Shown: piece by piece, positions 1 to 61,996 of the stretch | Position numbering within the stretch: position 1 is the stretch's first letter | Layout of the letters: each line of letters begins with the position of its first letter | Assembly (NCBI GenBank): GCA_009845835.1 | Contig: VXYV01000110.1 | Location: forward strand, 1-61,996 | Reading direction: 5' to 3' | Source of the DNA: Gammaproteobacteria bacterium | Lineage (GTDB): Bacteria > Pseudomonadota > Gammaproteobacteria > Pseudomonadales > Azotimanducaceae | Length of the DNA: 61,996 nucleotides | Made by a program: the position numbers and the translations under genes | The notes under the pieces: model-generated | Databases searched by the model: none | What the model saw: only the letters and a program-made list of their open reading frames with translations | Told to the model about the DNA's origin: nothing

Positions 1-80
1 TAAACATATGTGTGCAATAAACACTTGAAAAAGCATTATCGTTTTCACTCATTCATACTTTTACCCAAAGGAAACTGTTG

Positions 81-1112
81 ATGAAAACACCTAAAATTAT
101 CATTGGTATGTTAATATTACTAAGCGTGTCAATGTATGCCGACGACGACCCCGCTTATGGATTTACCGAAGCAGGCTGCGACGGTTATTGGATATATGTC
201 ACGAACTGGATTGATTTATATGACTATCACGATGACTATGATTTTCAATCGTACTATTTGGCGGCCGATCCAGATGATTGTCATCCGTTCCCCGAGGAAG
301 TAGTTTCTACTGGAACAGTACCCACCACCCCCACTGGTGGTAGTACTGGCGGTGGCTCTTCTGGTGGCGGCGGTGGCAGAAGCGGCGGGACTTCTAATGG
401 TCCCCCAGTCGGCGGCACAACCGCCGAGCAATCCGCCACTCAGGACGAAATGAATGAAAATCTCAGAGATTGTTGGGTGGACGAGCTGCAGGACAACGCC
501 ACCATCACCAGTTGGATTGGTGAAAAAACAAACGCGACGTGGATCAGCAAACCCAAGGCGCATTGGCAGATGTCACAGGGAAAGTATGACGCGATGGGAG
601 TTGTTAACGCTGACGACGATGGAAATTTAACGGCTATTCTTTTTCCCTCCGAAATCGCCGCGACGGCGGCGGCAAGGGAGGCTAAGGTGGAACATATGCA
701 AATAATGGTACAGATGCACGAACACACGCATTTACTACAATGGACACACTATATGAACACGCATGGTGGCGCTATCCCGCCACCGTATCTGCATTTCGAT
801 ATGGAGGTGGAAGGACATAGGAGGACGGACGCTTTGTATCGCGCGTTCACCGGTTCATCACCCCCCTACTTAACCGATGCTGCCTCGAGAAGTCTTCCCA
901 GAGGGTTTAGAGCCAACCGAAAAGAATATATAGACCTCGAGAAAAAACAAGCCAAAGGAACACTTACACCAGACGATGAAAAAAGGATGAAAACATTAGA
1001 AAAATGGTTTAAAGATCCAGAGAATCTTCCCAAGATTCTCGAAGGCAAAAACGCCGCTTACGACCCCAACGTAGACCTTGAATGCGAGGAAGACGAGGAC
1101 GCTAGCGAGTAA
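81..1112 (+). CDS. Secreted putative zinc metallopeptidase with Gly-rich linker
   Basis: I do not recognise the family. The 343-residue product starts with a signal peptide (hydrophobic to about residue 20), followed by an acidic, Tyr-rich segment and a Gly/Ser linker near residues 85-105. The C-terminal domain holds HEHTH at residues 213-217, an HEXXH zinc-binding motif, with acidic residues about 30 positions later (MEVEGHR) that could supply a third ligand. It is probably exported. The ATG at 81 is preferred over the TTG at 78 because AAGGA lies 8 nt upstream. The next gene starts 5 nt after the stop, so the two are probably co-transcribed. The peptidase role is inferred from one motif only. 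Confidence 0.6.
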   Translation: MKTPKIIIGMLILLSVSMYADDDPAYGFTEAGCDGYWIYVTNWIDLYDYHDDYDFQSYYLAADPDDCHPFPEEVVSTGTVPTTPTGGSTGGGSSGGGGGRSGGTSNGPPVGGTTAEQSATQDEMNENLRDCWVDELQDNATITSWIGEKTNATWISKPKAHWQMSQGKYDAMGVVNADDDGNLTAILFPSEIAATAAAREAKVEHMQIMVQMHEHTHLLQWTHYMNTHGGAIPPPYLHFDMEVEGHRRTDALYRAFTGSSPPYLTDAASRSLPRGFRANRKEYIDLEKKQAKGTLTPDDEKRMKTLEKWFKDPENLPKILEGKNAAYDPNVDLECEEDEDASE

Positions 1113-1117
1113 GCCGA

Positions 1118-2440
1118 ATGAAAACTAACCTGCGGGTTAAACTATGGCTAGGCGCCGGTGGAATCGGTCTCCTTGCGCTAGGTGTGGGGGTGTTCTTGTG
1201 GTTAGGTACCCCGCGAGTAATTCCCCCTGAACCCACGACGATACCCACCACCACCAACCTGAGCGCGAGTCCGGCCCCAACGCCCCCCGCCGAATCAGTT
1301 GGCGATATACCCCCAGCCGCGCTGGTCGGTTCACCCCTCCCTCCCGTTGATTACCCCCCGGGGTCAGTTGGCGAAGCCTGTGGAGTCAATAGTTATCTCT
1401 CCAGAGTTGAGTACTTTGACAGTGACTATAAAACTCGGAGTGGTTTGGAAAATTCCCCATTCGATAGTAACGGAGCTTGGAAACCACTGACAGATGGATG
1501 TCTGACGGCGTTAGACAACCAGCTTTACACAACTAACCCTTACCTTTGGTTTGATAGCACCAAGAACCGCCAGTTTGCGTTCATCGTCACCGATCAGCCG
1601 TTGACCTTTGAACGCCTCTTTACTGATCCAGTTGGGGATTTGCTACGCGTACAGGAAGCGTTGGCGCGCCCCGAATGTCACCCCAGGGATGATCCCAAAA
1701 GCAACTGGAAGCTGAATGAAACCTGTCACGCCGATGCGCTGCTCAACTATGCGCTTATCACGCGGCTCTGCTACGGCGAATGGGTCAGTGATCGTACTCG
1801 CACCTATTACTGGGCAGAGGATAATCCGACTCCTGAGCAAGATCGCAGCATGTGGATCCAAGATTTAGAAGAAGTCTGGGTTCATTTGCAATGTGAATCC
1901 TTAGATCCGGCTCTTGATTTACAGTCCGAGGTGCAGACCGAATTACGGGCGCAGCTCAGGGCGCTTTACCCAGATTCACCGAATCAGACTTTAGGAGGAA
2001 TCCTGATTGAATTAGCGGCTAGACTAGGTGATGACGCTGCCGCGCTGACCCGGACGGTGATTACATCTGACAGATTTTATTGGAATGACGGGTATAAATA
2101 CGGCCCTCTTGCTGGTTGGTTTACCAATGTGTTTGATCCGTACGAACTGTTTACCAAGCTGTCACCCAGTATCGAGCGCTTGCGTCAACTCGTCCCCTTG
2201 TTTGGAAAAAATATCGGTGCCGCGGGGGGTAAATTGATCAAGTTTGATCACGAAGCGCTGGTGCAACACTTGTGCACGCCACCTTATTACGATACTTTGA
2301 GCGACAGCTTAATCGCCCCCGACCCACCTAGTTGTCGTGAAATTATCAATGAATTGCGGCAGGAATCACTCCGCCCGCCGATGTTGGAAGCGATCGCCAC
2401 CTTCGAAGACGTCGCGATGCGCCTTGAAGTCTATGAATAA
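1118..2440 (+). CDS. Membrane-anchored or secreted protein of unknown function
   Basis: The 440-residue product has a short basic N-terminus, one hydrophobic segment (about residues 9-29) and a Pro/Thr/Ser-rich spacer (about 32-75), followed by a large extracytoplasmic domain with several Cys residues. This is the layout of a signal-anchored periplasmic protein. No catalytic motif or known family was recognised. It starts 5 nt after the HEXXH-protein gene, so the two likely work together, for example as a peptidase and a partner. GC-rich, proline-rich stretches at the start differ slightly in base use from the downstream genes. Confidence 0.6.
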   Translation: MKTNLRVKLWLGAGGIGLLALGVGVFLWLGTPRVIPPEPTTIPTTTNLSASPAPTPPAESVGDIPPAALVGSPLPPVDYPPGSVGEACGVNSYLSRVEYFDSDYKTRSGLENSPFDSNGAWKPLTDGCLTALDNQLYTTNPYLWFDSTKNRQFAFIVTDQPLTFERLFTDPVGDLLRVQEALARPECHPRDDPKSNWKLNETCHADALLNYALITRLCYGEWVSDRTRTYYWAEDNPTPEQDRSMWIQDLEEVWVHLQCESLDPALDLQSEVQTELRAQLRALYPDSPNQTLGGILIELAARLGDDAAALTRTVITSDRFYWNDGYKYGPLAGWFTNVFDPYELFTKLSPSIERLRQLVPLFGKNIGAAGGKLIKFDHEALVQHLCTPPYYDTLSDSLIAPDPPSCREIINELRQESLRPPMLEAIATFEDVAMRLEVYE

Positions 2441-2898
2441 CTGCTAAAAAACGCCATCACAATTTGAACGAAACGCAACACCTTAATACGACGCGGCGAT
2501 TTATCATTGACCGTGCCACAGCGTGTACTTGAACGATTAAACGCGGTTCTGCTTGATTTCGACAGTTTGTAAGTGATAAAACTAACATCTACAACCCCGA
2601 ACATTAAGAATCAAACAATCTGGTCGGGTGATAATCTTCCAATATTGCGCCGTATGAACTCAGCGTATATTGAATAAGTCAAAGTCTTTCGTGAGTTCAA
2701 AATGTTGCGTTTGCAACCATAAAATTTTTGATCAAAACAAACACATTCACCTCCATTACTAGTAAATTCACCCGTTAAATTGGATTCTATGTGATGCTTT
2801 GGTGATGTTTTCGGCTCAAAATTCGGTTAGGATTCCGATTACGTATTCATTGATCTGCATTTTGGTGTTTAATAGAAGCGCTTAAATGTCAGTCGAAA
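2441..2898. other. Intergenic region, 458 bp, no gene seen
   Basis: The region lies between convergent transcription units. No tRNA, long ORF, clear terminator hairpin or IS end was seen. A 34-codon open stretch on the plus strand (2468-2569) reads like protein (it contains TVPQRVLERLNAV) but has no start codon or ribosome site. It could be a remnant. The rest is AT-rich with no evident structure. Confidence 0.5.
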
Positions 2899-3339
2899 TC
2901 ACGACACGGGTTCTATTTGAACGACGCGGGTATCGCCACCGATAACACGAACTCGAGTCCCTTTCTTCATTGTGACCGACCCCTTTACCAACCACATTGT
3001 ATCGTGAATGAAGGTGCGTGTTGGTCGACCAGCTGATACGGTGTGTTGGAGATCAAACTCGGTATCGATCATGGTTCCAATCTTATCATGAAGATCTACA
3101 TCTGGGGCAGGATCCGTATCTCGAAAAAACTTAAAGTAGATCAAAGTAGCGATAGTTGCTAGCACAGCATAAGCTAAAAGATGAAAGATCACTCCTAACT
3201 CAGGGAAAAACCAGGCTATTGCCGCCATCAGGACACCTGCTGCGGCCGCTCCCAACAGGAATCCAGTAGTCCCCAGGACTTCAAGAATTCCTAGTCCGAT
3301 TGCTACGCCTAACCATAGCCAAAACCAAAAATTAGTCAT
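2899..3339 (-). CDS. NfeD-family membrane protein
   Basis: The 146-residue product has an N-terminal membrane region of three to four hydrophobic segments (about residues 5-70) and a C-terminal soluble domain rich in beta strands (about 85-143). This is the OB-fold layout of short NfeD (YbbJ-type) proteins. These partner SPFH/stomatin proteins in the inner membrane and are thought to help organise membrane microdomains. Its start overlaps the stop of the upstream SPFH gene by 4 nt, the standard NfeD-SPFH arrangement. The pairing supports the assignment strongly. Confidence 0.88.
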   Translation of the reverse strand: MTNFWFWLWLGVAIGLGILEVLGTTGFLLGAAAAGVLMAAIAWFFPELGVIFHLLAYAVLATIATLIYFKFFRDTDPAPDVDLHDKIGTMIDTEFDLQHTVSAGRPTRTFIHDTMWLVKGSVTMKKGTRVRVIGGDTRVVQIEPVS

Positions 3340-4289
3340 CTTTTGTCTCCGCTAGTCGTTTCTTCTTTTGCCATGACTTCCTTGATCAGGTCACCGATAC
3401 CAGCAACTGATCCGATCACACTTGAAGCTTCTAATGGGATCATCATAACCTTATTGTTTGGGGATTCAGCCAACTTACCCAGAGCGTTCACGTACTTTTC
3501 GGCGATGAAGTAGTTGATTGCCCGATTATCACCTTCGGTGATTGCAGTAGAAACCATCGTCGTCGCTTTTGCTTCTGCTTCAGCAAGACGCTCACGAGCC
3601 TCCGCTTCGCGGATCGATGCTTGTAATTCACCTTCAGCTCGCAGTATTTCCGCTTGTTTTTTACCTTCAGCAACGTTTATTGCAGCTTCTCTCTCTCCTT
3701 CCGCTTCCAGAATCTGGGCACGTTTTTCACGTTCTGCTTTCATTTGCTGCGCCATCGCATCAATGAGATCCTGTGGGGGCGACACATCACGAATCTCAAT
3801 TCGAGTGACTTTTGTTCCCCACGGATCCGTCGCCTGATCAACTTTGTGTAAGAGTTCAGCGTTAATGCGGTCTCGTTGTGAAAGAATTTCATCAAGTTCC
3901 ATCGAACCAAGTACCGCACGAATGTTGGTCATGATCAGATTCTTGGTCGCGAGTTCCAGTTGGTTGACTTGATAAGCTGCTTTACCAGCATCTAACACCT
4001 GATAAAAACAGATCGCATCAGTGTGAACCATAGCGTTATCGGCAGAAATGACATCTTGAGTCGGAATATCGAGAACCTGTTCCATCATATTGAACTTTTT
4101 CCCGACATTTTCCAGCACTGGAACCAAAAAATTTAGCCCGGGGCTCAGAATCCGTGTGAATTTACCCAATCGTTCGACAGTCCAGTGATACCCTTGAGGT
4201 ACCACACGGACTGACCGAAATATGATCACAATCGCCAGTAAGAGAAAACCAGCGGCGACAAAAAAACCAATTCCAAGTGTCATGTCCAT
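3336..4289 (-). CDS. qmcA: SPFH/Band 7 stomatin-like protein (QmcA type)
   Basis: The 317-residue product has an N-terminal membrane anchor (about residues 4-24), a Band 7/SPFH domain starting at RVVPQGYHWTVERLGKF, and a long Ala/Glu-rich coiled coil (about 185-250). This matches E. coli QmcA and bacterial stomatins, which form oligomeric rings in the inner membrane and associate with FtsH-type proteases and lipid microdomains. AGGA lies just upstream of the ATG, and a second in-frame ATG two codons later is possible. It is translationally coupled to the NfeD gene by a 4-nt overlap. Confidence 0.9.
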   Translation of the reverse strand: MDMTLGIGFFVAAGFLLLAIVIIFRSVRVVPQGYHWTVERLGKFTRILSPGLNFLVPVLENVGKKFNMMEQVLDIPTQDVISADNAMVHTDAICFYQVLDAGKAAYQVNQLELATKNLIMTNIRAVLGSMELDEILSQRDRINAELLHKVDQATDPWGTKVTRIEIRDVSPPQDLIDAMAQQMKAEREKRAQILEAEGEREAAINVAEGKKQAEILRAEGELQASIREAEARERLAEAEAKATTMVSTAITEGDNRAINYFIAEKYVNALGKLAESPNNKVMMIPLEASSVIGSVAGIGDLIKEVMAKEETTSGDKR

Positions 4290-4642
4290 TATTGTTCCTA
4301 ACTTACTCTGATACCAATATTATCCACCGACCACCAAACTTCAGCCGGATTCTTCTTTGTACCGTGATGGACTCACCCTTGATCACATACATTCGATTCA
4401 CGTCGAAGTCGTATGAGATTTCGACGAGTCTACCGTCGACTGCCTTACTAGGTATTCTAGTTCCTAATAATACTTTCCAGTAATTTCGCCAATACTCTCA
4501 AACTTCAACGACGCAAGCCTGACTACCTAAAATACAATTTTCTTGTTATCAGTCTTGTCTTCGCAGTTGTCGCTCTTGTTCAAACTAGTCTCGACTATCT
4601 TTGTTTGTGCACCTACAAGTAGGGTGTTCTGGAACTAAATCT
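4290..4642. other. Divergent intergenic region, 353 bp, with an orphan reading frame
   Basis: The region separates the minus-strand SPFH gene from plus-strand nadE and so should hold both promoters, though I found no convincing -35/-10 pair. The minus strand is open from 4497 to 4303 and its translation looks like protein (it contains KGESITVQRRIRLKFGGRW). It has no good start except GTG at 4401. A second minus-strand frame ending in GEITGKYY just upstream would join it if one base were shifted. This could be a small frameshifted gene or remnant. Confidence 0.35.
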
Positions 4643-6559
4643 ATGGATTACAGAAATATCGGATTCGTTCGAGTGGGGATAGTCGCTCCTCGGGTACATC
4701 TAGCCAATCCAGCCGCGAACGCCTCGATCATCCAAGAAAGTTACGCCGAACTCGTTGACCAAGACTGTGCGCTAGTTTTGACACCAGAACTATCACTCAC
4801 CGGTTATAGTTGCGAAGACCTTTTTTGTAATCAACAACTTCTCGACGATGCTAAATCTGCACTACTCCAACTAGTCGACCAAACTCAAGACTGCAGCTTA
4901 GTTATTGGATATCCGCTTGAGGTGCCAGGTACCAACCAATTTTTTAATTGTGCTATCGTTTGTGCTAATCAGTCGATACTTGGTGCGGTACCGAAGAGCG
5001 CGATACCTAACCATGGCGAATACTACGAACAACGCTGGTTCACTTCCGGTAAAGATGTAGACTTTTCTTGCACCTTGGGGAAACATTCGTTTCAGTTAAC
5101 TACCAACCAGCTATTCAGTATCGGCGATTACGGCAAGTTTGGGATTGAGATCTGTGAAGATTTATGGATGCCAGCTTCACCGTCGATCCAACAAACTACT
5201 GCAGGTGCTGAAATCATTTGTAACTTGTCTGCAAGTAGTGAATGGATTGGGAAAGTAGACTATCGTCACGCCTTGGTTAGAGTTCAAAGTGTTAAACATA
5301 TTTGCGCATACCTTTACGCAAGTGCTGGTGTTTTTGAATCAACGAAAGACACGGTATTTGGCGGCCACTTAGTTGGCTATGAGAATGGTGAACTGCTCGG
5401 TGAGTCTAATCGTTTCGAAACTGAAACCTCACACTTGATCGTTGACGTGGACGTGCACCGCTTGAGATTTGAACGGAAACGATCGTCGACTTTTCCTGTC
5501 AACCATCTCATGAATCCGTTAATCGTAGTAGCAGGACAAGGTGATCCGTTATCAAGAACAATTCGATCAGTGAAACCCAATCCGTTCGTTCCTGCGAAGC
5601 TAGACGAAACTTGCGATACAGCTCCTGAGGTACTGAAAATCCAAACCGCTGGACTACTACGGAGAATGAACTCCATCGGTTGCGAAAAGTTGATTATCGG
5701 TCTGTCCGGCGGACTAGATTCCACCTTAGCATTACTCGCGTGTCTCAACGCGCTTGAACAAGCAAATCAATCACTATCCGCTCTAGTCGCTGTTACGATG
5801 CCCGGACACGGAACTTCTTCTCACACCCGAGAGACGGTTCAGCAACTAGTTGATGCGACCGAGATTCAACTGAAAGAACTCGACATACGTGACGCCGTCG
5901 ATGCCCATCTACAAATGATCGGACATAATGGGGCAGCCGACGTTACCTTTGAGAATGCCCAAGCCAGAGAACGATCGAAAATTCTGTTTAATCTCGCAAA
6001 TCAGTACAACGGGATTGTCATTGGTACGGGCGATTTAACCGAACTGGCTTTGGGTTGGTGTACATTTAATGCCGACCACATGAGTTCGTATAACGTAAAC
6101 GTTGGCATTCCAAAGACATTGATTCGCTACGTTGTTCGCTGGTATGCACTCAATCGTGCGAACGATCAATTACGCGAGGTTTTGTTGCGGGTACTAGACA
6201 CACCAATCTCACCAGAACTGCTCCGGACGGAGAGCGAGGAACTCACTCAGAAAACAGAGTCGATTCTTGGTCCGTTAGAGGTTCACGATTTCTTCCTTTA
6301 TCACTTTTTAAAGACGGGTGCAACCATTCATAAGTTGTTTTTATTAGCAGAAATCGCCTTTTCCGGGCGATATGATAAATCACAAATTAAGCAATGTTTA
6401 ACAACTTTTGTTGATCGATTCTTCAATAATCAATTCAAGCGTTCAACAGTCCCCCCAGGACCAAAAGTTGGTGAGATTAGTTTATCTCCACGTAGTGACT
6501 GGCGTTTACCAGACGAAATCGCTGTCAATCATTGGAAACAAGAGATTCATGAATATTGA
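4643..6559 (+). CDS. nadE: Glutamine-dependent NAD+ synthetase
   Basis: Catalyses ATP-dependent amidation of nicotinate adenine dinucleotide to NAD+ in the cytoplasm, using glutamine. The 638-residue product has two domains. An N-terminal nitrilase-type glutaminase has the triad Glu49 (TPELSLTGY), Lys118 (VPKSAIPN) and Cys171 (IEICEDLW). A C-terminal synthetase has the PP-loop SGGLDST at 355-361 and the typical GTGDLTELALGWCT motif. This is the long, glutamine-using form. An upstream in-frame start at 4601 is less likely, because the family starts near MDYRN and GGAA precedes the ATG at 4643. The downstream gene overlaps it by 11 nt. Confidence 0.95.
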   Translation: MDYRNIGFVRVGIVAPRVHLANPAANASIIQESYAELVDQDCALVLTPELSLTGYSCEDLFCNQQLLDDAKSALLQLVDQTQDCSLVIGYPLEVPGTNQFFNCAIVCANQSILGAVPKSAIPNHGEYYEQRWFTSGKDVDFSCTLGKHSFQLTTNQLFSIGDYGKFGIEICEDLWMPASPSIQQTTAGAEIICNLSASSEWIGKVDYRHALVRVQSVKHICAYLYASAGVFESTKDTVFGGHLVGYENGELLGESNRFETETSHLIVDVDVHRLRFERKRSSTFPVNHLMNPLIVVAGQGDPLSRTIRSVKPNPFVPAKLDETCDTAPEVLKIQTAGLLRRMNSIGCEKLIIGLSGGLDSTLALLACLNALEQANQSLSALVAVTMPGHGTSSHTRETVQQLVDATEIQLKELDIRDAVDAHLQMIGHNGAADVTFENAQARERSKILFNLANQYNGIVIGTGDLTELALGWCTFNADHMSSYNVNVGIPKTLIRYVVRWYALNRANDQLREVLLRVLDTPISPELLRTESEELTQKTESILGPLEVHDFFLYHFLKTGATIHKLFLLAEIAFSGRYDKSQIKQCLTTFVDRFFNNQFKRSTVPPGPKVGEISLSPRSDWRLPDEIAVNHWKQEIHEY

Positions 6560-7586
6560 TCACCTAAACATACGGCTAGTTGCCGCATTGGTCGTCGGAA
6601 TTTTTTTCTGTCAAGAAGCTCTAGTGCATCCTAGTGCTTACCCATGTGGTAGAGAAGGTATTTGGATTCAAACACTCGGCTCCGGCGACCTAGACATTAA
6701 AGACGATCGCGCTGCCGAAAGTTACTTAGTATGGATCGACAATAACGCGGTCCTCTTAGTTGGTGCAGGTGAAGGATCAGGGACGCGTTTTAGTGAGACC
6801 GGGGCAGATTTAACCACCTTGGATGCTATTCTTTTACCCCGAACTTCGGTAGCACATGTTGCTGCGCTACCTTCTTTAATTGGTAGTTCTAGAAGAGCTT
6901 ATCGTGAACGCAAGTTAACGATTCTTGGTCCAACGGGAAGTGATACAGTTTTGTCGACGTCGGAACTCATTAACCGCATGTTTGATCCTGACGGTCCCTA
7001 CCCTGAACTCGCATCAATTTCAGACGTAACGAATCCTTTTGGATTCACGCTCAGGACACAAGACGTGCTTGCGGTTGGTTCTGAGACATGGAAGGAATTT
7101 GGAACCAACCAATACCTAGTGAGTGCCTTGCCCGTTAGACATCGCGAAGCACCAACTTTAGCTTGGCGAATCGATTTCAAGTATGAAACGCCAGCACCAA
7201 CTACTACTGAGGAAGAGGCAGAAAACGAAAGAGACTGGTCTATGAGTACCGAACCCGCAAAATCTACAGTTTATTCAGATTATGCTATCGTTTTTGCCTC
7301 GGGGTTTGGCGGAGTCTCACATGCGTTCATTAAATTTGCTATGGACGCAGATGTCATTGTGTTTTCGCATGCACTTCCAGAAGGTGCAACCAGTCGTGCG
7401 CGTGAAAATTTCCTAGAACCGAAAGAAATTGGCGAAATCGCCGCGACCGCCGATGTTCGATTTATCATTTTAGGTGGACGTGGATGGCGGACGTTCGGTA
7501 GAGAACTCAAGACCAAAGAGATCATCGAAAAAAGCTATGACGGTACAATAATACTTCCTGACGATCTAGATTGTTGGGGATTGTAA
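6549..7586 (+). CDS. Metallo-beta-lactamase-fold protein with degenerate metal site
   Basis: The 346-residue product begins with a hydrophobic, signal-like segment (residues 7-24). The body resembles the MBL fold of RNase Z/arylsulfatase-type hydrolases: WIQTLGSGDLD at the N-terminus, TLDAILLPRTS where HXHXDH is expected, VIFSHALPEG, and a terminal FIILGGRG strand. The HXHXDH ligands are absent; the segment reads RTSVAHVAALP. It may therefore lack hydrolase activity or bind metal differently. Its ATG lies inside the end of nadE (11-nt overlap), indicating coupling. The start at 6549 is preferred because upstream extension would lie wholly inside nadE. Confidence 0.7.
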   Translation: MNIDHLNIRLVAALVVGIFFCQEALVHPSAYPCGREGIWIQTLGSGDLDIKDDRAAESYLVWIDNNAVLLVGAGEGSGTRFSETGADLTTLDAILLPRTSVAHVAALPSLIGSSRRAYRERKLTILGPTGSDTVLSTSELINRMFDPDGPYPELASISDVTNPFGFTLRTQDVLAVGSETWKEFGTNQYLVSALPVRHREAPTLAWRIDFKYETPAPTTTEEEAENERDWSMSTEPAKSTVYSDYAIVFASGFGGVSHAFIKFAMDADVIVFSHALPEGATSRARENFLEPKEIGEIAATADVRFIILGGRGWRTFGRELKTKEIIEKSYDGTIILPDDLDCWGL

Positions 7587-7616
7587 AGTTCTATCACGCG
7601 AGGAGACTAAAAATAT

Positions 7617-7733
7617 ATGGGAAAAGGTGATCTACGTACCCGCCGTGGTAAGATTAACCGGGGCACAAATGGCAATCTTCGACCCAAGAAAAAGAATCCA
7701 CCGGTAGCAAAAGAAAATCCGAACCCCGAATAA
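7617..7733 (+). CDS. Ribosomal protein bTHX (30S-associated)
   Basis: This 38-codon gene encodes a Lys/Arg-rich peptide starting MGKGDLRTRRGKI and containing NLRPKKK. That matches the bTHX family, a tiny protein first known from the Thermus 30S head, where it stabilises packed 16S rRNA helices. Homologues are annotated in some proteobacteria and Bacteroidetes. A strong AGGAG at 7601-7605 supports the ATG. It follows the MBL-fold gene by 30 nt. A weak inverted repeat (arms 7737-7743 and 7770-7776) followed by a short T-run may end the transcript. Confidence 0.8.
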   Translation: MGKGDLRTRRGKINRGTNGNLRPKKKNPPVAKENPNPE

Positions 7734-7812
7734 CTGAAATCACCACTTTGCACTTCTGCTTTTGATGGTGTGGTTTCTCATAACTTTGGTTTTGTGTCCA
7801 TGACCTAGACTC

Positions 7813-8364
7813 ATGATTTTTGACACGTTCAAGTTTGCTCGGAAGGGAATTTCCTTCGACTACAGCACCGAGACACCGACAAAGGGGTTAAAGCAACAAC
7901 TAAAACAACACTCATTCTTACGGGTGTTGTTCAATAAAAACAAGCAAATTGTCGCTCGCTTAGGGGAATCCACAATCACGCTCTATTGTCTGCGAATACC
8001 CATTATTCACTTAGGAAGACCGATACTGTATCTGTCCATTACGAATACTGAGCACGGTTCCACAGTTTCGGGCAAGTTTACGTTTTCTTACTTTGCGCGC
8101 GTAGTATTGTGGTTCAACGTAATCTTTTTCTTCTCGATGCTAGTCTATAGCATAGTACGCGCGTTGTCCGCTTACTTAAACGAGTTAGAATGGATTTTCT
8201 ACTTCTTTGCCGTTGGAATACTCGCCTCAGCTTGCGTCCTGAGTTACCTGATCTTGTCTTGGATTCATTCGACCTGGAAAAAATACCAGACCGACATGTC
8301 GTTGATTGCAGAATTTCTACAAGCTAGCTCGACTCAATCATCGGATTCTGATGGTAACAATTGA
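7813..8364 (+). CDS. Uncharacterised two-span membrane protein
   Basis: The 183-residue product has a basic, beta-rich N-terminal half and two strong hydrophobic segments (about residues 95-117 and 128-152), ending in a Ser/Asp-rich tail. No known family was recognised. The layout suggests an inner-membrane protein with both ends cytoplasmic. Its 3' end overlaps the convergent minus-strand gene by 31 bp, so the two transcripts would be antisense at their ends. Confidence 0.6.
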   Translation: MIFDTFKFARKGISFDYSTETPTKGLKQQLKQHSFLRVLFNKNKQIVARLGESTITLYCLRIPIIHLGRPILYLSITNTEHGSTVSGKFTFSYFARVVLWFNVIFFFSMLVYSIVRALSAYLNELEWIFYFFAVGILASACVLSYLILSWIHSTWKKYQTDMSLIAEFLQASSTQSSDSDGNN

Positions 8365-9383
8365 TTAAGCAAAGTCGCACGTATTAACGCGATCAATTTC
8401 TTGTCGTCATCTGCGACACTTTCTTGCCATTCATCAAGATAGTCGGCCAAAAGACTTTCGGAATTCGGTAAAAGTGGAAACGTATTCCAGATTTCTGGAA
8501 ACTGTTTGAATACTGGGAGTAATCGATAGGCAACTACCGCATTTGATACGCGATCGTGATTCGGTGTATTCCCACGCAGTTCATCCTCTTTTTCGGACAA
8601 CCAAGTAGGAAAATCTTTAAGGCTATCGAGAATTTCTATAGATTCAGCCCGATAATCGTCAACGTATGAACGTAATTCATCTTCGAGGGTGCTGTGAAGC
8701 ACAAATATTGAGGCTAGCTCGCAGAAAGATTCATGTAACCATTGGTTCGCTGATTCTGTAGATCGTAGACGGTTGTGATCAGAAATCACATGGCAAAATT
8801 CGTGCGCGAACTGATACATCAGTTGTGGTCGATAGTCTTGTGGGGTCGCACTCAACAACACGGTATCTGCTGATTCTCCTTGAGTCCGGTACAAAGCTAT
8901 CGGTCCCTCCTCAAGATCGTAAGTGACCGTAACCTCAATTAGTGGTCGATCTTTCATGTGGGAATAGATTGCGTCAGCGGACTCGTGCAATACCGCTAGT
9001 ACTGAAGAACGAACTTCAGCTTGCCAAGAATCGTCTAGCTTGATGTACAAACCATTTCCAATTCGTTCGGCTAGTGGCACGAATTGGGGAACAGGTACAA
9101 CTGTTTCTATAACTTTGTCGACAACCACTTGTTCTATCATTCTCGAAAACGTACTCGTCAAGGAAGTTGATGGCAAACCTTGCTGGTTAACTATTCGAAT
9201 TAATGGAAGTGAGGTAGCATCCTTTACCGGTATAGTGATTAAATTCTCTCGGTCCAAATCAAGTGTTTGAATGACTGAATCATTCACACTTTCTCTTACG
9301 TCGACACACCACACCGACAAACTACAAAGAAATATCAGAGCTGTAATTAGTACTCGCAAAAAGTTTGCTAGTAAGTCATTCAT
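8334..9383 (-). CDS. Secreted putative gluzincin-type metallopeptidase
   Basis: The 349-residue product has a signal peptide (hydrophobic residues about 8-26, ending near VWCVD). HEFCH at residues 194-198 is an HEXXH zinc motif, and HESFCELAS follows, so Glu218 or Glu222 could be the third ligand, as in gluzincins. The exact family was not recognised and the substrate is unknown. It is probably periplasmic. It is a single-gene unit, convergent with the preceding membrane-protein gene and divergent from the CDF gene. Confidence 0.65.
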   Translation of the reverse strand: MNDLLANFLRVLITALIFLCSLSVWCVDVRESVNDSVIQTLDLDRENLITIPVKDATSLPLIRIVNQQGLPSTSLTSTFSRMIEQVVVDKVIETVVPVPQFVPLAERIGNGLYIKLDDSWQAEVRSSVLAVLHESADAIYSHMKDRPLIEVTVTYDLEEGPIALYRTQGESADTVLLSATPQDYRPQLMYQFAHEFCHVISDHNRLRSTESANQWLHESFCELASIFVLHSTLEDELRSYVDDYRAESIEILDSLKDFPTWLSEKEDELRGNTPNHDRVSNAVVAYRLLPVFKQFPEIWNTFPLLPNSESLLADYLDEWQESVADDDKKLIALIRATLLNQLLPSESDD

Positions 9384-9561
9384 CTCGTAATTCTTTACTG
9401 GCTCACAATCTATTGACGGTTAAGCTGATCAGAGTTTCTAGTTTAAAATTGTCTTCGATACTTGAAGAATATACCAGACCCCGAACCGATTTCTCAGGTG
9501 GATGCAGGAATTACTCTCGCATTCGCGACTAAGATACAACTCTGGATGTTGATTGTACACT

Positions 9562-10527
9562 ATGGACATGGCTACCACTTCCGAGACTAACACTCAGCAT
9601 ACTCACGCCGAATTCCGGATCAAGGCTAGCAAGCGAAATTTAGCGCTAGCCTTTTTGTTAATCGTGAGTTTCATGGGAGCTGAAATTGTCGGTGGGATTC
9701 TTTCTGGCAGTCTTGCTCTACTAGCTGATGCAGCCCACATGGCTACCGATGCTGGTGCGATCTTACTCGCACTAATTGCCATCAATATCGCCCAAAGAAG
9801 TGCCACTAGTTCACATACTTATGGATACAAGCGTTTGGAAATCTTAGCTGCACTAGTCAATGTTCTCGCGCTGTGGGTCATTGTCGGAGGAATTTTGTTT
9901 GAAGCTTGGAACCGCTTCCAAGATATTTCAGACGTCGATGGTCGATTAATGCTCATTATCGGTGTAATAGGATTGTTTGTCAATATTGGCGCAGCATGGA
10001 TCTTGCGACACTCCGCCGAAAAAAGTTTAAACGTTGAAGGGGCCTTCCAACACGTCCTAGCTGATTTGCTTGGCTCAATCGGTGTCGTCGTATCGGGTTG
10101 TTTGATTTGGGCATTCGACTGGAATTTCGCCGATCCAATCATCTCGGTGATAATCGCTATTCTCATCATTCATGCGAGTTGGGGACTATTTTCAAAAGTC
10201 GTGCATGTTTTGCTTGAAGGTGTACCAAAACACATCAATATCAAAGAACTTTGTTCGAAGATTGAAGCAATCAGCGGGGTACACTCACTGCATGATGTTC
10301 ACGTGTGGACTTTAACACTCGGTAATGAAGCGTTTACCTGTCACGTTTTGTTGGATCCAAGTTTTGCGGGTGAACGCGACACGATCTTACATGAGATACG
10401 TACACTCTTGAGAACGACATACGATATCGAACACATAACGGTACAGATTGAGAGAACAATGGATGAATGCCCGGAAAGTAGTGCTTCAGCTTCGTTTTTA
10501 CAACCCAACGAAGTTTTACCATCTTGA
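9562..10527 (+). CDS. Cation diffusion facilitator (Zn/Co/Cd efflux), ZitB/CzcD type
   Basis: A proton-coupled inner-membrane exporter of divalent metals. The 321-residue product has a His-containing cytoplasmic N-terminus, six hydrophobic segments (about residues 20-215) and a C-terminal cytoplasmic ferredoxin-like domain (HDVHVWTLTLG). The metal site is visible in helix 2 as LLADAAHMATDAG (HXXXD) and in helix 5 (HVLADLLGS), which is the zinc-type CDF pattern. The ATG at 9562 was chosen over TTG 9553; an ATG at 9568 is also possible. A ZIP importer lies 6 kb away. Confidence 0.92.
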   Translation: MDMATTSETNTQHTHAEFRIKASKRNLALAFLLIVSFMGAEIVGGILSGSLALLADAAHMATDAGAILLALIAINIAQRSATSSHTYGYKRLEILAALVNVLALWVIVGGILFEAWNRFQDISDVDGRLMLIIGVIGLFVNIGAAWILRHSAEKSLNVEGAFQHVLADLLGSIGVVVSGCLIWAFDWNFADPIISVIIAILIIHASWGLFSKVVHVLLEGVPKHINIKELCSKIEAISGVHSLHDVHVWTLTLGNEAFTCHVLLDPSFAGERDTILHEIRTLLRTTYDIEHITVQIERTMDECPESSASASFLQPNEVLPS

Positions 10528-10562
10528 ACTAGAACGCGCTTGGATGAAACACCGCCGGCCTG

Positions 10563-10580
10563 TTTATGATTTTTCATAAA
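10563..10580. terminator. AT-rich inverted repeat between convergent genes
   Basis: Perfect 7-bp arms TTTATGA/TCATAAA with a 4-nt T loop lie in the 126-bp gap between the convergent CDF and sugar-kinase genes. Position and symmetry suit a bidirectional terminator, but the stem is AT-rich and has no long T-tract on either side. Confidence 0.3.
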
Positions 10581-10653
10581 GTCTAGATTTGTTTATCGAC
10601 TTGATTACGTTGTTTCTGGATGTCGCGTAAACGTTCGAGTTGTCAACGGTTGG

Positions 10654-11640
10654 TTAATCTACACTTGCAAGTTCACGTAGACCAACAATATGTTCTTGAA
10701 ACCACTCTGCTACATTCAGTTGTTCTCGGGCGCGAACTAGATTCTGCTCCGGAAAGTCCGTCTTAAAGTACTGACTTCCACTCAAATGATCGGTAAGGAA
10801 ACGTGTCGCTAACATGAGGCTCATGTAAACCGGTGCCTCTGCAAACTGGTCTATCGATGACTCGCTGGGTAGAGTGTAATACTGAAAAAAACCACTACAC
10901 CCGTCCTGCATTCTTTGCTCTAACTCACTCGACCGAACTCTATCTTTACTACCTGTTGTCACAATCGATCGCAAAAGATCACCAAAATCCCAAGCGGGTT
11001 GTCCCCACATCACGGTATCGAGATCAACAACCTTGCAAAGTCGGTCTGATTTAGGATCAAAGATCAAATTGTCGACTTTACAATCCCCATGAATGACTTG
11101 TTCTGGTGAGTGGAATTTGCCCAACCCGGACCTCATTTCTCGCAATTTATCGAGTTCAGGAAGACTTGGTTGTTTGAAATAGACATTTTCAAGTTTGCTC
11201 GTATAGTGTTCAAATCGATGAAAATGTTGGATTACCGGCTCAAGTGAAATCATCTGATTCTGCAATCGAGCCAACATTTCTCCAAACGCTAATCCAGCGG
11301 TAAAGCACCACTTCCCAGGTAAAACGTTGAAACTTTTACCCGGACAAAATTCGGTCAGTCTCCAAACCTCGTTAGTTTGGTCTAGTGCAAACGGTTCGTC
11401 TTTTTGAGTCGGAATAATCCTAGGAATCAAGCCCTCTAATACGGGTGCGATCTTTTGGTAGTTTCGAACAACGGCTTGTGGATTGTCGAAAACTTTCGAA
11501 TTAATTCGCTGCAGGACGAAGTTGTCGTCGACACGGTAGGTATCGTTGATCAGTCCGTTACCTAGGAACGTTACTTTACCTGTCAGGCGCCATGCACGCA
11601 AGACGCTTTGAGGGACTTTAGATTCGCGTTCGGAAGGCAT
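10654..11640 (-). CDS. APH-fold kinase, probably an N-acetylhexosamine kinase
   Basis: The 328-residue product is a cytoplasmic kinase of the aminoglycoside phosphotransferase/choline kinase fold. The N-lobe motif GNGLINDTYRV with FVLQRINSKVF is typical of NahK-like N-acetylhexosamine 1-kinases. The catalytic loop is HGDCKVDN (His184) and the metal-binding Asp is in VVDLDTVMWGQPAWDFGD. NahK phosphorylates GlcNAc or GalNAc at C1. The gene overlaps the upstream GH20 hexosaminidase gene by 23 nt, so the substrate is likely the sugar that enzyme releases. The substrate itself is inferred. Confidence 0.75.
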   Translation of the reverse strand: MPSERESKVPQSVLRAWRLTGKVTFLGNGLINDTYRVDDNFVLQRINSKVFDNPQAVVRNYQKIAPVLEGLIPRIIPTQKDEPFALDQTNEVWRLTEFCPGKSFNVLPGKWCFTAGLAFGEMLARLQNQMISLEPVIQHFHRFEHYTSKLENVYFKQPSLPELDKLREMRSGLGKFHSPEQVIHGDCKVDNLIFDPKSDRLCKVVDLDTVMWGQPAWDFGDLLRSIVTTGSKDRVRSSELEQRMQDGCSGFFQYYTLPSESSIDQFAEAPVYMSLMLATRFLTDHLSGSQYFKTDFPEQNLVRAREQLNVAEWFQEHIVGLRELASVD

Positions 11641-13591
11641 GAGCGATGGGTAAAGTATATTCTCCGAATGGTTGTGTCAGGTGGTCAGAAAATTTTGCTC
11701 GATTTTCGGCGATATCCGCAAGCATTGCGAGCGCGTTAGAAACTTCTTGAAGTTCTTCTAAATCTGGATATTGCGACACCATTTGCTCAAACACGTTATA
11801 TTGTTTTCGCCACCCGCTAATCCAATTGGATAGATCGTGTTGTTCTTGCAAATCTTTGAGACATCGACGGGTAGCTAGACTTTCTACCGGTAACCGATCT
11901 ACCACTCGATTTAATTTTGTGAGGACGTTGTACGGTCGAGGGACGTCGCTTGCCGGTTCTTTTGAATTTCTGGAGTGAATACCTTCTAGGGTAAGATGTC
12001 TCGTGTACCACTTCACGGGTTCAAGCATTTCGAACAACGGTTCGAGCTCTTGACACGGGTGCACGTCTTGCATCGAGAGCAGGTCTGGAAAACCAATCTG
12101 TTTCAAAGCCTTTAGGTGAACCGTCAGGCGTTCGTAAACGTCAGCGATCCCCATCACACTAACTTCTTTTGCTGACCAAAACTGCTCAGCGATTACTGGC
12201 ATGCGTGTCCAAACTCGCTTGTGAATCAGTTCGCTGTTTACTAATTCCGACCACATACATGCTTCGCCGCCAAGAATGTCGCCGTTTTTACGGTTTACTA
12301 GCGGTAGAAAAGTTGCTGATTCCTCAAAATGTGCAATATTTTCTTGAACATAATGAAAACTAGGTGCTTGCAGTTTAAGGGCATCAGTGTCCGCCCATTC
12401 TTTACTTCCTATGTCTGGACGATATCGATAGTGCAAGTCGGCGGGGTAATTCAAATCTAGGTAATAAGGAGCTGAAACCAAAGTCCGGTATCCTAAACCG
12501 ACACTTTGGTCGCGCGCTGCACGACCGCGCCAAGCTTGCACCACAACATTACTAGGTAGAGACTCATGGAGAGAATCATCCCAAACAATTGGGGTTCTAC
12601 CTTTTTCGTGGAGCCATTCAAAAACCGGTTGTAAAAATGCAGTTAAGAGTTCTTGTGGTTCGGTTATGCTGAGATCCCTCGCCCATTCCTGTACTTTCCT
12701 GGATTCATTCCACCAGGTGAAATCAACTTCGTCCCCGCCTAGGTGGATGAACTCATCGTAGAAAGTTTCTACTACCTCAGCCAACACATCGAAAACGACA
12801 TTCATTAGTTCAGAGTTGCTAGGATCTAAGCAAGCTTGGTGAGGTCCGAATTGCTCACACTCAGTTGCGTCAAATGGACCTAATGCCCATTCCGGGTGTT
12901 TTAAAAACCAACTTGACGTATGTCCGGGCATGTCTATTTCGGGAACAATACGTATCGCCCTATCAGCAGCATATTTGACTAATTCAAGTAACTCGATCTT
13001 GGTGTAATGCGAGTTGGACGCTAATTCGGGGTGTCGAGTACTCCCGAAGCGAAATGCTTGATCGTCGGATAGGTGCAAGTGCAGTACATTCAGTTTAAAG
13101 TAATGCATTAGGTCCAAGGTTTCGCGAAGTACCGATAGCTCGATGAAATTGCGCGCGACATCGATCATAAGACCGCGCCACGGAAAGGTTGGTGAATCTT
13201 TGATTTCGCATTCTCGAAGAGTACCTTGAGGCGAAGTTAGTAGCAATTGTTGCAGGGTTGAGATCCCGGTGAGTGCTCCCCATTCTTCGGGAGCCGACAG
13301 AACGATTGAGTTGCTTCTTATGACTAATGAGTAGTCGAAATTGCTTGCGAGATTGGGTGCAAAATCACCAAGTGGTGATTCGATCTTGCATTCGAAAGTA
13401 CATCCTCCTAACGGCAAGACTTCGATCGCCTTTTGAACACGTGTAGAAGAACACCTAACGACTTGACACCTACCCGACTGAACTTGAGATTCCTTGCTAT
13501 CGTCTTCGAGCGATTTCGGTTGTGGTAACAACTTGAATAAGACGATAGGAGAGTCCTGAGGGTTCAACGCTCTAAGATGCTTCGCTCCCAA
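11618..13591 (-). CDS. GH20 beta-N-acetylhexosaminidase
   Basis: Removes terminal beta-linked GlcNAc or GalNAc from glycans such as chitin or peptidoglycan fragments. The 657-residue product has an N-terminal GH20b-like domain and a TIM barrel with LHLHLSDDQAFR, VPEIDMPGHTSSW and the catalytic pair Asp287-Glu288 in HLGGDEVDF, plus the VWDD and GGEACMWSE motifs. No signal peptide is evident, so it may act in the cytoplasm on imported oligosaccharides. The start is uncertain: TTG at 13591, or TTG at 13567, which overlaps the stop of the upstream gene as TTGA. Confidence 0.92.
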   Translation of the reverse strand: MGAKHLRALNPQDSPIVLFKLLPQPKSLEDDSKESQVQSGRCQVVRCSSTRVQKAIEVLPLGGCTFECKIESPLGDFAPNLASNFDYSLVIRSNSIVLSAPEEWGALTGISTLQQLLLTSPQGTLRECEIKDSPTFPWRGLMIDVARNFIELSVLRETLDLMHYFKLNVLHLHLSDDQAFRFGSTRHPELASNSHYTKIELLELVKYAADRAIRIVPEIDMPGHTSSWFLKHPEWALGPFDATECEQFGPHQACLDPSNSELMNVVFDVLAEVVETFYDEFIHLGGDEVDFTWWNESRKVQEWARDLSITEPQELLTAFLQPVFEWLHEKGRTPIVWDDSLHESLPSNVVVQAWRGRAARDQSVGLGYRTLVSAPYYLDLNYPADLHYRYRPDIGSKEWADTDALKLQAPSFHYVQENIAHFEESATFLPLVNRKNGDILGGEACMWSELVNSELIHKRVWTRMPVIAEQFWSAKEVSVMGIADVYERLTVHLKALKQIGFPDLLSMQDVHPCQELEPLFEMLEPVKWYTRHLTLEGIHSRNSKEPASDVPRPYNVLTKLNRVVDRLPVESLATRRCLKDLQEQHDLSNWISGWRKQYNVFEQMVSQYPDLEELQEVSNALAMLADIAENRAKFSDHLTQPFGEYTLPIAHAFRTRI

Positions 13592-14040
13592 TCGATCATG
13601 CGAACGGTGGCTATCCCTACTTCAAAGCCCTTATTTTGATCGTTCGATTTGGTACGAGCGATTACTTCCTCGATGGTGTTTGCGGGTAAAATCCCATTCA
13701 CAATGATGATGGAAAGATCTAAAGACACGTATGTTAATCCGGTAGTACATGCATTCAGAATCATTTCAAAGTGCTGTGTATCTCCTTTCAGAAGGACACT
13801 AAGACAGATAATTGCTTCCAATTCTAGGTCAGCCGTGGCTAATCCTTGTGCCGCGATGGGAAACTCATACGTTCCTGGAACGACATGTTTCTGAATATTT
13901 GCTCCCTGTTTTTGCAAAACTGTTTCACAAGCAACAACCATACTCTCAACGAATTTTTTATGCCACGAGGAAGCCAGAATAGCGACGTTTGCATCTTTCA
14001 CCTTAGGAAGATTCGTCGTGTTGGGAACAAATGTAGACAT
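13564..14040 (-). CDS. ribH: 6,7-dimethyl-8-ribityllumazine synthase family protein
   Basis: Lumazine synthase condenses 5-amino-6-ribitylaminouracil with dihydroxybutanone phosphate, the penultimate riboflavin step. The 158-residue product has the family landmarks VPGTYEFPIA and GDTQHFEM with the catalytic His, plus an expected closing helix (NKGFEVGIATVRMID). The substrate-stacking region reads ASSWHKKFVES, with Trp-His as in type II (RibH2) enzymes, whereas GDTQHF is type I-like. It sits in a sugar/lipid operon rather than with other rib genes, so it may be a second or specialised copy. AGGAGG lies about 7 nt upstream of the ATG. Confidence 0.8.
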   Translation of the reverse strand: MSTFVPNTTNLPKVKDANVAILASSWHKKFVESMVVACETVLQKQGANIQKHVVPGTYEFPIAAQGLATADLELEAIICLSVLLKGDTQHFEMILNACTTGLTYVSLDLSIIIVNGILPANTIEEVIARTKSNDQNKGFEVGIATVRMIDWERSILER

Positions 14041-14052
14041 AAAGGAGGATCC

Positions 14053-14445
14053 TTAATCTGGCGTCAATTCCATGACATATCTTCCGGGTTCGACACATGT
14101 AAAACCACAGGCTTCAAGAAATGAAACAGGTTTATCGAACTGGGCATGTGCGGTTCTTCCTCCTTTAGATTCAATCAATCCAACCGCGTGTAAAACCATC
14201 CAACGACCGAGTCCTTGTTTTCGGTAAACCTTGTCCACCGCAAACGATTTTATGGTGAAATTGAATGGGTCATGTTGTTCGATCCAATAAGCGGCAATTA
14301 CGTCGCCGTTATGTTTCGCAATTCGAATCCAATCTAAATCTTCTTCCGTAATTGAATCTCCTAACAACTCTGTCGGACGTTCGCACCAATAAGGCCGAAA
14401 GATCGGGTAGTCTCGAGGAGTCACGTTACCACACTCGATCACCAA
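14053..14445 (-). CDS. GNAT family N-acetyltransferase
   Basis: The 130-residue product is a compact GNAT fold. The acetyl-CoA pyrophosphate-binding motif A appears as VYRKQGLGRWMV (Q/RxxGxG/A), preceded by the central strand FTIKSFAVD and followed by SFLEACGF, the usual C-terminal motif B. It is cytoplasmic; the substrate cannot be predicted. It lies 12 nt upstream of the lumazine-synthase-like gene and 21 nt downstream of the MFS-acyltransferase gene, in the same five-gene operon. Confidence 0.82.
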   Translation of the reverse strand: MVIECGNVTPRDYPIFRPYWCERPTELLGDSITEEDLDWIRIAKHNGDVIAAYWIEQHDPFNFTIKSFAVDKVYRKQGLGRWMVLHAVGLIESKGGRTAHAQFDKPVSFLEACGFTCVEPGRYVMELTPD

Positions 14446-14466
14446 TAATCCGGCGATGAAAGATGA

Positions 14467-16368
14467 TCAAAGACTTGTACCTCTCATCGCCAGTACCTGT
14501 TCTCGCAATTTTGGTAGTTCTACCTTTGAACCTTCAATCGGTGCTTCGAGTTTGACTTCCAAGGTCGACCACAGTTTCAAACGACCACGCCAAAGTCCTT
14601 TACCGTGATGGGTGAACTTCGAACCCCAAAGACCGCATAACGCAGCGGGTATTACAGGGATAGGATTGTTCGTGAGGATCTTCAGCGTGCCCGGTTTAAA
14701 CTCGCCGATGTCCCCATCCGGAGTCAACCTACCTTCGGGAAAGATACAAACCAAATCTCCCGAATCTAAGGCTGCTCGAATATCGTCAAAGGCTTGATGG
14801 TAAGTTTTTGGATCTTCAGATTTAGGTGCTATCGGTATAGTTTTTGCCGCGCGAAATAAGTAGTTGAGAATTGGAATCTTGAACACCGTTTTAGCCATCA
14901 CAAAGCGAATGGGGCGACCAATCGCCCCCATCAGCACCAACGCGTCGATGTAGCTCACGTGATTGCAGGCTATCAAAGCCGCTCCGCGTTCGGGAACAAA
15001 GTGCAAACCTGTGTGTCGAATACGATACAAAGTATTTGAAAGAATCCAGACGACAAATCTAAGAGTAAACTCCGGTACCTGCACAAAAATGTACAACGAG
15101 ACAAATATATTGAGTACTGCCATAAACAGTAACAGCGACGGAATACCCCAATTCAAAACCGTCAGCCAAAAGATCGATATACCACCCACGAAGATAGCGA
15201 GCATAATGGCATTTAGCATGTTGTTCGCGGCAATCACACGCGCGCGACGATCAATCGGCGTACGTGCTTGTATCGTCGTTTGCAGGGGAACGAGGTAGAT
15301 TCCTAAGAAGAAACCGATAAGTACGATATCTATTAGGACGCGTAGAGACGAAACACTAGTCAAGAACTCACCAGCGTTTCGTAACTCATTCTGTATCGGA
15401 ATGGATTGGATGGCGTAGTACAAATCGATACCAAATATACTAACAAAAATAGCTCCAATGGGAACTAACCCAATTTCAATACGTCGACGGGACAGCTGAC
15501 CACACGTAACTGATCCAGCCGCAATGGCTAACGTGGTCGTCGCCAAAAGTAATGAAAAGACTCCCGAATCGCCATACAGATGATCTGTCGATAATTTAAC
15601 AAATTGTGCAGTGTACACTGCACCAAGTGCCCAAAACCACGAAACTCCTAAGATCGATTGAAAAACCGCTTTCTTCTCGGTAGCTAGACGAAATACCGAC
15701 ATCGCTTCAGATAGTGGGTTCCACTTAGGCGTACCTTCATAAACTGAGGGAGCTTTAGGAACAAACCAAGCAAAGATCAAACCAGTAACTGCTGCTACGG
15801 TAACGAACGCAGCCAGCGCCCACGGGGTATTCACATTGGTCGAATCGCTAGATCCACTTTCCGCTAAGAGTGGTCCTAACACCAATCCCAATAAGATCGC
15901 GACAAGAGTACCTCCGGCTATTAAAGCGTTACCACCTGTTAGTTCAATTTTTTTCAGATGTTGGGGAAGAACAGAAAACTTTAGTGGACCAAAAAATGCC
16001 GATTGCGCACCGAGCAAGAATACAACTGTCAAGAGTAGCCAAGGCTGCTGTGTGACTAGTGCCCAAACAATCAATCCCGCGATGATGAGTTCACCGACTT
16101 TGACGTACCGAATGAGCGTAGACTTTTCAAAGTGATCAGCTAGTGTCCCGGCGGTAGGAGAAAACAAGAGGAAGGGTATTGATAACAATACTGTCGCAAG
16201 ATTGTTAAATGTATGAATCTGATTGTCGACGAGTAAGGGGGACGACGCAAAGATAACAAATAGTCCGGCTTTAAAAAGGTTGTCGTTGAAAGCACCAAGA
16301 AATTGGGTACCAAATAGCGGTAAGAACCGCTTTTGTGACAGTAAATTGAACAGTGAGGGTTTGCTCAT
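14467..16368 (-). CDS. MFS transporter (LplT-like) fused to PlsC-type acyltransferase
   Basis: The 633-residue product has an N-terminal 12-span major-facilitator domain (about residues 1-420), starting like lysophospholipid flippase LplT (FLGAFNDNLFK). Its C-terminal glycerolipid acyltransferase domain (about 445-633) has NHVSYIDA (His470, Asp475) and FPEGRLTPDG. Such fusions import lysophospholipids and re-acylate them. The usual three-domain version also carries an acyl-ACP synthetase (Aas) domain, which is absent here, so acyl groups would come from acyl-ACP or acyl-CoA made elsewhere. It is the first gene of the operon running down to the sugar kinase. Confidence 0.88.
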   Translation of the reverse strand: MSKPSLFNLLSQKRFLPLFGTQFLGAFNDNLFKAGLFVIFASSPLLVDNQIHTFNNLATVLLSIPFLLFSPTAGTLADHFEKSTLIRYVKVGELIIAGLIVWALVTQQPWLLLTVVFLLGAQSAFFGPLKFSVLPQHLKKIELTGGNALIAGGTLVAILLGLVLGPLLAESGSSDSTNVNTPWALAAFVTVAAVTGLIFAWFVPKAPSVYEGTPKWNPLSEAMSVFRLATEKKAVFQSILGVSWFWALGAVYTAQFVKLSTDHLYGDSGVFSLLLATTTLAIAAGSVTCGQLSRRRIEIGLVPIGAIFVSIFGIDLYYAIQSIPIQNELRNAGEFLTSVSSLRVLIDIVLIGFFLGIYLVPLQTTIQARTPIDRRARVIAANNMLNAIMLAIFVGGISIFWLTVLNWGIPSLLLFMAVLNIFVSLYIFVQVPEFTLRFVVWILSNTLYRIRHTGLHFVPERGAALIACNHVSYIDALVLMGAIGRPIRFVMAKTVFKIPILNYLFRAAKTIPIAPKSEDPKTYHQAFDDIRAALDSGDLVCIFPEGRLTPDGDIGEFKPGTLKILTNNPIPVIPAALCGLWGSKFTHHGKGLWRGRLKLWSTLEVKLEAPIEGSKVELPKLREQVLAMRGTSL

Positions 16369-16472
16369 GACATGATTATGACCAAATTTAAGGGTTAATC
16401 TTAACTATGATCGATTGATATTGTCGTTCTCGTCTTTCATCGCTAATGAAGAGATACAAAATCAGCTAACCC

Positions 16473-17279
16473 TTATTCGATAAACGTTAACAGAAAAGCG
16501 ATCAGCAGCCCAAATAGAAACGCTACCAGAATCTTTCCAATATCGTGTCGATGATATTGTGCTTCGGGCAATAAATCACTCATCGCGACGCAAAGCAATG
16601 CACCGGCCACAGCCGAGAGAATCACACCAATCGCATGCTCAACAACTTCACCGAATTGATACAGCACAAACATAGTCAAAAAAGTCATTATTGGACAAAT
16701 TGCGGCAAATACACCATTAACGACCCACCGACGCTTGGTACTCAATCCTGACACTTTCATCACACCTACCACGGTCAAAGCATCGAGTGGTTTATGAATC
16801 AATATCGCAAAGAATATTGCAAGCGACAACGAGGAACTCATCACCAAACTTGAACGATCAGACACAATGCTTGTTCCAAGCGCGAAACCCTCCACCATGG
16901 TGTGTAACGCCATACCAATCAATACACCAATCCAGGTTAATTTTGAACTGGTAGCACTAGGCGCTAAATTCGAATCATTTTCATGTTGGTGGAAGTTCGA
17001 AAAACGCATGACACAATACATTACGGCGATTCCTATCACAATCCAACTGACACAAAGATGAACCGCGTTATTCGGATAAAACTCCTGTAAATGTTCAAGT
17101 CCATGTGGAATTATGTGGAGAAAAGAAACACCAACGAGAAAACCAGCGACACAAGACATAAAAATTTGTGTACCGGTATGGGTAAGTTTTATAAGATTGG
17201 GAACTATTCCACCAAGAATAGAGACCACGGCGATGGCTAACGAAAGTACAAACGCGAAAAAGAATGTTGACTCAAACAT
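16473..17279 (-). CDS. ZIP family divalent metal transporter
   Basis: The 268-residue product has about eight hydrophobic segments. ZIP hallmarks are visible: FLHIIPHGLEH in an early helix, HTMVEGFALG (HxxxEG) and HKPLDALTV in the two metal-binding helices, and a His-containing loop between. ZIP proteins usually take up Zn or Fe, although some bacterial members export. It is a single-gene unit. The ZIP gene and the CDF exporter at 9.6 kb together point to active metal homeostasis in this region. Confidence 0.9.
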   Translation of the reverse strand: MFESTFFFAFVLSLAIAVVSILGGIVPNLIKLTHTGTQIFMSCVAGFLVGVSFLHIIPHGLEHLQEFYPNNAVHLCVSWIVIGIAVMYCVMRFSNFHQHENDSNLAPSATSSKLTWIGVLIGMALHTMVEGFALGTSIVSDRSSLVMSSSLSLAIFFAILIHKPLDALTVVGVMKVSGLSTKRRWVVNGVFAAICPIMTFLTMFVLYQFGEVVEHAIGVILSAVAGALLCVAMSDLLPEAQYHRHDIGKILVAFLFGLLIAFLLTFIE

Positions 17280-17410
17280 TTTTGGATGGATTGTCCTACA
17301 AAAAGTGGTTTATTCTACTTCCCTAGCTTCTTGCATTTCAATCCGTGTACATGATCTGCATGCTTACCCCGATAACGGCTTTAAATTCTAACAACTGAAT
17401 ATATTTGTCT

Positions 17411-17467
17411 CAAACGTTGTAATCACAGCGTTTGTGTGACGTAATTAGCTTTTATCTAATCTATAAT
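17411..17467 (+). promoter_or_regulatory. Candidate promoter with upstream inverted repeat
   Basis: A perfect -10 hexamer TATAAT lies at 17462-17467, 32 nt before the ATG of the first barrel gene. No good -35 is seen 16-18 nt upstream. Arms CAAACG (17411-17416) and CGTTTG (17429-17434) form an inverted repeat just upstream, a possible operator. Poor -35 plus operator would fit an activated promoter, but this is inference. Confidence 0.35.
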
Positions 17468-17499
17468 TCTACCTTGTGTACACCAAGAAGTTACGTTCA

Positions 17500-18138
17500 A
17501 TGAAATTCTTCATTTGCCTAATCAGCGCGCTGGTAATGTCGCTGCCAGTGTTCGCGCATGAAGCAACCAAAGAATCAGAACAATATTTTTCAAGCAATTG
17601 GTACTTTCTAATTGAGGGCTCACACTATACCGAAAATGACGACAGGGGTGTCGGTGATGGTTCCGGGATACGTTACGGCGGCGGAATTCAATTCAACAAA
17701 ATTTTTGGACTGGAACTTGCCATCGACCATGTACCAGAATATGAAGCCTCTTACGAATTCGACGATGTGAGCAGACGTGCCGGAAAGTACGTAGATAAGG
17801 CCGAAAACCATGTCTATAGTTCGCTATTGTGTACCTTCCGAGTACCTATTGACGAAACGGTGGATTTTGTCTGGAAACTTGGACTCAGCAGTTACCGCTA
17901 CGATCTTTTTATGGAATTCGAAAACGACCACCGGACAAACAACGGTGAGGACGAATCTAATCGTTCGATATTGGGTTACAAAAAAGACGAAAGTGGTGTT
18001 ACTCTTGCCGGTTCTGTTGGCGTGGAATTCCCCTTTGGACGTAGTGAAAACTTGTCGGTCGAAGTATCGCTAACCCGTCTTCTGGGAGACGACTCCGCTG
18101 GCGCTTCACTTAACGCTGGATTGAAATTTTCCTTTTAA
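17500..18138 (+). CDS. Outer-membrane beta-barrel protein (OmpA/opacity-like)
   Basis: The 212-residue product has a signal peptide (MKFFICLISALVMSLPVFA), then alternating hydrophobic/polar strands typical of a small eight-strand barrel, ending in the outer-membrane C-terminal signature LNAGLKFSF (terminal Phe). Loops are acidic. The ATG at 17500 is preferred to GTG 17476 because the signal peptide starts there. It is a paralogue of the next gene, sharing GVGDGSGI, GIQF and VPEYE-like segments. Its location beside the EF-hand cluster suggests a shared envelope function. The exact role is unknown. Confidence 0.75.
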   Translation: MKFFICLISALVMSLPVFAHEATKESEQYFSSNWYFLIEGSHYTENDDRGVGDGSGIRYGGGIQFNKIFGLELAIDHVPEYEASYEFDDVSRRAGKYVDKAENHVYSSLLCTFRVPIDETVDFVWKLGLSSYRYDLFMEFENDHRTNNGEDESNRSILGYKKDESGVTLAGSVGVEFPFGRSENLSVEVSLTRLLGDDSAGASLNAGLKFSF

Positions 18139-18158
18139 CAAGACTCCAAACTCATGTT

Positions 18159-18728
18159 GTGAAACGAGTTCTTAGCACATGTCTAGCCTTTACTACAGTA
18201 ATGCTTTCATGTGCCTACGGTGTAGAAGTAAACGAGAACCAAACCGGTAAATCGACTAAATGGTACCTCGTCGGCGGACTGCTACACTATACTAACAGCA
18301 GCGACCGCAACGTCGGCGACGGTCAAGGAATTTATGGCAGCGTTGGAATTCAATTCACCCGAACATTCGGCATAGAATTCATCGTCGATTATGTACCCGA
18401 ACATGAACCCGTTTCACCAGAGCAAGACCAAGCCACCCCAATAAGAAGTGGTCTCAAAGCAAAAAATCATGTCGCCAATTCATTGACGGGGACAATTAGA
18501 ACTAACGTCAGAGATACTTTAATGATAGTAGGTAAACTCGGAATCGCTGGGTACAGGTATGACTTAGATGAAGAAGACGACGGTGGTGTTTCATTCGTTG
18601 GTTCAATCGGTATTGATGTACCTCTTGGCGAATCAGATGATTGGTCTATCGAAGTGTCAATCACGCAGTTGTTTAGCGCGGAGACTGACGGTACTTCCTT
18701 GATCGCCGGACTGAAATACTCGTTCTGA
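18159..18728 (+). CDS. Outer-membrane beta-barrel protein, paralogue of the preceding gene
   Basis: The 189-residue product has a GTG start and a signal peptide ending near SCAYG. The mature part repeats the pattern of the upstream protein (HYTNSSDRNVGDGQGI, VGIQFTRTFGIEF, YVPEHE) and ends ASLIAGLKYSF-like, with the terminal Phe required for BAM recognition. It is about 20 residues shorter because one acidic loop is reduced. The 20-nt spacing to the upstream gene suggests an operon produced by tandem duplication. Confidence 0.72.
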   Translation: MKRVLSTCLAFTTVMLSCAYGVEVNENQTGKSTKWYLVGGLLHYTNSSDRNVGDGQGIYGSVGIQFTRTFGIEFIVDYVPEHEPVSPEQDQATPIRSGLKAKNHVANSLTGTIRTNVRDTLMIVGKLGIAGYRYDLDEEDDGGVSFVGSIGIDVPLGESDDWSIEVSITQLFSAETDGTSLIAGLKYSF

Positions 18729-18911
18729 CCAAGCTCTACTTATTGCATTGAAAATTCTCTATGAATTAATCACATCAAACATTAAAATTACATATTCCGA
18801 AGTTACCAAACCGAAGCGACGTGTATGTTGCTTTGCAAAACGAAGGATTTTATGTTTAGATTCGTTAAATCAAATAGTAATGTTTTTCCTAATTTCGCGA
18901 GGAAACCAAGT

Positions 18912-19718
18912 ATGAAAACAACTCACTCAATTTGTCTCTTTATGATCCTATTCACGTTAGCTCTTGCACCCGCAGCTTGGAGTCAGGAAAAAGAAATAAG
19001 CGCATACTCTGAAATAAAATTAAAAGAGGGATCTTATACTGAACTATTGGATCCGATCCATAAAAATATCACGGATTGGATCCATAAGGGAGTCAATATC
19101 AAAGAACTCAGAGAATCGACCGAAAAATCGTTTGAATTACTCGATCAAAATAATAACGGTCGTATCACTATCGATGAAATCGATATTGATTTCGACGAAG
19201 TCCCAAAGGAAGAAATGCGCTCCGCCAAACAACGCATGACCGTTGCCCAGCAAAAGTTTTTAACCTGGAACCGCGAAATTGACCGATTTGAAATCAGTGA
19301 TACGAATAAAGATAAAGTGCTAGACCGCAAAGAATACGAAACTAAAGACAAAACCGTCCGTACTCACTTGCTACAACTTGGTATCGAAGATCTAGATCTA
19401 GATAAGAACGGCAGCGTTGACCGCAAAGAATACGCCGCTAACCTCGACGCGTTAGAAGAATTGGACGAGGATGGCGACGGTTTCCTCTCAATGCAAGAAT
19501 TTGCGTCCTCCGGTGACACTTCTTTAGTCAGAGATTCACTCATGCATAAACTAGGTACTCTGTCGAACAACGCAAGTACCATGATTTACGCGTTAGACTC
19601 AAATCAACCACAAGTTATGATTGGGACGGAAGTTAACAAACTTAAAGACACGATCCAAGTAGACCGCTTTGAGTTTCACGAAAAAAAAGAAGAAGATTCT
19701 GAAGACAAACAGGAATAA
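18912..19718 (+). CDS. Exported EF-hand protein 1 (four calcium loops)
   Basis: The 268-residue product has a signal peptide (residues 1-25, ending AAWSQ). Four EF-hand loops are readable: 78-89 (DQNNNGRITIDE), 130-141 (DTNKDKVLDRKE), 162-173 (DLDKNGSVDRKE) and 185-196 (DEDGDGFLSMQE), most with Asp/Asn at positions 1, 3, 5 and Glu at 12. It should bind calcium in the periplasm. The C-terminal tail is charged (KKEEDSEDKQE). The ATG at 18912 has GAGGA 8 nt upstream; longer in-frame starts lack a signal peptide. It is the first of four tandem paralogues. Confidence 0.85.
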   Translation: MKTTHSICLFMILFTLALAPAAWSQEKEISAYSEIKLKEGSYTELLDPIHKNITDWIHKGVNIKELRESTEKSFELLDQNNNGRITIDEIDIDFDEVPKEEMRSAKQRMTVAQQKFLTWNREIDRFEISDTNKDKVLDRKEYETKDKTVRTHLLQLGIEDLDLDKNGSVDRKEYAANLDALEELDEDGDGFLSMQEFASSGDTSLVRDSLMHKLGTLSNNASTMIYALDSNQPQVMIGTEVNKLKDTIQVDRFEFHEKKEEDSEDKQE

Positions 19719-19812
19719 AGTTTGGGAGCCTAAGTTAGAACCCCTTGGAGCAACCGTGGGATCTTCCCGGTTTGCTAATGTAAATTACTACCATAAAAAG
19801 GCAGGAATCGCC

Positions 19813-20508
19813 ATGAAAACAAACACCCTTAGTTTAGCAGTTACCCTCCTAGTAACCGCTGCTTTACTCTCGATTTCCACTATGGCACAAGAACGCGAAG
19901 TCCGTTGGACCGCGTCAAGTAGTCAAAGTTGGCAAGGTTTTAACATCAAAGACATCAGAGAATCATCTGATGAAGCATTTGATCTTCTGGATGCAAACGA
20001 CAACGGCAGAATTACCCTCGATGAAATCGACATTGACTTCGAGAATCTATCGGAAGAAGAAGCCCGAAATATGCGCCGGCGGGTTAATCTCGCGCGTGGA
20101 AGGTTCATGAAATGGGACGCTGAAATTGATCGCTTCGATATCGCCGACACAAATAAAGACGCAGTACTCGATCGCTCCGAACGCGAAAATGAAGACAAGA
20201 GCGTCCGTACACATCTACTGCAATTGGGATTAGATGAGCTTGATACGGATAAAAACGGTAGTATTGATCGACAAGAATTTGGGGCTCATTTAGCCGATAT
20301 CGAAACCTTGGATGAAGATGGCAATGGGTACCTCACGCGGGAAGAGTTAGCAAATGCCGAAGATTCAGACACGGTTCGCTCTGCCCTTGGCCGTGCGTAT
20401 GAGTACAGGTGGGCAGTTGAAAAGGTAATTGAAAGGCGCGCGGCGGTAGAAGCAGCCGATCGCCAAAAAAGTGCCGACGAAACTGCGGAAAAACAAAAAC
20501 GTAACTGA
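19813..20508 (+). CDS. Exported EF-hand protein 2 (four calcium loops)
   Basis: The 231-residue product has a signal peptide ending STMAQ near residue 26. Loops lie at 60-71 (DANDNGRITLDE), 112-123 (DTNKDAVLDRSE), 144-155 (DTDKNGSIDRQE) and 167-178 (DEDGNGYLTREE). The shared stretch between loops 1 and 2 (MRRRVNLARG, FMKWDAEIDRF) and the loop spacing mark it as a close paralogue of its neighbours. It ends in an Arg/Ala/Lys-rich helix. AGGAA precedes the ATG at 19813. The same frame stays open for 51 codons after its TGA stop. Confidence 0.85.
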   Translation: MKTNTLSLAVTLLVTAALLSISTMAQEREVRWTASSSQSWQGFNIKDIRESSDEAFDLLDANDNGRITLDEIDIDFENLSEEEARNMRRRVNLARGRFMKWDAEIDRFDIADTNKDAVLDRSERENEDKSVRTHLLQLGLDELDTDKNGSIDRQEFGAHLADIETLDEDGNGYLTREELANAEDSDTVRSALGRAYEYRWAVEKVIERRAAVEAADRQKSADETAEKQKRN

Positions 20509-20739
20509 ATTCTTGAACGAATTCCAGAAACCGTTCGCGATAAATTTGATTGGTATGTCTCTGACGTTCTCACAGCCGAGACTCCGAAAACGAAGAATCG
20601 AACGCTGACAGGAACAAATGTGATTATCAGTTTCACCAATGCGTTAGGTTGTTACATTGGTTAGATAAACAAAGGAAATTTTTTTCAAATACGTAAATAA
20701 TTAGTACGTTTCCATTTAATTTTAATTCGCGGAATCACA

Positions 20740-22116
20740 ATGAAATCAATTACTATGAGATTAGTCGTTTCTGTCCTAGTCTTGAGCAGTTTTACCTTAG
20801 CCAATATGGTGCAGGCACACAGTGTCGTGAAGCGCACAACAAGTATCAATGATCTCCGGGATTCTTCGGACGAAGTATTCGACGTACTCGATGTCAACAA
20901 CAACGATAGAATCACCTTCGACGAGATCGGGTTTAACCTCGAAAACTCTTCGGAAGAAGAGGCTGAAACTCTACGACGACGCGTCATGTATGTGCACGAA
21001 GAGTTTAAGAAATCCATTGATCGATTTGATATTGCCGACACCAACAAAGATACAGTACTTGACCGTGAAGAACGCGAAAATGAAGATAAGAGCTTTCTCA
21101 AACACTTACGCAAGTTAGGTTTAGTTGAACTAGATACTGATAAAAAAGGTAGTATTGATCGGCAAGAATTTGATGCCTATCTAACCACACTAATACAAAT
21201 AGATGACGACGGGAATGGCTACCTGACTCGAGAAGAGCTAGCTAACTTAGGAGTTTCCGAAGAAATTCAGGCAGCCCTAGGTCGAGAATTACTGCATGTA
21301 ATTCGGGTTCGTTGGGACTCCAAACAAAGAAGCATCGACAAAGAAGAGCTTTTTGATACCGGAGGGATATACGATGTATTTGACATAGAAAATCAACAAG
21401 GGCGTAGAGATGAAGAAGTACGATCCAGTTCCTCGAGTGATCAAAGTTGGCAAGGCTATAACATCAACGAACTCCGGAATTCGTCAAACAAGGCTTTTGA
21501 TCTAATTGATGTCAATAATGACGGTAGAGTCAAATTTGACGAAATCGATTTCGGCCTCGAAAACTTTTCGGAAGATGAAATTTCTCGAGATTCACGATTA
21601 CGCGCCCAACTTGCCCACAACAAATTCATCGAAAAACGAGATACAGAGATCGATCGATTTGCTATCGCCGATACCAATAACGACGCAGCACTTGACCGTG
21701 AAGAACGCAAAAATGAAGATGAGAGCGTTCGCATCCACGTACTGCAATTAAGTTTCGATGAACTAGATACAGATAGAAACGGTAGTTTAGATCGGCAAGA
21801 ATTTAGTCCCCATCTAACCATTCTTGACGGCCTCGATGACGACGAGAACGGTTACGTGAATCAAGAAGAGTTCGCTAACTTAGGAGCTTCCGAAGAATTG
21901 CGAGCCGTCTTATTTCGAGAATTATGGGTCGATTTTCGAGTTCGTTGGGTCGCCGAACAGATAATTGAAGAAAAGGAAGCATTAAGACAATTACAACAGA
22001 CAGTTCAGCGTCTTTGGCGCGACGAACGGAGAAGCGACGTAGTAAAAGCAATACAGCAACGGCAGCGAGATGAAGAAACTAAAAAGCGTCGCGAGAAAAT
22101 AAACAACGAGAATTAA
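20740..22116 (+). CDS. Exported EF-hand protein 3, duplicated eight-loop form
   Basis: The 458-residue product has a signal peptide ending VQAHS and two tandem copies of the four-EF-hand module (about residues 35-195 and 235-400). Module 1 loops read DVNNNDRITFDE, DTNKDTVLDREE, DTDKKGSIDRQE and DDDGNGYLTREE. Module 2 loops read DVNNDGRVKFDE, DTNNDAALDREE, DTDRNGSLDRQE and DDDENGYVNQEE. Several loops lack Gly at position 6, so affinities may differ. The join contains SSSSDQSWQGYNINEL, matching the mature N-terminus of EF-hand protein 2. That suggests fusion of two neighbouring copies. A long Arg/Glu/Gln helix ends the protein. Confidence 0.85.
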   Translation: MKSITMRLVVSVLVLSSFTLANMVQAHSVVKRTTSINDLRDSSDEVFDVLDVNNNDRITFDEIGFNLENSSEEEAETLRRRVMYVHEEFKKSIDRFDIADTNKDTVLDREERENEDKSFLKHLRKLGLVELDTDKKGSIDRQEFDAYLTTLIQIDDDGNGYLTREELANLGVSEEIQAALGRELLHVIRVRWDSKQRSIDKEELFDTGGIYDVFDIENQQGRRDEEVRSSSSSDQSWQGYNINELRNSSNKAFDLIDVNNDGRVKFDEIDFGLENFSEDEISRDSRLRAQLAHNKFIEKRDTEIDRFAIADTNNDAALDREERKNEDESVRIHVLQLSFDELDTDRNGSLDRQEFSPHLTILDGLDDDENGYVNQEEFANLGASEELRAVLFRELWVDFRVRWVAEQIIEEKEALRQLQQTVQRLWRDERRSDVVKAIQQRQRDEETKKRREKINNEN

Positions 22117-22176
22117 CCTCAATTTCGTATATATAAGTGAAGTTTCTACCAAAATAGAGAGAGGAGGAGACTCATC

Positions 22177-22941
22177 ATGAAAACAATCACCACAAATTTA
22201 GTTATCGTTTTACTAGTTATTGCCGGATTTGCTATCGCTACCCCTGTTCAAGCTCAAGATGGAAGGTACCGCGTAATTTCCGAAGATAGTGCTACCTGGT
22301 TCAGCAAAGGTTTCAATATCAATGAACTCCGAGAATCTACCAACTCTTCGTTCGACTTGCTCGATGCGGATAGCAATGGTCGAATCAGTTTAGACGAAAT
22401 CGACATCGACTTCGAGAAAGTGACCGAAGATCAAGCACAAACTATGCGCCGTCGAGCCCGAGTCGCTCAGGAAAAATTTATGAAATGGGACGCGGAAATC
22501 GATCGCTTTGATATCTGTGATACTAATCAAGATGGTGTGATGGACCGAGACGAGTTTGATAACGAAGAGAAAAATATTCGTAGACACCGACTTCAGTTGG
22601 GATTAGATGAACTAGACACTGACCGGAATGGTAGCGTTGACCGAGGCGAATTTAGTGCCCATCTCGATTCACTCGAAGAAATGGATGAAGATGGCGATGG
22701 ATATTTATCACGAAAGGAATATTCAAAGTCAGACAATCCAGCACTACTCCGTGATGCCTTCAGTCAATCTTTTCGCGTATTCGGTCGGGATGATGGCAGC
22801 AGCACCAATATGGTGCGCTTTAAAACTGAAGATGGGGTCGAAGTTGAATCCGATGTCAAAGTCGAAAAAAGAATCTATCTGAACGTCGATAACGTAAATA
22901 TAACAGGTAAAGACGAAGACAGCGCTTCAGAATCTGAGTAA
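22177..22941 (+). CDS. Exported EF-hand protein 4 (four calcium loops)
   Basis: The 254-residue product has a signal peptide ending VQAQD. Its four loops are the most canonical of the set: DADSNGRISLDE, DTNQDGVMDRDE, DTDRNGSVDRGE and DEDGDGYLSRKE, all with Gly at position 6. A beta-rich tail follows (EVESDVKVEKRIYLNV). A very strong AGGAGGAG site lies about 10 nt before the ATG, unlike its paralogues, so it may be the most highly expressed. It lies 52 nt upstream of the ECF sigma gene. Confidence 0.87.
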   Translation: MKTITTNLVIVLLVIAGFAIATPVQAQDGRYRVISEDSATWFSKGFNINELRESTNSSFDLLDADSNGRISLDEIDIDFEKVTEDQAQTMRRRARVAQEKFMKWDAEIDRFDICDTNQDGVMDRDEFDNEEKNIRRHRLQLGLDELDTDRNGSVDRGEFSAHLDSLEEMDEDGDGYLSRKEYSKSDNPALLRDAFSQSFRVFGRDDGSSTNMVRFKTEDGVEVESDVKVEKRIYLNVDNVNITGKDEDSASESE

Positions 22942-22993
22942 TACGACACGTTGGCAGTCCAGTCGTTAGGTCTTAGCAAGATCCGATTCTTTC

Positions 22994-23536
22994 TTGAACA
23001 TCAAAGAATCCGATGCGACACTAATGCTTCGAGTGCAAAAAGGCGACGAAATCGCGTTTGAGCAATTGATGAATCGACATACTAACGCCGTTCACTCCTA
23101 CATTTTCAGGATGTGTCAAAACGTGCAAATTGCCGAAGAGCTAGTTCAAGAAACATTCTTACGTGTTTGGGCTAAATCCAAATTATGGATCCCCAATAAA
23201 GCGAAGTTCTCAACTTGGATGTATCAAATTGCACGCAATTTATGTATTGATCATTACAAAAAACAACGCGCCCAATTTGTTGACGACGTAGACTTTGACC
23301 GAATCGCCGATGACTCATTGCGGCGTGACGAAATCCTAATCTTGACTTTACAAAAAGCAATTCAGACTCTACCTGAACGGCAAAAAACCGCGTTCGTGCT
23401 CTGTCAAGTTGAAGGTTGGTCGCAAGCAGAAGTGGCTGAATTGTTGGATTCGTCGGTAGATGCAGTAGAATCGTTACTGTCTAGAGCACGCCGAAAATTA
23501 CGTGAAATCCTTGGGAGTACACAACAACATCAATAG
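22994..23536 (+). CDS. ECF-subfamily RNA polymerase sigma factor
   Basis: Directs RNA polymerase to a stress or envelope regulon. The 180-residue product has region 2 (FEQLMNRHTNAVHSYIFRM, EELVQETFLRVW, STWMYQIARNLCIDHYK) and region 4 (LPERQKTAFVLCQVEGWSQA, VESLLSRARRKLRE), with no region 1.1 or 3, typical of ECF sigmas. The start is uncertain: TTG at 22994 fits family length, while ATG at 23024 would trim region 2 slightly. A probable anti-sigma gene begins 4 nt after the stop. The neighbouring EF-hand and barrel genes are candidate targets. Confidence 0.93.
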   Translation: MNIKESDATLMLRVQKGDEIAFEQLMNRHTNAVHSYIFRMCQNVQIAEELVQETFLRVWAKSKLWIPNKAKFSTWMYQIARNLCIDHYKKQRAQFVDDVDFDRIADDSLRRDEILILTLQKAIQTLPERQKTAFVLCQVEGWSQAEVAELLDSSVDAVESLLSRARRKLREILGSTQQHQ

Positions 23537-23540
23537 AAAG

Positions 23541-23960
23541 ATGAACATTCAAGAGCTAGGCAACTTACTCGACCGTCATGGATCAGATTTGAACCAATGG
23601 CCTGATCAACAATTAAGACAGCAAGTGCAATCATATATCGCCGAATCCGCGGAAGCTCACGAGTTGTTTTCGCAAGTGCAGTACATTGATCGGTTAGTAC
23701 CAAAAGCTTTGTTTGTCCCACAACCCACAAATGTTGAAGCAAAGGTTTTGAATCAAATTTCAACCGTCCGGCAACCTAATTACAATTGGTATCGACACGT
23801 TTCTAACTGGGTGCTAAAACCAATACTGGCTATGATCCCATTAGTGATAGGATTCATACTCGGTAGTGGCCCCAACCAGGATGTACTTTTAGTAGAGGAA
23901 GAACTGACTACAGAACGATTTGAAGATCCAGTCAATTACCTAGCAATGTCGGATGACTAA
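23541..23960 (+). CDS. Probable anti-sigma factor (single-span membrane protein)
   Basis: The 139-residue product starts with MNIQELGNLLDRHGSDLNQW, resembling small proteins coded next to ECF sigma genes with a LxxxGxDLxxWP motif. One membrane span lies at about residues 92-110 (ILAMIPLVIGFILGSG), giving a cytoplasmic N-terminal part able to hold the sigma factor and a short periplasmic tail. The start at 23541 is 4 nt after the sigma stop. No zinc-finger HxxxCxxC is present. The role is inferred from position, length and topology. Confidence 0.7.
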   Translation: MNIQELGNLLDRHGSDLNQWPDQQLRQQVQSYIAESAEAHELFSQVQYIDRLVPKALFVPQPTNVEAKVLNQISTVRQPNYNWYRHVSNWVLKPILAMIPLVIGFILGSGPNQDVLLVEEELTTERFEDPVNYLAMSDD

Positions 23961-24408
23961 ACAAAAGGTACTTGTCTTTGCGCTATGTGTATCGGTCGTA
24001 CTTAATCTCGGTGTAATCGGATACCTTATCGGCCAACACATCTCCGAACATCGACCTGACAACAGTTCTGAGATGCAGGTCGGTTTTTCTCGTTTACTAC
24101 GAGCATTACCACAGGATCGGGTCGAGGAACTCATGCCTGACCTCGAGAATCATCGGCAATCAATGCGCTCCCTATATGGTCGAGTGATTGATACTAGAAA
24201 CCAACTCTACAAAGCAATGCACGCCGAACCGTTTGACATCAACCTCCTACGAAAAGCGTCAGAAATGCACGCTCGATCGCTGTCTAATGCACGCGAACAC
24301 TCGGATCAATTCTTTATTGAACTCTACGAACAATTGAGTCCTGCAGAACGACGACAAATGTTTGACAAAGCATTCAAAGAACTACAAGAGAGTAAGGAAA
24401 CTGAATAA
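23953..24408 (+). CDS. Periplasmic heavy-metal-sensor-like protein (CnrX/Spy/CpxP fold)
   Basis: The 151-residue product has an N-terminal membrane anchor (about residues 6-27) and a periplasmic all-helical domain with ALPQDRVEELMPDL, a long central helix (RQSMRSLYGRVIDTRNQL) and LSPAERRQMFDKAF. This is the helical-hairpin pattern of metal-resistance sensors such as CnrX and of Spy/CpxP stress proteins. It has no Cys and few His in the mature part, so the ligand may not be a soft metal. It overlaps the anti-sigma gene by 8 nt, so sensor, anti-sigma and sigma are likely a functional unit. Confidence 0.75.
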   Translation: MTKQKVLVFALCVSVVLNLGVIGYLIGQHISEHRPDNSSEMQVGFSRLLRALPQDRVEELMPDLENHRQSMRSLYGRVIDTRNQLYKAMHAEPFDINLLRKASEMHARSLSNAREHSDQFFIELYEQLSPAERRQMFDKAFKELQESKETE

Positions 24409-24435
24409 TCTTGGTACGTTGTACAATCGAACCCT

Positions 24436-25029
24436 ATGATCGAACTAGATCAGTTTGTGGAAGCAACTTTATCACAGTATCCAACACTGTGGAGTGAGTA
24501 CGATCCAACCTGGCGCTCACCGTGCCAAGTCGGCGAATTGAGAACATTCGAAAGTTATTCCGCAATACCATGGCGACCAACTCCAAGAAATATTGCTGAC
24601 GATTTTGCTCAGTTTGAAGAGGCGATCGAAACGACGATTCATCCGTCGATTAAACAGTATTTTGGAGCTTACTGGTCGGGTTGTCTCGAAGCCACATCGG
24701 TCCACGGACACGTCAGTCTTATCTTATTATGGAACGAGGAAGATAGAGACCGTTTTCTGGAAAATTTAATCGGTCATGTGCTCGCTCAACGACGTTATCG
24801 ACTCGAGCTCAGTGTATTCTTCGCTTGCACTACCCCAAATTCTCGACTATTTCTAACGGTGAATAATGCTACCGGAGAAGTTCAACTAGAAAGACCTGCA
24901 TACAAGGCCGAAAAAATTGTCGCTTCAAATCTCGCGGAATTCATTAGTGAACTGACGCCAGCCCCACCATATTTACACCCGGAACGCATGCATCTCGAGT
25001 CTCTATACTCAGAAAACTCGCTACCATAA
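24436..25029 (+). CDS. syd: SecY-interacting protein Syd
   Basis: Syd is a peripheral cytoplasmic protein that binds SecY and can destabilise faulty translocons. The 197-residue product matches E. coli Syd in several blocks: the [15 protein letters not shown] motif, [11 protein letters not shown] near the C-terminus, and an acidic concave surface including EEDRDRF. Length fits the family (about 180 residues). It lies 27 nt after the sensor gene and 57 nt before uvrA, on the same strand. Syd is largely confined to gammaproteobacteria, which supports the taxonomic call. Confidence 0.9.
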
Positions 25030-25086
25030 ACGATACAGGTCAATCGCGAGTAACTTGTCGAGCTTACCAAAGGAATAACGGGACTA

Positions 25087-27945
25087 TTGAGTAAATCTTC
25101 ATCGACGATCTCGGTACGAGGTGCTCGTACCCACAACCTCAAGAATATCGACGTAGACATACCACGCGATAAATTGACCGTGATAACTGGGTTGTCTGGC
25201 TCAGGCAAGTCTTCTCTAGCCTTCGACACCTTGTACGCCGAAGGGCAACGCCGCTATGTCGAATCACTCTCTGCTTATGCAAGACAGTTCCTGTCTATGA
25301 TGGACAAACCAGATGTCGACCTCATCGAAGGACTATCTCCAGCCATTTCAATAGAACAAAAAACGACCCTACACAACCCCCGCTCTACCGTCGGTACGAT
25401 TACTGAAATTTACGACTACTTGAGGCTGTTATTCGCGCGGGCAGGAGAACCGCGGTGTCCGAAGCACCAAGTACCGCTGTCGGCATTGTCAATCAGCGAT
25501 ATGGTCGACACTGTGATGCAGTTACCACCCAATACTAGACTTATGGTTCTTGCGCCGGTAATATCCCAACGAAAAGGAGAACATGTCCATGTTTTCGCCG
25601 ACCTTATAGCGCAGGGGTTTGTCCGAGCTCGAATCGATGGTATAGTAACAACATTAGACCATCCTCCTACTCTCGATCGCAACAAGAAACACTCAATTGA
25701 TGTTGTCGTGGATCGCATTGTTGTACGCGAAGGGATTGAACAACGGTTAGCTGATACTTTTGAGATTACCCTGCGACTTACCGACGACATTGCTGTGATT
25801 GCCCCGATGGAAGATGCCGAGTGGCCAGAACAAGTATTTTCCGCTCGGTTTGGTTGTCCACACTGCAACTATAGCGTTGGCGAGTTACAACCAAGAATGT
25901 TTTCGTTCAATAATCCAGCAGGTGCTTGTACCGAATGCGATGGTATCGGAAGGGAGAATAAATTCGACCCCCGTCTACTAGTTGTAGACGCCACGCTCAC
26001 ACTTGCCGAAGGTGCAGTCGTCGGCTGGGATCGAGGTTCTCGATGGAATTGGGCAATCATTGAATCCCTGGCAAAACTTCTGACGGTCGACATAGAAGTA
26101 CCTTACGACGCCTTACCAAGACGTTTTATCGATGCTTTGTTTCAAGGAGTGAAAGAAAAAATTCCCGTCCTTATAGATTGGAGAAGAGGGCGAACGACTC
26201 GCAAAATTCGGTTCCCTGGCGTACTCCAAGTACTCGAAAATCGATATCGCCAAACAGTGTCCAGTAGCGTACGAGAAAAACTACAAAAATTCATGAGTGC
26301 AACCGCTTGTGTGAAATGTAACGGATCGAGATTACGCGAGGAATCTAGAAATGTTTTCATCGACGAAAAATCTATAGCCGATTTCACCGCTATGTCGATT
26401 TCAGACGCACTGCGAAGCTTCCAATCCCTTCAACTGACCGGTAAACAAGCCGTAATTGCCGAGAAAGTACAAAAAGAAATCCAAGCGCGTCTTTCTTTTC
26501 TCGTTAACGTCGGTTTGAACTATCTGACTTTAGATCGATCGGCAAATAGTCTATCGGGTGGCGAAGGACAACGTATTCGCTTAGCTAGTCAAATCGGCGC
26601 CGGACTGGTAGGCGTCATGTACATCCTCGACGAACCTTCGATTGGGCTACACCAACGCGACAACGAACGGTTGTTATCAACCTTGACCAATCTCCGCGAT
26701 TTAGGGAATACAGTGATTGTGGTGGAACACGACGAGGAAGCCATCAGAACCGCGGATCATATCGTCGATATGGGGCCAAAAGCTGGAATCCATGGGGGAG
26801 AAGTTGTCGTACATGGATCGTACAGTAAAGTACGAAACTCGAAACGATCACTGACCGCGCAATACTTGACCTGCCGACAGAAAATCGAAATTCCACAAGA
26901 AAGAACAACCAACGAATCCTCCAAACAATTAGTTCTCAGTGGTTTGACCGGAAACAACCTCAAAGATATGCAAGTTGTGATTCCAATAGGGTTGTTCACC
27001 TGTGTCACTGGCGTTAGCGGATCCGGGAAGTCAACCATGATCAATCATACGCTATATCCAATTGCGGCACGAGAACTCAATCGCTCTACTCGGGTTGTTC
27101 CAGCACCTTACGATGATATAGTTGGACTTGAAGAACTCGATAAAGTTATCGATATTGATCAGAGTCCGATCGGTCGTACCCCACGATCCAATCCAGCAAC
27201 TTACACCGGACTGTTTACAGCTATTCGTGATCTGTTCACAAAAACACAGGAATCTAGAGTTCGCGGATATGCTCCGGGTCGGTTTAGTTTCAATGTCAAA
27301 GGGGGGCGGTGTGAAGCATGCCAAGGAGACGGTCTCATCAAAGTGGAAATGCACTTTCTACCCGACGTGTATGTTTCGTGCGATGTGTGCAACGGGATGC
27401 GGTACAACCGTGAAACCCTAGAAGTCCGTTACAAAGGTAAGAATATCCATGAAGTGCTTGATATGACAGTCGAAGAAGCACTCGACTTTTTTCACGCAAT
27501 CCCCTTTATTAAGCAAAAATTACAAACACTCGCTGATGTAGGCCTTACCTATATCCGCCTCGGGCAAAGTGCGACAACGTTGTCAGGTGGGGAAGCCCAA
27601 CGTGTGAAGTTGTCTAAGGAGTTATCTAAACGTGATACAGGAAAAACACTTTACATACTTGACGAACCAACAACTGGACTGCACTTTCATGACATCAAAT
27701 TACTACTTGGTGTACTGACGCGGTTAAGAGATCAGGGAAACACCGTAGTAGTTATCGAGCACAACTTAGATGTCATTAAGACAGCTGATTGGATAATCGA
27801 TCTAGGACCGGAAGGTGGTGAACAAGGTGGCGAAATCGTTGCCGAAGGAACTCCGGAAACTGTCGCTCAGTGTGAAACCTCGCACACCGGGCGCTCTTTG
27901 CGTAGAGTGCTGGGGATTGCGGTAAATCTCAGGGCCGCCGGCTAG
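25087..27945 (+). CDS. uvrA: UvrA, excinuclease ABC subunit A
   Basis: The damage-recognition ATPase of nucleotide excision repair; a dimer loads UvrB at lesions. The 952-residue product has both ABC modules: Walker [10 protein letters not shown] (35-43) and GVSGSGKST (642-650), two LSGGE signatures, and zinc modules with CPHC/CTEC, CVKC and [12 protein letters not shown] cysteine pairs. It starts with TTG, with AGGAA about 13 nt upstream. Its TAG stop is immediately followed, with no spacer, by the convergent stop of rplQ. uvrA next to rplQ is also seen in pseudomonads. Confidence 0.97.
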
Positions 27946-28500
27946 TTATCTGTCTTCGGGCTCTTTAGGTGTAGTCTCGTCTGACTCAGCTGACTCAGTC
28001 ACTTCCTCAGCCTCAACACTTTCATTTTGATCTTCAACAGGTTCCGCATCTTCAACGGGTTCAGATTCTTCTATGCCTTCGGATTCTTCGACGTCTTCCA
28101 CTACTTCGAAGTCTTCGACAGCAGCAGTATCGTCTGCTACTTCTGCATCATCGACAAAAGACATATAACAGATCATCGCCGAGTCGCCTTTCCGAAAACC
28201 TGCTTTCAATATTCTGGTATAACCACCTGGACGTGTCTCAAACCGCGGACCAAGCTCTCGGAATAACTTCCCTACCGCTGACTTACTACGTAAATATGCA
28301 AAAGCTAACCGTCGATTAGCTACAGAATCTTTGCGCGCTAAAGTGATCAATGGCTCAATAAAGCGTCGCAGTTCTTTGGCTTTGACAACGGTGGTCTTGA
28401 TTTCTTCATGTTCGATGAGAGAAACACACATATTCGCAAACATGCGTTTGCGGTGGGATGAAGTTCGGTTGAGATGTCGACCGCTTTTTAGATGTCGCAT
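27946..28500 (-). CDS. rplQ: Ribosomal protein L17 with long acidic C-terminal tail
   Basis: L17 binds 23S rRNA near the peptide exit tunnel. The 184-residue product begins [20 protein letters not shown] and the L17 core ends near residue 116. About 68 extra residues follow, dominated by Glu, Asp, Val and Ser (for example [12 protein letters not shown]). E. coli L17 is 127 residues, so this tail is unusual and should be disordered. The start at 28500 (not 28557) matches the family and leaves 19 nt after rpoA. It is the last gene of the block, and its stop abuts uvrA's. Confidence 0.95.
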
Positions 28501-28519
28501 AAGAAATGTGTCGGTTAAC

Positions 28520-29500
28520 TTATTCTGCCGTCTCGTCCGTCGGCCAACCCGGGACACTCGAACCCAAACTGAGACCTCGAATCGCTAACTCTTCTTTAAT
28601 TTCAGTGAGCGACTTTTTTCCTAGATTAGGGGTTCGATACAAATCCTCTTCGGTCTTTTGCACCAGTTCACCAACCGTAAAAATCTTTTCTGCTTTGAGA
28701 CAATTAATCGAACGATTCTTGAGATTCAATTCTTCAATCTTTTGAAACAAAAACGGATCCACACTGTGAGCTTCGCGCGCCCTGTTCCCTTCGTCCACCA
28801 AGTCCGAATCTACAAACCCAGCCAACTGTTGAGTCAAAATCGTCGCTGCGCGTTTCACGGCATCAATCGGACTGATCGTCCCATTCGATTCAAGCGATAA
28901 GATTAGCTTGTCCATATCAGTTCGTTGTTCAACCCGAGTTTTCTCTACACTGTAATTCACACTTCGCATAGGACTATAGGAAGCATCTAACTTCAATAAA
29001 CCGATCACTCGATCGTCTTCCTTCGCGCGCACTTCATCTGCTGCCTTGTAGCCCAAACCCTGAGTAACGGTTGCTTCAATGTGAATCGAACCACTCTCAT
29101 TTAACGTACAAACCAAATGATTAGGATTAGCAATTTTGATGTCGTCACCGTGGACAAAATCACCGGCTCTAACTTCTGTAGGTCCAGAAGCAACTAGACG
29201 CATAGTACTCTGCTCGCGGCCAGTCAAACTCACTGCAATGCCTTTGAGGTTTAAACAGATATTGAGAATATCTTCACGTACCCCAGGCAAAGTCGAATAT
29301 TCGTGCAAGACACCATCGATTTGAACTTCAGAAATCGCTGCTCCAGGCATCGACGATAACAAAATTCGCCGTAACGCATTACCAATCGTATGACCATAGC
29401 CTCGTTCAAGAGGGGTGAGCGTAACACGCGACCGTGTCGGACTGATCTCATCAACTACAATGTCTTTTGCTTGCAACAAATCCGTACCAATACTATCCAT
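28520..29500 (-). CDS. rpoA: RNA polymerase alpha subunit
   Basis: Dimerises to nucleate RNA polymerase assembly; its C-terminal domain contacts UP elements and activators. The 326-residue product has the N-terminal assembly domain ([21 protein letters not shown] near residues 31-51), a linker around 235-250, and the helix-rich alpha-CTD ([34 protein letters not shown]). Length matches gammaproteobacterial RpoA (329). It lies between rpsD and rplQ as in the classical alpha operon. Confidence 0.98.
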
Positions 29501-29538
29501 ATATTTTTCCTTCGGAATATCTAACTCTCAGTAAAACT

Positions 29539-30171
29539 TTATTTCGAATACAACTCTACGATAAGGTTTTCTTGAATTTCGTGCGCTAATTCCTCGCGCT
29601 CAGGATCTCTTTTATAAACCGCTTTTTTGTTGTCAACGTCTACCTCGATCCATTCGACAACACCACGCAAACTAGCAAGTTCTAGCGCCATACCAATCCG
29701 ATGCTGTTTGCGCTGCCGTTCCCCAACCTCAACTTCGTCTCCAGGTTGAATTTGATAAGACGGTATATTCACCACCTTACCGTTCACGCGAATACCTTTG
29801 TGAGATACCAATTGCCTAGCCTCAGCCCGGGTCGCGCCAAACCCAGAACGATACACAACGTTATCGAGTCGTGCCTCTAACAGTCGCAACAAGTTTATTC
29901 CGGTCGCACCGCGCTGCCGATCAGCTTTCTTATAGTAATTACGAAACTGCCGTTCCAGAATCCCATACAACCGTCGAACTTTTTGCTTTTCACGTAATTG
30001 GATACCATAATCAGTCCGGCGACCGCCTGCAACAGAACGTCGCGCACCTTGTTCCCCTGGAATCCGTCCGTCTTTACACTTGTCTTCTAACGGTCGGACT
30101 CCGCTCTTCAAGAATAAGTCGGTACCTTCACGGCGTGAAAGCTTTAACTTTGGTCCTGTATAACGTGCCAT
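29539..30171 (-). CDS. rpsD: Ribosomal protein S4
   Basis: A primary 16S rRNA-binding protein that starts 30S assembly. In E. coli it represses the alpha operon and affects decoding accuracy. The 210-residue product starts [20 protein letters not shown] and has the S4 RNA-binding domain ([29 protein letters not shown]). It lacks the N-terminal zinc cysteines (C-minus form), as in enterics. It sits 15 nt after rpsK and 38 nt before rpoA. Confidence 0.98.
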
Positions 30172-30186
30172 ATCAATTCTCTTAAA

Positions 30187-30603
30187 TTACGGTCGTCGCT
30201 TCTTTGGTGGACGGCACCCATTGTGTGGTAACGGTGTGACATCCGTAATACTCGATATTCTTAACCCACACGCATTCATCGCACGAATGGAAGACTCCCG
30301 GCCAGGACCAGGTCCTTTCACAAATACATCCACACTCTTCAATCCATGATTGTCAACCATACTTTTCGCAATGCGTTCAGCGGCAGTTTGCGCAGCAAAC
30401 GCTGTACTTTTCCTAGTCCCCTTAAAACCAGAAACCCCAGCGCTAGCCCAACCAATGGTTCGGCCCTGCCGATCAGTAATTGTTATGATCGTATTGTTAT
30501 ACGACGCATGAATATGTGCATGCCCCTCAACAACTAATCTTTTTCGTCTTCGCCGTCCAGACTTTGCCGGTGCAGCGACTTCGACTTCAGTATTCTCGGC
30601 CAT
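30187..30603 (-). CDS. rpsK: Ribosomal protein S11
   Basis: Forms part of the 30S platform near the E site and the Shine-Dalgarno helix. The 138-residue product has a basic N-terminal extension ([14 protein letters not shown]), then the S11 core ([38 protein letters not shown]) and the C-terminal [12 protein letters not shown]. It starts 3 nt after rpsM, so it is translationally linked. Length is about 10 residues over E. coli because of the N-terminus. Confidence 0.97.
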
Positions 30604-30606
30604 TCG

Positions 30607-30963
30607 TTATTTCCTAATGATTCGTCTGGGACCTTTTCGGGTGCGCGCATTGGTTTGCGTTTGCTGACCACGCACTGGTAATCCACGTCGATGACGCAAT
30701 CCTCGATAACAACGCAAATCCATCAACCGTTTGACATTCATCGAATTCTGCCGCCGTAAATCACCCTCGACGATATTCTCACCGACGGCGGTCCGTAAAC
30801 GTGTCAATTGATCTTCCGATAAATCGCGCACCTTGGCACTCGTGTCTACTTCGGCTTCTTCACAAAGACGAACTGCCATCGATCGACCAATACCATAAAT
30901 ATATGTCAATGAGATCGAAATATGCTTGTCGTCTGGGACATTTACTCCAGCTATACGTGCCAT
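30607..30963 (-). CDS. rpsM: Ribosomal protein S13
   Basis: Sits in the 30S head, makes intersubunit bridges and contacts P-site tRNA through its C-terminal tail. The 118-residue product begins [20 protein letters not shown], has the helix-two-turn-helix [14 protein letters not shown] and the conserved [15 protein letters not shown], and ends in a basic tail ([10 protein letters not shown]). It lies 3 nt downstream of rpmJ. Confidence 0.98.
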
Positions 30964-30966
30964 ACC

Positions 30967-31083
30967 TTACCCCTGCCTCTGCTTGTGTCGAGGTTCCGTT
31001 TTACAAATCACATACAACTTTCGTTTGCGTCGAACAATCTTACAATTCCGACACATCTTCTTCACTGAAGCGCGTACTTTCAT
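30967..31083 (-). CDS. rpmJ: Ribosomal protein L36 (zinc-ribbon form)
   Basis: This 38-residue protein starts [15 protein letters not shown] and contains [14 protein letters not shown]. Two Cys in CRNC, a third Cys and a His form the zinc ribbon of the C-plus L36. It helps organise 23S rRNA at the peptidyl-transferase side of the 50S subunit. It lies between secY (23 nt upstream) and rpsM (3 nt downstream), its usual place. It is shorter than most annotation cut-offs but unambiguous. Confidence 0.96.
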
Positions 31084-31106
31084 ACCAATTCCACTCTTAT
31101 ATTCGT

Positions 31107-32438
31107 TCACCGACCCATTCTTCGACTGTAATTACGAATGTTTGACTTTTCCATTAACTTTGCGTAATTACTCGACAACAAATGTGCTTGAATTTGCGAC
31201 ATGAAATCCATCGCAACCACTACTACAATCAACAACGCCGTACCACCTAATTGAAAGGTCAGGTCGTCAAACATGACGATCATAAATTCGGGTAACAAAC
31301 AAACTGCAGTCACATAAGCTGAACCGAAAATAGTTAGTTTGGTCGTCACATCGTCGATATAGTCTGCTGTTTGCTGACCAGGTCGAATACCTTGAATATA
31401 TGCGCCCTGTCGCTTCAAATTGTCAGCTAATTCCTTCGGATCGCGCACAATCGCGGTATAGAAAAAACTAAAAAATACGATACCAGTCGCAAACAAAATA
31501 ATGTACAACGGTTGTCCCGGACTCAACGCTAAGGCAATCTCTTGCAACCATCCCATATTGGGGTTTTGTCCAAACCACTGTGCCATCGACGCCGGCGCTA
31601 ACAATAAACTCGATGCAAAAATCGCAGGAATCACCCCAGCCATATTCACTTTGAATGGTAAATGACTCGTCTGTCCTTGCATCATCCGACGACCTTGTTG
31701 CCGTTTCGCATAGTGCACCGTAACCCGCCTTTCACCACGTTCGACGAATACAACAAACCCGACCACTCCAATCGCGAATACACCTATGATGAGTAATATC
31801 GTCCAATGGAGATTCCCTTGGCGTGCAGCTTCAACAGCTGATCCAATCGCCGCTGGAAAACCAGAAACAATCCCAGCAAAAATCAGCAACGAAATACCAT
31901 TACCAACTCCATGTTCGCTAATCTGCTCACCTAACCACATCATGAACAATGCGCCGGTAACTAAACTTACAACCGAAACGAAAAAGAATCCAAGACCTGG
32001 ATCGAACGGCAATCCCTGACCGATTAATCCAAAAGTCATTGCCGAACCCTGTACTAAGGCAATCAATAAAGTTCCCCAGCGGGTGTATTTGGTAATCTTC
32101 CGTCGGCCGGCTTCGCCCTCTTTACGCAATTGGCTCAATGCTGGATACATCATGGTAAGTAAATTCATGATGATGCTCGAAGTGATATAAGGCATCACTC
32201 CTAACGCCAAAATGCTCATACGCTCTAAAGCACCACCCGAGAACATGTTGAACAGATCCAAGATTCCACCTTGGTTCTGATCGAAAAGCCGTTGCAGAGC
32301 TTCAGGATTAATGCCCGGTATCGGAATGTGCGTACCAATCCGATAGACTAGCAGCGCGAATAAAACAAATAAGAGCCGCCGCCCTAATTCAGATAAGCCG
32401 GTCTGAACACCTGCTAATGATGGAGTTGCCGTCGCCAT
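31107..32438 (-). CDS. secY: Protein translocase subunit SecY
   Basis: The channel subunit of the SecYEG translocon in the inner membrane. The 443-residue product has ten membrane segments and the conserved plug and cytoplasmic loops ([15 protein letters not shown], the [20 protein letters not shown] loop, SMAQWFG). The ATG at 32438 (MATATPSL), 7 nt after rplO, is preferred to 32465, which would lie inside rplO. Syd, which binds SecY, is encoded 6 kb away, and secE is at the other end of the block. Confidence 0.98.
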
Positions 32439-32445
32439 ATTTAAT

Positions 32446-32880
32446 CTACTCTTCGACCGTTCCACCTATACTGAGAATGATTTCGCGCGCTCCTTTAGTT
32501 ACCTTAATACCGCGCACATGCACCGCGCGTTCAAGCGTCCCCGATTGGATAATCTTACAACGGCGAATCGACGAACGAATCAAGCCCGCTGTTCGCAAAG
32601 TCTCGAGCGTAATATCTTCACCCTCGACTCGATTTAACTCGTGTAGACGAATTTCATCGGTAACTCGACTAATACGTGACCGAAAACCAAACGTCGGTAT
32701 CCGCTGTTGTAGGGGGAGTTGTCCACCCTCAAAACCAACGGCAACTTTACCGCCGGAACGGGAAAGCTGTCCTTTGTGCCCCCGACCACAAGTCTTTCCT
32801 TGGCCCGCCGAACCACCACGACCGACACGCTTGCGAGTCTGTCTACTCTTTGGATGTGCCTGAAGTTCGTTCAGTTTCAA
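32446..32880 (-). CDS. rplO: Ribosomal protein L15
   Basis: A late-assembly 50S protein that reaches into domains II and V of 23S rRNA. The 144-residue product begins MKLNELQAHPKSRQTRKRVG, followed by the Gly-rich extended arm (GRGGSAGQGKTCGRGHKGQ) and a globular C-terminal domain with VRGIKVTKGAREIILSIGG. Standard length and position between rpmD (3 nt) and secY (7 nt). Confidence 0.97.
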   Translation of the reverse strand: MKLNELQAHPKSRQTRKRVGRGGSAGQGKTCGRGHKGQLSRSGGKVAVGFEGGQLPLQQRIPTFGFRSRISRVTDEIRLHELNRVEGEDITLETLRTAGLIRSSIRRCKIIQSGTLERAVHVRGIKVTKGAREIILSIGGTVEE

Positions 32881-32883
32881 CTT

Positions 32884-33075
32884 TTATACCTCTGTGACGT
32901 CCAACAAATAGGATATGTGATTGATCATCCCACGAACTTCTGGGGTGTCAGCTAATACCACTTCACTATTGATACGTCGTAATCCGAGTCCCCGCACCGT
33001 TGCTTGGTGTCGCTTTAGTCGTCCAAATGGACTCTTAACTAAACGCACTCTAAGTTGTTTTTTCTTTCTAGCCAC
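32884..33075 (-). CDS. rpmD: Ribosomal protein L30
   Basis: A small 50S protein near helix 38 of 23S rRNA. The 63-residue product starts [20 protein letters not shown] and contains the family motif [21 protein letters not shown]. Its start overlaps the 3' end of rpsE by 8 nt. Length is normal (E. coli 59). Confidence 0.96.
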
Positions 33076-33577
33076 GACCTTGGACTGCCTCTTCGGTCTT
33101 GCCGCGCTTCAACGCGATCATGCGTGGTGATCTCATATTTACCAAGCCCTTAACGGTGGCACGGACCACATTCGTTGGATTAGTGGAACCGTAGCATTTC
33201 GCTAGTACGTCGCGAACTCCAGCTGCTTCGAGCACCGCTCGCATTGTACCTCCAGCAATGACTCCTGTTCCCTCAGATGCGGGTTGCATAAAAATCAATG
33301 AAGCACCGTGTTTAGACTTGATCGGATACCAAAGCGTCACACCATTGAGTTCGACATCAAACATGTTGCGCCGGGCGACTTGACCCGACTTCTCAATCGC
33401 TTCAGCACGTTCACGCGCTTTACCACGACCAAAACCGACCCGTCCTGCACCATCCCCCACAACTGTGAGCGCCGTCCACGACAACTGCCGTCCACCTTTG
33501 ACGGTCTTAGCCACTCGAGTCGACGATACTAATTTCTCAATCAGTCCTTCTTCTCTAATTTCTTCTGAATAAGCCAC
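33068..33577 (-). CDS. rpsE: Ribosomal protein S5
   Basis: At the 30S entry tunnel with S3 and S4; involved in decoding fidelity and mRNA helicase activity. The 169-residue product has the dsRBD-like N-terminal domain with [18 protein letters not shown] (the loop where spectinomycin-resistance changes occur in E. coli; no obvious change here) and the C-terminal [20 protein letters not shown]. It overlaps rpmD by 8 nt. Confidence 0.98.
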
Positions 33578-33579
33578 TC

Positions 33580-33930
33580 TTAAAATTCCAATCCTTGTTG
33601 GCGTGCCGCGTCCGCAAGCGCTTTCACACGACCGTGATAAAGAAAGCCCGAACGATCAAATGCCACTTTCGTAACTCCAATCTCTTTTGCACGCTGCGCA
33701 ACGAGTTCACCCACCTTTTTAGCTGCTTCAACGTTCCCCGTATTACTTGAACGTAAACTCTCGTCCAAAGTCGACGCATGAGTTAACACTTGATTTCCTT
33801 CACTATTCAACAACTGTGCATAAATATGCTTCGGGGTTCGATGTACACACAACCTAATCGCACCAATTTCACGCATCTTTATGCGCGAACGCCGTGCCCG
33901 CCGCAACCGTGTTACCTTTTTACTTAGCAT
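33580..33930 (-). CDS. rplR: Ribosomal protein L18
   Basis: Binds 5S rRNA with L5 and mediates its attachment to 23S rRNA. The 116-residue product starts with a basic region ([20 protein letters not shown]) followed by [20 protein letters not shown] and the terminal [20 protein letters not shown]. It lies 2 nt upstream of rpsE and 11 nt downstream of rplF. Confidence 0.97.
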
Positions 33931-33941
33931 GATTGCCGAAT

Positions 33942-34472
33942 TTACTTCTTAACTTCTTTACGTTTGATGTATTCACCAACATAACGCACGCCTTTACCTT
34001 TATAGGGTTCTGGCGGGCGCTTACCCCGAATCTCTGCGGCTACCTGGCCAACGAGTTGGCGATCGGTTCCCGTTACTACAATCTCAGTCGGACTCGGTAC
34101 AGTAAGTGAAACCCCTTTCGGTGCGTCATAATTCACCGGATGAGAATAACCTAGCTGCATGACAAGAGTCGTACCCTGCAACTGAGCACGATATCCAATC
34201 CCTTCTAGCTGCAAACGCTTCTCCCACTGTTGTGAAACACCGACGATCATGTTCTTTATCAGTGCACAATGCGTACCGGTCATTGCACGTGCTTGTTTCG
34301 TCGTTCCCTTCGTTCGCACTTCAATCGTATGATCCACCTGTTTAGTCGAGACTCCCGGCGCTAAAGGTACCGACAACTGCCCATGTTTGCCTTTGACAAC
34401 CACCGCTTCCTTAGTCACCTTAACGTCGACCTCTTGCGGGATCTCAATCTGCCGTTCAGTAATACGAGACAT
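33942..34472 (-). CDS. rplF: Ribosomal protein L6
   Basis: Located at the base of the L7/L12 stalk next to the sarcin-ricin loop, where it contacts elongation factors. The 176-residue product shows the two repeated L6 folds, with the C-terminal [20 protein letters not shown] signature and KRKEVKK tail. Length equals E. coli (177). It has 11-nt spacers on both sides. Confidence 0.97.
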
Positions 34473-34483
34473 AAACGTTTAGC

Positions 34484-34876
34484 TCAAAAAATAGTACAGA
34501 GTACTTCGCCACCAATACCAGCTCGCCGCGCCGCATGATCAGTCATTAACCCTTGATTTGTGCTTACAATCGCAATCCCGAGACCACCTCGGACTAACGG
34601 TAAACTATCGTGTGTTTTATAGGCACGCAAGCCCGGTCGACTAATCCGTTGTAATTCCTCGATCACCGGTACCCCTTCAAAGTATTTGAGTGCAATCGTT
34701 ATATGTGGCTTTTGCTCGCCCTCAACGGCGAATCCTTTGATATACCCTTCAGTTTCTAAGACTCGACACAAAGCTTCCTTAATCTTCGAGTGCGGAATCG
34801 TGACTGACTCACTAGCAACCATGATCGCATTGCGAATACGCGTGAGAAAATCAGCGATTGGATCTTGCATACTCAT
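34484..34876 (-). CDS. rpsH: Ribosomal protein S8
   Basis: Binds helix 21 of 16S rRNA. In E. coli it also represses the spc operon by binding a mimic at the L5 start. The 130-residue product starts [17 protein letters not shown] and ends with the S8 signature [20 protein letters not shown] and GGEVLCTIF. It is between rpsN (7 nt) and rplF. Confidence 0.98.
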
Positions 34877-34883
34877 AGATGGT

Positions 34884-35189
34884 TTACCACGAAGACTTCT
34901 TTAGGCCGGGAATATCACCGCGCATAGCCGCTTCCCGTAATTTATTTCGCCCGAGACCGAATCGCCGATACACTCCACGAGGTCGACCTGTAATTTCACA
35001 CCGACGTTGCATCCGTATCGGATTCGCATCACGCGGCAGGGCTTGTAATTGTCGTTGGGCTGCCCAACGTGTTTCAGTATCCAAATTCCGATCTTTTATG
35101 ACTGACTTTAACTCCATTCGTTTCGCTGCATACTTAGCTACCATTTTCTGCCGTTTCTTCTCACGTGCGAGCATAGACTTTTTTGCCAT
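34884..35189 (-). CDS. rpsN: Ribosomal protein S14 (zinc-free form)
   Basis: Sits in the 30S head next to S3 and S10. The 101-residue product is the long C-minus type: it lacks the CxxC pairs of the zinc form and has the full-length [20 protein letters not shown] start and [20 protein letters not shown]36 in the same block, by contrast, is the zinc form. Confidence 0.97.
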
Positions 35190-35197
35190 CTTATTCC

Positions 35198-35737
35198 CTA
35201 ATTCCTAAATGGAAAGTTAAAGGCCTGCAATAGCATCAACCCTTCACTATCGGTTTGAGCAGTCGTTGTGAATGTGATATCCAAGCCACGAATCGCATCC
35301 GTTTGATCAAAGTCAATCTCCGGAAATACAATCTGTTCTTTAATCCCCAGCGAATAATTCCCTCGACCATCAAACGCTCGAGGATTTAAACCGCGAAAAT
35401 CACGAATACGAGGAATCGCTATACCGATCAATCTCTCAACAAACTCATACATCATTTGTCGACGCAAAGTCACCATACAGCCGATCGCATACCCTGTTCT
35501 AATCTTGAATACAGCTTCAGACTTACGCGCCCGCGTAACTTTCGGTGCTTGTCCAGCAATTTTGCGTAAGTCATCCACCGCATGATCAAGCAATTTACGA
35601 TCAGCAGTAGCCCCACCGACGCCCATGTTTAAGGTCACTTTGACAAGACGCGGCACTCGCATGATCGACGAGTACCCCTGTTCGGACATCAACCGGGGTT
35701 GAATCGAATCTCTATAGGCTTGTTGTAACTTACTCAA
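35198..35737 (-). CDS. rplE: Ribosomal protein L5
   Basis: Binds 5S rRNA and contacts P-site tRNA and S13. The 179-residue product has [19 protein letters not shown], the family signature [20 protein letters not shown]-like segment, and [20 protein letters not shown]. Length equals the E. coli protein. It lies 20 nt downstream of rplX and 8 nt upstream of rpsN. Confidence 0.98.
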
Positions 35738-35757
35738 GGTTCACTAAGTTCTCCGAT

Positions 35758-36078
35758 CTATTCTTCATCAATTACAGTTCCAGAAGAACGGAAAAAACGC
35801 ACTTTTTTACCATCTTCATCTGTACGTAGACCGACTTTGTCGGCTTTTTCCGTATGGTGATTGAAAATGGCAACATTCGAAATGTGCAACGCAGCCTCTT
35901 TTTCGATTAAACCATGGCGTTCACCAGGCTTGCCCTGTTTTTGATGTTTAACCACTGTATTGATATTTCCCACTACCACGCGATCGTGCCCAACAAACCG
36001 AACGATATCGCCTTGCTGACCCTTATCTTTGCCAGCCAATATCACAACTGTATCGTCTTTCCGTAAACGCCTCATCAT
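35758..36078 (-). CDS. rplX: Ribosomal protein L24
   Basis: An assembly-initiating 50S protein at the tunnel exit. The 106-residue product contains the KOW motif (VVILAGKDKGQQGDIVRF) and NTVVKHQKQGKPGERHGLIE. The ATG at 36078 overlaps the rplN stop as TAATG; an ATG one codon later is equally possible and nearer the usual MRxLRK start. Confidence 0.97.
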   Translation of the reverse strand: MMRRLRKDDTVVILAGKDKGQQGDIVRFVGHDRVVVGNINTVVKHQKQGKPGERHGLIEKEAALHISNVAIFNHHTEKADKVGLRTDEDGKKVRFFRSSGTVIDEE

Positions 36079-36446
36079 TACAAAACTTCCGGTGCCAACG
36101 ATGCAATCCGTGTGAACTGTCGGGAACGTAATTCCCTCGTTACCGGTCCAAAAATTCGTGTTCCAATCGGCTCGCGAGATTCGTTCACCAAAACAGCAGC
36201 ATTACGATCAAACCGAATGATTGAACCATCTTCCCGACGAACTCCCTTACGAGTCCGTACGACAACTGCGCGTACCACTTGACCTTTCCTAACCTTACTA
36301 GTCGGAATCGCTTCTTTCACGGTCACGCGAATGACATCGCCAATATGGGCATAACGACGCCGAGAACCACCCAATACCTTGATACATTTAATTCGCCTGG
36401 CACCACTGTTATCGGCAACATCTAACATTGTTTCACTCTGAATCAT
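36078..36446 (-). CDS. rplN: Ribosomal protein L14
   Basis: At the subunit interface, forming bridge B8 with 16S rRNA. The 122-residue product starts [20 protein letters not shown] and contains [20 protein letters not shown] and the terminal [19 protein letters not shown]. Length matches the family exactly. It is coupled by 4-nt and 1-nt overlaps to rpsQ and rplX. Confidence 0.98.
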
Positions 36447-36718
36447 GAGTCGGCCTGCTGCACCCTTTCTTCAATTTCAACAAGTTTCCAAGATTTCGTT
36501 TTTGACATCGGACGACACTCTTGAATACTCACCCGATCACCAACATTTGCTTCATTGTGTTCATCATGTACTTGTAACTTTGATGAACGACCAATGATTT
36601 TTCCATAGAGAGGATGTCGTACCCGCCGATCGATACGAACACTAATCGTCTTATCCGAAGCATCCGATACAACCATACCGCTGATTGTGCGTTTTTTCTC
36701 TGTCGCTGCGTCAACCAT
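36443..36718 (-). CDS. rpsQ: Ribosomal protein S17
   Basis: A primary 16S rRNA binder in the 5' domain. The 91-residue OB-fold product contains [40 protein letters not shown] and [11 protein letters not shown]. It overlaps rpmC by 8 nt and rplN by 4 nt, so translation should be coupled through this stretch. Confidence 0.97.
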
Positions 36719-36902
36719 TCTGCTTCTCTCGGATGACCGTCTTCACGCGCGCGATATTCTTGCGCGATTCACTGAACAAATGAGTCTGCGGCAGCTGATC
36801 CGTCGCCCGTTGAAAACGTAAATTGAACTGTTCTTTTTGTAACTTCTTATGCTCTTCCAATAACTCAGTCATAGACAGTTCTCGTAATTCTTTAGCATCC
36901 AT
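36711..36902 (-). CDS. rpmC: Ribosomal protein L29
   Basis: A helical hairpin at the polypeptide exit, part of the docking site for trigger factor and SRP. The 63-residue product starts [20 protein letters not shown] and has the [13 protein letters not shown] and [14 protein letters not shown] segments. It overlaps rplP by 1 nt and rpsQ by 8 nt. Confidence 0.97.
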
Positions 36903-37315
36903 TACAACACTTTCCTATCAACAAATGCAGTTGGGAACGGCAACTTACTAGAGGCCAAACGAAAAGCGGATCTTGCATCTTCTTCAGTCACTCCAGCTAG
37001 TTCGTAGAGCACTCGCCCGGGTTGAACCTGTGCGACCCAATACTCCACTGAACCTTTGCCTTTCCCTTGACGAACTTCTAATGGCTTTTTCGTAATCGGT
37101 TTATCGGGAAAGACACGAATCCATACTTTACCACCACGTTTCAAATGCCGCGTCATTGCCCTTCTAGCAGCTTCAATCTGACGCGCCGTCATGCGCCCAC
37201 GACCCAATGCTTTCAACCCAAACTGTCCAAAACATACCCGATTACCACGTTGCGCTAGGCCGCGGTTTCTTCCTTTCTGTTGTTTTCTAAATTTTGTTCG
37301 AGTAGGTTGTAACAC
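36902..37315 (-). CDS. rplP: Ribosomal protein L16
   Basis: Organises the A-site region of 23S rRNA and helps tRNA accommodation. The 137-residue product begins [20 protein letters not shown] and has the conserved [20 protein letters not shown] and [14 protein letters not shown] motifs. Normal length (E. coli 136). Confidence 0.98.
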
Positions 37316-37324
37316 AGTAAACTC

Positions 37325-37993
37325 CTAAGTAGGTCGCTGGCTTGCTCCGGCACCGTCGGTGGCTTCACCAATGACCTCACCTTTAAAGATCCACACTTTA
37401 ACCCCTAACACACCGTACGTCGTCATTGCTTCAACAACTGCATAGTCAATATCAGCACGTAACGTATGCAACGGTACGCGTCCTTCAGAATAAACTTCCG
37501 AGCGTGCAAGTTCTTGGCCATTTAAGCGACCCGAAACACGAACTTTAATTCCCTGTGCTCCAAGCCGCATCGCATTCTGTAATACCCGACGAGCAGCACG
37601 GCGATACTGCACGCGACGTTCCAGCTGCTGCGCAACATTTGAGGCGACCAGATAAGCATCTAACTCTGGTTTTCTGATCTCTTCTACATTAATTGAGACG
37701 GGATACCCCATCAAATGCTGCAGTTTTGCGCGCAAACGCTCAACATCTGCACCACGTTGCCCAATTACCATACCCGGACGTGAAGTATGAATCGTTACTC
37801 GAGCATCATGCGACGGGCGCTTAATCTCAATTCGACTAACGAAAGCCTGCGCTAACTCTTTACTAATGAAATCTCGAATCTTAACATCGTCCTTTAGAGT
37901 TTCTCGATACTTAGCCTTATCGGCATACCAAACCGAGTTATGCTCGCGAATGACGCCTAAACGAAAACCATTTGGATTAACTTTTTGTCCCAT
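37325..37993 (-). CDS. rpsC: Ribosomal protein S3
   Basis: At the mRNA entry pore with S4 and S5. The 222-residue product starts [20 protein letters not shown] and has a type II KH domain ([20 protein letters not shown]) and C-terminal domain with [15 protein letters not shown]. Length and motifs are normal. There is 20 nt to rplV and 9 nt to rplP. Confidence 0.98.
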
Positions 37994-38013
37994 GTTGTTC
38001 CTTTACTTCCAAC

Positions 38014-38352
38014 TTAATCCAGGTTGTCCGATAAGGCAATGGTGATGTGACAAGTCGGTTTAATAATCCTATTACTCCGTCCTCTCGCTCTAGCCCGAAA
38101 TCGCTTCATGCGCGCACCTTGATTGACATAAACTTCACTAATCGTACATTGATCAATATCCGCTCCTAAATTAGTCTCGGCATTAGCAATCGCTGAATCA
38201 AGAATTTTTTTCATCAAACGTGCACTTTTTTGTACATCAAGATCAAGGATCGCCATTGCTTCTTCTATACTTTTCCCTCGAATCTGATTAGCAACTAACT
38301 GGGCTTTACGAGGTGAAACACGCAACCTCTTTCCTATTGCTTGAACTTCCAT
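38014..38352 (-). CDS. rplV: Ribosomal protein L22
   Basis: A tunnel-wall protein; its beta hairpin lines the constriction where macrolides act. The 112-residue product starts MEVQAIGKRLRVSPRKAQLV and has the hairpin KRFRARARGRSNRIIKPTCH, with no deletion in the loop. The ATG at 38352 has GGAGA 7 nt upstream and fits family length (E. coli 110). The TTG at 38376 would add eight residues. Confidence 0.97.
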   Translation of the reverse strand: MEVQAIGKRLRVSPRKAQLVANQIRGKSIEEAMAILDLDVQKSARLMKKILDSAIANAETNLGADIDQCTISEVYVNQGARMKRFRARARGRSNRIIKPTCHITIALSDNLD

Positions 38353-38372
38353 ACTTAATCTCCGCGACGACC

Positions 38373-38651
38373 TCAACGGGTCTTCGCTTTGCGATCTCCA
38401 GCGTGTCCTTTGAAAGTACGAGTCGGGGCAAACTCCCCCAACTTATGCCCAACAATTTCTTCAGTGACAAAAACAGGCATGTGTTGTCGACCGTTATGTA
38501 CTGAAATCGTTAATCCCACCATTTCCGGAATAATCATCGAACGTCGTGACCAAGTCTTGATCGGGCGTTTATCCCTAGTTTCTTGTGCCTTTCTAACTTT
38601 ATTCAATAACTGAGTATCGATAAAAGGTCCTTTATGTAAAGAACGCGTCAT
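38373..38651 (-). CDS. rpsS: Ribosomal protein S19
   Basis: In the 30S head, forming an A-site finger bridge with S13. The 92-residue product starts [20 protein letters not shown] and has [40 protein letters not shown] and the [10 protein letters not shown] end. It lies 2 nt after rplB. Confidence 0.98.
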
Positions 38652-38653
38652 GA

Positions 38654-39481
38654 CTATTTTTGTCCTCGGCGCCTTACAATGAGCGCATCGCTAGCTTTTT
38701 TACGCCGCGTACGATGCCCCTTAGTTGGTACTCCAGTGGGCGAAACCGGATCTCGTCCACCCGACGATCTACCTTCGCCGCCACCATGTGGATGATCCAC
38801 AGGATTCATCGCGACTCCTCTTACTGTCGGCCTTACGCCGCGCCAGCGCTTCGCGCCGGCTTTCCCATACGACTGCAAGTTGTGTTCACTGTTACTTACT
38901 TCACCTAAAACCGCGCGACACTCACTTAAGACTCGTCGCATCTCACCGGAGCGCAACCGCAAAGTCGCATATTTACCCTCTCTAGCTACCAATTGCGCAG
39001 AGGTCCCGGCAGAACGTGCCAATTGCGCCCCTTTACCGGGTTTGAGCTCAATACAATGAATCAAACTCCCTAAAGGTACGTTTCGTAACGGCATTGCATT
39101 CCCAATGTCGATAGGGACGTTACTACCAGAACGAATTTGCGCACCCGGCTTTAAGCCGTTCGGAGCAATAATGTAACGCCGCTCACCATCCAGGTATCGC
39201 AATAAAGCAATGCGTGCACTACGATTCGGATCGTACTCAATGGTTTCTACTATAGCTGGAATTCCGTCTTTTTGTCGCTTAAAATCGATGTTCCGATAAT
39301 GCTGTTTGTGCCCTCGCCCGCGATGTCGAACCGTGATTCGTCCTTGGTTGTTCCGACCAGCATTCGCGGGTTTCACTTGCAATAACGGTTTATATGGTGA
39401 ACCTTTGTGCAAACTTTTATCAACCACCTTAGCAACAAATCGGCGTCCAGGTGAGGTCGGTTTTGTACGTATTATTGCCAT
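38654..39481 (-). CDS. rplB: Ribosomal protein L2
   Basis: Essential for subunit association and peptidyl-transfer activity. The 275-residue product has the OB and SH3-like domains and the conserved C-terminal [20 protein letters not shown], including the His (HPHGGG) needed for activity in E. coli. Length matches (273). It is 1 nt from rplW and 2 nt from rpsS. Confidence 0.98.
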
Positions 39482-39482
39482 A

Positions 39483-39788
39483 TCACACCTCTAGCGAAAA
39501 GTCGATTCGTTGACCTTCTTGTAGACGCACGTAGGCTTTCTTCCAGTGATTACGACGACCGGTCCCTATACGACGCAATATACTGCGAACAGTCTTACCC
39601 TTAACGTTGGTTGTCGTAACCCGTTTCACTTTAACCTCGTAAATCTGTTCCACTGCTTCTTTCACTTCTTTTTTAGTCGCGGAGACATCCACTTTGAAAG
39701 CGTACTGATTCGACTGTTCCCCTAAATTAGTCACTTTTTCAGTGACATGAGGTTCGCGTAACACCCGATATAACCGCTCAACTTTCAT
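39483..39788 (-). CDS. rplW: Ribosomal protein L23
   Basis: At the tunnel exit; docks trigger factor and SRP. The 101-residue product has [40 protein letters not shown] and [20 protein letters not shown]. It overlaps the rplD stop by 4 nt and is of normal length. Confidence 0.97.
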
Positions 39789-40387
39789 GCTAACGAAGTC
39801 TCTAAGGTGCGGATTGCTTCAGTATCGAAAACCACTTTGTCAAACTGCATACAAACAGCTGGGTTAACTCGCTGGGGCGACAAAATTTCAACACCGGCTA
39901 GGTTGGCTACGGCTTTTTGGAGATTTTCGGAAGGGTTTGAGAGGATAAGTAGAGGTTTGGCGAGTTTGAGTTGATCGAGAGACTGTCGCAAATTCTGCGT
40001 TTTAGGTGTATCGACATCGAACTCCGGTAGGATGGAAATTCTCTCCTCCCGCATCAGTTGCGAGAGTATGCAACACATTGCTGAGCGATACATTTTGCGA
40101 TTCACTTTGCGCCAACGTACCGTGGGTTTCGCTGCAAACGTTACTCCACCACCACGCCAAATCGGACTGTTTTTTGTTCCGGCTCGAGCACGTCCCATAT
40201 TTTTTTGTCGCCAAGGTTTGCGCCCGCCACCGCGTACATCAGAACGAGAGCGTTGCGCTTTTGTACCTTGATGACCGTTCGATAAATAAGTCTGGACAAC
40301 TTGTTGAACCAAAGTCGAATTGAACTCTTTTGCAAAGACAGCGTCCGAAATTTCGATCGTACCCCCTGAAACCAGCTTGAACTTCAC
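39785..40387 (-). CDS. rplD: Ribosomal protein L4
   Basis: A tunnel-constriction protein. In gammaproteobacteria it also represses the S10 operon by acting on its leader. The 200-residue product has the extended loop GGGRKPWRQKNMGRARAGT followed by SPIWRGGGVTFAAKP. The start is a GTG at 40387, with AAGGCGGAA about 6 nt upstream; this gives the family length (E. coli 201). A longer reading from 40432 would run into rplC. Confidence 0.97.
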   Translation of the reverse strand: MKFKLVSGGTIEISDAVFAKEFNSTLVQQVVQTYLSNGHQGTKAQRSRSDVRGGGRKPWRQKNMGRARAGTKNSPIWRGGGVTFAAKPTVRWRKVNRKMYRSAMCCILSQLMREERISILPEFDVDTPKTQNLRQSLDQLKLAKPLLILSNPSENLQKAVANLAGVEILSPQRVNPAVCMQFDKVVFDTEAIRTLETSLA

Positions 40388-40404
40388 AATCAATTTCCGC
40401 CTTA

Positions 40405-41094
40405 CTAGTCCGATAGTGTCGGGGTTTGACAACCTTTCTTAATCGCTGGTTTAACCACCACGATACTGCCGTTGGCACCAGGCAAACCACCTTTAATCAT
40501 TAAGAGACTACGTTCGATATCGACACCAACAATTTGCAAATTCTGAACCGTCACACGTTCTGCACCTAAATGACCTGCCATCTTCTTACCCTTGAATACT
40601 CTACCTGGAGTCTGGCATTGACCAATAGCCCCAGCGGTACGATGCGACAAAGAATTTCCGTGAGTCATGTCCTGCCGTTGAAAATTCCAACGTTTGATGA
40701 CTCCAGCAAATCCCTTACCTTTAGATGTCCCGGTCACATCGACAAATTGGCCGTTAAAAAATTGGTCTACAGAGAGCTCTGCTCCCAAATCATGCTCGAC
40801 ATTCGTTGCAACAACCGCATACCGGTCGAGACGAAACTCTGTTAAACCCGTGATTTGCATCGCTTTACTCTTTGCTAGGTGCCCACCTAATGGTTTATTC
40901 TGTCGACGTTTCTCTGACTGTGAAACTCTCTCTCCATGACCCACTTGGACCGCCTCGTATCGGTCGTTCTCCACTGTCTTCCGTTGGGTAATTTTGTTTG
41001 GTTCGGCATGCACTACAGTAACTGGAATAGACTCACCACTGGCGTCGAACACACGAGTCATTCCACATTTAATTCCAACAATTCCAATCGTCAT
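40405..41094 (-). CDS. rplC: Ribosomal protein L3
   Basis: Initiates 50S assembly and reaches the peptidyl-transferase centre. The 229-residue product has [20 protein letters not shown] at the start, [20 protein letters not shown] with the Gln that E. coli methylates ([13 protein letters not shown]), and [19 protein letters not shown]. It is about 20 residues longer than E. coli L3. An unusual 172-nt gap separates it from rpsJ. Confidence 0.97.
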
Positions 41095-41216
41095 AATGCT
41101 TTGTTTTTGTTAAAGTTACAAAAATTAAAACTTGAATCGACTAAAACGCCTCCGTCCACTACCCAAAGAAGTGGCAAAGAAAAATTCCCGTGATTAGCGG
41201 ATTACGATTTCAAGTG

Positions 41217-41259
41217 TCTGAATACGAACTGGCCAAACTTTGTGGGGCAGACATTCAGA
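41217..41259 (-). promoter_or_regulatory. Inverted repeat in the rpsJ-rplC gap, possible leader structure
   Basis: Arms TCTGAAT and ATTCAGA (plus-strand positions 41217-41223 and 41253-41259) can form a 7-bp stem enclosing 29 nt, which itself has a GCC/GGC inner pairing. The structure lies in RNA downstream of rpsJ and upstream of rplC, where most gammaproteobacteria have only a short spacer. It could be a translational control site or an internal transcript start region. No promoter was recognised. Confidence 0.35.
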
Positions 41260-41266
41260 TCTTCAA

Positions 41267-41587
41267 TTACTTAGTATCTATCTTTAAGTCTACTTCAACT
41301 CCTGCTGCTAATTCAAGTTTCATTAAGGCATCAATCGTACGTTCCGGCGGGTCCACGATGTACAATAACCGCCGATGAGTACGAATTTCATATTGATCTC
41401 GAGCATCTTTGTCTACATGAGGTGAAATCAAGACCGTGTATCTTTCCCGTTTCGTTGGTAACGGGATCGGTCCAAGCACCCGCGCTCCCGTCTGCTTCGT
41501 AGCAGACATGATCGCTTCAGCCGACTGATCAATCAAACGATGATCGTAGGCTTTGAGTCTAACTTGTATACGGTTTTCAACAACCAA
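41267..41587 (-). CDS. rpsJ: Ribosomal protein S10 / NusE
   Basis: A 30S head protein that also acts as NusE in antitermination with NusB and NusG. The 106-residue product has [38 protein letters not shown] and [15 protein letters not shown]. The start is a TTG at 41587 preceded by GAGGGAG with an 8-nt spacer; the longer ORF from 41650 adds non-homologous sequence. Large flanking gaps (214 nt to tuf, 172 nt to rplC) set it apart from its operon. Confidence 0.95.
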
Positions 41588-41736
41588 CTGGCTATCTCCC
41601 TCAAATATTGATTCAATCTCTACACTCGGGCACAGGAAAACTAAGCCCAATACAGCACCCTAGGTACTTATAGAGAGTATAGAGACAACTATTTTATCGA
41701 AGTTTCCTCTATTTTAAAACGCTAACGCGACGATAT

Positions 41737-41760
41737 CGGCGAGTTTTTGAAAATTCGCCG
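41737..41760 (-). promoter_or_regulatory. Hairpin in the tuf-rpsJ gap
   Basis: Perfect 6-bp GC-rich arms CGGCGA/TCGCCG with a 12-nt AT-rich loop lie 41 nt after the tuf stop in the direction of transcription. No T-tract follows, so it is not a typical terminator. Attenuation, processing or S10-leader function are possibilities. Confidence 0.35.
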
Positions 41761-41801
41761 GACAAATCGCGATATTTCAGCTTCGAGAGCGCTACCTAAG
41801 C

Positions 41802-43001
41802 TTACTGAACAATCTTAGTTACGACTCCCGCACCTACCGTACGACCACCTTCGCGAATAGCAAACCTCAGACCTTCGTCCATGGCGATAGGACTAATTAA
41901 CTCGACATTTAATTCAACATTATCCCCGGGCATGACCATTTCAATACCGTCGGGTAACGTGACTTCACCAGTCACATCAGTGGTTCGAAAGTAAAACTGC
42001 GGTCGATAATGACTCTGGAACGGCGAATGCCGACCACCTTCATCTTTAGCTAAAACATACACCTGCGCGGTAAACTTAGTGTGCGGTGTAATCGAACCGG
42101 GTACAGCAAGAACCTGTCCTCGTTCAACTTCATCGCGTTTCGTACCACGTAACAGAACGCCAATGTTTTCGCCCGCTCGACCTTCATCAAGCAATTTGCG
42201 AAACATTTCAACACCGGTACAAGTAGTCTTACCAGTTTCTCGAATGCCGACGATTTCTACTTCGTCGCCAACATGAATCACACCACGGTCAACCCTACCG
42301 GTCACAACTGTTCCGCGCCCGGAAATGGAGAATACATCCTCGATTGGCATCAAAAATGGTGCATCGACTGGTCGTTCCGGTTCAGGTATGAAGTCATCTA
42401 AAGCCTGCATGAGATTGCGAATACTCTCAGCACCGTCCTGCCCTTCATTTCCTTCTAAAGCTTTCAAAGCACTACCAGGAATGATCGGCGATTCTGGGTC
42501 AAACTCATAACTTTCAAGTAATTCCTGAATCTCTAGCGTTACTAACTCAACAAATTCTTCACGATCATCTTCGTCGAGCATATCTACTTTGTTTAGATAG
42601 GTAACAATGCGTGGAACCCCTACCTGCCGCGCTAACAAAATGTGTTCACGAGTCTGTGGCATGGCTCCGTCAACTGCCGAAACGACAAGAATCGCACCAT
42701 CCATTTGCGCCGCTCCAGTGATCATGTTCTTAATGTAGTCAGCATGTCCAGGACAGTCCACATGCGCGTAATGGCGAGCTGCTGACTCATACTCAACATG
42801 AGTCGTCGCAATCGTAATACCACGTTCGCGTTCCTCCGGCGCATTGTCAATTTCATCAAAACTCTTGACATCACCCTTCCCTAAATCGCTAGCACAGATC
42901 ATGGTCATTGCGGCCGTCAAGGTCGTCTTGCCATGATCGACATGCCCAATCGTACCGACATTCACATGAGGCTTAGTTCGTTCGAACTTTTCTTTTGCCA
43001 T
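41802..43001 (-). CDS. tuf: Elongation factor Tu
   Basis: A GTPase that delivers aminoacyl-tRNA to the ribosome. The 399-residue product has the P-loop GHVDHGKT (19-26), the switch motifs [13 protein letters not shown] and [12 protein letters not shown] (NKCD in most relatives), and domains 2 and 3 ending [17 protein letters not shown]. It is a few residues longer than E. coli EF-Tu (394). It is the only tuf in the window; the second copy often found between tRNA-Thr and tRNA-Trp is absent. Confidence 0.98.
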
Positions 43002-43074
43002 TTATTTCTTTTCTCCCAATATGTGTTATATAAGGCATATACTGTATATGCCCTGTGAAATTGAGGCGAACCGG

Positions 43075-45165
43075 TTATCGATCGGTGATCGTTTTCGCGA
43101 TCATTTCCGGTACAACTTCATAGCGATCAAACTCCATGGTAAACGTAGCCCGACCTTGCGACATCGACCTCAAGTCGGTCGCATAACCGAACATCTCTCC
43201 CAAGGGTATCGACGCCTTAATAATTTTACCCGAAGGACTTTCATCCATCGCATCGATCATCCCGCGACGACGATTCAGATCGCCGACAACGTCCCCTAAA
43301 AAGTCTTGTGGCGAAACCACTTCGACCTTCATCAACGGTTCCAATAATGTCGGATCCGCCCTTTGTGCTCCTTCTCTCAACGCGGTCGAGCCCGCGATCT
43401 TAAACGCAATTTCACTCGAATCTATTTCGTGGTATGACCCATCGAACAAAGTCGCACGAACATTAATCAACGGGTACCCTGCCACGACACCGTTTGACAT
43501 TTGATCTTGAATCCCCCGGTCCACCGACGGAATATACTCTTTGGGGATCACACCACCTTTGATTTCATCAACAAACTTGTAATTGAGTTCTTCATCTTCT
43601 AACGGTTCAAACCGAATGAATACGTGTGCAAATTGCCCCCTACCACCGGTTTGCCGCACATGCCGCGCTTCAATCTCAACAGGTTTTCGAATGGTTTCGC
43701 GATAAGCAACTTGAGGTTTACCTATATTTGCACCAACTTTAAACTCTCTCTTCATTCGATCAACAATAATGTCGAGGTGAAGCTCACCCATACCTGCGAT
43801 AATTGTTTGACCGCTTTCGTCGTCCGTAGAAACTCTAAAAGAAGGGTCTTCCTGCGCTAACTTACTTAACGCTAACGACATTCGATCTTGATCAGCAACT
43901 GAACGAGGTTCTACCGCAACGTGAATCACCGGTTCCGGGAACACCATTCGTTCCAACGTGACAATATCCTTCGAACTACACAATGTATCGCCAGTGGAAA
44001 TATCTTTCAACCCAATTGCTGCAGCAATATCACCAGCTCGGACTTCGGTAATTTCAGTACGACTGTTAGAATGCATCTGTACCATCCTACCCACCCGTTC
44101 AGATCGCCCGCGTATCGAGTTATAAACTTTATCACCCGTCGCGAGCATACCTGAATACACTCGAAAGAACGATAAAGTTCCGACATAAGGATCGGTTGCG
44201 ATTTTGAACGCTAACGCTGCAAAGGGTTCATCGTCGTCTGAATGTCTGGCCGTGGAACTACCATCGGCACTGATGCCCTCGATTGCCTTAACTTCATTCG
44301 GTGCCGGCAAATAATCAATCACTGAATCGAGCAACGGCTGTACTCCTTTGTTCTTAAACGCAGTACCGCAAATAGCTGGAACAATCTCATCCGCAAGCGT
44401 GCGCCGCCGAATACCTTCTCGTAGCTCATCTGGCGAAATACTCTCATCCTCTAGATATCGCTCCATGAGTTGTTCATCACCCTCAATCGCCGCTTCTATC
44501 AGCTGTTCGCGATATTCCGAAACTTGTTCCTTCATTTCATTAGGAATATCCTGTTCTTTAGTATTTACTCCTAGATCAGAAAAATCCCAATAGAGTGCTT
44601 TGAGTGTGACTAAGTCCACTACTCCTGTAAAATTCTCTTCTGCACCGATAGGTAACTGCAATGGAATACACGTGGTTCCTAATCGATCATTGATTTGCGC
44701 TACAACTCGCAGAAAATCTGCCCCAGCACGATCCATCTTGTTGATGAACACGATTCTTGGTACTTGATAACGATCAGCTTGCCGCCACACCGTCTCAGAT
44801 TGGGGTTCCACACCTGCTGTACCACAGAAAACCACTACTGCACCATCAAGTACTCGCAGACTCCTTTCAACTTCAATTGTGAAATCAACATGACCCGGAG
44901 TATCGATAATATTAATTCGATGTTCGGAATACTGTTCTTTCATCCCGTTCCAAAAGCAGGTCGTCGCAGCAGAAGTGATCGTAATTCCCCGTTCTTGCTC
45001 TTGAGCCATCCAATCCATCACTGCAGCACCATCATGAACTTCTCCCAGTTTATGGGAAATACCCGTATAGAACAAGATACGTTCTGTCGTCGTGGTTTTG
45101 CCTGCGTCCACATGCGCAACAATACCAATATTTCTGTAGCGACCTAAAGGCGTGCTACGAGCCAT
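43075..45165 (-). CDS. fusA: Elongation factor G
   Basis: The translocation GTPase. The 696-residue product has the P-loop AHVDAGKT (17-24), switch [21 protein letters not shown], the domain IV/V motifs including [20 protein letters not shown], and a C-terminal [20 protein letters not shown]. Length matches gammaproteobacterial EF-G (704). It is separated from rpsG by 76 nt and from tuf by 73 nt, as in a str operon. Confidence 0.98.
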
Positions 45166-45241
45166 CGTGTGCTCCGCTTAATTCAAACTTTGTATTAGGG
45201 GTAAGAACTCAACCCCAGTGGATTGCGGTCATGCGTCGACT

Positions 45242-45712
45242 CTAAAATCGATAGTGTGCGAACGCGCGGTTTGCTTCGGCTTGGCGGTGTGTATCTGTAC
45301 GTTTCCGTATCGCCCCACCACGACCATTAGCTGCGTCAATCAATTCGCCAGCAAGACGAGCAGCCATAGTTTTTTCACCTCGCTCACGAGCACTATCGAC
45401 CAACCAACGCATCGCTAATGCTGACCTTCGAGACGGACGCACTTCCATCGGAATAGGTAACGTCGAACCACCAATTCTCCTAGACTTGACCTCGGTAATC
45501 GGCGCAACTTCTTCTAAAGCCTTTTCAAACACCTCTACCGGATTCTTGTGTTCCCGCGACTCCACGATATCTAATGCGCCGTATACGATCCGTTCAGCAA
45601 CCGCTTTCTTCCCGTTAGTCATGACATGATTGATGAACTTGGCTAGCGTTGGATTGTGAAACTTAGGGTCGGGAAGAATTACCCGCTTGGTACTAACTCG
45701 ACGACGTGACAT
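45242..45712 (-). CDS. rpsG: Ribosomal protein S7
   Basis: A primary binder of the 16S 3' domain at the E site. In E. coli it represses the str operon. The 156-residue product starts [20 protein letters not shown] and has [40 protein letters not shown] and [15 protein letters not shown]. It lies 17 nt after rpsL. Confidence 0.98.
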
Positions 45713-45729
45713 GTTTAAGCAATTCCCTG

Positions 45730-46107
45730 TTAAATCTGACTCGGTCGTTTGGTACCATACTTGGATCTGCCTTGCCGGCGATCGTCCACACCAGTTGCAT
45801 CCAAGGTTCCACGTATTGTGTGATAACGCACACCAGGCAAATCTTTAACTCGACCACCACGAATTAACACCGTACTGTGTTCCTGCAAACTATGACCCTC
45901 ACCCGGAATATAGGAATTCACTTCGTATCCATTCATCAGTCGGACACGACAAACCTTCCGCATTGCGGAATTAGGTTTTCTAGGCGTCGTCGTATAGACG
46001 CGAATGCACACCCCACGTTTTTGTGGATTACCTTCAAGCGCAAGCGACGCGCTCTTCTTAACTCGCCGTTTTCGTGGGCGACGAATTAACTGACTAATAG
46101 TTGCCAA
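45730..46107 (-). CDS. rpsL: Ribosomal protein S12 with Arg at position 43
   Basis: The decoding-centre protein and main determinant of streptomycin sensitivity. The 125-residue product has [20 protein letters not shown] and [17 protein letters not shown]. Residue 43, Lys in most bacteria (PKKPNS), is Arg here (codon AGA at 45979-45981). The equivalent K43R change is a classic streptomycin-resistance allele in Mycobacterium tuberculosis (K42R in E. coli numbering). Lys88 in GGRVKDLPG is unchanged. It is the first gene of the str operon, 92 nt after rpoC. Confidence 0.98.
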
Positions 46108-46199
46108 ACACTTTTCTCCAATGTTTCAATAGTATGCTAAGTTTTTTAAATGACGTATTTTAGCGATTTGATACTACATAGTTCGGGTAGTAGTCAAAC

Positions 46200-49100
46200 T
46201 TATTCTTGATCCTGCGCCGCTAACATCTCAGCCAACGAACGTTCGATATCATCTGAACTCTCGTTCCGACTCTTACCTTCCTCAATAATTGTCTCCTCAA
46301 GTTTTCGCAGCTTTTGATCACGATGATAAGCCAAACCAGTACCCGCTGGAATCAACCGTCCAACCACAACGTTCTCTTTGAGACCACGCAAATCATCGCG
46401 CTTCCCGGTAACCGCGGCTTCAGTCAATACTCGGGTAGTTTCCTGGAAAGAGGCTGCCGAAATGAAACTATCGGTAGCTAAGGAGCTCCGTGTGATCCCT
46501 AACAGAACTCGCTGATACTTCGCGGGTTCTAGACCTTCTTCAACTAACCTCAGGTTTTCAACGCGAACCTCAGCGTATTCTCGCTGATCCCCACGCACAA
46601 ACTCAGAAGCACCGCTACTCTCGATTTCAACTTTACGCAACATTTGACGAACGATAACTTCAATGTGCTTGTCGTTGATTTCAACCCCTTGTAGCCGATA
46701 CACATCCTGAATGCCGTCGATGATATACTCAGATAACTCGGGAACTCCACGAAAACGCAAAATGTCATGCGGATCCACCGCACCATCACAGATAACTTCA
46801 CCTTTCGTGACGCGTTCCCCAGGGAACACCGAAACATTACGTACTTTCGGAATAAGGTATTCGACCGGTTCAACTTCTACGGCTGGATCGTCTGAATCTG
46901 GGGTGATCAAGAGACGTTGTTTCGCCATGGTATCCTTACCATAACTCACCGTCCCGGATACGGTTGCCATGACTGCTTGTTCTTTGGGTCGTCGGGCTTC
47001 AAACAACTCGATCACCCGTGGTAGACCACCAACAATATCGTCGGTTTTCTTGCTCTCTTTCAGGGCTTTCGCGATGATTTCACCAACCGTGATTTGTTCC
47101 CCTTCCGAGACCAGGACAATGGCGTTGTCCGGTAAGGTGTAATTAACCAAAACATTCGGTTCATCTTCAGTACCACCAGGACCCACAATTTCGATCGAAG
47201 GTCGTAAACCAATACCAGTTTCTGGTCGTTCAGATTCCGGAATGACGCTAAGAATCCTACTACCGGTATAGTCATCTGTCTTGAGTTTGATCGAACGATC
47301 AACTTTCATATCGAGAAAACGAACCTCGCCTTCGATCTCACAAATGATGGGATGGTAGTGAGGGTCCCAAGTGGCGATACAAGCTTCAGCTTCGACTTGA
47401 CTTCCTTCGTCAACTCTGATAGTCGCCCCATACGGTACTGAATACCGTTCGCGCTCACGTCCACGTTCATCGAAAATCATGATCTTGCCCGAACGAGTTA
47501 CCGCAATCTGAAAGCCTTCTTTACTACGTACTGTGTTGATATTCTGAAAACGAACACTACCACCATGGCGCACGTTGATTCGGTCGTCCGCGGCAGCACG
47601 AGAAGCTGCCCCGCCAATATGAAACGTTCGCAGTGTAAGTTGAGTTCCCGGTTCTCCAATAGATTGTGCAGCGATAACGCCGACTGCTTCACCAACGTCG
47701 ACTAATTGTCCACGCGCCAGATCGCGCCCATAACAAAGCGAACACAAACCGTGACGGGTTTCGCAAGTAATGGCAGAACGAACATAAATTTCATCGAAAC
47801 CCATCGTTTCTATACGTTGAACCCATGCTTCGTCAATCATCGTCCCTTCCGGTATTACCTCGGTTTGAGTCTCTTGATCGATAACCGGTTTGGCAACCAC
47901 ACGTCCTAATACTCTAGAAGATAGTGGCTCAACAACTTCTCCACCATCAATTTTTGCAGTAATACGTAGCCCATCCTTAGTTCCACAGTCATGCTCGGTA
48001 ATCACAAGGTCTTGCGCGACATCCACTAAACGGCGAGTCAGGTATCCTGCATTTGCCGTCTTCAGCGCTGTGTCCGCCAATCCCTTTCGCGAACCATGTG
48101 TCGAGATGAAGTACTCGTTAACCGTTAACCCTTCGCGGAAATTCGACACAATCGGAGTCTCGATAATCGTACCATCTGGACGAGCCATCAATCCCCGCAT
48201 TCCCGCAAGTTGTCGAATCTGCGCTGGAGACCCTCTAGCCTTTGAGTCAGCATAGATGTATACTGAGTTGAACGAACTTTGTTCTTCCGGCTTACCGCCT
48301 TTGCCAACGACTTGTTCAGTCGAGATCCCTTTCAACATTTCTTGTCCAATTTGATCACTTGAACGAGTCCAGATATCTACTGCTTTGTTGTACTTCTCGG
48401 TCATCGATAATAGGTTTTCTTGGTATTGTCTCTCGAGTTCAGTAATCTCAGCATAGGCTTGATCGACAATCTCTGCCTTCTCTTGGGGGATTACAAAGTC
48501 ATCGACACCAATCGAACACCCTGAATAGGTCGAATACTTAAAACCGGCATACATCAATTGATCCGCAAAGACCACCGTTTCTTTCAATCCCACTTGTCGA
48601 TAGCATAAATCGACAAGTTCGGATATCTCACCCCGCTTCAATACTCGGTTAATTGTTGAATAACTCATACCGTCCGGAAGAATATCCGATAGAATGGCGC
48701 GACCTACAGTTGTATCGACTATCTCAGTTTCCGACTCACCTACTGAGTTTGTTTCAGTAATCCGTAGTTTGATACGCGAATGAAGGTCAACTGCTTCACC
48801 AAAATACGCCCGTTCAACTTCGGCTGTGTCGACAAAAGTCATGCCTTCACCCTTTCCAGCTACGCGATCTCTAGTGAGATAGTACAGCCCTAAAACAACA
48901 TCTTGATTTGGAACGATAATCGGTTCGCCATTTGCTGGTGATAGAATGTTGTTGGTTGACATCATGAGGGCGCGCGATTCGAGTTGTGCCTCAATCGTCA
49001 ACGGTACATGTACTGCCATCTGATCTCCATCGAAATCAGCGTTGTAGGCCACACATACAAGCGGATGCAGCTGAATCGCTTTACCTTCAATCAATTTCGG

Positions 49101-50414
49101 TTCAAAAGCCTGAATACCTAGTCGATGTAACGTCGGCGCTCGGTTCAGTAACACCGGATGCTCTCTTATCACATCAGCCAAAACATCCCATACTTGAGCA
49201 TCCTCATCTTCAACCATGCGTTTCGCATGTTTGATAGATTCACCAAGTTCGCGCCGTATTATTTCGCCAAACACAAATGGTTTAAACAACTCCAACGCCA
49301 TCTTTTTCGGTAAACCACATTCGTGGAGTTTGAGTTCAGGTCCTACAACGATAACCGATCGCCCGGAAAAGTCCACACGCTTACCCAGCAAGTTCTGACG
49401 AAATCGTCCTTGTTTACCTTTAATCATGTCAGACAAAGATTTAAGTTGCCTTTTGTTCGTACCCAAAATGGCACGTCCGCGACGACCATTATCGAGTAAT
49501 GAATCAACCGATTCCTGCAACATACGTTTCTCATTACGAATGATAATCTCAGGAGCTTTAAGTTCCAGTAAGTTTTTCAATCGATTGTTTCGATTAATCA
49601 CCCGCCGATAGAGGTCATTGAGATCGGCAGTAGCAAAACGACCACCTTCCATCGGTACTAATGGTCGTAGATCTGGTGGTAATACCGGTAATCTTCGGAG
49701 AATCATCCAACCGGGTTCATTATCGGACTTAATGAAGGCTTCCATTAGTTTCAACCGCTTGGACAATTTTTTGATCTTAGCATCCGAATTAGTTTCGTTG
49801 ATTTCAGATCGTAACTTTGCCGATTCAGCCTCTAAATCGATATCTTCAATCAGTTGTAAGATTCCTTCAGCCCCCATCTTCGCTTCAAACGCGCTTGCAC
49901 CGTAGAGTTTGACAGCTTCGTCATACTCTTCGTCGGTAAGTAAAGCACCTTCTGTTAAATCGGTCAAACCAGCATCGAGCACGATATATGAATCAAAGTG
50001 AAGCACCCGCTCAATCTCTCGCAACGTGATGTCGAGCATCAACCCAATACGCGATGGTAGGGACTTTAAAAACCAAATGTGTGCAACTGGAGCAGCTAAT
50101 TCAATGTGCCCCATCCGTTCGCGTCGGACACTTTTAGTGACAACCTCAACCCCACACTTCTCACAGACTACACCTCGATGTTTCATGCGTTTATATTTAC
50201 CACAGAGACATTCATAGTCTTTCATCGGACCGAAAATCTTGGCGCAGAATAATCCATCTCGTTCCGGTTTCAAGGTACGATAGTTAATCGTTTCTGGCTT
50301 CTTCACCTCGCCATAGGACCACTTTTGGATCAATTCCGGCGATGCTAATCCAATGGTTACGAAGTCAAAATCGTCGACCGATTGAGTCTTCCGTGGACCA
50401 AATAAATTTATCAC
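46200..50414 (-). CDS. rpoC: RNA polymerase beta-prime subunit
   Basis: The largest catalytic subunit. The 1404-residue product has the N-terminal zinc site ([20 protein letters not shown]), the catalytic magnesium loop NADFDGDQM (Asp460, 462, 464, the same numbers as E. coli), the trigger-loop and bridge-helix region, the second zinc site with [15 protein letters not shown], and an acidic C-terminal end. Length is normal (E. coli 1407). It lies 15 nt downstream of rpoB. Confidence 0.99.
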
Positions 50415-50429
50415 ACTACTACTCCTCTT

Positions 50430-53400
50430 CTAAAAGTCAAAGTCAAGGCCAAGAGACTTGACTTCTCGCGCTAACACTTTAAACGACTCTGGTACGCCCG
50501 CTTCGTGATGAAAATCACCAGCTACAATGTTTTTGAAAATCGTCCCACGACCATCCACGTCGTCGGACTTCACGGTAAGAATTTCTTGTAATGTATAGGC
50601 AGCCCCATAGGCTTCGAGTGCCCAGACTTCCATTTCGCCGAACCGTTGTCCACCTCGTTGCGCTTTCCCACCCAATGGCTGTTGCGTTACCAAGGCATAC
50701 GAACCAGTCGAACGTGCATGCATCTTTTCATCAACGAGATGATTTAATTTGAGCATATACATGTATCCTACGGTGATCGGACGATCGAATCGCCGACCCG
50801 TTCGACCATCATACAAGTAAGTTTGGCCACTTTCAGGTAATTCGGCAAGACGAAGCAGGTTTTTGATATCTGACTCGACCGCGCCATCAAATACTGGAGT
50901 TGCGACGGGTATCCCCTTACGCATGTCAGTTTCGACAAGATTAACGAGCTCTGCATCTGTCAAACCGCTAAAGTCAAGGGGTTGGCCAGCCATTTCCTGA
51001 TACACCGATGTTAGGTACTCTCGAAACTTTTCAGCTTTAGTCTGTTGCTCAATCATCCGATTGAGTTTATTGCCTATACCCTTAACAGCCCAACCTAAAT
51101 GTGTCTCTAAGATTTGCCCGATGTTCATACGCGAAGGCACGCCTAACGGATTGAGAACAATATCGACCGGTTCACCATCCTCGTCATAGGGCATGTCCTC
51201 GACGGGCATAACGACGGAAATCACACCTTTATTTCCATGTCGACCGGCTAATTTATCACCTGCCTGTATGCGGCGCTTCGTGGCAATGTATACCCTTACG
51301 TATTTGATAACTCCAGGGGGCAGGTCATCGGAGCGATTGAGTTTGTTACGTTCCCTTTCGTATTGTGCATTGCGGTGCTTTTCACGCTCATCGATGCGTG
51401 TAAAGGCTTCTTCCATGCGACGATTGAAGGAGTCCTCTTCAAACCGAATCTTCCGCCAATCGGAATAATGGAGTTTACGTAAATATGCGACCGTTACCTT
51501 TTCCCCAGGTTCTAAGTCTGGTGCCTGCTTGACCGTTTTACCTTTGACCACATTTATGAGTTGCTCATGCGTAGCACGTTCATAAATGCGAAACTGATCG
51601 TCAAGATCTTGTTTGATCGAATTCAGTTCATCTTCTAAGATTGACTTGGTCCGCTCGTCTTTTTCCAAACCATCTCGTGTGAACACCCGCACGTCGACCA
51701 CCGTGCCTTGTACATCCGACTTCACGCGTAACGAAGTGTCTTTGACATCAGGGGCTTTTTCCGCGAAGATGGCTCTCAGTAATTTTTGTTCAGGTGTGAG
51801 TTGGTTTTCACCCTTCGGTGTAACCTTACCAACTAAATAATCTCCTGCTGATACTTCAGCACCGATGTAAACAATGCCATCTTGGTCTAACGTATTCAGT
51901 GCACCTTCGGGGGCATGTGGTATATCAGCAGTAATTTCTTCCGGTCCGATTTTAGTTTCTAAAGCAGTGCATTCCAGCACTTTGATATGAACGCTAGTGA
52001 ACCGGTCCTCGCGTACAACACGTTCGGATACTAGTATCGAGTCTTCGTAGTTGTAACCATTCCAGACCATAAACGCAATGCGCATGTTCTGGCCAAGTGC
52101 TAATTCACCGATGTCGACAGCAGCACCATCGGCCAAAATATCACCTGTAGCTACTCGATCGCCGGGATTAACAATGGGTCGGTGGTTAATACAGGTATCT
52201 TGATTCGAGCGGGTAAATTTTTGGAGGTTATAGATGTCGATACCACCATTATCTTTACCGGTAGATGCCGCCGTAGTACGTACCACTACTCGACCAGCAT
52301 CGACTAGTTCAACGATGCCTCCGCGTGTTGCTGTAACACAAGCGCCTGAGTCGCGCGCAACCTGACGTTCGATTCCCGTTCCAACAAGAGGGGCTTGGGC
52401 ACGAATCGTCGGCACTGCTTGTCGCTGCATATTCGATCCCATCAAGCCTCGGTTAGCTTCGTCATGCTCAAGAAAGGGAATCAGTGCTGCTGAAATGGAG
52501 ACAATCTGCTTTGGTGCAACGTCCATGTACTCGACGTCGTGCGCCGAGGCTTTGGTAAACTCGTTATTGAATCGAACATCGACGATTTCATCGATAAACT
52601 CGCCGTCCTCATTTACTCTCGAACTTGCTTGTGCAATTCGATACTTTCCTTCGTCGATCGCGGAAATGTATTGAATAGTCTTCGTTACTCTACCATCAGT
52701 CACTTTACGATAAGGTGTCTCAATGAATCCGTAAGAATTGATGCGTGCATACGTTGCGATAGAGTTAATCAATCCGATCGTTGGTCCTTCAGGTGTTTCA
52801 ATCGGGCACAACCTACCATAGTGTGTGGGATGTACATCTCGCACTTCAAACCCAGCGTGTTCACGTGTTAAACCACCCGGACCTAGCGCTGAAACTCGCC
52901 GTTTATTTGTTACCTCGGAAAGTGGGTTATTATGATCCATGATTTGCGACAAAGGGTGAGAACCAAAAAACTCTCGAATCGCCGCAGCGATGGGTTTGGT
53001 ATTAATGATGTCTTGTGGCATTAAACCGTCGCTTTCTGCAACGGACAAACGATCTCGTACCGCACGTTCAACTCGAACTAGCCCCATGCGAAACTGGTTT
53101 TCAACCATTTCGCCCACCGACCGAACACGTCGATTTCCGAGGTTGTCGACATCGTCTACCGACCCGCGACCATTTCTAATGTCAATTAGAGTCTTAATGA
53201 CCAGAATGACGTCGTTGGGATGTAGTATGTTCGATTTCGCATTTTGAGAAGTTTGGAGGCGTTTGTTGAACTTCATACGGCCAACATGTGATAAGTCATA
53301 GCGATCTGTTTCGAAGAACAGGGTACGAAACAGTTGCGAAGCAGTTTCCTCGGTCATCGGTTCGCCTGGACGCATTACACCATAAATTTCATAAACTGAC

Positions 53401-54521
53401 CTAATCGTACTAGCATCGTCTTTCCTCAAGGTATCGGCAATATATGACCCTTGAGTCAAATCATTGGTATAAATCGTTTCAATCTTCTTAATCGAAGCTT
53501 CGAGAATTCTCTCAACGTCTTCGTCAGTCATTACAGTGTTACATGCCACTAGAATTTCGCCAGAGGCTGGGTCAGTTATATCGGATACAATCGTCTGGCC
53601 AACTAAAAATTCTCGATTTACTTCTATGTCCTTGCGGGTTAAGGCTTGCATCTCTCGCACATGCCGCTGTGTAATTAATTCACCAGTTTCGGCGATGAGC
53701 CCATCCGGTCCTGCGATGTCGAAGGTTGGTCGTTCCCCAATCAATCGTTCGGGAATACACCTCCAAGTGATCTTCTTGCTTTTGGATATTTTGAATTGGT
53801 TCGTATCAAAAAAAGTCCTCAAAATCACTTCGTCCGTGCGCTCGACACCATCAACGTAAAACAAAGAGCGCAAGAATTGGGTGATCGGTAGCTTTTTACG
53901 ACGGTCAATTCGAACATATAGGTATTCTTTTTGTTCTTTCGACTCATAGCCAAATTCAAAATCTAACCAAGATCCACGGTAGGAAATAACACGTGCGTTG
54001 TAAAGTAGCCGTCCAGAGGCATGTCCTTTCCCTTTGTCATGACTAAAGAGAACTCCAGGCGAACGATGGAGCTGAGACACTATCACACGTTCGGTACCAT
54101 TGATAATAAAACTACCGGTGTCGGTCATGAGTGGCATTTCACCAACATAGACCTCTTGTTCGGTAACTGACTTAATCTCGCTTGTTTCGCGACTATAAAT
54201 CACCAATTGAATGGTCATGTGCATCGGCGCGGCGTAGGTACTACTACGGGTGATGCAGTCTTGTATATCAAGATTAGGTTCTTCAAATCGGTACGAGACG
54301 AATGTGAGGTATGCGGTTTGCGACGCATTTTCCATTGGAAAGACGGATTGAAAGGCTGCTTGCAAGCCGATCTCTTTGCGTCTACTAGGAATGACATCTG
54401 CTTGAAGGAATTGACGATACGATTCGCGTTGGATGGCGAGTAGATCGTGTAACTCCATAGACTCGCCGAGTCGTCTAAAGTCCTTTCGCAAACGTTTTTT
54501 ATCAGTATAGGTATAGGCCAT
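50430..54521 (-). CDS. rpoB: RNA polymerase beta subunit with variant rifampicin region
   Basis: The 1363-residue product has the full beta architecture, including FGSHPLSQIMDHNNPLSEVT in cluster I and GDKLAGRHGNKGVIS. Relative to E. coli, cluster I differs at 509 (His), 510 (Pro), 514 (Ile), 517 (His), 524 (Val), 526 (Asn) and 530 (Val). Residue 539 here (codon AAT, 52905-52907) equals E. coli His526, one of the main rifampicin-resistance positions; Asn there is a known resistance substitution. Asp516 and Ser531 equivalents are unchanged. Confidence 0.99.
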   Translation of the reverse strand: MAYTYTDKKRLRKDFRRLGESMELHDLLAIQRESYRQFLQADVIPSRRKEIGLQAAFQSVFPMENASQTAYLTFVSYRFEEPNLDIQDCITRSSTYAAPMHMTIQLVIYSRETSEIKSVTEQEVYVGEMPLMTDTGSFIINGTERVIVSQLHRSPGVLFSHDKGKGHASGRLLYNARVISYRGSWLDFEFGYESKEQKEYLYVRIDRRKKLPITQFLRSLFYVDGVERTDEVILRTFFDTNQFKISKSKKITWRCIPERLIGERPTFDIAGPDGLIAETGELITQRHVREMQALTRKDIEVNREFLVGQTIVSDITDPASGEILVACNTVMTDEDVERILEASIKKIETIYTNDLTQGSYIADTLRKDDASTIRSVYEIYGVMRPGEPMTEETASQLFRTLFFETDRYDLSHVGRMKFNKRLQTSQNAKSNILHPNDVILVIKTLIDIRNGRGSVDDVDNLGNRRVRSVGEMVENQFRMGLVRVERAVRDRLSVAESDGLMPQDIINTKPIAAAIREFFGSHPLSQIMDHNNPLSEVTNKRRVSALGPGGLTREHAGFEVRDVHPTHYGRLCPIETPEGPTIGLINSIATYARINSYGFIETPYRKVTDGRVTKTIQYISAIDEGKYRIAQASSRVNEDGEFIDEIVDVRFNNEFTKASAHDVEYMDVAPKQIVSISAALIPFLEHDEANRGLMGSNMQRQAVPTIRAQAPLVGTGIERQVARDSGACVTATRGGIVELVDAGRVVVRTTAASTGKDNGGIDIYNLQKFTRSNQDTCINHRPIVNPGDRVATGDILADGAAVDIGELALGQNMRIAFMVWNGYNYEDSILVSERVVREDRFTSVHIKVLECTALETKIGPEEITADIPHAPEGALNTLDQDGIVYIGAEVSAGDYLVGKVTPKGENQLTPEQKLLRAIFAEKAPDVKDTSLRVKSDVQGTVVDVRVFTRDGLEKDERTKSILEDELNSIKQDLDDQFRIYERATHEQLINVVKGKTVKQAPDLEPGEKVTVAYLRKLHYSDWRKIRFEEDSFNRRMEEAFTRIDEREKHRNAQYERERNKLNRSDDLPPGVIKYVRVYIATKRRIQAGDKLAGRHGNKGVISVVMPVEDMPYDEDGEPVDIVLNPLGVPSRMNIGQILETHLGWAVKGIGNKLNRMIEQQTKAEKFREYLTSVYQEMAGQPLDFSGLTDAELVNLVETDMRKGIPVATPVFDGAVESDIKNLLRLAELPESGQTYLYDGRTGRRFDRPITVGYMYMLKLNHLVDEKMHARSTGSYALVTQQPLGGKAQRGGQRFGEMEVWALEAYGAAYTLQEILTVKSDDVDGRGTIFKNIVAGDFHHEAGVPESFKVLAREVKSLGLDFDF

Positions 54522-54547
54522 TACTTACTCCTGGAGCGCGCGTTGAC

Positions 54548-54574
54548 GCACCTCAACCGTTTGGGTAGAGGTGC
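54548..54574 (-). promoter_or_regulatory. rplL-rpoB intergenic hairpin
   Basis: Perfect 7-bp arms GCACCTC/GAGGTGC around a 13-nt loop lie in the 105-nt spacer upstream of rpoB. No T-tract follows. In E. coli the same spacer holds an attenuator and an RNase III processing site, so a role in partial termination or processing is plausible. Confidence 0.5.
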
Positions 54575-54626
54575 AGAACCTTGATATGTTTTGAAGTTTC
54601 AGAGAGGTAAAAGAGCGATGTCTGCC

Positions 54627-55010
54627 TTACACAAGCTCGACTGTTGCGCCGGCATCTTCGAGCTTCGCTTTTATTTCTTGAGCTTCTTCCTTGCTAACTT
54701 GTTCTTTAACCAAACAGGGGGATTCATCCACTAAACCTTTAGCTTCTTTCAATCCTAAACCGGTGAGTTCACGAACGGCTTTGATGAGTGCAACTTTTTT
54801 ATCTGGTGTTGACACCAAACGAACGTTAAACTCCGTTTGTTCTTCAACGGCGGCGCCAGCGCCTTCATCCGTCGCGGCAACCGGTACTGCGGCAACAGCT
54901 GCTGCTGCGGATACGCCAAACTTTTCTTCCATCGCACTCACTAGTTCGACGACATCCATAACCGACATGTCGGATATAGCGTCTAGTATTTCGTCTTTAC
55001 TCAGACTCAT
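54627..55010 (-). CDS. rplL: Ribosomal protein L7/L12
   Basis: The multicopy stalk protein that recruits elongation factors. The 127-residue product has the N-terminal dimerisation helix ([20 protein letters not shown]), an Ala-rich hinge (about residues 35-52) and the C-terminal factor-binding domain ([27 protein letters not shown]). It lies 51 nt after rplJ. Confidence 0.98.
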
Positions 55011-55061
55011 GCATTTTCTCCTTGGTAATGGGCAGGGTGGTTTACTTGTCTAAAAAGTGAC

Positions 55062-55589
55062 TCAATCTGAGTCTTTTTTCATTCTGATTGCATCCAAAGT
55101 TCGAACCAGCTTACTCGGAATTTCGTGCAAGGTTTGCACTGCCTTCCTCACTGGTCCGATCATAACGGACATCAATTTAACTAAGGCTTCTTCACGGGTC
55201 GGTAATGCTGCAACACTTTCCAATTGATCACCTTGACATAAAGTCCCAGCCACCGAAATAGCACGTACCTCGATAGGCATACCTTGCGAAATATTGGCTT
55301 TGATTAATCGTGCCCCGGCGCCAGGGTCTGACGGTGAAAAAGCTAACATTGTCGGACCAACGATTGATTCGATCAGACATTCGTGTGAAGTGTCTTTTAA
55401 TGCAAGTCGCGCTAAAGTGTTACGTACAACTTGGAGTTTTACCCCTTGTTCACGCGCATTTCTCCGCATCTCAGTAATCTGTAACACGGACAGACCACGG
55501 TAGTCGGTGACCACTGTTGACACAGCATTTATGGCCACGTTGTGAGTTTCCTCAACGATTTGTTTCTTTTCTGTAATACCTAATGTCAT
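55062..55589 (-). CDS. rplJ: Ribosomal protein L10
   Basis: The stalk base that anchors L7/L12 dimers. The 175-residue product has AVSTVVTDYRGLSVLQITEM, REQGVKLQVVRNTLARLAL, GPTMLAFSPSDPGAGARLI and a C-terminal helix for L12 binding. The leader between rplA and rplJ is only 31 nt, much shorter than the structured E. coli rplJ leader, so L10 autoregulation there may be absent or different. Confidence 0.97.
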   Translation of the reverse strand: MTLGITEKKQIVEETHNVAINAVSTVVTDYRGLSVLQITEMRRNAREQGVKLQVVRNTLARLALKDTSHECLIESIVGPTMLAFSPSDPGAGARLIKANISQGMPIEVRAISVAGTLCQGDQLESVAALPTREEALVKLMSVMIGPVRKAVQTLHEIPSKLVRTLDAIRMKKDSD

Positions 55590-55620
55590 AAATTGTTTAC
55601 AACTAAATTCTTTCGTTCAA

Positions 55621-56319
55621 TTAAGACGAAATCGACGTTTCTTCAATCATTATTCCTGGTCCCATAGTCGAGGAAAGCGTAATCTTTTTGAAATACGTTC
55701 CTTTCGAGGATGCTGGTCGAGCTCGTCTCAGATCCTCGAGCAGGGCACTTACATTGGCTTTGACAACTTGGGGGTCTTGGCCGACCTGACCGATACAACC
55801 ATGAATCACACCACCACGATCGGCGCGAAATTGAACTTGTCCAGACTTCGCGTTTTTGACGGCAACGGACATATCGTTAGTTACGGTACCAGTTTTTACA
55901 TTGGGCATCAAACCTCGTGGTCCTAAGATTCTGCCAAGCGGACCTAACACCTTCATACTATCAGGTGTAGCTAAGACCACATCAAAGTCCAAGTTACCTT
56001 TCTTGACTTGCTCTGCTAGATCTTCTAATCCTACTATATCAGCTCCGGCTTCTTCAGCAGCTTTCGCCTGATCACCATCGGCGAACACGGCAACTCTAAT
56101 CTCTTTACCGATACTATGGGGCAAAGTTGTAGCTCCGCGCACGATTTGATCGGACCGACGTGGATCAATCCCCAAATTGATCGCGACATCAAGTGATTCA
56201 CGAAACTTTGACGTCTTCGCCAATTCGTTAAGAAACGTTACGGCCTCTTCTAATGGATACCGAAGTGTCTTATCGATTTTTTCGTTAGCGATGCGACGAC
56301 GCTTTGAGAGTTTAGCCAT
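55621..56319 (-). CDS. rplA: Ribosomal protein L1
   Basis: Forms the mobile L1 stalk for E-site tRNA release and represses the L11-L1 operon in E. coli. The 232-residue product starts [20 protein letters not shown] and has [40 protein letters not shown] and [16 protein letters not shown]. The ATG at 56319 overlaps rplK by 8 nt; the longer ORF to 56382 lies inside rplK and was rejected. Confidence 0.98.
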
Positions 56320-56749
56320 GAATTCCCTCCACTTCAATCCCGGCGCTGCGGGCACTGCCGGCCAAAGTACGAACCGCGGCATCCATGTCTGCTGCAGTCA
56401 AATCTGGATCCTTTAGTTTGGCAATTTCTTCTAACTGCGCGCGCGTCACTTGTCCCACTTTTTCCGTATTGGGTCGCCCGCTACCTTTTTCTATTCCGGC
56501 AGCCTTTCGGATGAGTACTGATGCTGGTGGACTCTTTGTTATATACGTGAAACTTCGGTCAGTATAGACAGTAATTACGCAAGGAATTGGCATACCTGCT
56601 TCCATCTTTTGTGTTTTTGCATTAAAAGATTTCGTGAATTCGACAATATTAATACCGTGTTGTCCCAATGCTGGTCCAACTGGCGGAGCTGGACTCGCCT
56701 GCCCTGCGGGCACTTGCAATTTAATGACTGTAGCTATCTTCTTTGCCAT
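56312..56749 (-). CDS. rplK: Ribosomal protein L11
   Basis: Part of the GTPase-associated centre and needed for the stringent response. The 145-residue product has the N-terminal [20 protein letters not shown] with both conserved prolines of the thiostrepton/RelA region, and the C-terminal RNA-binding [20 protein letters not shown]. Length matches the family. It begins 63 nt after nusG. Confidence 0.98.
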
Positions 56750-56812
56750 AAAAAAGTACTAAATCTACCTCACGTGCATGCAATCATGCACATGCTGATG
56801 TGTGGAAATATA

Positions 56813-57376
56813 CTATCCCTTCTCGACTTGTACAAAGTCGAGTTCAACTGGTGTCGACCGACCGAATATTGTTACTGATACAACTAGACGGCTTTTCTCG
56901 TAATTCACTTCTTCAACGAGACCGTTAAAGTCTACGAAAGGTCCGTCAATAATCCGCACGATTTCCCCTGCACTGAACAAGGCTTGAGGTGTCGTGCTAT
57001 CGTTCCTCTGCTGTATTCTATCCAAAATAGCTTTTGCTTCCTCATGAGAGATTGGAATCGGTTTATCTTTTTTACCGCCTACAAATCCTTTTATACGTGG
57101 TGTGGAGTTCACGATTTGCCAAGTTGTATCGTTCATTTCCATATGTACAAGGATGTACCCTGGAAAGAATTTTCGTTCACGGCGCCGAGTCTGTCCGGCT
57201 TTCATTTCGACAACTTCTTCCGCCGGTACTAGCACTTCGCCAAAACAGTCCTTGTGATCAGACTGTTCAATTTTTTCTTTCAGCAACTCGGCCACTTTCT
57301 TTTCATAACCCGAATAGGCATTAATAACGTACCAATGTTTGGCTATAGTCTCGGTGGCGGTTGGTACTTCTGTCAT
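56813..57376 (-). CDS. nusG: Transcription termination/antitermination protein NusG
   Basis: Binds RNA polymerase and links it to Rho or the ribosome through S10. The 187-residue product has the NGN domain (WYVINAYSGYEKKVAELLKE, RRRERKFFPGYILVHMEMND, PRIKGFVGG) and a C-terminal KOW domain (FSAGEIVRIIDGPFVDFNGL). It is slightly longer than E. coli NusG (181) owing to its N-terminus. It lies 4 nt after secE. Confidence 0.98.
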   Translation of the reverse strand: MTEVPTATETIAKHWYVINAYSGYEKKVAELLKEKIEQSDHKDCFGEVLVPAEEVVEMKAGQTRRRERKFFPGYILVHMEMNDTTWQIVNSTPRIKGFVGGKKDKPIPISHEEAKAILDRIQQRNDSTTPQALFSAGEIVRIIDGPFVDFNGLVEEVNYEKSRLVVSVTIFGRSTPVELDFVQVEKG

Positions 57377-57380
57377 TGGT

Positions 57381-57761
57381 TCAGTTCAAGAGTAATGTGG
57401 TTAAGAACGACAAGCCGGAATCCAACATCCATAGGATTAGCGCAAATATCATGACCATCACTAACACAATCAGAGTGGTTTGCAGGGTTTCTTGCCGATT
57501 CGGCCATATTACACGTCGTAACTCAGAACGGGCATCTCTTATTAAGATCCACAGATTTCGACCACGTTCAGTTTGAAAGAGCAAAAATCCAGCTAACACA
57601 GCGAGGCCGATTAACGCTAAAGCGCGGATGTAAACTGCTAGATCTTCGCGGTAGTAAGAATTCCCCCAAATCCCCGCGGCGACGATCGCAAACACGACCC
57701 ACCAGACCACACGGTCCCGAATACTGGTCGTATTTTTCTCTTTACTTATTGATGTTACCAA
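57381..57761 (-). CDS. secE: Protein translocase subunit SecE
   Basis: Clamps SecY in the inner membrane. The 126-residue product has three membrane segments (about residues 16-36, 42-62, 95-118) and the amphipathic RSELRRVIWPNRQETLQTTL region before the last one, as in the long E. coli-type SecE. No ATG fits. TTG at 57761 has GGAGGT (57772-57777) 10 nt upstream. The longer ORF would extend into tRNA-Trp. Confidence 0.95.
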   Translation of the reverse strand: MVTSISKEKNTTSIRDRVVWWVVFAIVAAGIWGNSYYREDLAVYIRALALIGLAVLAGFLLFQTERGRNLWILIRDARSELRRVIWPNRQETLQTTLIVLVMVMIFALILWMLDSGLSFLTTLLLN

Positions 57762-57806
57762 GTTTGTGTGTACCTCCGTACTGATCAAGTCACACCTATG
57801 TAAAAA

Positions 57807-57882
57807 TGGCAGGCCAGGAGGGCATCGAACCCCCAACCTGCGGTTTTGGAGACCGCCGCTCTGCCAATTGAGCTACTGGCCT
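57807..57882 (-). tRNA. tRNA-Trp (CCA anticodon)
   Basis: A 76-nt cloverleaf with acceptor arms AGGCCAG/CTGGCCT, GTTCGAT in the T loop, an encoded CCA end, and an anticodon loop CTCCAAA giving CCA. It is directly upstream of secE, and the two may be co-transcribed. Confidence 0.95.
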
Positions 57883-58011
57883 AGTTGGATACGAACGTGG
57901 AGTTGTTCATTCGTGTCCGCTACAACGTTGTGTATCCCAGTAGTTATCCTCTTAATTTGATAAATGACTACTCGACGTTAGTCGATGAACAGTCTTGTGA
58001 CATCTTGTGGT

Positions 58012-58087
58012 TGGTGCTCACAATCGGACTTGAACCGATGACCTCTTCCTTACCAAGGAAGCGCTCTACCGGCTGAGCTATGTGAGC
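58012..58087 (-). tRNA. tRNA-Thr (GGT anticodon)
   Basis: A 76-nt cloverleaf with acceptor arms GCTCACA/TGTGAGC, GTTCAAG T loop, encoded CCA, and anticodon loop reading CTTGGTAA (GGT). The 129-nt gap to tRNA-Trp has no tuf gene, unlike the tRNA-Thr-tufB arrangement of many gammaproteobacteria. Confidence 0.95.
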
Positions 58088-58135
58088 GATGTATTCGCGA
58101 ATCGAGCGCTATATTTTACTTCTATTCAAAAACAA

Positions 58136-58209
58136 TGGTGCGGGCAGCGGGAATCGAACCCGCGCCATCAGCTTGGAAGACTGAGGTTCTACCACTAAAC
58201 AATGCCCGC
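58136..58209 (-). tRNA. tRNA-Gly (TCC anticodon)
   Basis: A 74-nt cloverleaf with acceptor arms GCGGGCA/TGCCCGC, GTTCGAT T loop, encoded CCA, and anticodon loop CTTCCAA giving TCC. It lies between tRNA-Tyr and tRNA-Thr, as in the E. coli tyrU-glyT-thrT cluster. Confidence 0.95.
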
Positions 58210-58261
58210 GAATTTGTTCTTCACTATTCATTAATCTGTTAAGAAAACTGAACTATCGTTG

Positions 58262-58346
58262 TGGTGGAGGGGGGAGGATTCGAACCTCCGAAGTCGTAGA
58301 CGTCAGATTTACAGTCTGATCCCTTTGGCCACTCGGGAACCCCTCC
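58262..58346 (-). tRNA. tRNA-Tyr (GTA anticodon)
   Basis: An 85-nt class II tRNA with acceptor arms GGAGGGG/CCCCTCC, a long variable arm, encoded CCA, and anticodon loop CTGTAAA giving GTA. It is the first tRNA of the cluster and the border between the conserved core block and the accessory genes to the right. Confidence 0.95.
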
Positions 58347-58551
58347 GCGCTGTTCATACCGAGAAGTTTCCCCATCAACTGCGGAATGTACACTATCGCA
58401 AAAATTCAATAATTCTGACAGTTCTTTCTCCTCAGATGTTTGCGAGAAATTGTATTGACGAAACCAAGTGTCGTCGATTAACATTGAGCGAAGGTACCCG
58501 GCGATCGTCGTTATTTACAGGATATTCTCTCAATGTACACTGGTTAGATAA

Positions 58552-58938
58552 CTACTCATCTTTACCTTTTAACCAATTGATAGCGCGTTCTAGGACAAAT
58601 ATGTTGTCTTTAAACTTACCCATACCTGTATTGCAGTCGTTGCATACGTAACCTCGAATTGCACCTGTATAGTGATCGTGATCTAGATTTACATCCCGAT
58701 TTTTTTCGATAATCAACGTTCTCTCACAAATGGGACACTTGAACGAAGCGCCGATTGTAGGTCTTGGATTAGTTCGTTCAAATGCGTTCTTGAGAGAACT
58801 AGGTATAGGTTTCTTATATTTTCTGCAAGTTCTACATTCGCTGCGCCGAATGACATCACCAGCTTTGTTGTATTGATTTTTTTCAAATTCTTCAATCGGA
58901 AGAATTTTTTGGCAAATCTTACACCTTTTTTCATCCAT
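58552..58938 (-). CDS. Small HNH nuclease, endonuclease VII / PacI-like
   Basis: The 128-residue product has two zinc-type cysteine modules. An N-terminal one is CKIC...CRTC (residues about 6-39). A C-terminal one is CPIC...CNDC around the nuclease core VNLDHDHYTGAIRGYVCNDC. DHDH, RGYVC and CN match the beta-beta-alpha-Me (HNH) fold of recombination endonuclease VII proteins. The N-terminal CKICQKILPIEEF resembles the short HNH restriction enzyme PacI. Its start overlaps the upstream DNA methyltransferase by 8 nt. The pair suggests a restriction-modification function, which is inferred. Confidence 0.72.
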   Translation of the reverse strand: MDEKRCKICQKILPIEEFEKNQYNKAGDVIRRSECRTCRKYKKPIPSSLKNAFERTNPRPTIGASFKCPICERTLIIEKNRDVNLDHDHYTGAIRGYVCNDCNTGMGKFKDNIFVLERAINWLKGKDE

Positions 58939-59731
58939 TCATCATGTAAGGTAACGTTGTTGCCGAGAGACGTTGTATACAAATCTCACAATACTCGTTA
59001 TTAACTTCGCTACCTACCCACTGACGGTCGTTTAAATCTGCCATCAAGGCAGTTGTACCTGAACCGAGGAAAGGGTCATAAACTAAGTCACCAGGATTAC
59101 TCCATGAAAGTATATGATCTTCTGCTAATTTTTCTGGAAAAATAGCAGGGTGCTTAAACGCGACGTTGTCCGAAGCAGAATGTCCCTTGCCGATACTATA
59201 TTCCCAAACGTTTGTTCGTCGTCCTGTTCTCGCGTAGCCGGCCCTAGTGACCTTCAATAAAGAACCGTCGGGTAACCTTTTAGTTCCACGATCGCCTTCA
59301 CGTGCATCCTTATTGTTTCGATCTTTGAGCAAGTTTATTGTTTTGGGTAAATCTTTTGAGAACACAAACATGTACTCAAATGACTGCCAATAAGCTTTAT
59401 TGTTTCCGCAAGCACCACGAGGTGGCTTCAAGTAAATCATCGTGTCAAACAAATTAAAACCAAGACTTTTGAAATACAAAGCTTGTCTAAAGGACGTTCC
59501 GGTTTCATTTCCACGAACGGTTTGGTCTGCGACAACCCAGACTATCACGCCTCCAGTTTTTAAAACTCGGTACAAAGATTGAGCAATTTCTTCGAAATTT
59601 TCAAAAGAATAACCCCCGTATTCTCGCATGTCGTCGTACGGTGGAGAAGTGACAACTAGATCAATGTATTCTCTCGGCATACGATTCATCGTATCAAGAC
59701 AATCTTCGTTATAAATTTGATTGATATCCAA
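58931..59731 (-). CDS. Site-specific DNA methyltransferase (beta class, N6-A or N4-C)
   Basis: Transfers methyl from SAM to a base in a short DNA site. The 266-residue product has catalytic motif IV as TSPPYDD near the N-terminus and SAM-binding motif I as DPFLGSGTT near the C-terminus, the beta-class order. SPPY indicates exocyclic amino methylation (A or C). IYNEDCLDTMNRMP starts the protein, as in many type II methyltransferases. TTG at 59731 has GGAA 8 nt upstream; the frame stays open to 59818 but without a better start. It is coupled by an 8-nt overlap to the HNH gene. Confidence 0.88.
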   Translation of the reverse strand: MDINQIYNEDCLDTMNRMPREYIDLVVTSPPYDDMREYGGYSFENFEEIAQSLYRVLKTGGVIVWVVADQTVRGNETGTSFRQALYFKSLGFNLFDTMIYLKPPRGACGNNKAYWQSFEYMFVFSKDLPKTINLLKDRNNKDAREGDRGTKRLPDGSLLKVTRAGYARTGRRTNVWEYSIGKGHSASDNVAFKHPAIFPEKLAEDHILSWSNPGDLVYDPFLGSGTTALMADLNDRQWVGSEVNNEYCEICIQRLSATTLPYMMNG

Positions 59732-60062
59732 GGTAAATTCCGTTTTTACGGTTATGTGATCAGCAGTTGTTGTTATACGTAAAAACAGGTTGATCGAATA
59801 AACAAGCCTGATTACCAACCTCTGTTTGTGTTGCCAAATTTAATTTTAGTTATTTGTATTCATTTACTCAAAAGAATACGAACTTGAACAATAATTCGTA
59901 CTTCACTCATGCTTCTCCCTTTAAGTTGCCAGACCCAACAGTCATAGAGAAAGCGACCAAACTACTACGAATATGAAAAAAATGTAATGGCTAACTAGAA
60001 AATTGGTGTTCACCTTGTAGTCTCAGTGAACACCAACTGTTAATCGATTGGTACGACGCGGT
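59732..60062. other. Intergenic region, 331 bp
   Basis: The region lies between the methyltransferase start and the end of the broken ARPP-1 gene. It contains the terminator hairpin at 60003-60036 and the presumed methyltransferase promoter. Otherwise it is AT-rich, and I saw no further gene, repeat or RNA. Confidence 0.5.
60003..60036 (-). terminator. Probable Rho-independent terminator of the ARPP-1 gene
   Basis: A perfect 11-bp inverted repeat TTGGTGTTCAC/GTGAACACCAA with a 12-nt loop lies 26 nt beyond the minus-strand stop at 60063. On the minus strand it is followed by TTTTC. This is the strongest hairpin seen in the window. Confidence 0.6.
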
Positions 60063-61071
60063 TTACGTCAGATTAGGTTCTCCTTCTAACATCCCCTCTT
60101 CCTCTGCGAAGTCAAAGGCACATAGATGGAGCACTTGATCTTCATGAACCAAGGCACCACCAGTGAGTTGCTTGCCTTTGAAACGAAAGTTTTCACCTTC
60201 AGCAACCCCGTCGAAGCGGTTTATCTCTGAAGTTTGTAGACGCGAGGTGAATTCCTTCGCCTTTTTTTCAAGCTGATCTTTCGAAAATCCAACGGGGTTT
60301 CCGTCGATTTCTCGAGTCAAGCCCGAGGCGACAGCATCTAGCGCATAACTTTGAACCAGTTTCGGCATCAAACTTTTGTGAGTGTTTTCACTGTCAAAAA
60401 TTTCCAAACCCGATACTTGACCGTCGATCAAGAAAACTGATCCAATTTGATTTGGTTGGGGGGGCAAATGCCTCAAGATAAGTTTTAATTTTGGTTTGCG
60501 AGGAAACAAACATAGCATCCGACGCCGAAGATGGTGAGTGTGCTCCCATCCGGCGCGACTTTTCTGCAATACCAGCCCATACCCCTGATTGGTCGCTGCG
60601 GACTTCTGAGCAACTAGCAAGATTCATGGAAACGGCACGGTTTTCGAACGCCCTCCCACGCGCATAATGCATTCGGTTCGCTGACTGAAATCATTGCTTT
60701 GAACGAACTCGATGACTATGATGCCATCTACCTGCTTCCACGCATGAAACGGGTAGAGTTTGGTCAGTTTTGGGCTTAACGAGAACAGAAATGTTCAATA
60801 TTCGATTCTGTTTTGCCCCTAGTAATTCTTCACCTTCGAACAACAATGCAAATTTCTCTGAGATGTTGCGAAAACGAATGTCATTTACCTGTGATCCATC
60901 TTCTAGTTCTTCGATCTGGAACAATGACGTGGAGAGTCCTTCGTCCATTGTCAGGTAGTTCGGTTCAACGTTCTGACTGTCAAGCAGCGGAACGATAGTC
61001 AGATTTTCACAAGTTGTCGGCGTACCGAATTTCAACTGTGAAAGAAAAGCAGATATAGTTGTATTCAACAT
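60063..61071 (-). pseudogene. ARPP-1-domain gene broken by a stop codon and a frameshift
   Basis: The translation matches the ARPP-1 family (ARG and rhodanese-phosphatase associated): LFEGEELLGAKQNRILNISV, PVSCVEAGRWHHS, then MHYARGRAFENR, SDQSGVWAGIAEKSRRMGAH and, in another frame, SVFLIDGQVSGLEIFDSENT and GGALVHEDQVLHLCAFDF. An in-frame TGA at 60691-60693 follows EAGRWHHSHRVRSKQ; the same frame resumes with FQSANRMHYARGR. A second break is a shift at a run of seven C (plus-strand G7, 60458-60464). Family function is not established. Either a decayed gene or sequence errors would explain this. Confidence 0.75.
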
Positions 61072-61197
61072 GTGAATCCTATATTAAAAGTTTTGTTATC
61101 TGTAACGATGGGGTTTAATCTCGATAAAACAAGTGGTAATAGACTTAGCACAATGCATTTCAACTTTGGATCATCTCCGATTACGAGAGAGTGGGAC

Positions 61198-61996
61198 ATG
61201 TCTATTTCATTCGTTAAAGTACAACCAGTTGTAATATGCAAAATTTTCAATGACATCCCACTTCTCAAGAATCCATTGCTCTTCAAAGAACCAGAACAAA
61301 AACTGATCAATGTCGCTGAAGCAGCAAATTGGGCGTCGGACTACACCCGACGATCGATTTCTGTCGAAAACATTTCTTATCTCATCCAATATGGACGAAT
61401 TCGCCCAGTTGGTGTGGATGGTCGTCCATATGTTGATAAAACCGAACTGATAAAATACTACGATTCCATCAATAAAGAACAGCAATGGAAACATGAACTA
61501 GGCGACGACTTAAACTGGCAGTTGTCGTTTAATCAATACCGAGAAAAGGAACGGACCAAACACGTCCATCGGTTACATCCCTACAAGGGAAAATTCATCC
61601 CGCAACTGGTCGAATATTTTTTAGATGAGCACACCGATCAATACAAAAGAGAAATCTGTTTTCGTCCCGGGGACGTTGTGTTGGATCCTTTTTGTGGTAG
61701 TGGAACAACCTTGGTTCAAGCTAACGAACTTGGTATACATGCCGTCGGTGTAGACGTATCTGCTTTCAATTGCGTTATCGCGAATACAAAAATCGCGCAA
61801 TACGAACTGAGTCAGCTGTCGTCTACATTACTTGAATTGACGAGCGACTTAGAACACTTTCTACAACTTGAGAAAATCAGTCTGCTCGGGGGTTTGGCAC
61901 GGAACTGAACTATCTTCTATCTGAGTTTAATGCGCGCAACTTTGGTTCTAAAACACAAGCAGAGAATACCAATGATGAAGGTTCTTTTTCTAAATC
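61198..61996 (+). pseudogene. DNA methyltransferase with N-terminal HTH-like domain, apparently frameshifted, runs off window
   Basis: From ATG 61198 the product has an N-terminal region with a winged-HTH/excisionase look (ISYLIQYGRIRPVGVDGRPY near residues 60-80), then HRLHPYKGKFIPQLVEYFL and SAM motif I DPFCGSGTTLVQANELGIH. The frame stops at 61908. A different frame then reads on to the window end as protein (ELNYLLSEFNARNF), the usual continuation for this family. The shift maps between 61872 and 61902, probably at G5 (61888-61892). Downstream catalytic motifs lie outside the window. It is divergent from the ARPP-1 gene. Confidence 0.65.

Follow-up and report, generated by a model that had tools for sequence, protein, structure and literature searches.

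Exported EF-hand proteins beside a conserved ECF sigma factor module in a gammaproteobacterium: a possible periplasmic calcium response

How bacteria sense and handle calcium in the periplasm is poorly understood. In the window analysed here, a 61,996 nt stretch of gammaproteobacterial DNA, four exported EF-hand genes stand directly before the genes of an ECF sigma factor, a probable anti-sigma and a membrane-anchored periplasmic protein. This raises the question of whether these genes form one regulatory unit and, if so, what part the EF-hand proteins play in it. We consider it fairly probable that the locus is an autoregulated envelope-stress sigma module in which the EF-hand proteins are the output, with possible feedback, and the anti-sigma and the PF13801 protein are the sensor.

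Gene content of the locus

The following genes were evaluated:

17500..18138, + strand: OMP1, exported beta-barrel (PF13505, OMP_b-brl, Pfam E 3.8e-8)
18159..18728, + strand: OMP2, paralogue of OMP1 (PF13505, OMP_b-brl, Pfam E 2.8e-8)
18912..19718, + strand: EF1, exported, 4 EF-hand loops (best Pfam EF-hand E 3.3e-10)
19813..20508, + strand: EF2, exported, 4 EF-hand loops (best Pfam EF-hand E 4e-13)
20740..22116, + strand: EF3, exported, internally duplicated, 8 EF-hand loops (best Pfam EF-hand E 1.3e-18)
22177..22941, + strand: EF4, exported, 4 EF-hand loops, adjoins the sigma gene (best Pfam EF-hand E 1.4e-11)
22994..23536, + strand: ECF sigma factor, TTG start (Pfam Sigma70_r2 E 1.2e-19, r4_2 E 5.1e-20)
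23541..23960, + strand: probable one-span anti-sigma, N-terminal Asf6-like domain, GxxxG in the membrane helix
23953..24408, + strand: periplasmic helical protein, membrane-anchored, PF13801 (CnrX/NccX/Spy-like), SxxxN in the membrane helix

All genes named in the sequence-only reading were found at these coordinates, on one strand and with the spacing it described, that is, a gap of 4 nt between the sigma and anti-sigma genes and an overlap of 8 nt between the anti-sigma and PF13801 genes. Its count of 20 EF-hand loops in four exported genes was confirmed as well: 4, 4, 7 and 4 loops (19 in total) were found by regular expression in EF1 to EF4, and the eighth loop of EF3, DTDKKGSIDRQE, was recognised by eye. 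The match of the 23953..24408 protein to PF13801 (Metal_resist) was above the Pfam cut-off at E 6.7e-15, and no meaningful Pfam family was found for the protein of 23541..23960 (best E 0.13). A ZIP-type transporter gene lies upstream of the module. No RND efflux genes adjoin it, the next genes being Syd and a 952-aa frame which we take to be UvrA. A promoter and terminator consensus scan and Rfam returned nothing at the EF-hand/sigma locus.

The window EF-hand genes formed one clade in a tree, with the two halves of EF3 as sisters. As the sequences indicate, EF1 to EF4 arose by local expansion through tandem duplication, in line with what had been proposed for them. Identity with lanmodulin was rejected (best 32.4 bits vs the NF053806 cut-off of 135 bits), as was identity with XopAW (best 36.6 bits vs the NF041410 cut-off of 120 bits), and one family search was set aside as the window's own EF-hand genes were not reported by it.

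The two barrels upstream had been described as paralogues preceding the unit. They are present and paralogous, OMP2 being 44% identical to OMP1 over OMP2 residues 8-139, but they were rejected as parts of the module since no barrel genes lie next to it in the relatives' loci examined and no promoter motif is found upstream of them. Related barrels are located elsewhere in 10 other genus genomes out of 18 searched, and the window barrels are probably unrelated to the EF-hand/sigma module.

Conservation of the neighbourhood

The order EF-hand gene, sigma, anti-sigma and PF13801 gene recurs in the genus, the family, the phylum (Pseudomonadota) and Caulobacter. Conservation of the neighbourhood extends from close relatives to Alphaproteobacteria, among them Caulobacter genomes near C. 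vibrioides. An EF-hand gene was present in 24 of the 29 phylum loci examined. It was present in 45 named loci (46 by rule, less L153, where the rule matched a 973-aa frame by chance), and anti-sigma profile matches were obtained in 58 out of 398 genomes. In 20 additional ECF loci taken from related genomes, an EF-hand gene accompanied the sigma in all three loci having anti-sigma and PF13801 genes (L283, L284 and L290, which are copies of the module) and in none of the remaining 17, which serve as controls. Three of these 17 gave one weak anti-sigma or PF13801 profile match each (E 5e-5 to 2e-4) and had no EF-hand gene.

The sigma/anti-sigma/PF13801 core was also found without an EF-hand gene, namely in Burkholderiaceae and Asticcacaulis loci examined, in L062 of genome G044 and in the genus members G003 and G007, of which the latter two keep the promoter. 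In most Burkholderiaceae loci examined a WXXGXW protein takes the place of the EF-hand gene, while some loci have neither. The EF-hand gene is thus a non-obligatory part of the module and, on account of its absence from some core loci, likelier to be output or feedback than an obligatory sensor. That the first gene may encode an EF-hand protein or a WXXGXW protein, or be absent altogether, suggests one sensor driving different exported products.

Promoter

In 57 out of 68 related loci, where 0.33 would be expected, the motif CGACGGAWT-N13-CGTW was found near the start of the EF-hand gene; it was missing from 11. It is consistent with the promoter mapped for cabp in Caulobacter, GGAAA-13-CGTTCA (PMC13171946). 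Two sites were predicted in the window:

18841..18866, + strand: predicted sigma-dependent promoter of EF1, CGAAGGATT-N13-CGTT, 45 nt from its end to the ATG
20670..20695, + strand: weaker predicted promoter of EF3, CAAAGGAAA-N13-CGTA

With each of three matrices whose training had excluded the window, no other site on either strand of the whole window scored as high as the EF1 site, which was also recovered by a genome pattern search. Its score of 15.8 bits is under that of every one of the 21 gamma training sites, which start at 17.9, and it was outscored by 3/20, 3/20 and 1/20 shuffled windows with the three matrices. The promoter claim is carried by the position of the site in front of EF1. 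The EF3 site ranked 3 and 4 with the two gamma matrices, but was not among the 14 best with the alpha/beta one. A pattern loosened to fit the EF3 site gave 4 matches in the whole 2.54 Mb assembly, this site being one of them. No motif was found upstream of EF2, EF4 or sigma. Of the five gene starts that had been listed for a search for a shared ECF promoter, motif scoring retains EF1 and, more weakly, EF3.

In 18 genus genomes the strict motif, which fails to match the window's own two sites, gave 19 matches vs 6 for the reversed pattern. Of these matches, 9 are at the module, including one upstream of the G012 sigma fragment, and 10 lie elsewhere. No recurring gene was seen by eye downstream of these 10 sites; a regulon beyond the module was rejected on this account, and only autoregulation is claimed.

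Proteins of the regulatory core

All 52 module sigmas in a tree fell into one branch together with RpoE6 and L062 (support 99/97); left out of this tree were the near-copies L037, L038, L039 and L041, along with 60 named loci out of 80. The window sigma shares this branch with the Caulobacter SigV-type sigmas, tested with L211 and L151. As labelled, the sigma group needs 2 changes, owing to L062, a tree control that is itself a module with anti-sigma and PF13801 genes and without EF-hand gene. The best family for the window sigma was NCBIfam NF004113 (PRK05602), at 162.4 bits under the cut-off of 208 bits; the sigma of Caulobacter L211 scored 295.8 bits.

The anti-sigma profile scored 52.4 bits against Asf6, which was picked out in its record by gene order and a length of 98 aa, while the best of 1000 shuffles reached 6.9. 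Asf6 interacts with and opposes RpoE6 and is an experimentally supported anti-sigma according to the cited part of the report (PMC12826043), and by homology to it the window one-span protein is probably an anti-sigma. The two share the same cytoplasmic domain, but Asf6 is shorter and located with flagellar genes. GxxxG was present in the membrane helix in 50/50 rows of chosen members (window row counted twice). The rows of the anti-sigma alignment A6 were selected for clean gene ends, which left out 49 of the 80 named loci. In a Phaeobacter locus with the order EF-hand, sigma, hypothetical and sensor, the hypothetical protein scored only 5.6 and 12.1 bits with two anti-sigma profiles.

In the PF13801 protein, Asn18 of the membrane helix was present in 53/53 rows of chosen members (window row counted twice). 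The description of this protein as a CnrX/Spy-like sensor holds as far as the PF13801 match, but a CnrX-type metal site was rejected as the ligand Met is not conserved in the PF13801 proteins; this residue, Met123, is required for signalling in CnrX according to the cited part of PMC7689651. Among 20 relatives no Cys column and, past the start, no Met column was filled in half of the rows, and there was one His column (12/20).

Comparison with known systems

The statement that no described system of just such make-up was known has been overtaken since May 2026 by cabp-sigV of Caulobacter vibrioides, CCNA_02838-CCNA_02837 (PMC13171946). There, cabp is induced by Ca2+ depletion (EGTA) and acid (pH 4) and modulated by SigV, and the membrane link of the CaBP-SigV circuit is marked '?'. 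Both genes are reported to be monocistronic with independent promoters and to be SigT-dependent as well, SigT boxes having been seen by the authors in these promoters. When CaBP is lacking, EGTA induces the cabp promoter less strongly (PMC13171946), and CaBP is therefore more than output in Caulobacter. The two systems have ECF sigmas from one branch, each directly preceded by an exported EF-hand gene, and GGA..-13-CGTT boxes with this spacing precede the EF-hand gene, although the window site falls short of the training sites in strength. Caulobacter genomes carry the anti-sigma and PF13801 genes next; the locus compared is from a close relative, C. vibrioides NA1000 itself not being found. 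In contrast to the four proteins and 20 loops of the window, cabp encodes one 3-loop EF-hand protein, and no anti-sigma or sensor gene is named there (PMC13171946). The calcium link that had been proposed for the sigma is in this way supported by the response of the corresponding cabp-sigV to Ca2+ depletion and acid, but not with the EF-hand gene as obligatory input, as this gene is absent in some loci. Judging from sequence, the anti-sigma and PF13801 genes are candidates for the missing membrane link.

The RpoE8 operon of Azospirillum brasilense consists of sigma, hypothetical and periplasmic heavy metal sensor genes, and RpoE8 activates its own promoter (cited part of PMC12826043). The hypothetical protein in a locus of that order belongs to the window anti-sigma family, but no EF-hand gene is annotated alongside, in an annotation that is incomplete. 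The gene order of CnrYXH differs from that of the window module. CnrYXH/NccX of Cupriavidus likewise comprises an ECF sigma, a membrane anti-sigma and a membrane-anchored periplasmic sensor (cited part of PMC7689651), and the sensor profile finds its best PDB match in NccX, but the window has no conserved metal-ligand Met and no efflux pump, and has EF-hand partners. EfhP of Pseudomonas aeruginosa is an EF-hand protein, predicted to be periplasmic, that affects transcription including that of ECF genes, but the cited part of its report describes no accompanying ECF/anti-sigma operon (PMC11559002).

Discussion

The autoregulated module builds on the observed gene order and its conservation, the homologies, the conservation of the promoter and the duplication, from which we infer how the sigma may be held, how the helices may pair, what the signal may be and how Ca2+ may be buffered. 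In the resting state the one-span anti-sigma would hold the ECF sigma by its Asf6-like cytoplasmic domain. The anti-sigma in turn would be controlled by the PF13801 protein, which is anchored in the inner membrane and exposes its helical domain to the periplasm; the membrane helices of these two proteins (GxxxG and SxxxN) probably pair. Disturbance of the periplasm (low free Ca2+ or acid, if Caulobacter is a guide) would loosen the anti-sigma, and the freed sigma would transcribe its own operon from CGACGGAWT-N13-CGTW before the EF-hand gene. Sigma release would yield exported Ca2+-binding EF-hand proteins along with more sigma, anti-sigma and sensor, and the EF-hand proteins would act as a Ca2+ buffer in the periplasm, with possible feedback on the sensor. 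In the window species, tandem duplication has expanded this presumed output to four genes with 20 loops and a second promoter.

A chance placement of EF-hand genes beside an unrelated sigma cluster has nothing in its favour and is scarcely credible, given an EF-hand gene in 24/29 phylum loci examined and in 0/17 other ECF loci, and a promoter common to module loci. The EF-hand protein could instead be the true calcium sensor, its Ca2+-free or Ca2+-bound form contacting the PF13801 protein or the anti-sigma, with the four copies as a graded sensor. The response of the cabp promoter to EGTA is CaBP-dependent (PMC13171946) and the EF-hand gene adjoins sensor genes in many lineages, but the cores without it in the Burkholderiaceae and Asticcacaulis loci examined, in L062 and in the promoter-bearing G003 and G007 make this rather unlikely.

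Two further alternatives concern what the PF13801 protein senses. It might be a transition-metal sensor like CnrX, the EF-hand proteins being general divalent-ion buffers and calcium incidental. Its Pfam match, the first place of NccX in the PDB with the relatives' profile (E 0.0014), the ZIP-type gene upstream and efflux genes after a Roseomonas module copy agree with this. We nevertheless hold it to be quite improbable, in view of Cys and Met columns under half of the 20 relatives, where CnrX needs Met123 (cited part of PMC7689651), and of a window operon without efflux genes. A Spy-like chaperone reporting misfolded envelope proteins, with low Ca2+ and acid acting solely via unfolding, would fit the acid induction of cabp (PMC13171946) and the Spy chains among the top PDB matches of the alpha/beta profile (best E 0.0051). 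These matches are marginal, however, with unrelated chains scoring similarly, and LTXXQ is unmatched in the window protein and below cut-off in L211 (E 0.025), so that this too appears unlikely.

We suggest tentatively, as a possibility somewhat short of probable, a widespread calcium/acid-responsive ECF class of Pseudomonadota in which a PF13801 sensor without the known metal ligand monitors the envelope and signals through SxxxN/GxxxG helix pairing to an Asf6-type anti-sigma, and an EF-hand output restores or reports periplasmic calcium. Such a class may already be named in the ECF classification literature. If true, it would supply the membrane link of CaBP-SigV, and the window would represent a lineage with amplified calcium output. 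Two adjacent candidate genes and a conserved promoter code, carried by many Pseudomonadota, would make the CaBP-SigV question experimentally tractable.

Organization of the locus in the window

Every gene named in the sequence-only reading was recovered in place on the contig, which is C62 in an assembly of 122 contigs (2.54 Mb).

17500–18138: outer-membrane barrel OMP1
18159–18728: outer-membrane barrel OMP2
18912–19718, +: EF-hand gene EF1
19813–20508, +: EF-hand gene EF2
20740–22116, +: EF-hand gene EF3
22177–22941, +: EF-hand gene EF4
22994–23536, +: ECF sigma factor
23541–23960, +: one-span probable anti-sigma
23953–24408, +: PF13801 protein

Pfam returned two PF13505 barrels, four EF-hand proteins, one ECF sigma and one PF13801 protein; the one-span protein encoded between sigma and PF13801 gene matched no family. 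The 20 EF-hand loops were found again, 19 by regular expression and the 20th readable by eye, as were the 4-nt sigma/anti-sigma gap and the 8 nt by which the PF13801 gene overlaps the anti-sigma gene. Between 17200 and 25100, the 10 terminator-like sites are all on the − strand, which is compatible with joint transcription. The operon that had been proposed is true and conserved, and the regulatory logic guessed for it, in which ion-binding EF-hand proteins and the sigma would act in one circuit, appears mostly right.

The barrel paralogues (17500–18728) align along most of their length with 44% identity, and contig C17 of this assembly encodes another two relatives. Divergent from them is a ZIP-family metal transporter gene (PF02535; 16473–17279). 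Directly 3' of the module lies a gene for a Syd-family protein (PF07348; 24436–25029), and genes of similar length occupy this position in many relatives.

Conservation of the module and its core

Near relatives were searched in 58 genomes (the own genome plus 17 of the genus, 19 of the family and 21 of the order) and the neighbourhoods were then read. The expectation that relatives would keep this neighbourhood was borne out: sigma, anti-sigma and PF13801 genes were consecutive in 15/18 genus genomes and preceded by an EF gene in 13 of the 15. No close sigma was found in genus members G004 and G006, and G012 held a sigma fragment only. In the family, 16/19 genomes carried EF gene and sigma, all 16 with a PF13801-type gene (at locus L059 assigned by profile only, 101 bits); the nearest sigma locus of G022 (L288) was not a module, and G034 and G035 had distant sigmas only. 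Four loci from three genomes were read in the order, of which L062 (G044) carried anti-sigma and PF13801 genes without an EF gene, while L065, L294 and L295 were not modules. Among 20 further ECF loci of relatives, used as a control, three were module copies with an EF gene and the remaining 17 lacked one.

Across the phylum, anti-sigma profile A2 matched 58/398 genomes at E ≤ 0.001, own genome counted. In the 29 loci read, own excluded, an EF gene was present in 24, a PF13801-type gene in 26 and a called sigma in 25. Three of the five EF-less loci (L072, L073, L078) hold short stand-alone Asf6-like anti-sigma genes beside flagellar-looking genes, and have no called sigma next to them. The module DNA of genome G378, which belongs to the same class as the window's own genome, is 84–87% identical to Burkholderia loci (L089); this suggests that the class is Gammaproteobacteria as GTDB defines it.

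Named genomes were scanned with Caulobacteraceae sigmas as queries. Within the best 80 of 568 relatives, a PF13801-type gene was present in 79 loci, an EF gene in 45 (the rule gave 46, one of them a false match), an exported WXXGXW protein in 16 (15/19 Burkholderiaceae loci and Achromobacter) and neither EF nor WXXGXW gene in 19. The WXXGXW-repeat protein stands where the EF gene would be, 5' of the sigma, anti-sigma and PF13801 genes.

L184, 2687–3031: WXXGXW protein, PF12779 confirmed (for this one of the 16 loci)

As an EF gene is found in some loci and a WXXGXW gene or neither in others, the core of the module is sigma/anti-sigma/PF13801 and its first gene varies. At Roseomonas marmotae locus L274 (2390–5513), genes for sigma, hypothetical protein and periplasmic sensor occur with no EF gene, and efflux genes for an outer-membrane component and an adaptor come immediately after them, an arrangement that resembles CnrYXH.

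A sigma tree of 73 rows was computed (52 module sigmas, RpoE6 and 20 controls), with a root that serves drawing only and a very long branch for one control. One branch, with support of 99/97, united the 52 module sigmas, RpoE6 and control L062. The module label needs two changes on this tree because L062 sits inside the branch; this control itself carries the anti-sigma and PF13801 genes.

Comparison with Caulobacter cabp-sigV

Caulobacter cabp is described as encoding a periplasmic product with three EF hands and as adjoining the ECF gene sigV (PMC13171946). A close sigma was found in 48/75 genomes of the genus of G310, which is Caulobacter, as module locus L084 of G310 is 100% identical to Caulobacter sp. 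L126 over 3366 nt. In the 30 of 48 sigma loci whose neighbourhoods were read, an EF homologue lay 5' of the sigma in 29 (with three or more readable loops in 28) and a PF13801 gene 3' of it in 28; the three loci with a part missing were all at a contig end.

At Caulobacter locus L211, four published primers map one after another, each with at most 1 mismatch (5' of EF, in the EF–sigma interval, within sigma and at the sigma end), and two more map inside the EF gene at 3 and 4 mismatches; two others had no site at ≤4 mismatches. No exact match to the junction primer occurred in any of the 75 Caulobacter genomes, so NA1000 itself was not found. The L211 EF protein contains three loops and is 134 residues long if an internal Met is taken as the start, or 148 if the first Met is; CaBP is given as 133 residues (PMC13171946). 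Behind the L211 sigma lie an anti-sigma gene and a PF13801 gene (E 1.6e-15). These two genes behind the sigV-type sigma are candidates for the membrane link marked '?' in the published circuit. In a literature search that left ECF classification papers and many journals outside, the Caulobacter paper alone (PMC13171946) paired an EF-hand gene with its own ECF gene.

A shared promoter

The best word pairs 5' of the EF gene occurred in 23/41 named loci (best shuffle 5) and 7/24 gamma loci (best shuffle 3). The motif CG[AT][CA][GA]G[AG]nn-N13-CGT[AT], derived largely from the sequences in which it was counted, was present around the EF start in 57/68 regions (21/25 genus and family, 36/43 named) with 0.33 expected by shuffling, and a stricter form in 33/66 versus 0.02 expected. 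It fits the cabp promoter reported from 5'RACE, GGAAA-13-CGTTCA, whose boxes are also SigT-like in its authors' reading (PMC13171946). The motif ends 51 nt from the EF start in L211 (chosen start) and 45 nt from EF1 in the window. Genus members G003 and G007, without an EF gene, keep the promoter, which ends 250 and 332 nt 5' of the sigma gene.

18841–18866: predicted promoter before EF1
20670–20695: predicted promoter before EF3
L042, 9097–9122: conserved motif, genus member without EF gene
L044, 8988–9013: conserved motif, genus member without EF gene

The EF1 site was the top site of the window on both strands under each of three matrices trained without the window. Its score, 15.8 bits, is lower than that of any gamma training site (21 in all), and among 20 shuffled windows it was exceeded in 3, 3 and 1 with the three matrices. 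The gamma matrices ranked the EF3 site third and fourth; under the remaining matrix it fell outside the top 14. A pattern relaxed to fit both sites occurred at 4 places in the entire assembly, two being those sites. Among the EF1–EF4 and sigma starts for which a common ECF promoter had been proposed, it is therefore predicted before EF1 and, lower-ranked, EF3.

Anti-sigma and periplasmic sensor

Against the profile of the one-span proteins, Azospirillum brasilense Asf6 scored 52.4 bits across positions 1–75, the best of 1000 Asf6 shuffles reaching 6.9; in the record of strain Sp 7, Asf6 was recognized by its place in the gene order and by a length of 98 aa. Asf6 is reported to interact with RpoE6 and to counteract it (PMC12826043). 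The same paper describes an operon of sigma RpoE8, a hypothetical protein and a periplasmic heavy metal sensor, in which RpoE8 is reported to activate its own promoter. A second A. brasilense strain has a locus with this gene order (assigned by order), which encodes a hypothetical protein of the same anti-sigma family (45.0 bits) and has a PF13801 gene. A Phaeobacter record is annotated as EF-hand, sigma, hypothetical and periplasmic heavy metal sensor; the sensor matched PF13801 profiles at 44 bits, and the hypothetical protein reached only 5.6 and 12.1 bits against two anti-sigma profiles.

Membrane-helix residues were counted in two sets of chosen members, both including the window row. G104 and G108 of the anti-sigma were present in 18/18 and 32/32 rows, and in the PF13801 protein Asn18 in 20/20 and 33/33 and Ser14 in 20/20 and 30/33. 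We infer that these two helices pair.

Against the PDB, the family PF13801 profile placed NccX first (E 0.0014) and Cnr chain 2y3h, which we take to be CnrX, at 0.69, with ribosome recycling factors in between. The alpha/beta profile found Spy chains at 0.0051 and above, and unrelated chains scored alike; the matches of both profiles are marginal. In 20 PF13801 rows, no Cys column, and no Met column past the start, was conserved at half or more; one His column was present in 12/20. Since Met123 is described as required for CnrX signalling (PMC7689651), the residue test argues against a CnrX-type metal sensor. The proposed CnrX/Spy-like sensor accordingly stands as a PF13801 protein of CnrX-like architecture, but the metal-ligand Met of CnrX is not conserved in the module proteins.

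Local EF-hand amplification

The suggested expansion by duplication was upheld by a tree of 31 EF sequences, in which five window units (EF3 halved) fell on one branch (99/96) with the EF3 halves as sisters. Used as a query against its own assembly, EF4 gave 5 matches, all within the window EF cluster. Among genus loci that bear EF genes, the window has four, G001 has two and each of the others has one; G001 alone among the relatives in the tree contributed a second EF gene. EF amplification is local to the window lineage.

The analysis adds an anti-sigma/sensor pair that is conserved behind genes of the cabp-sigV type, together with the shared promoter, the variable first gene and the local amplification of EF genes.
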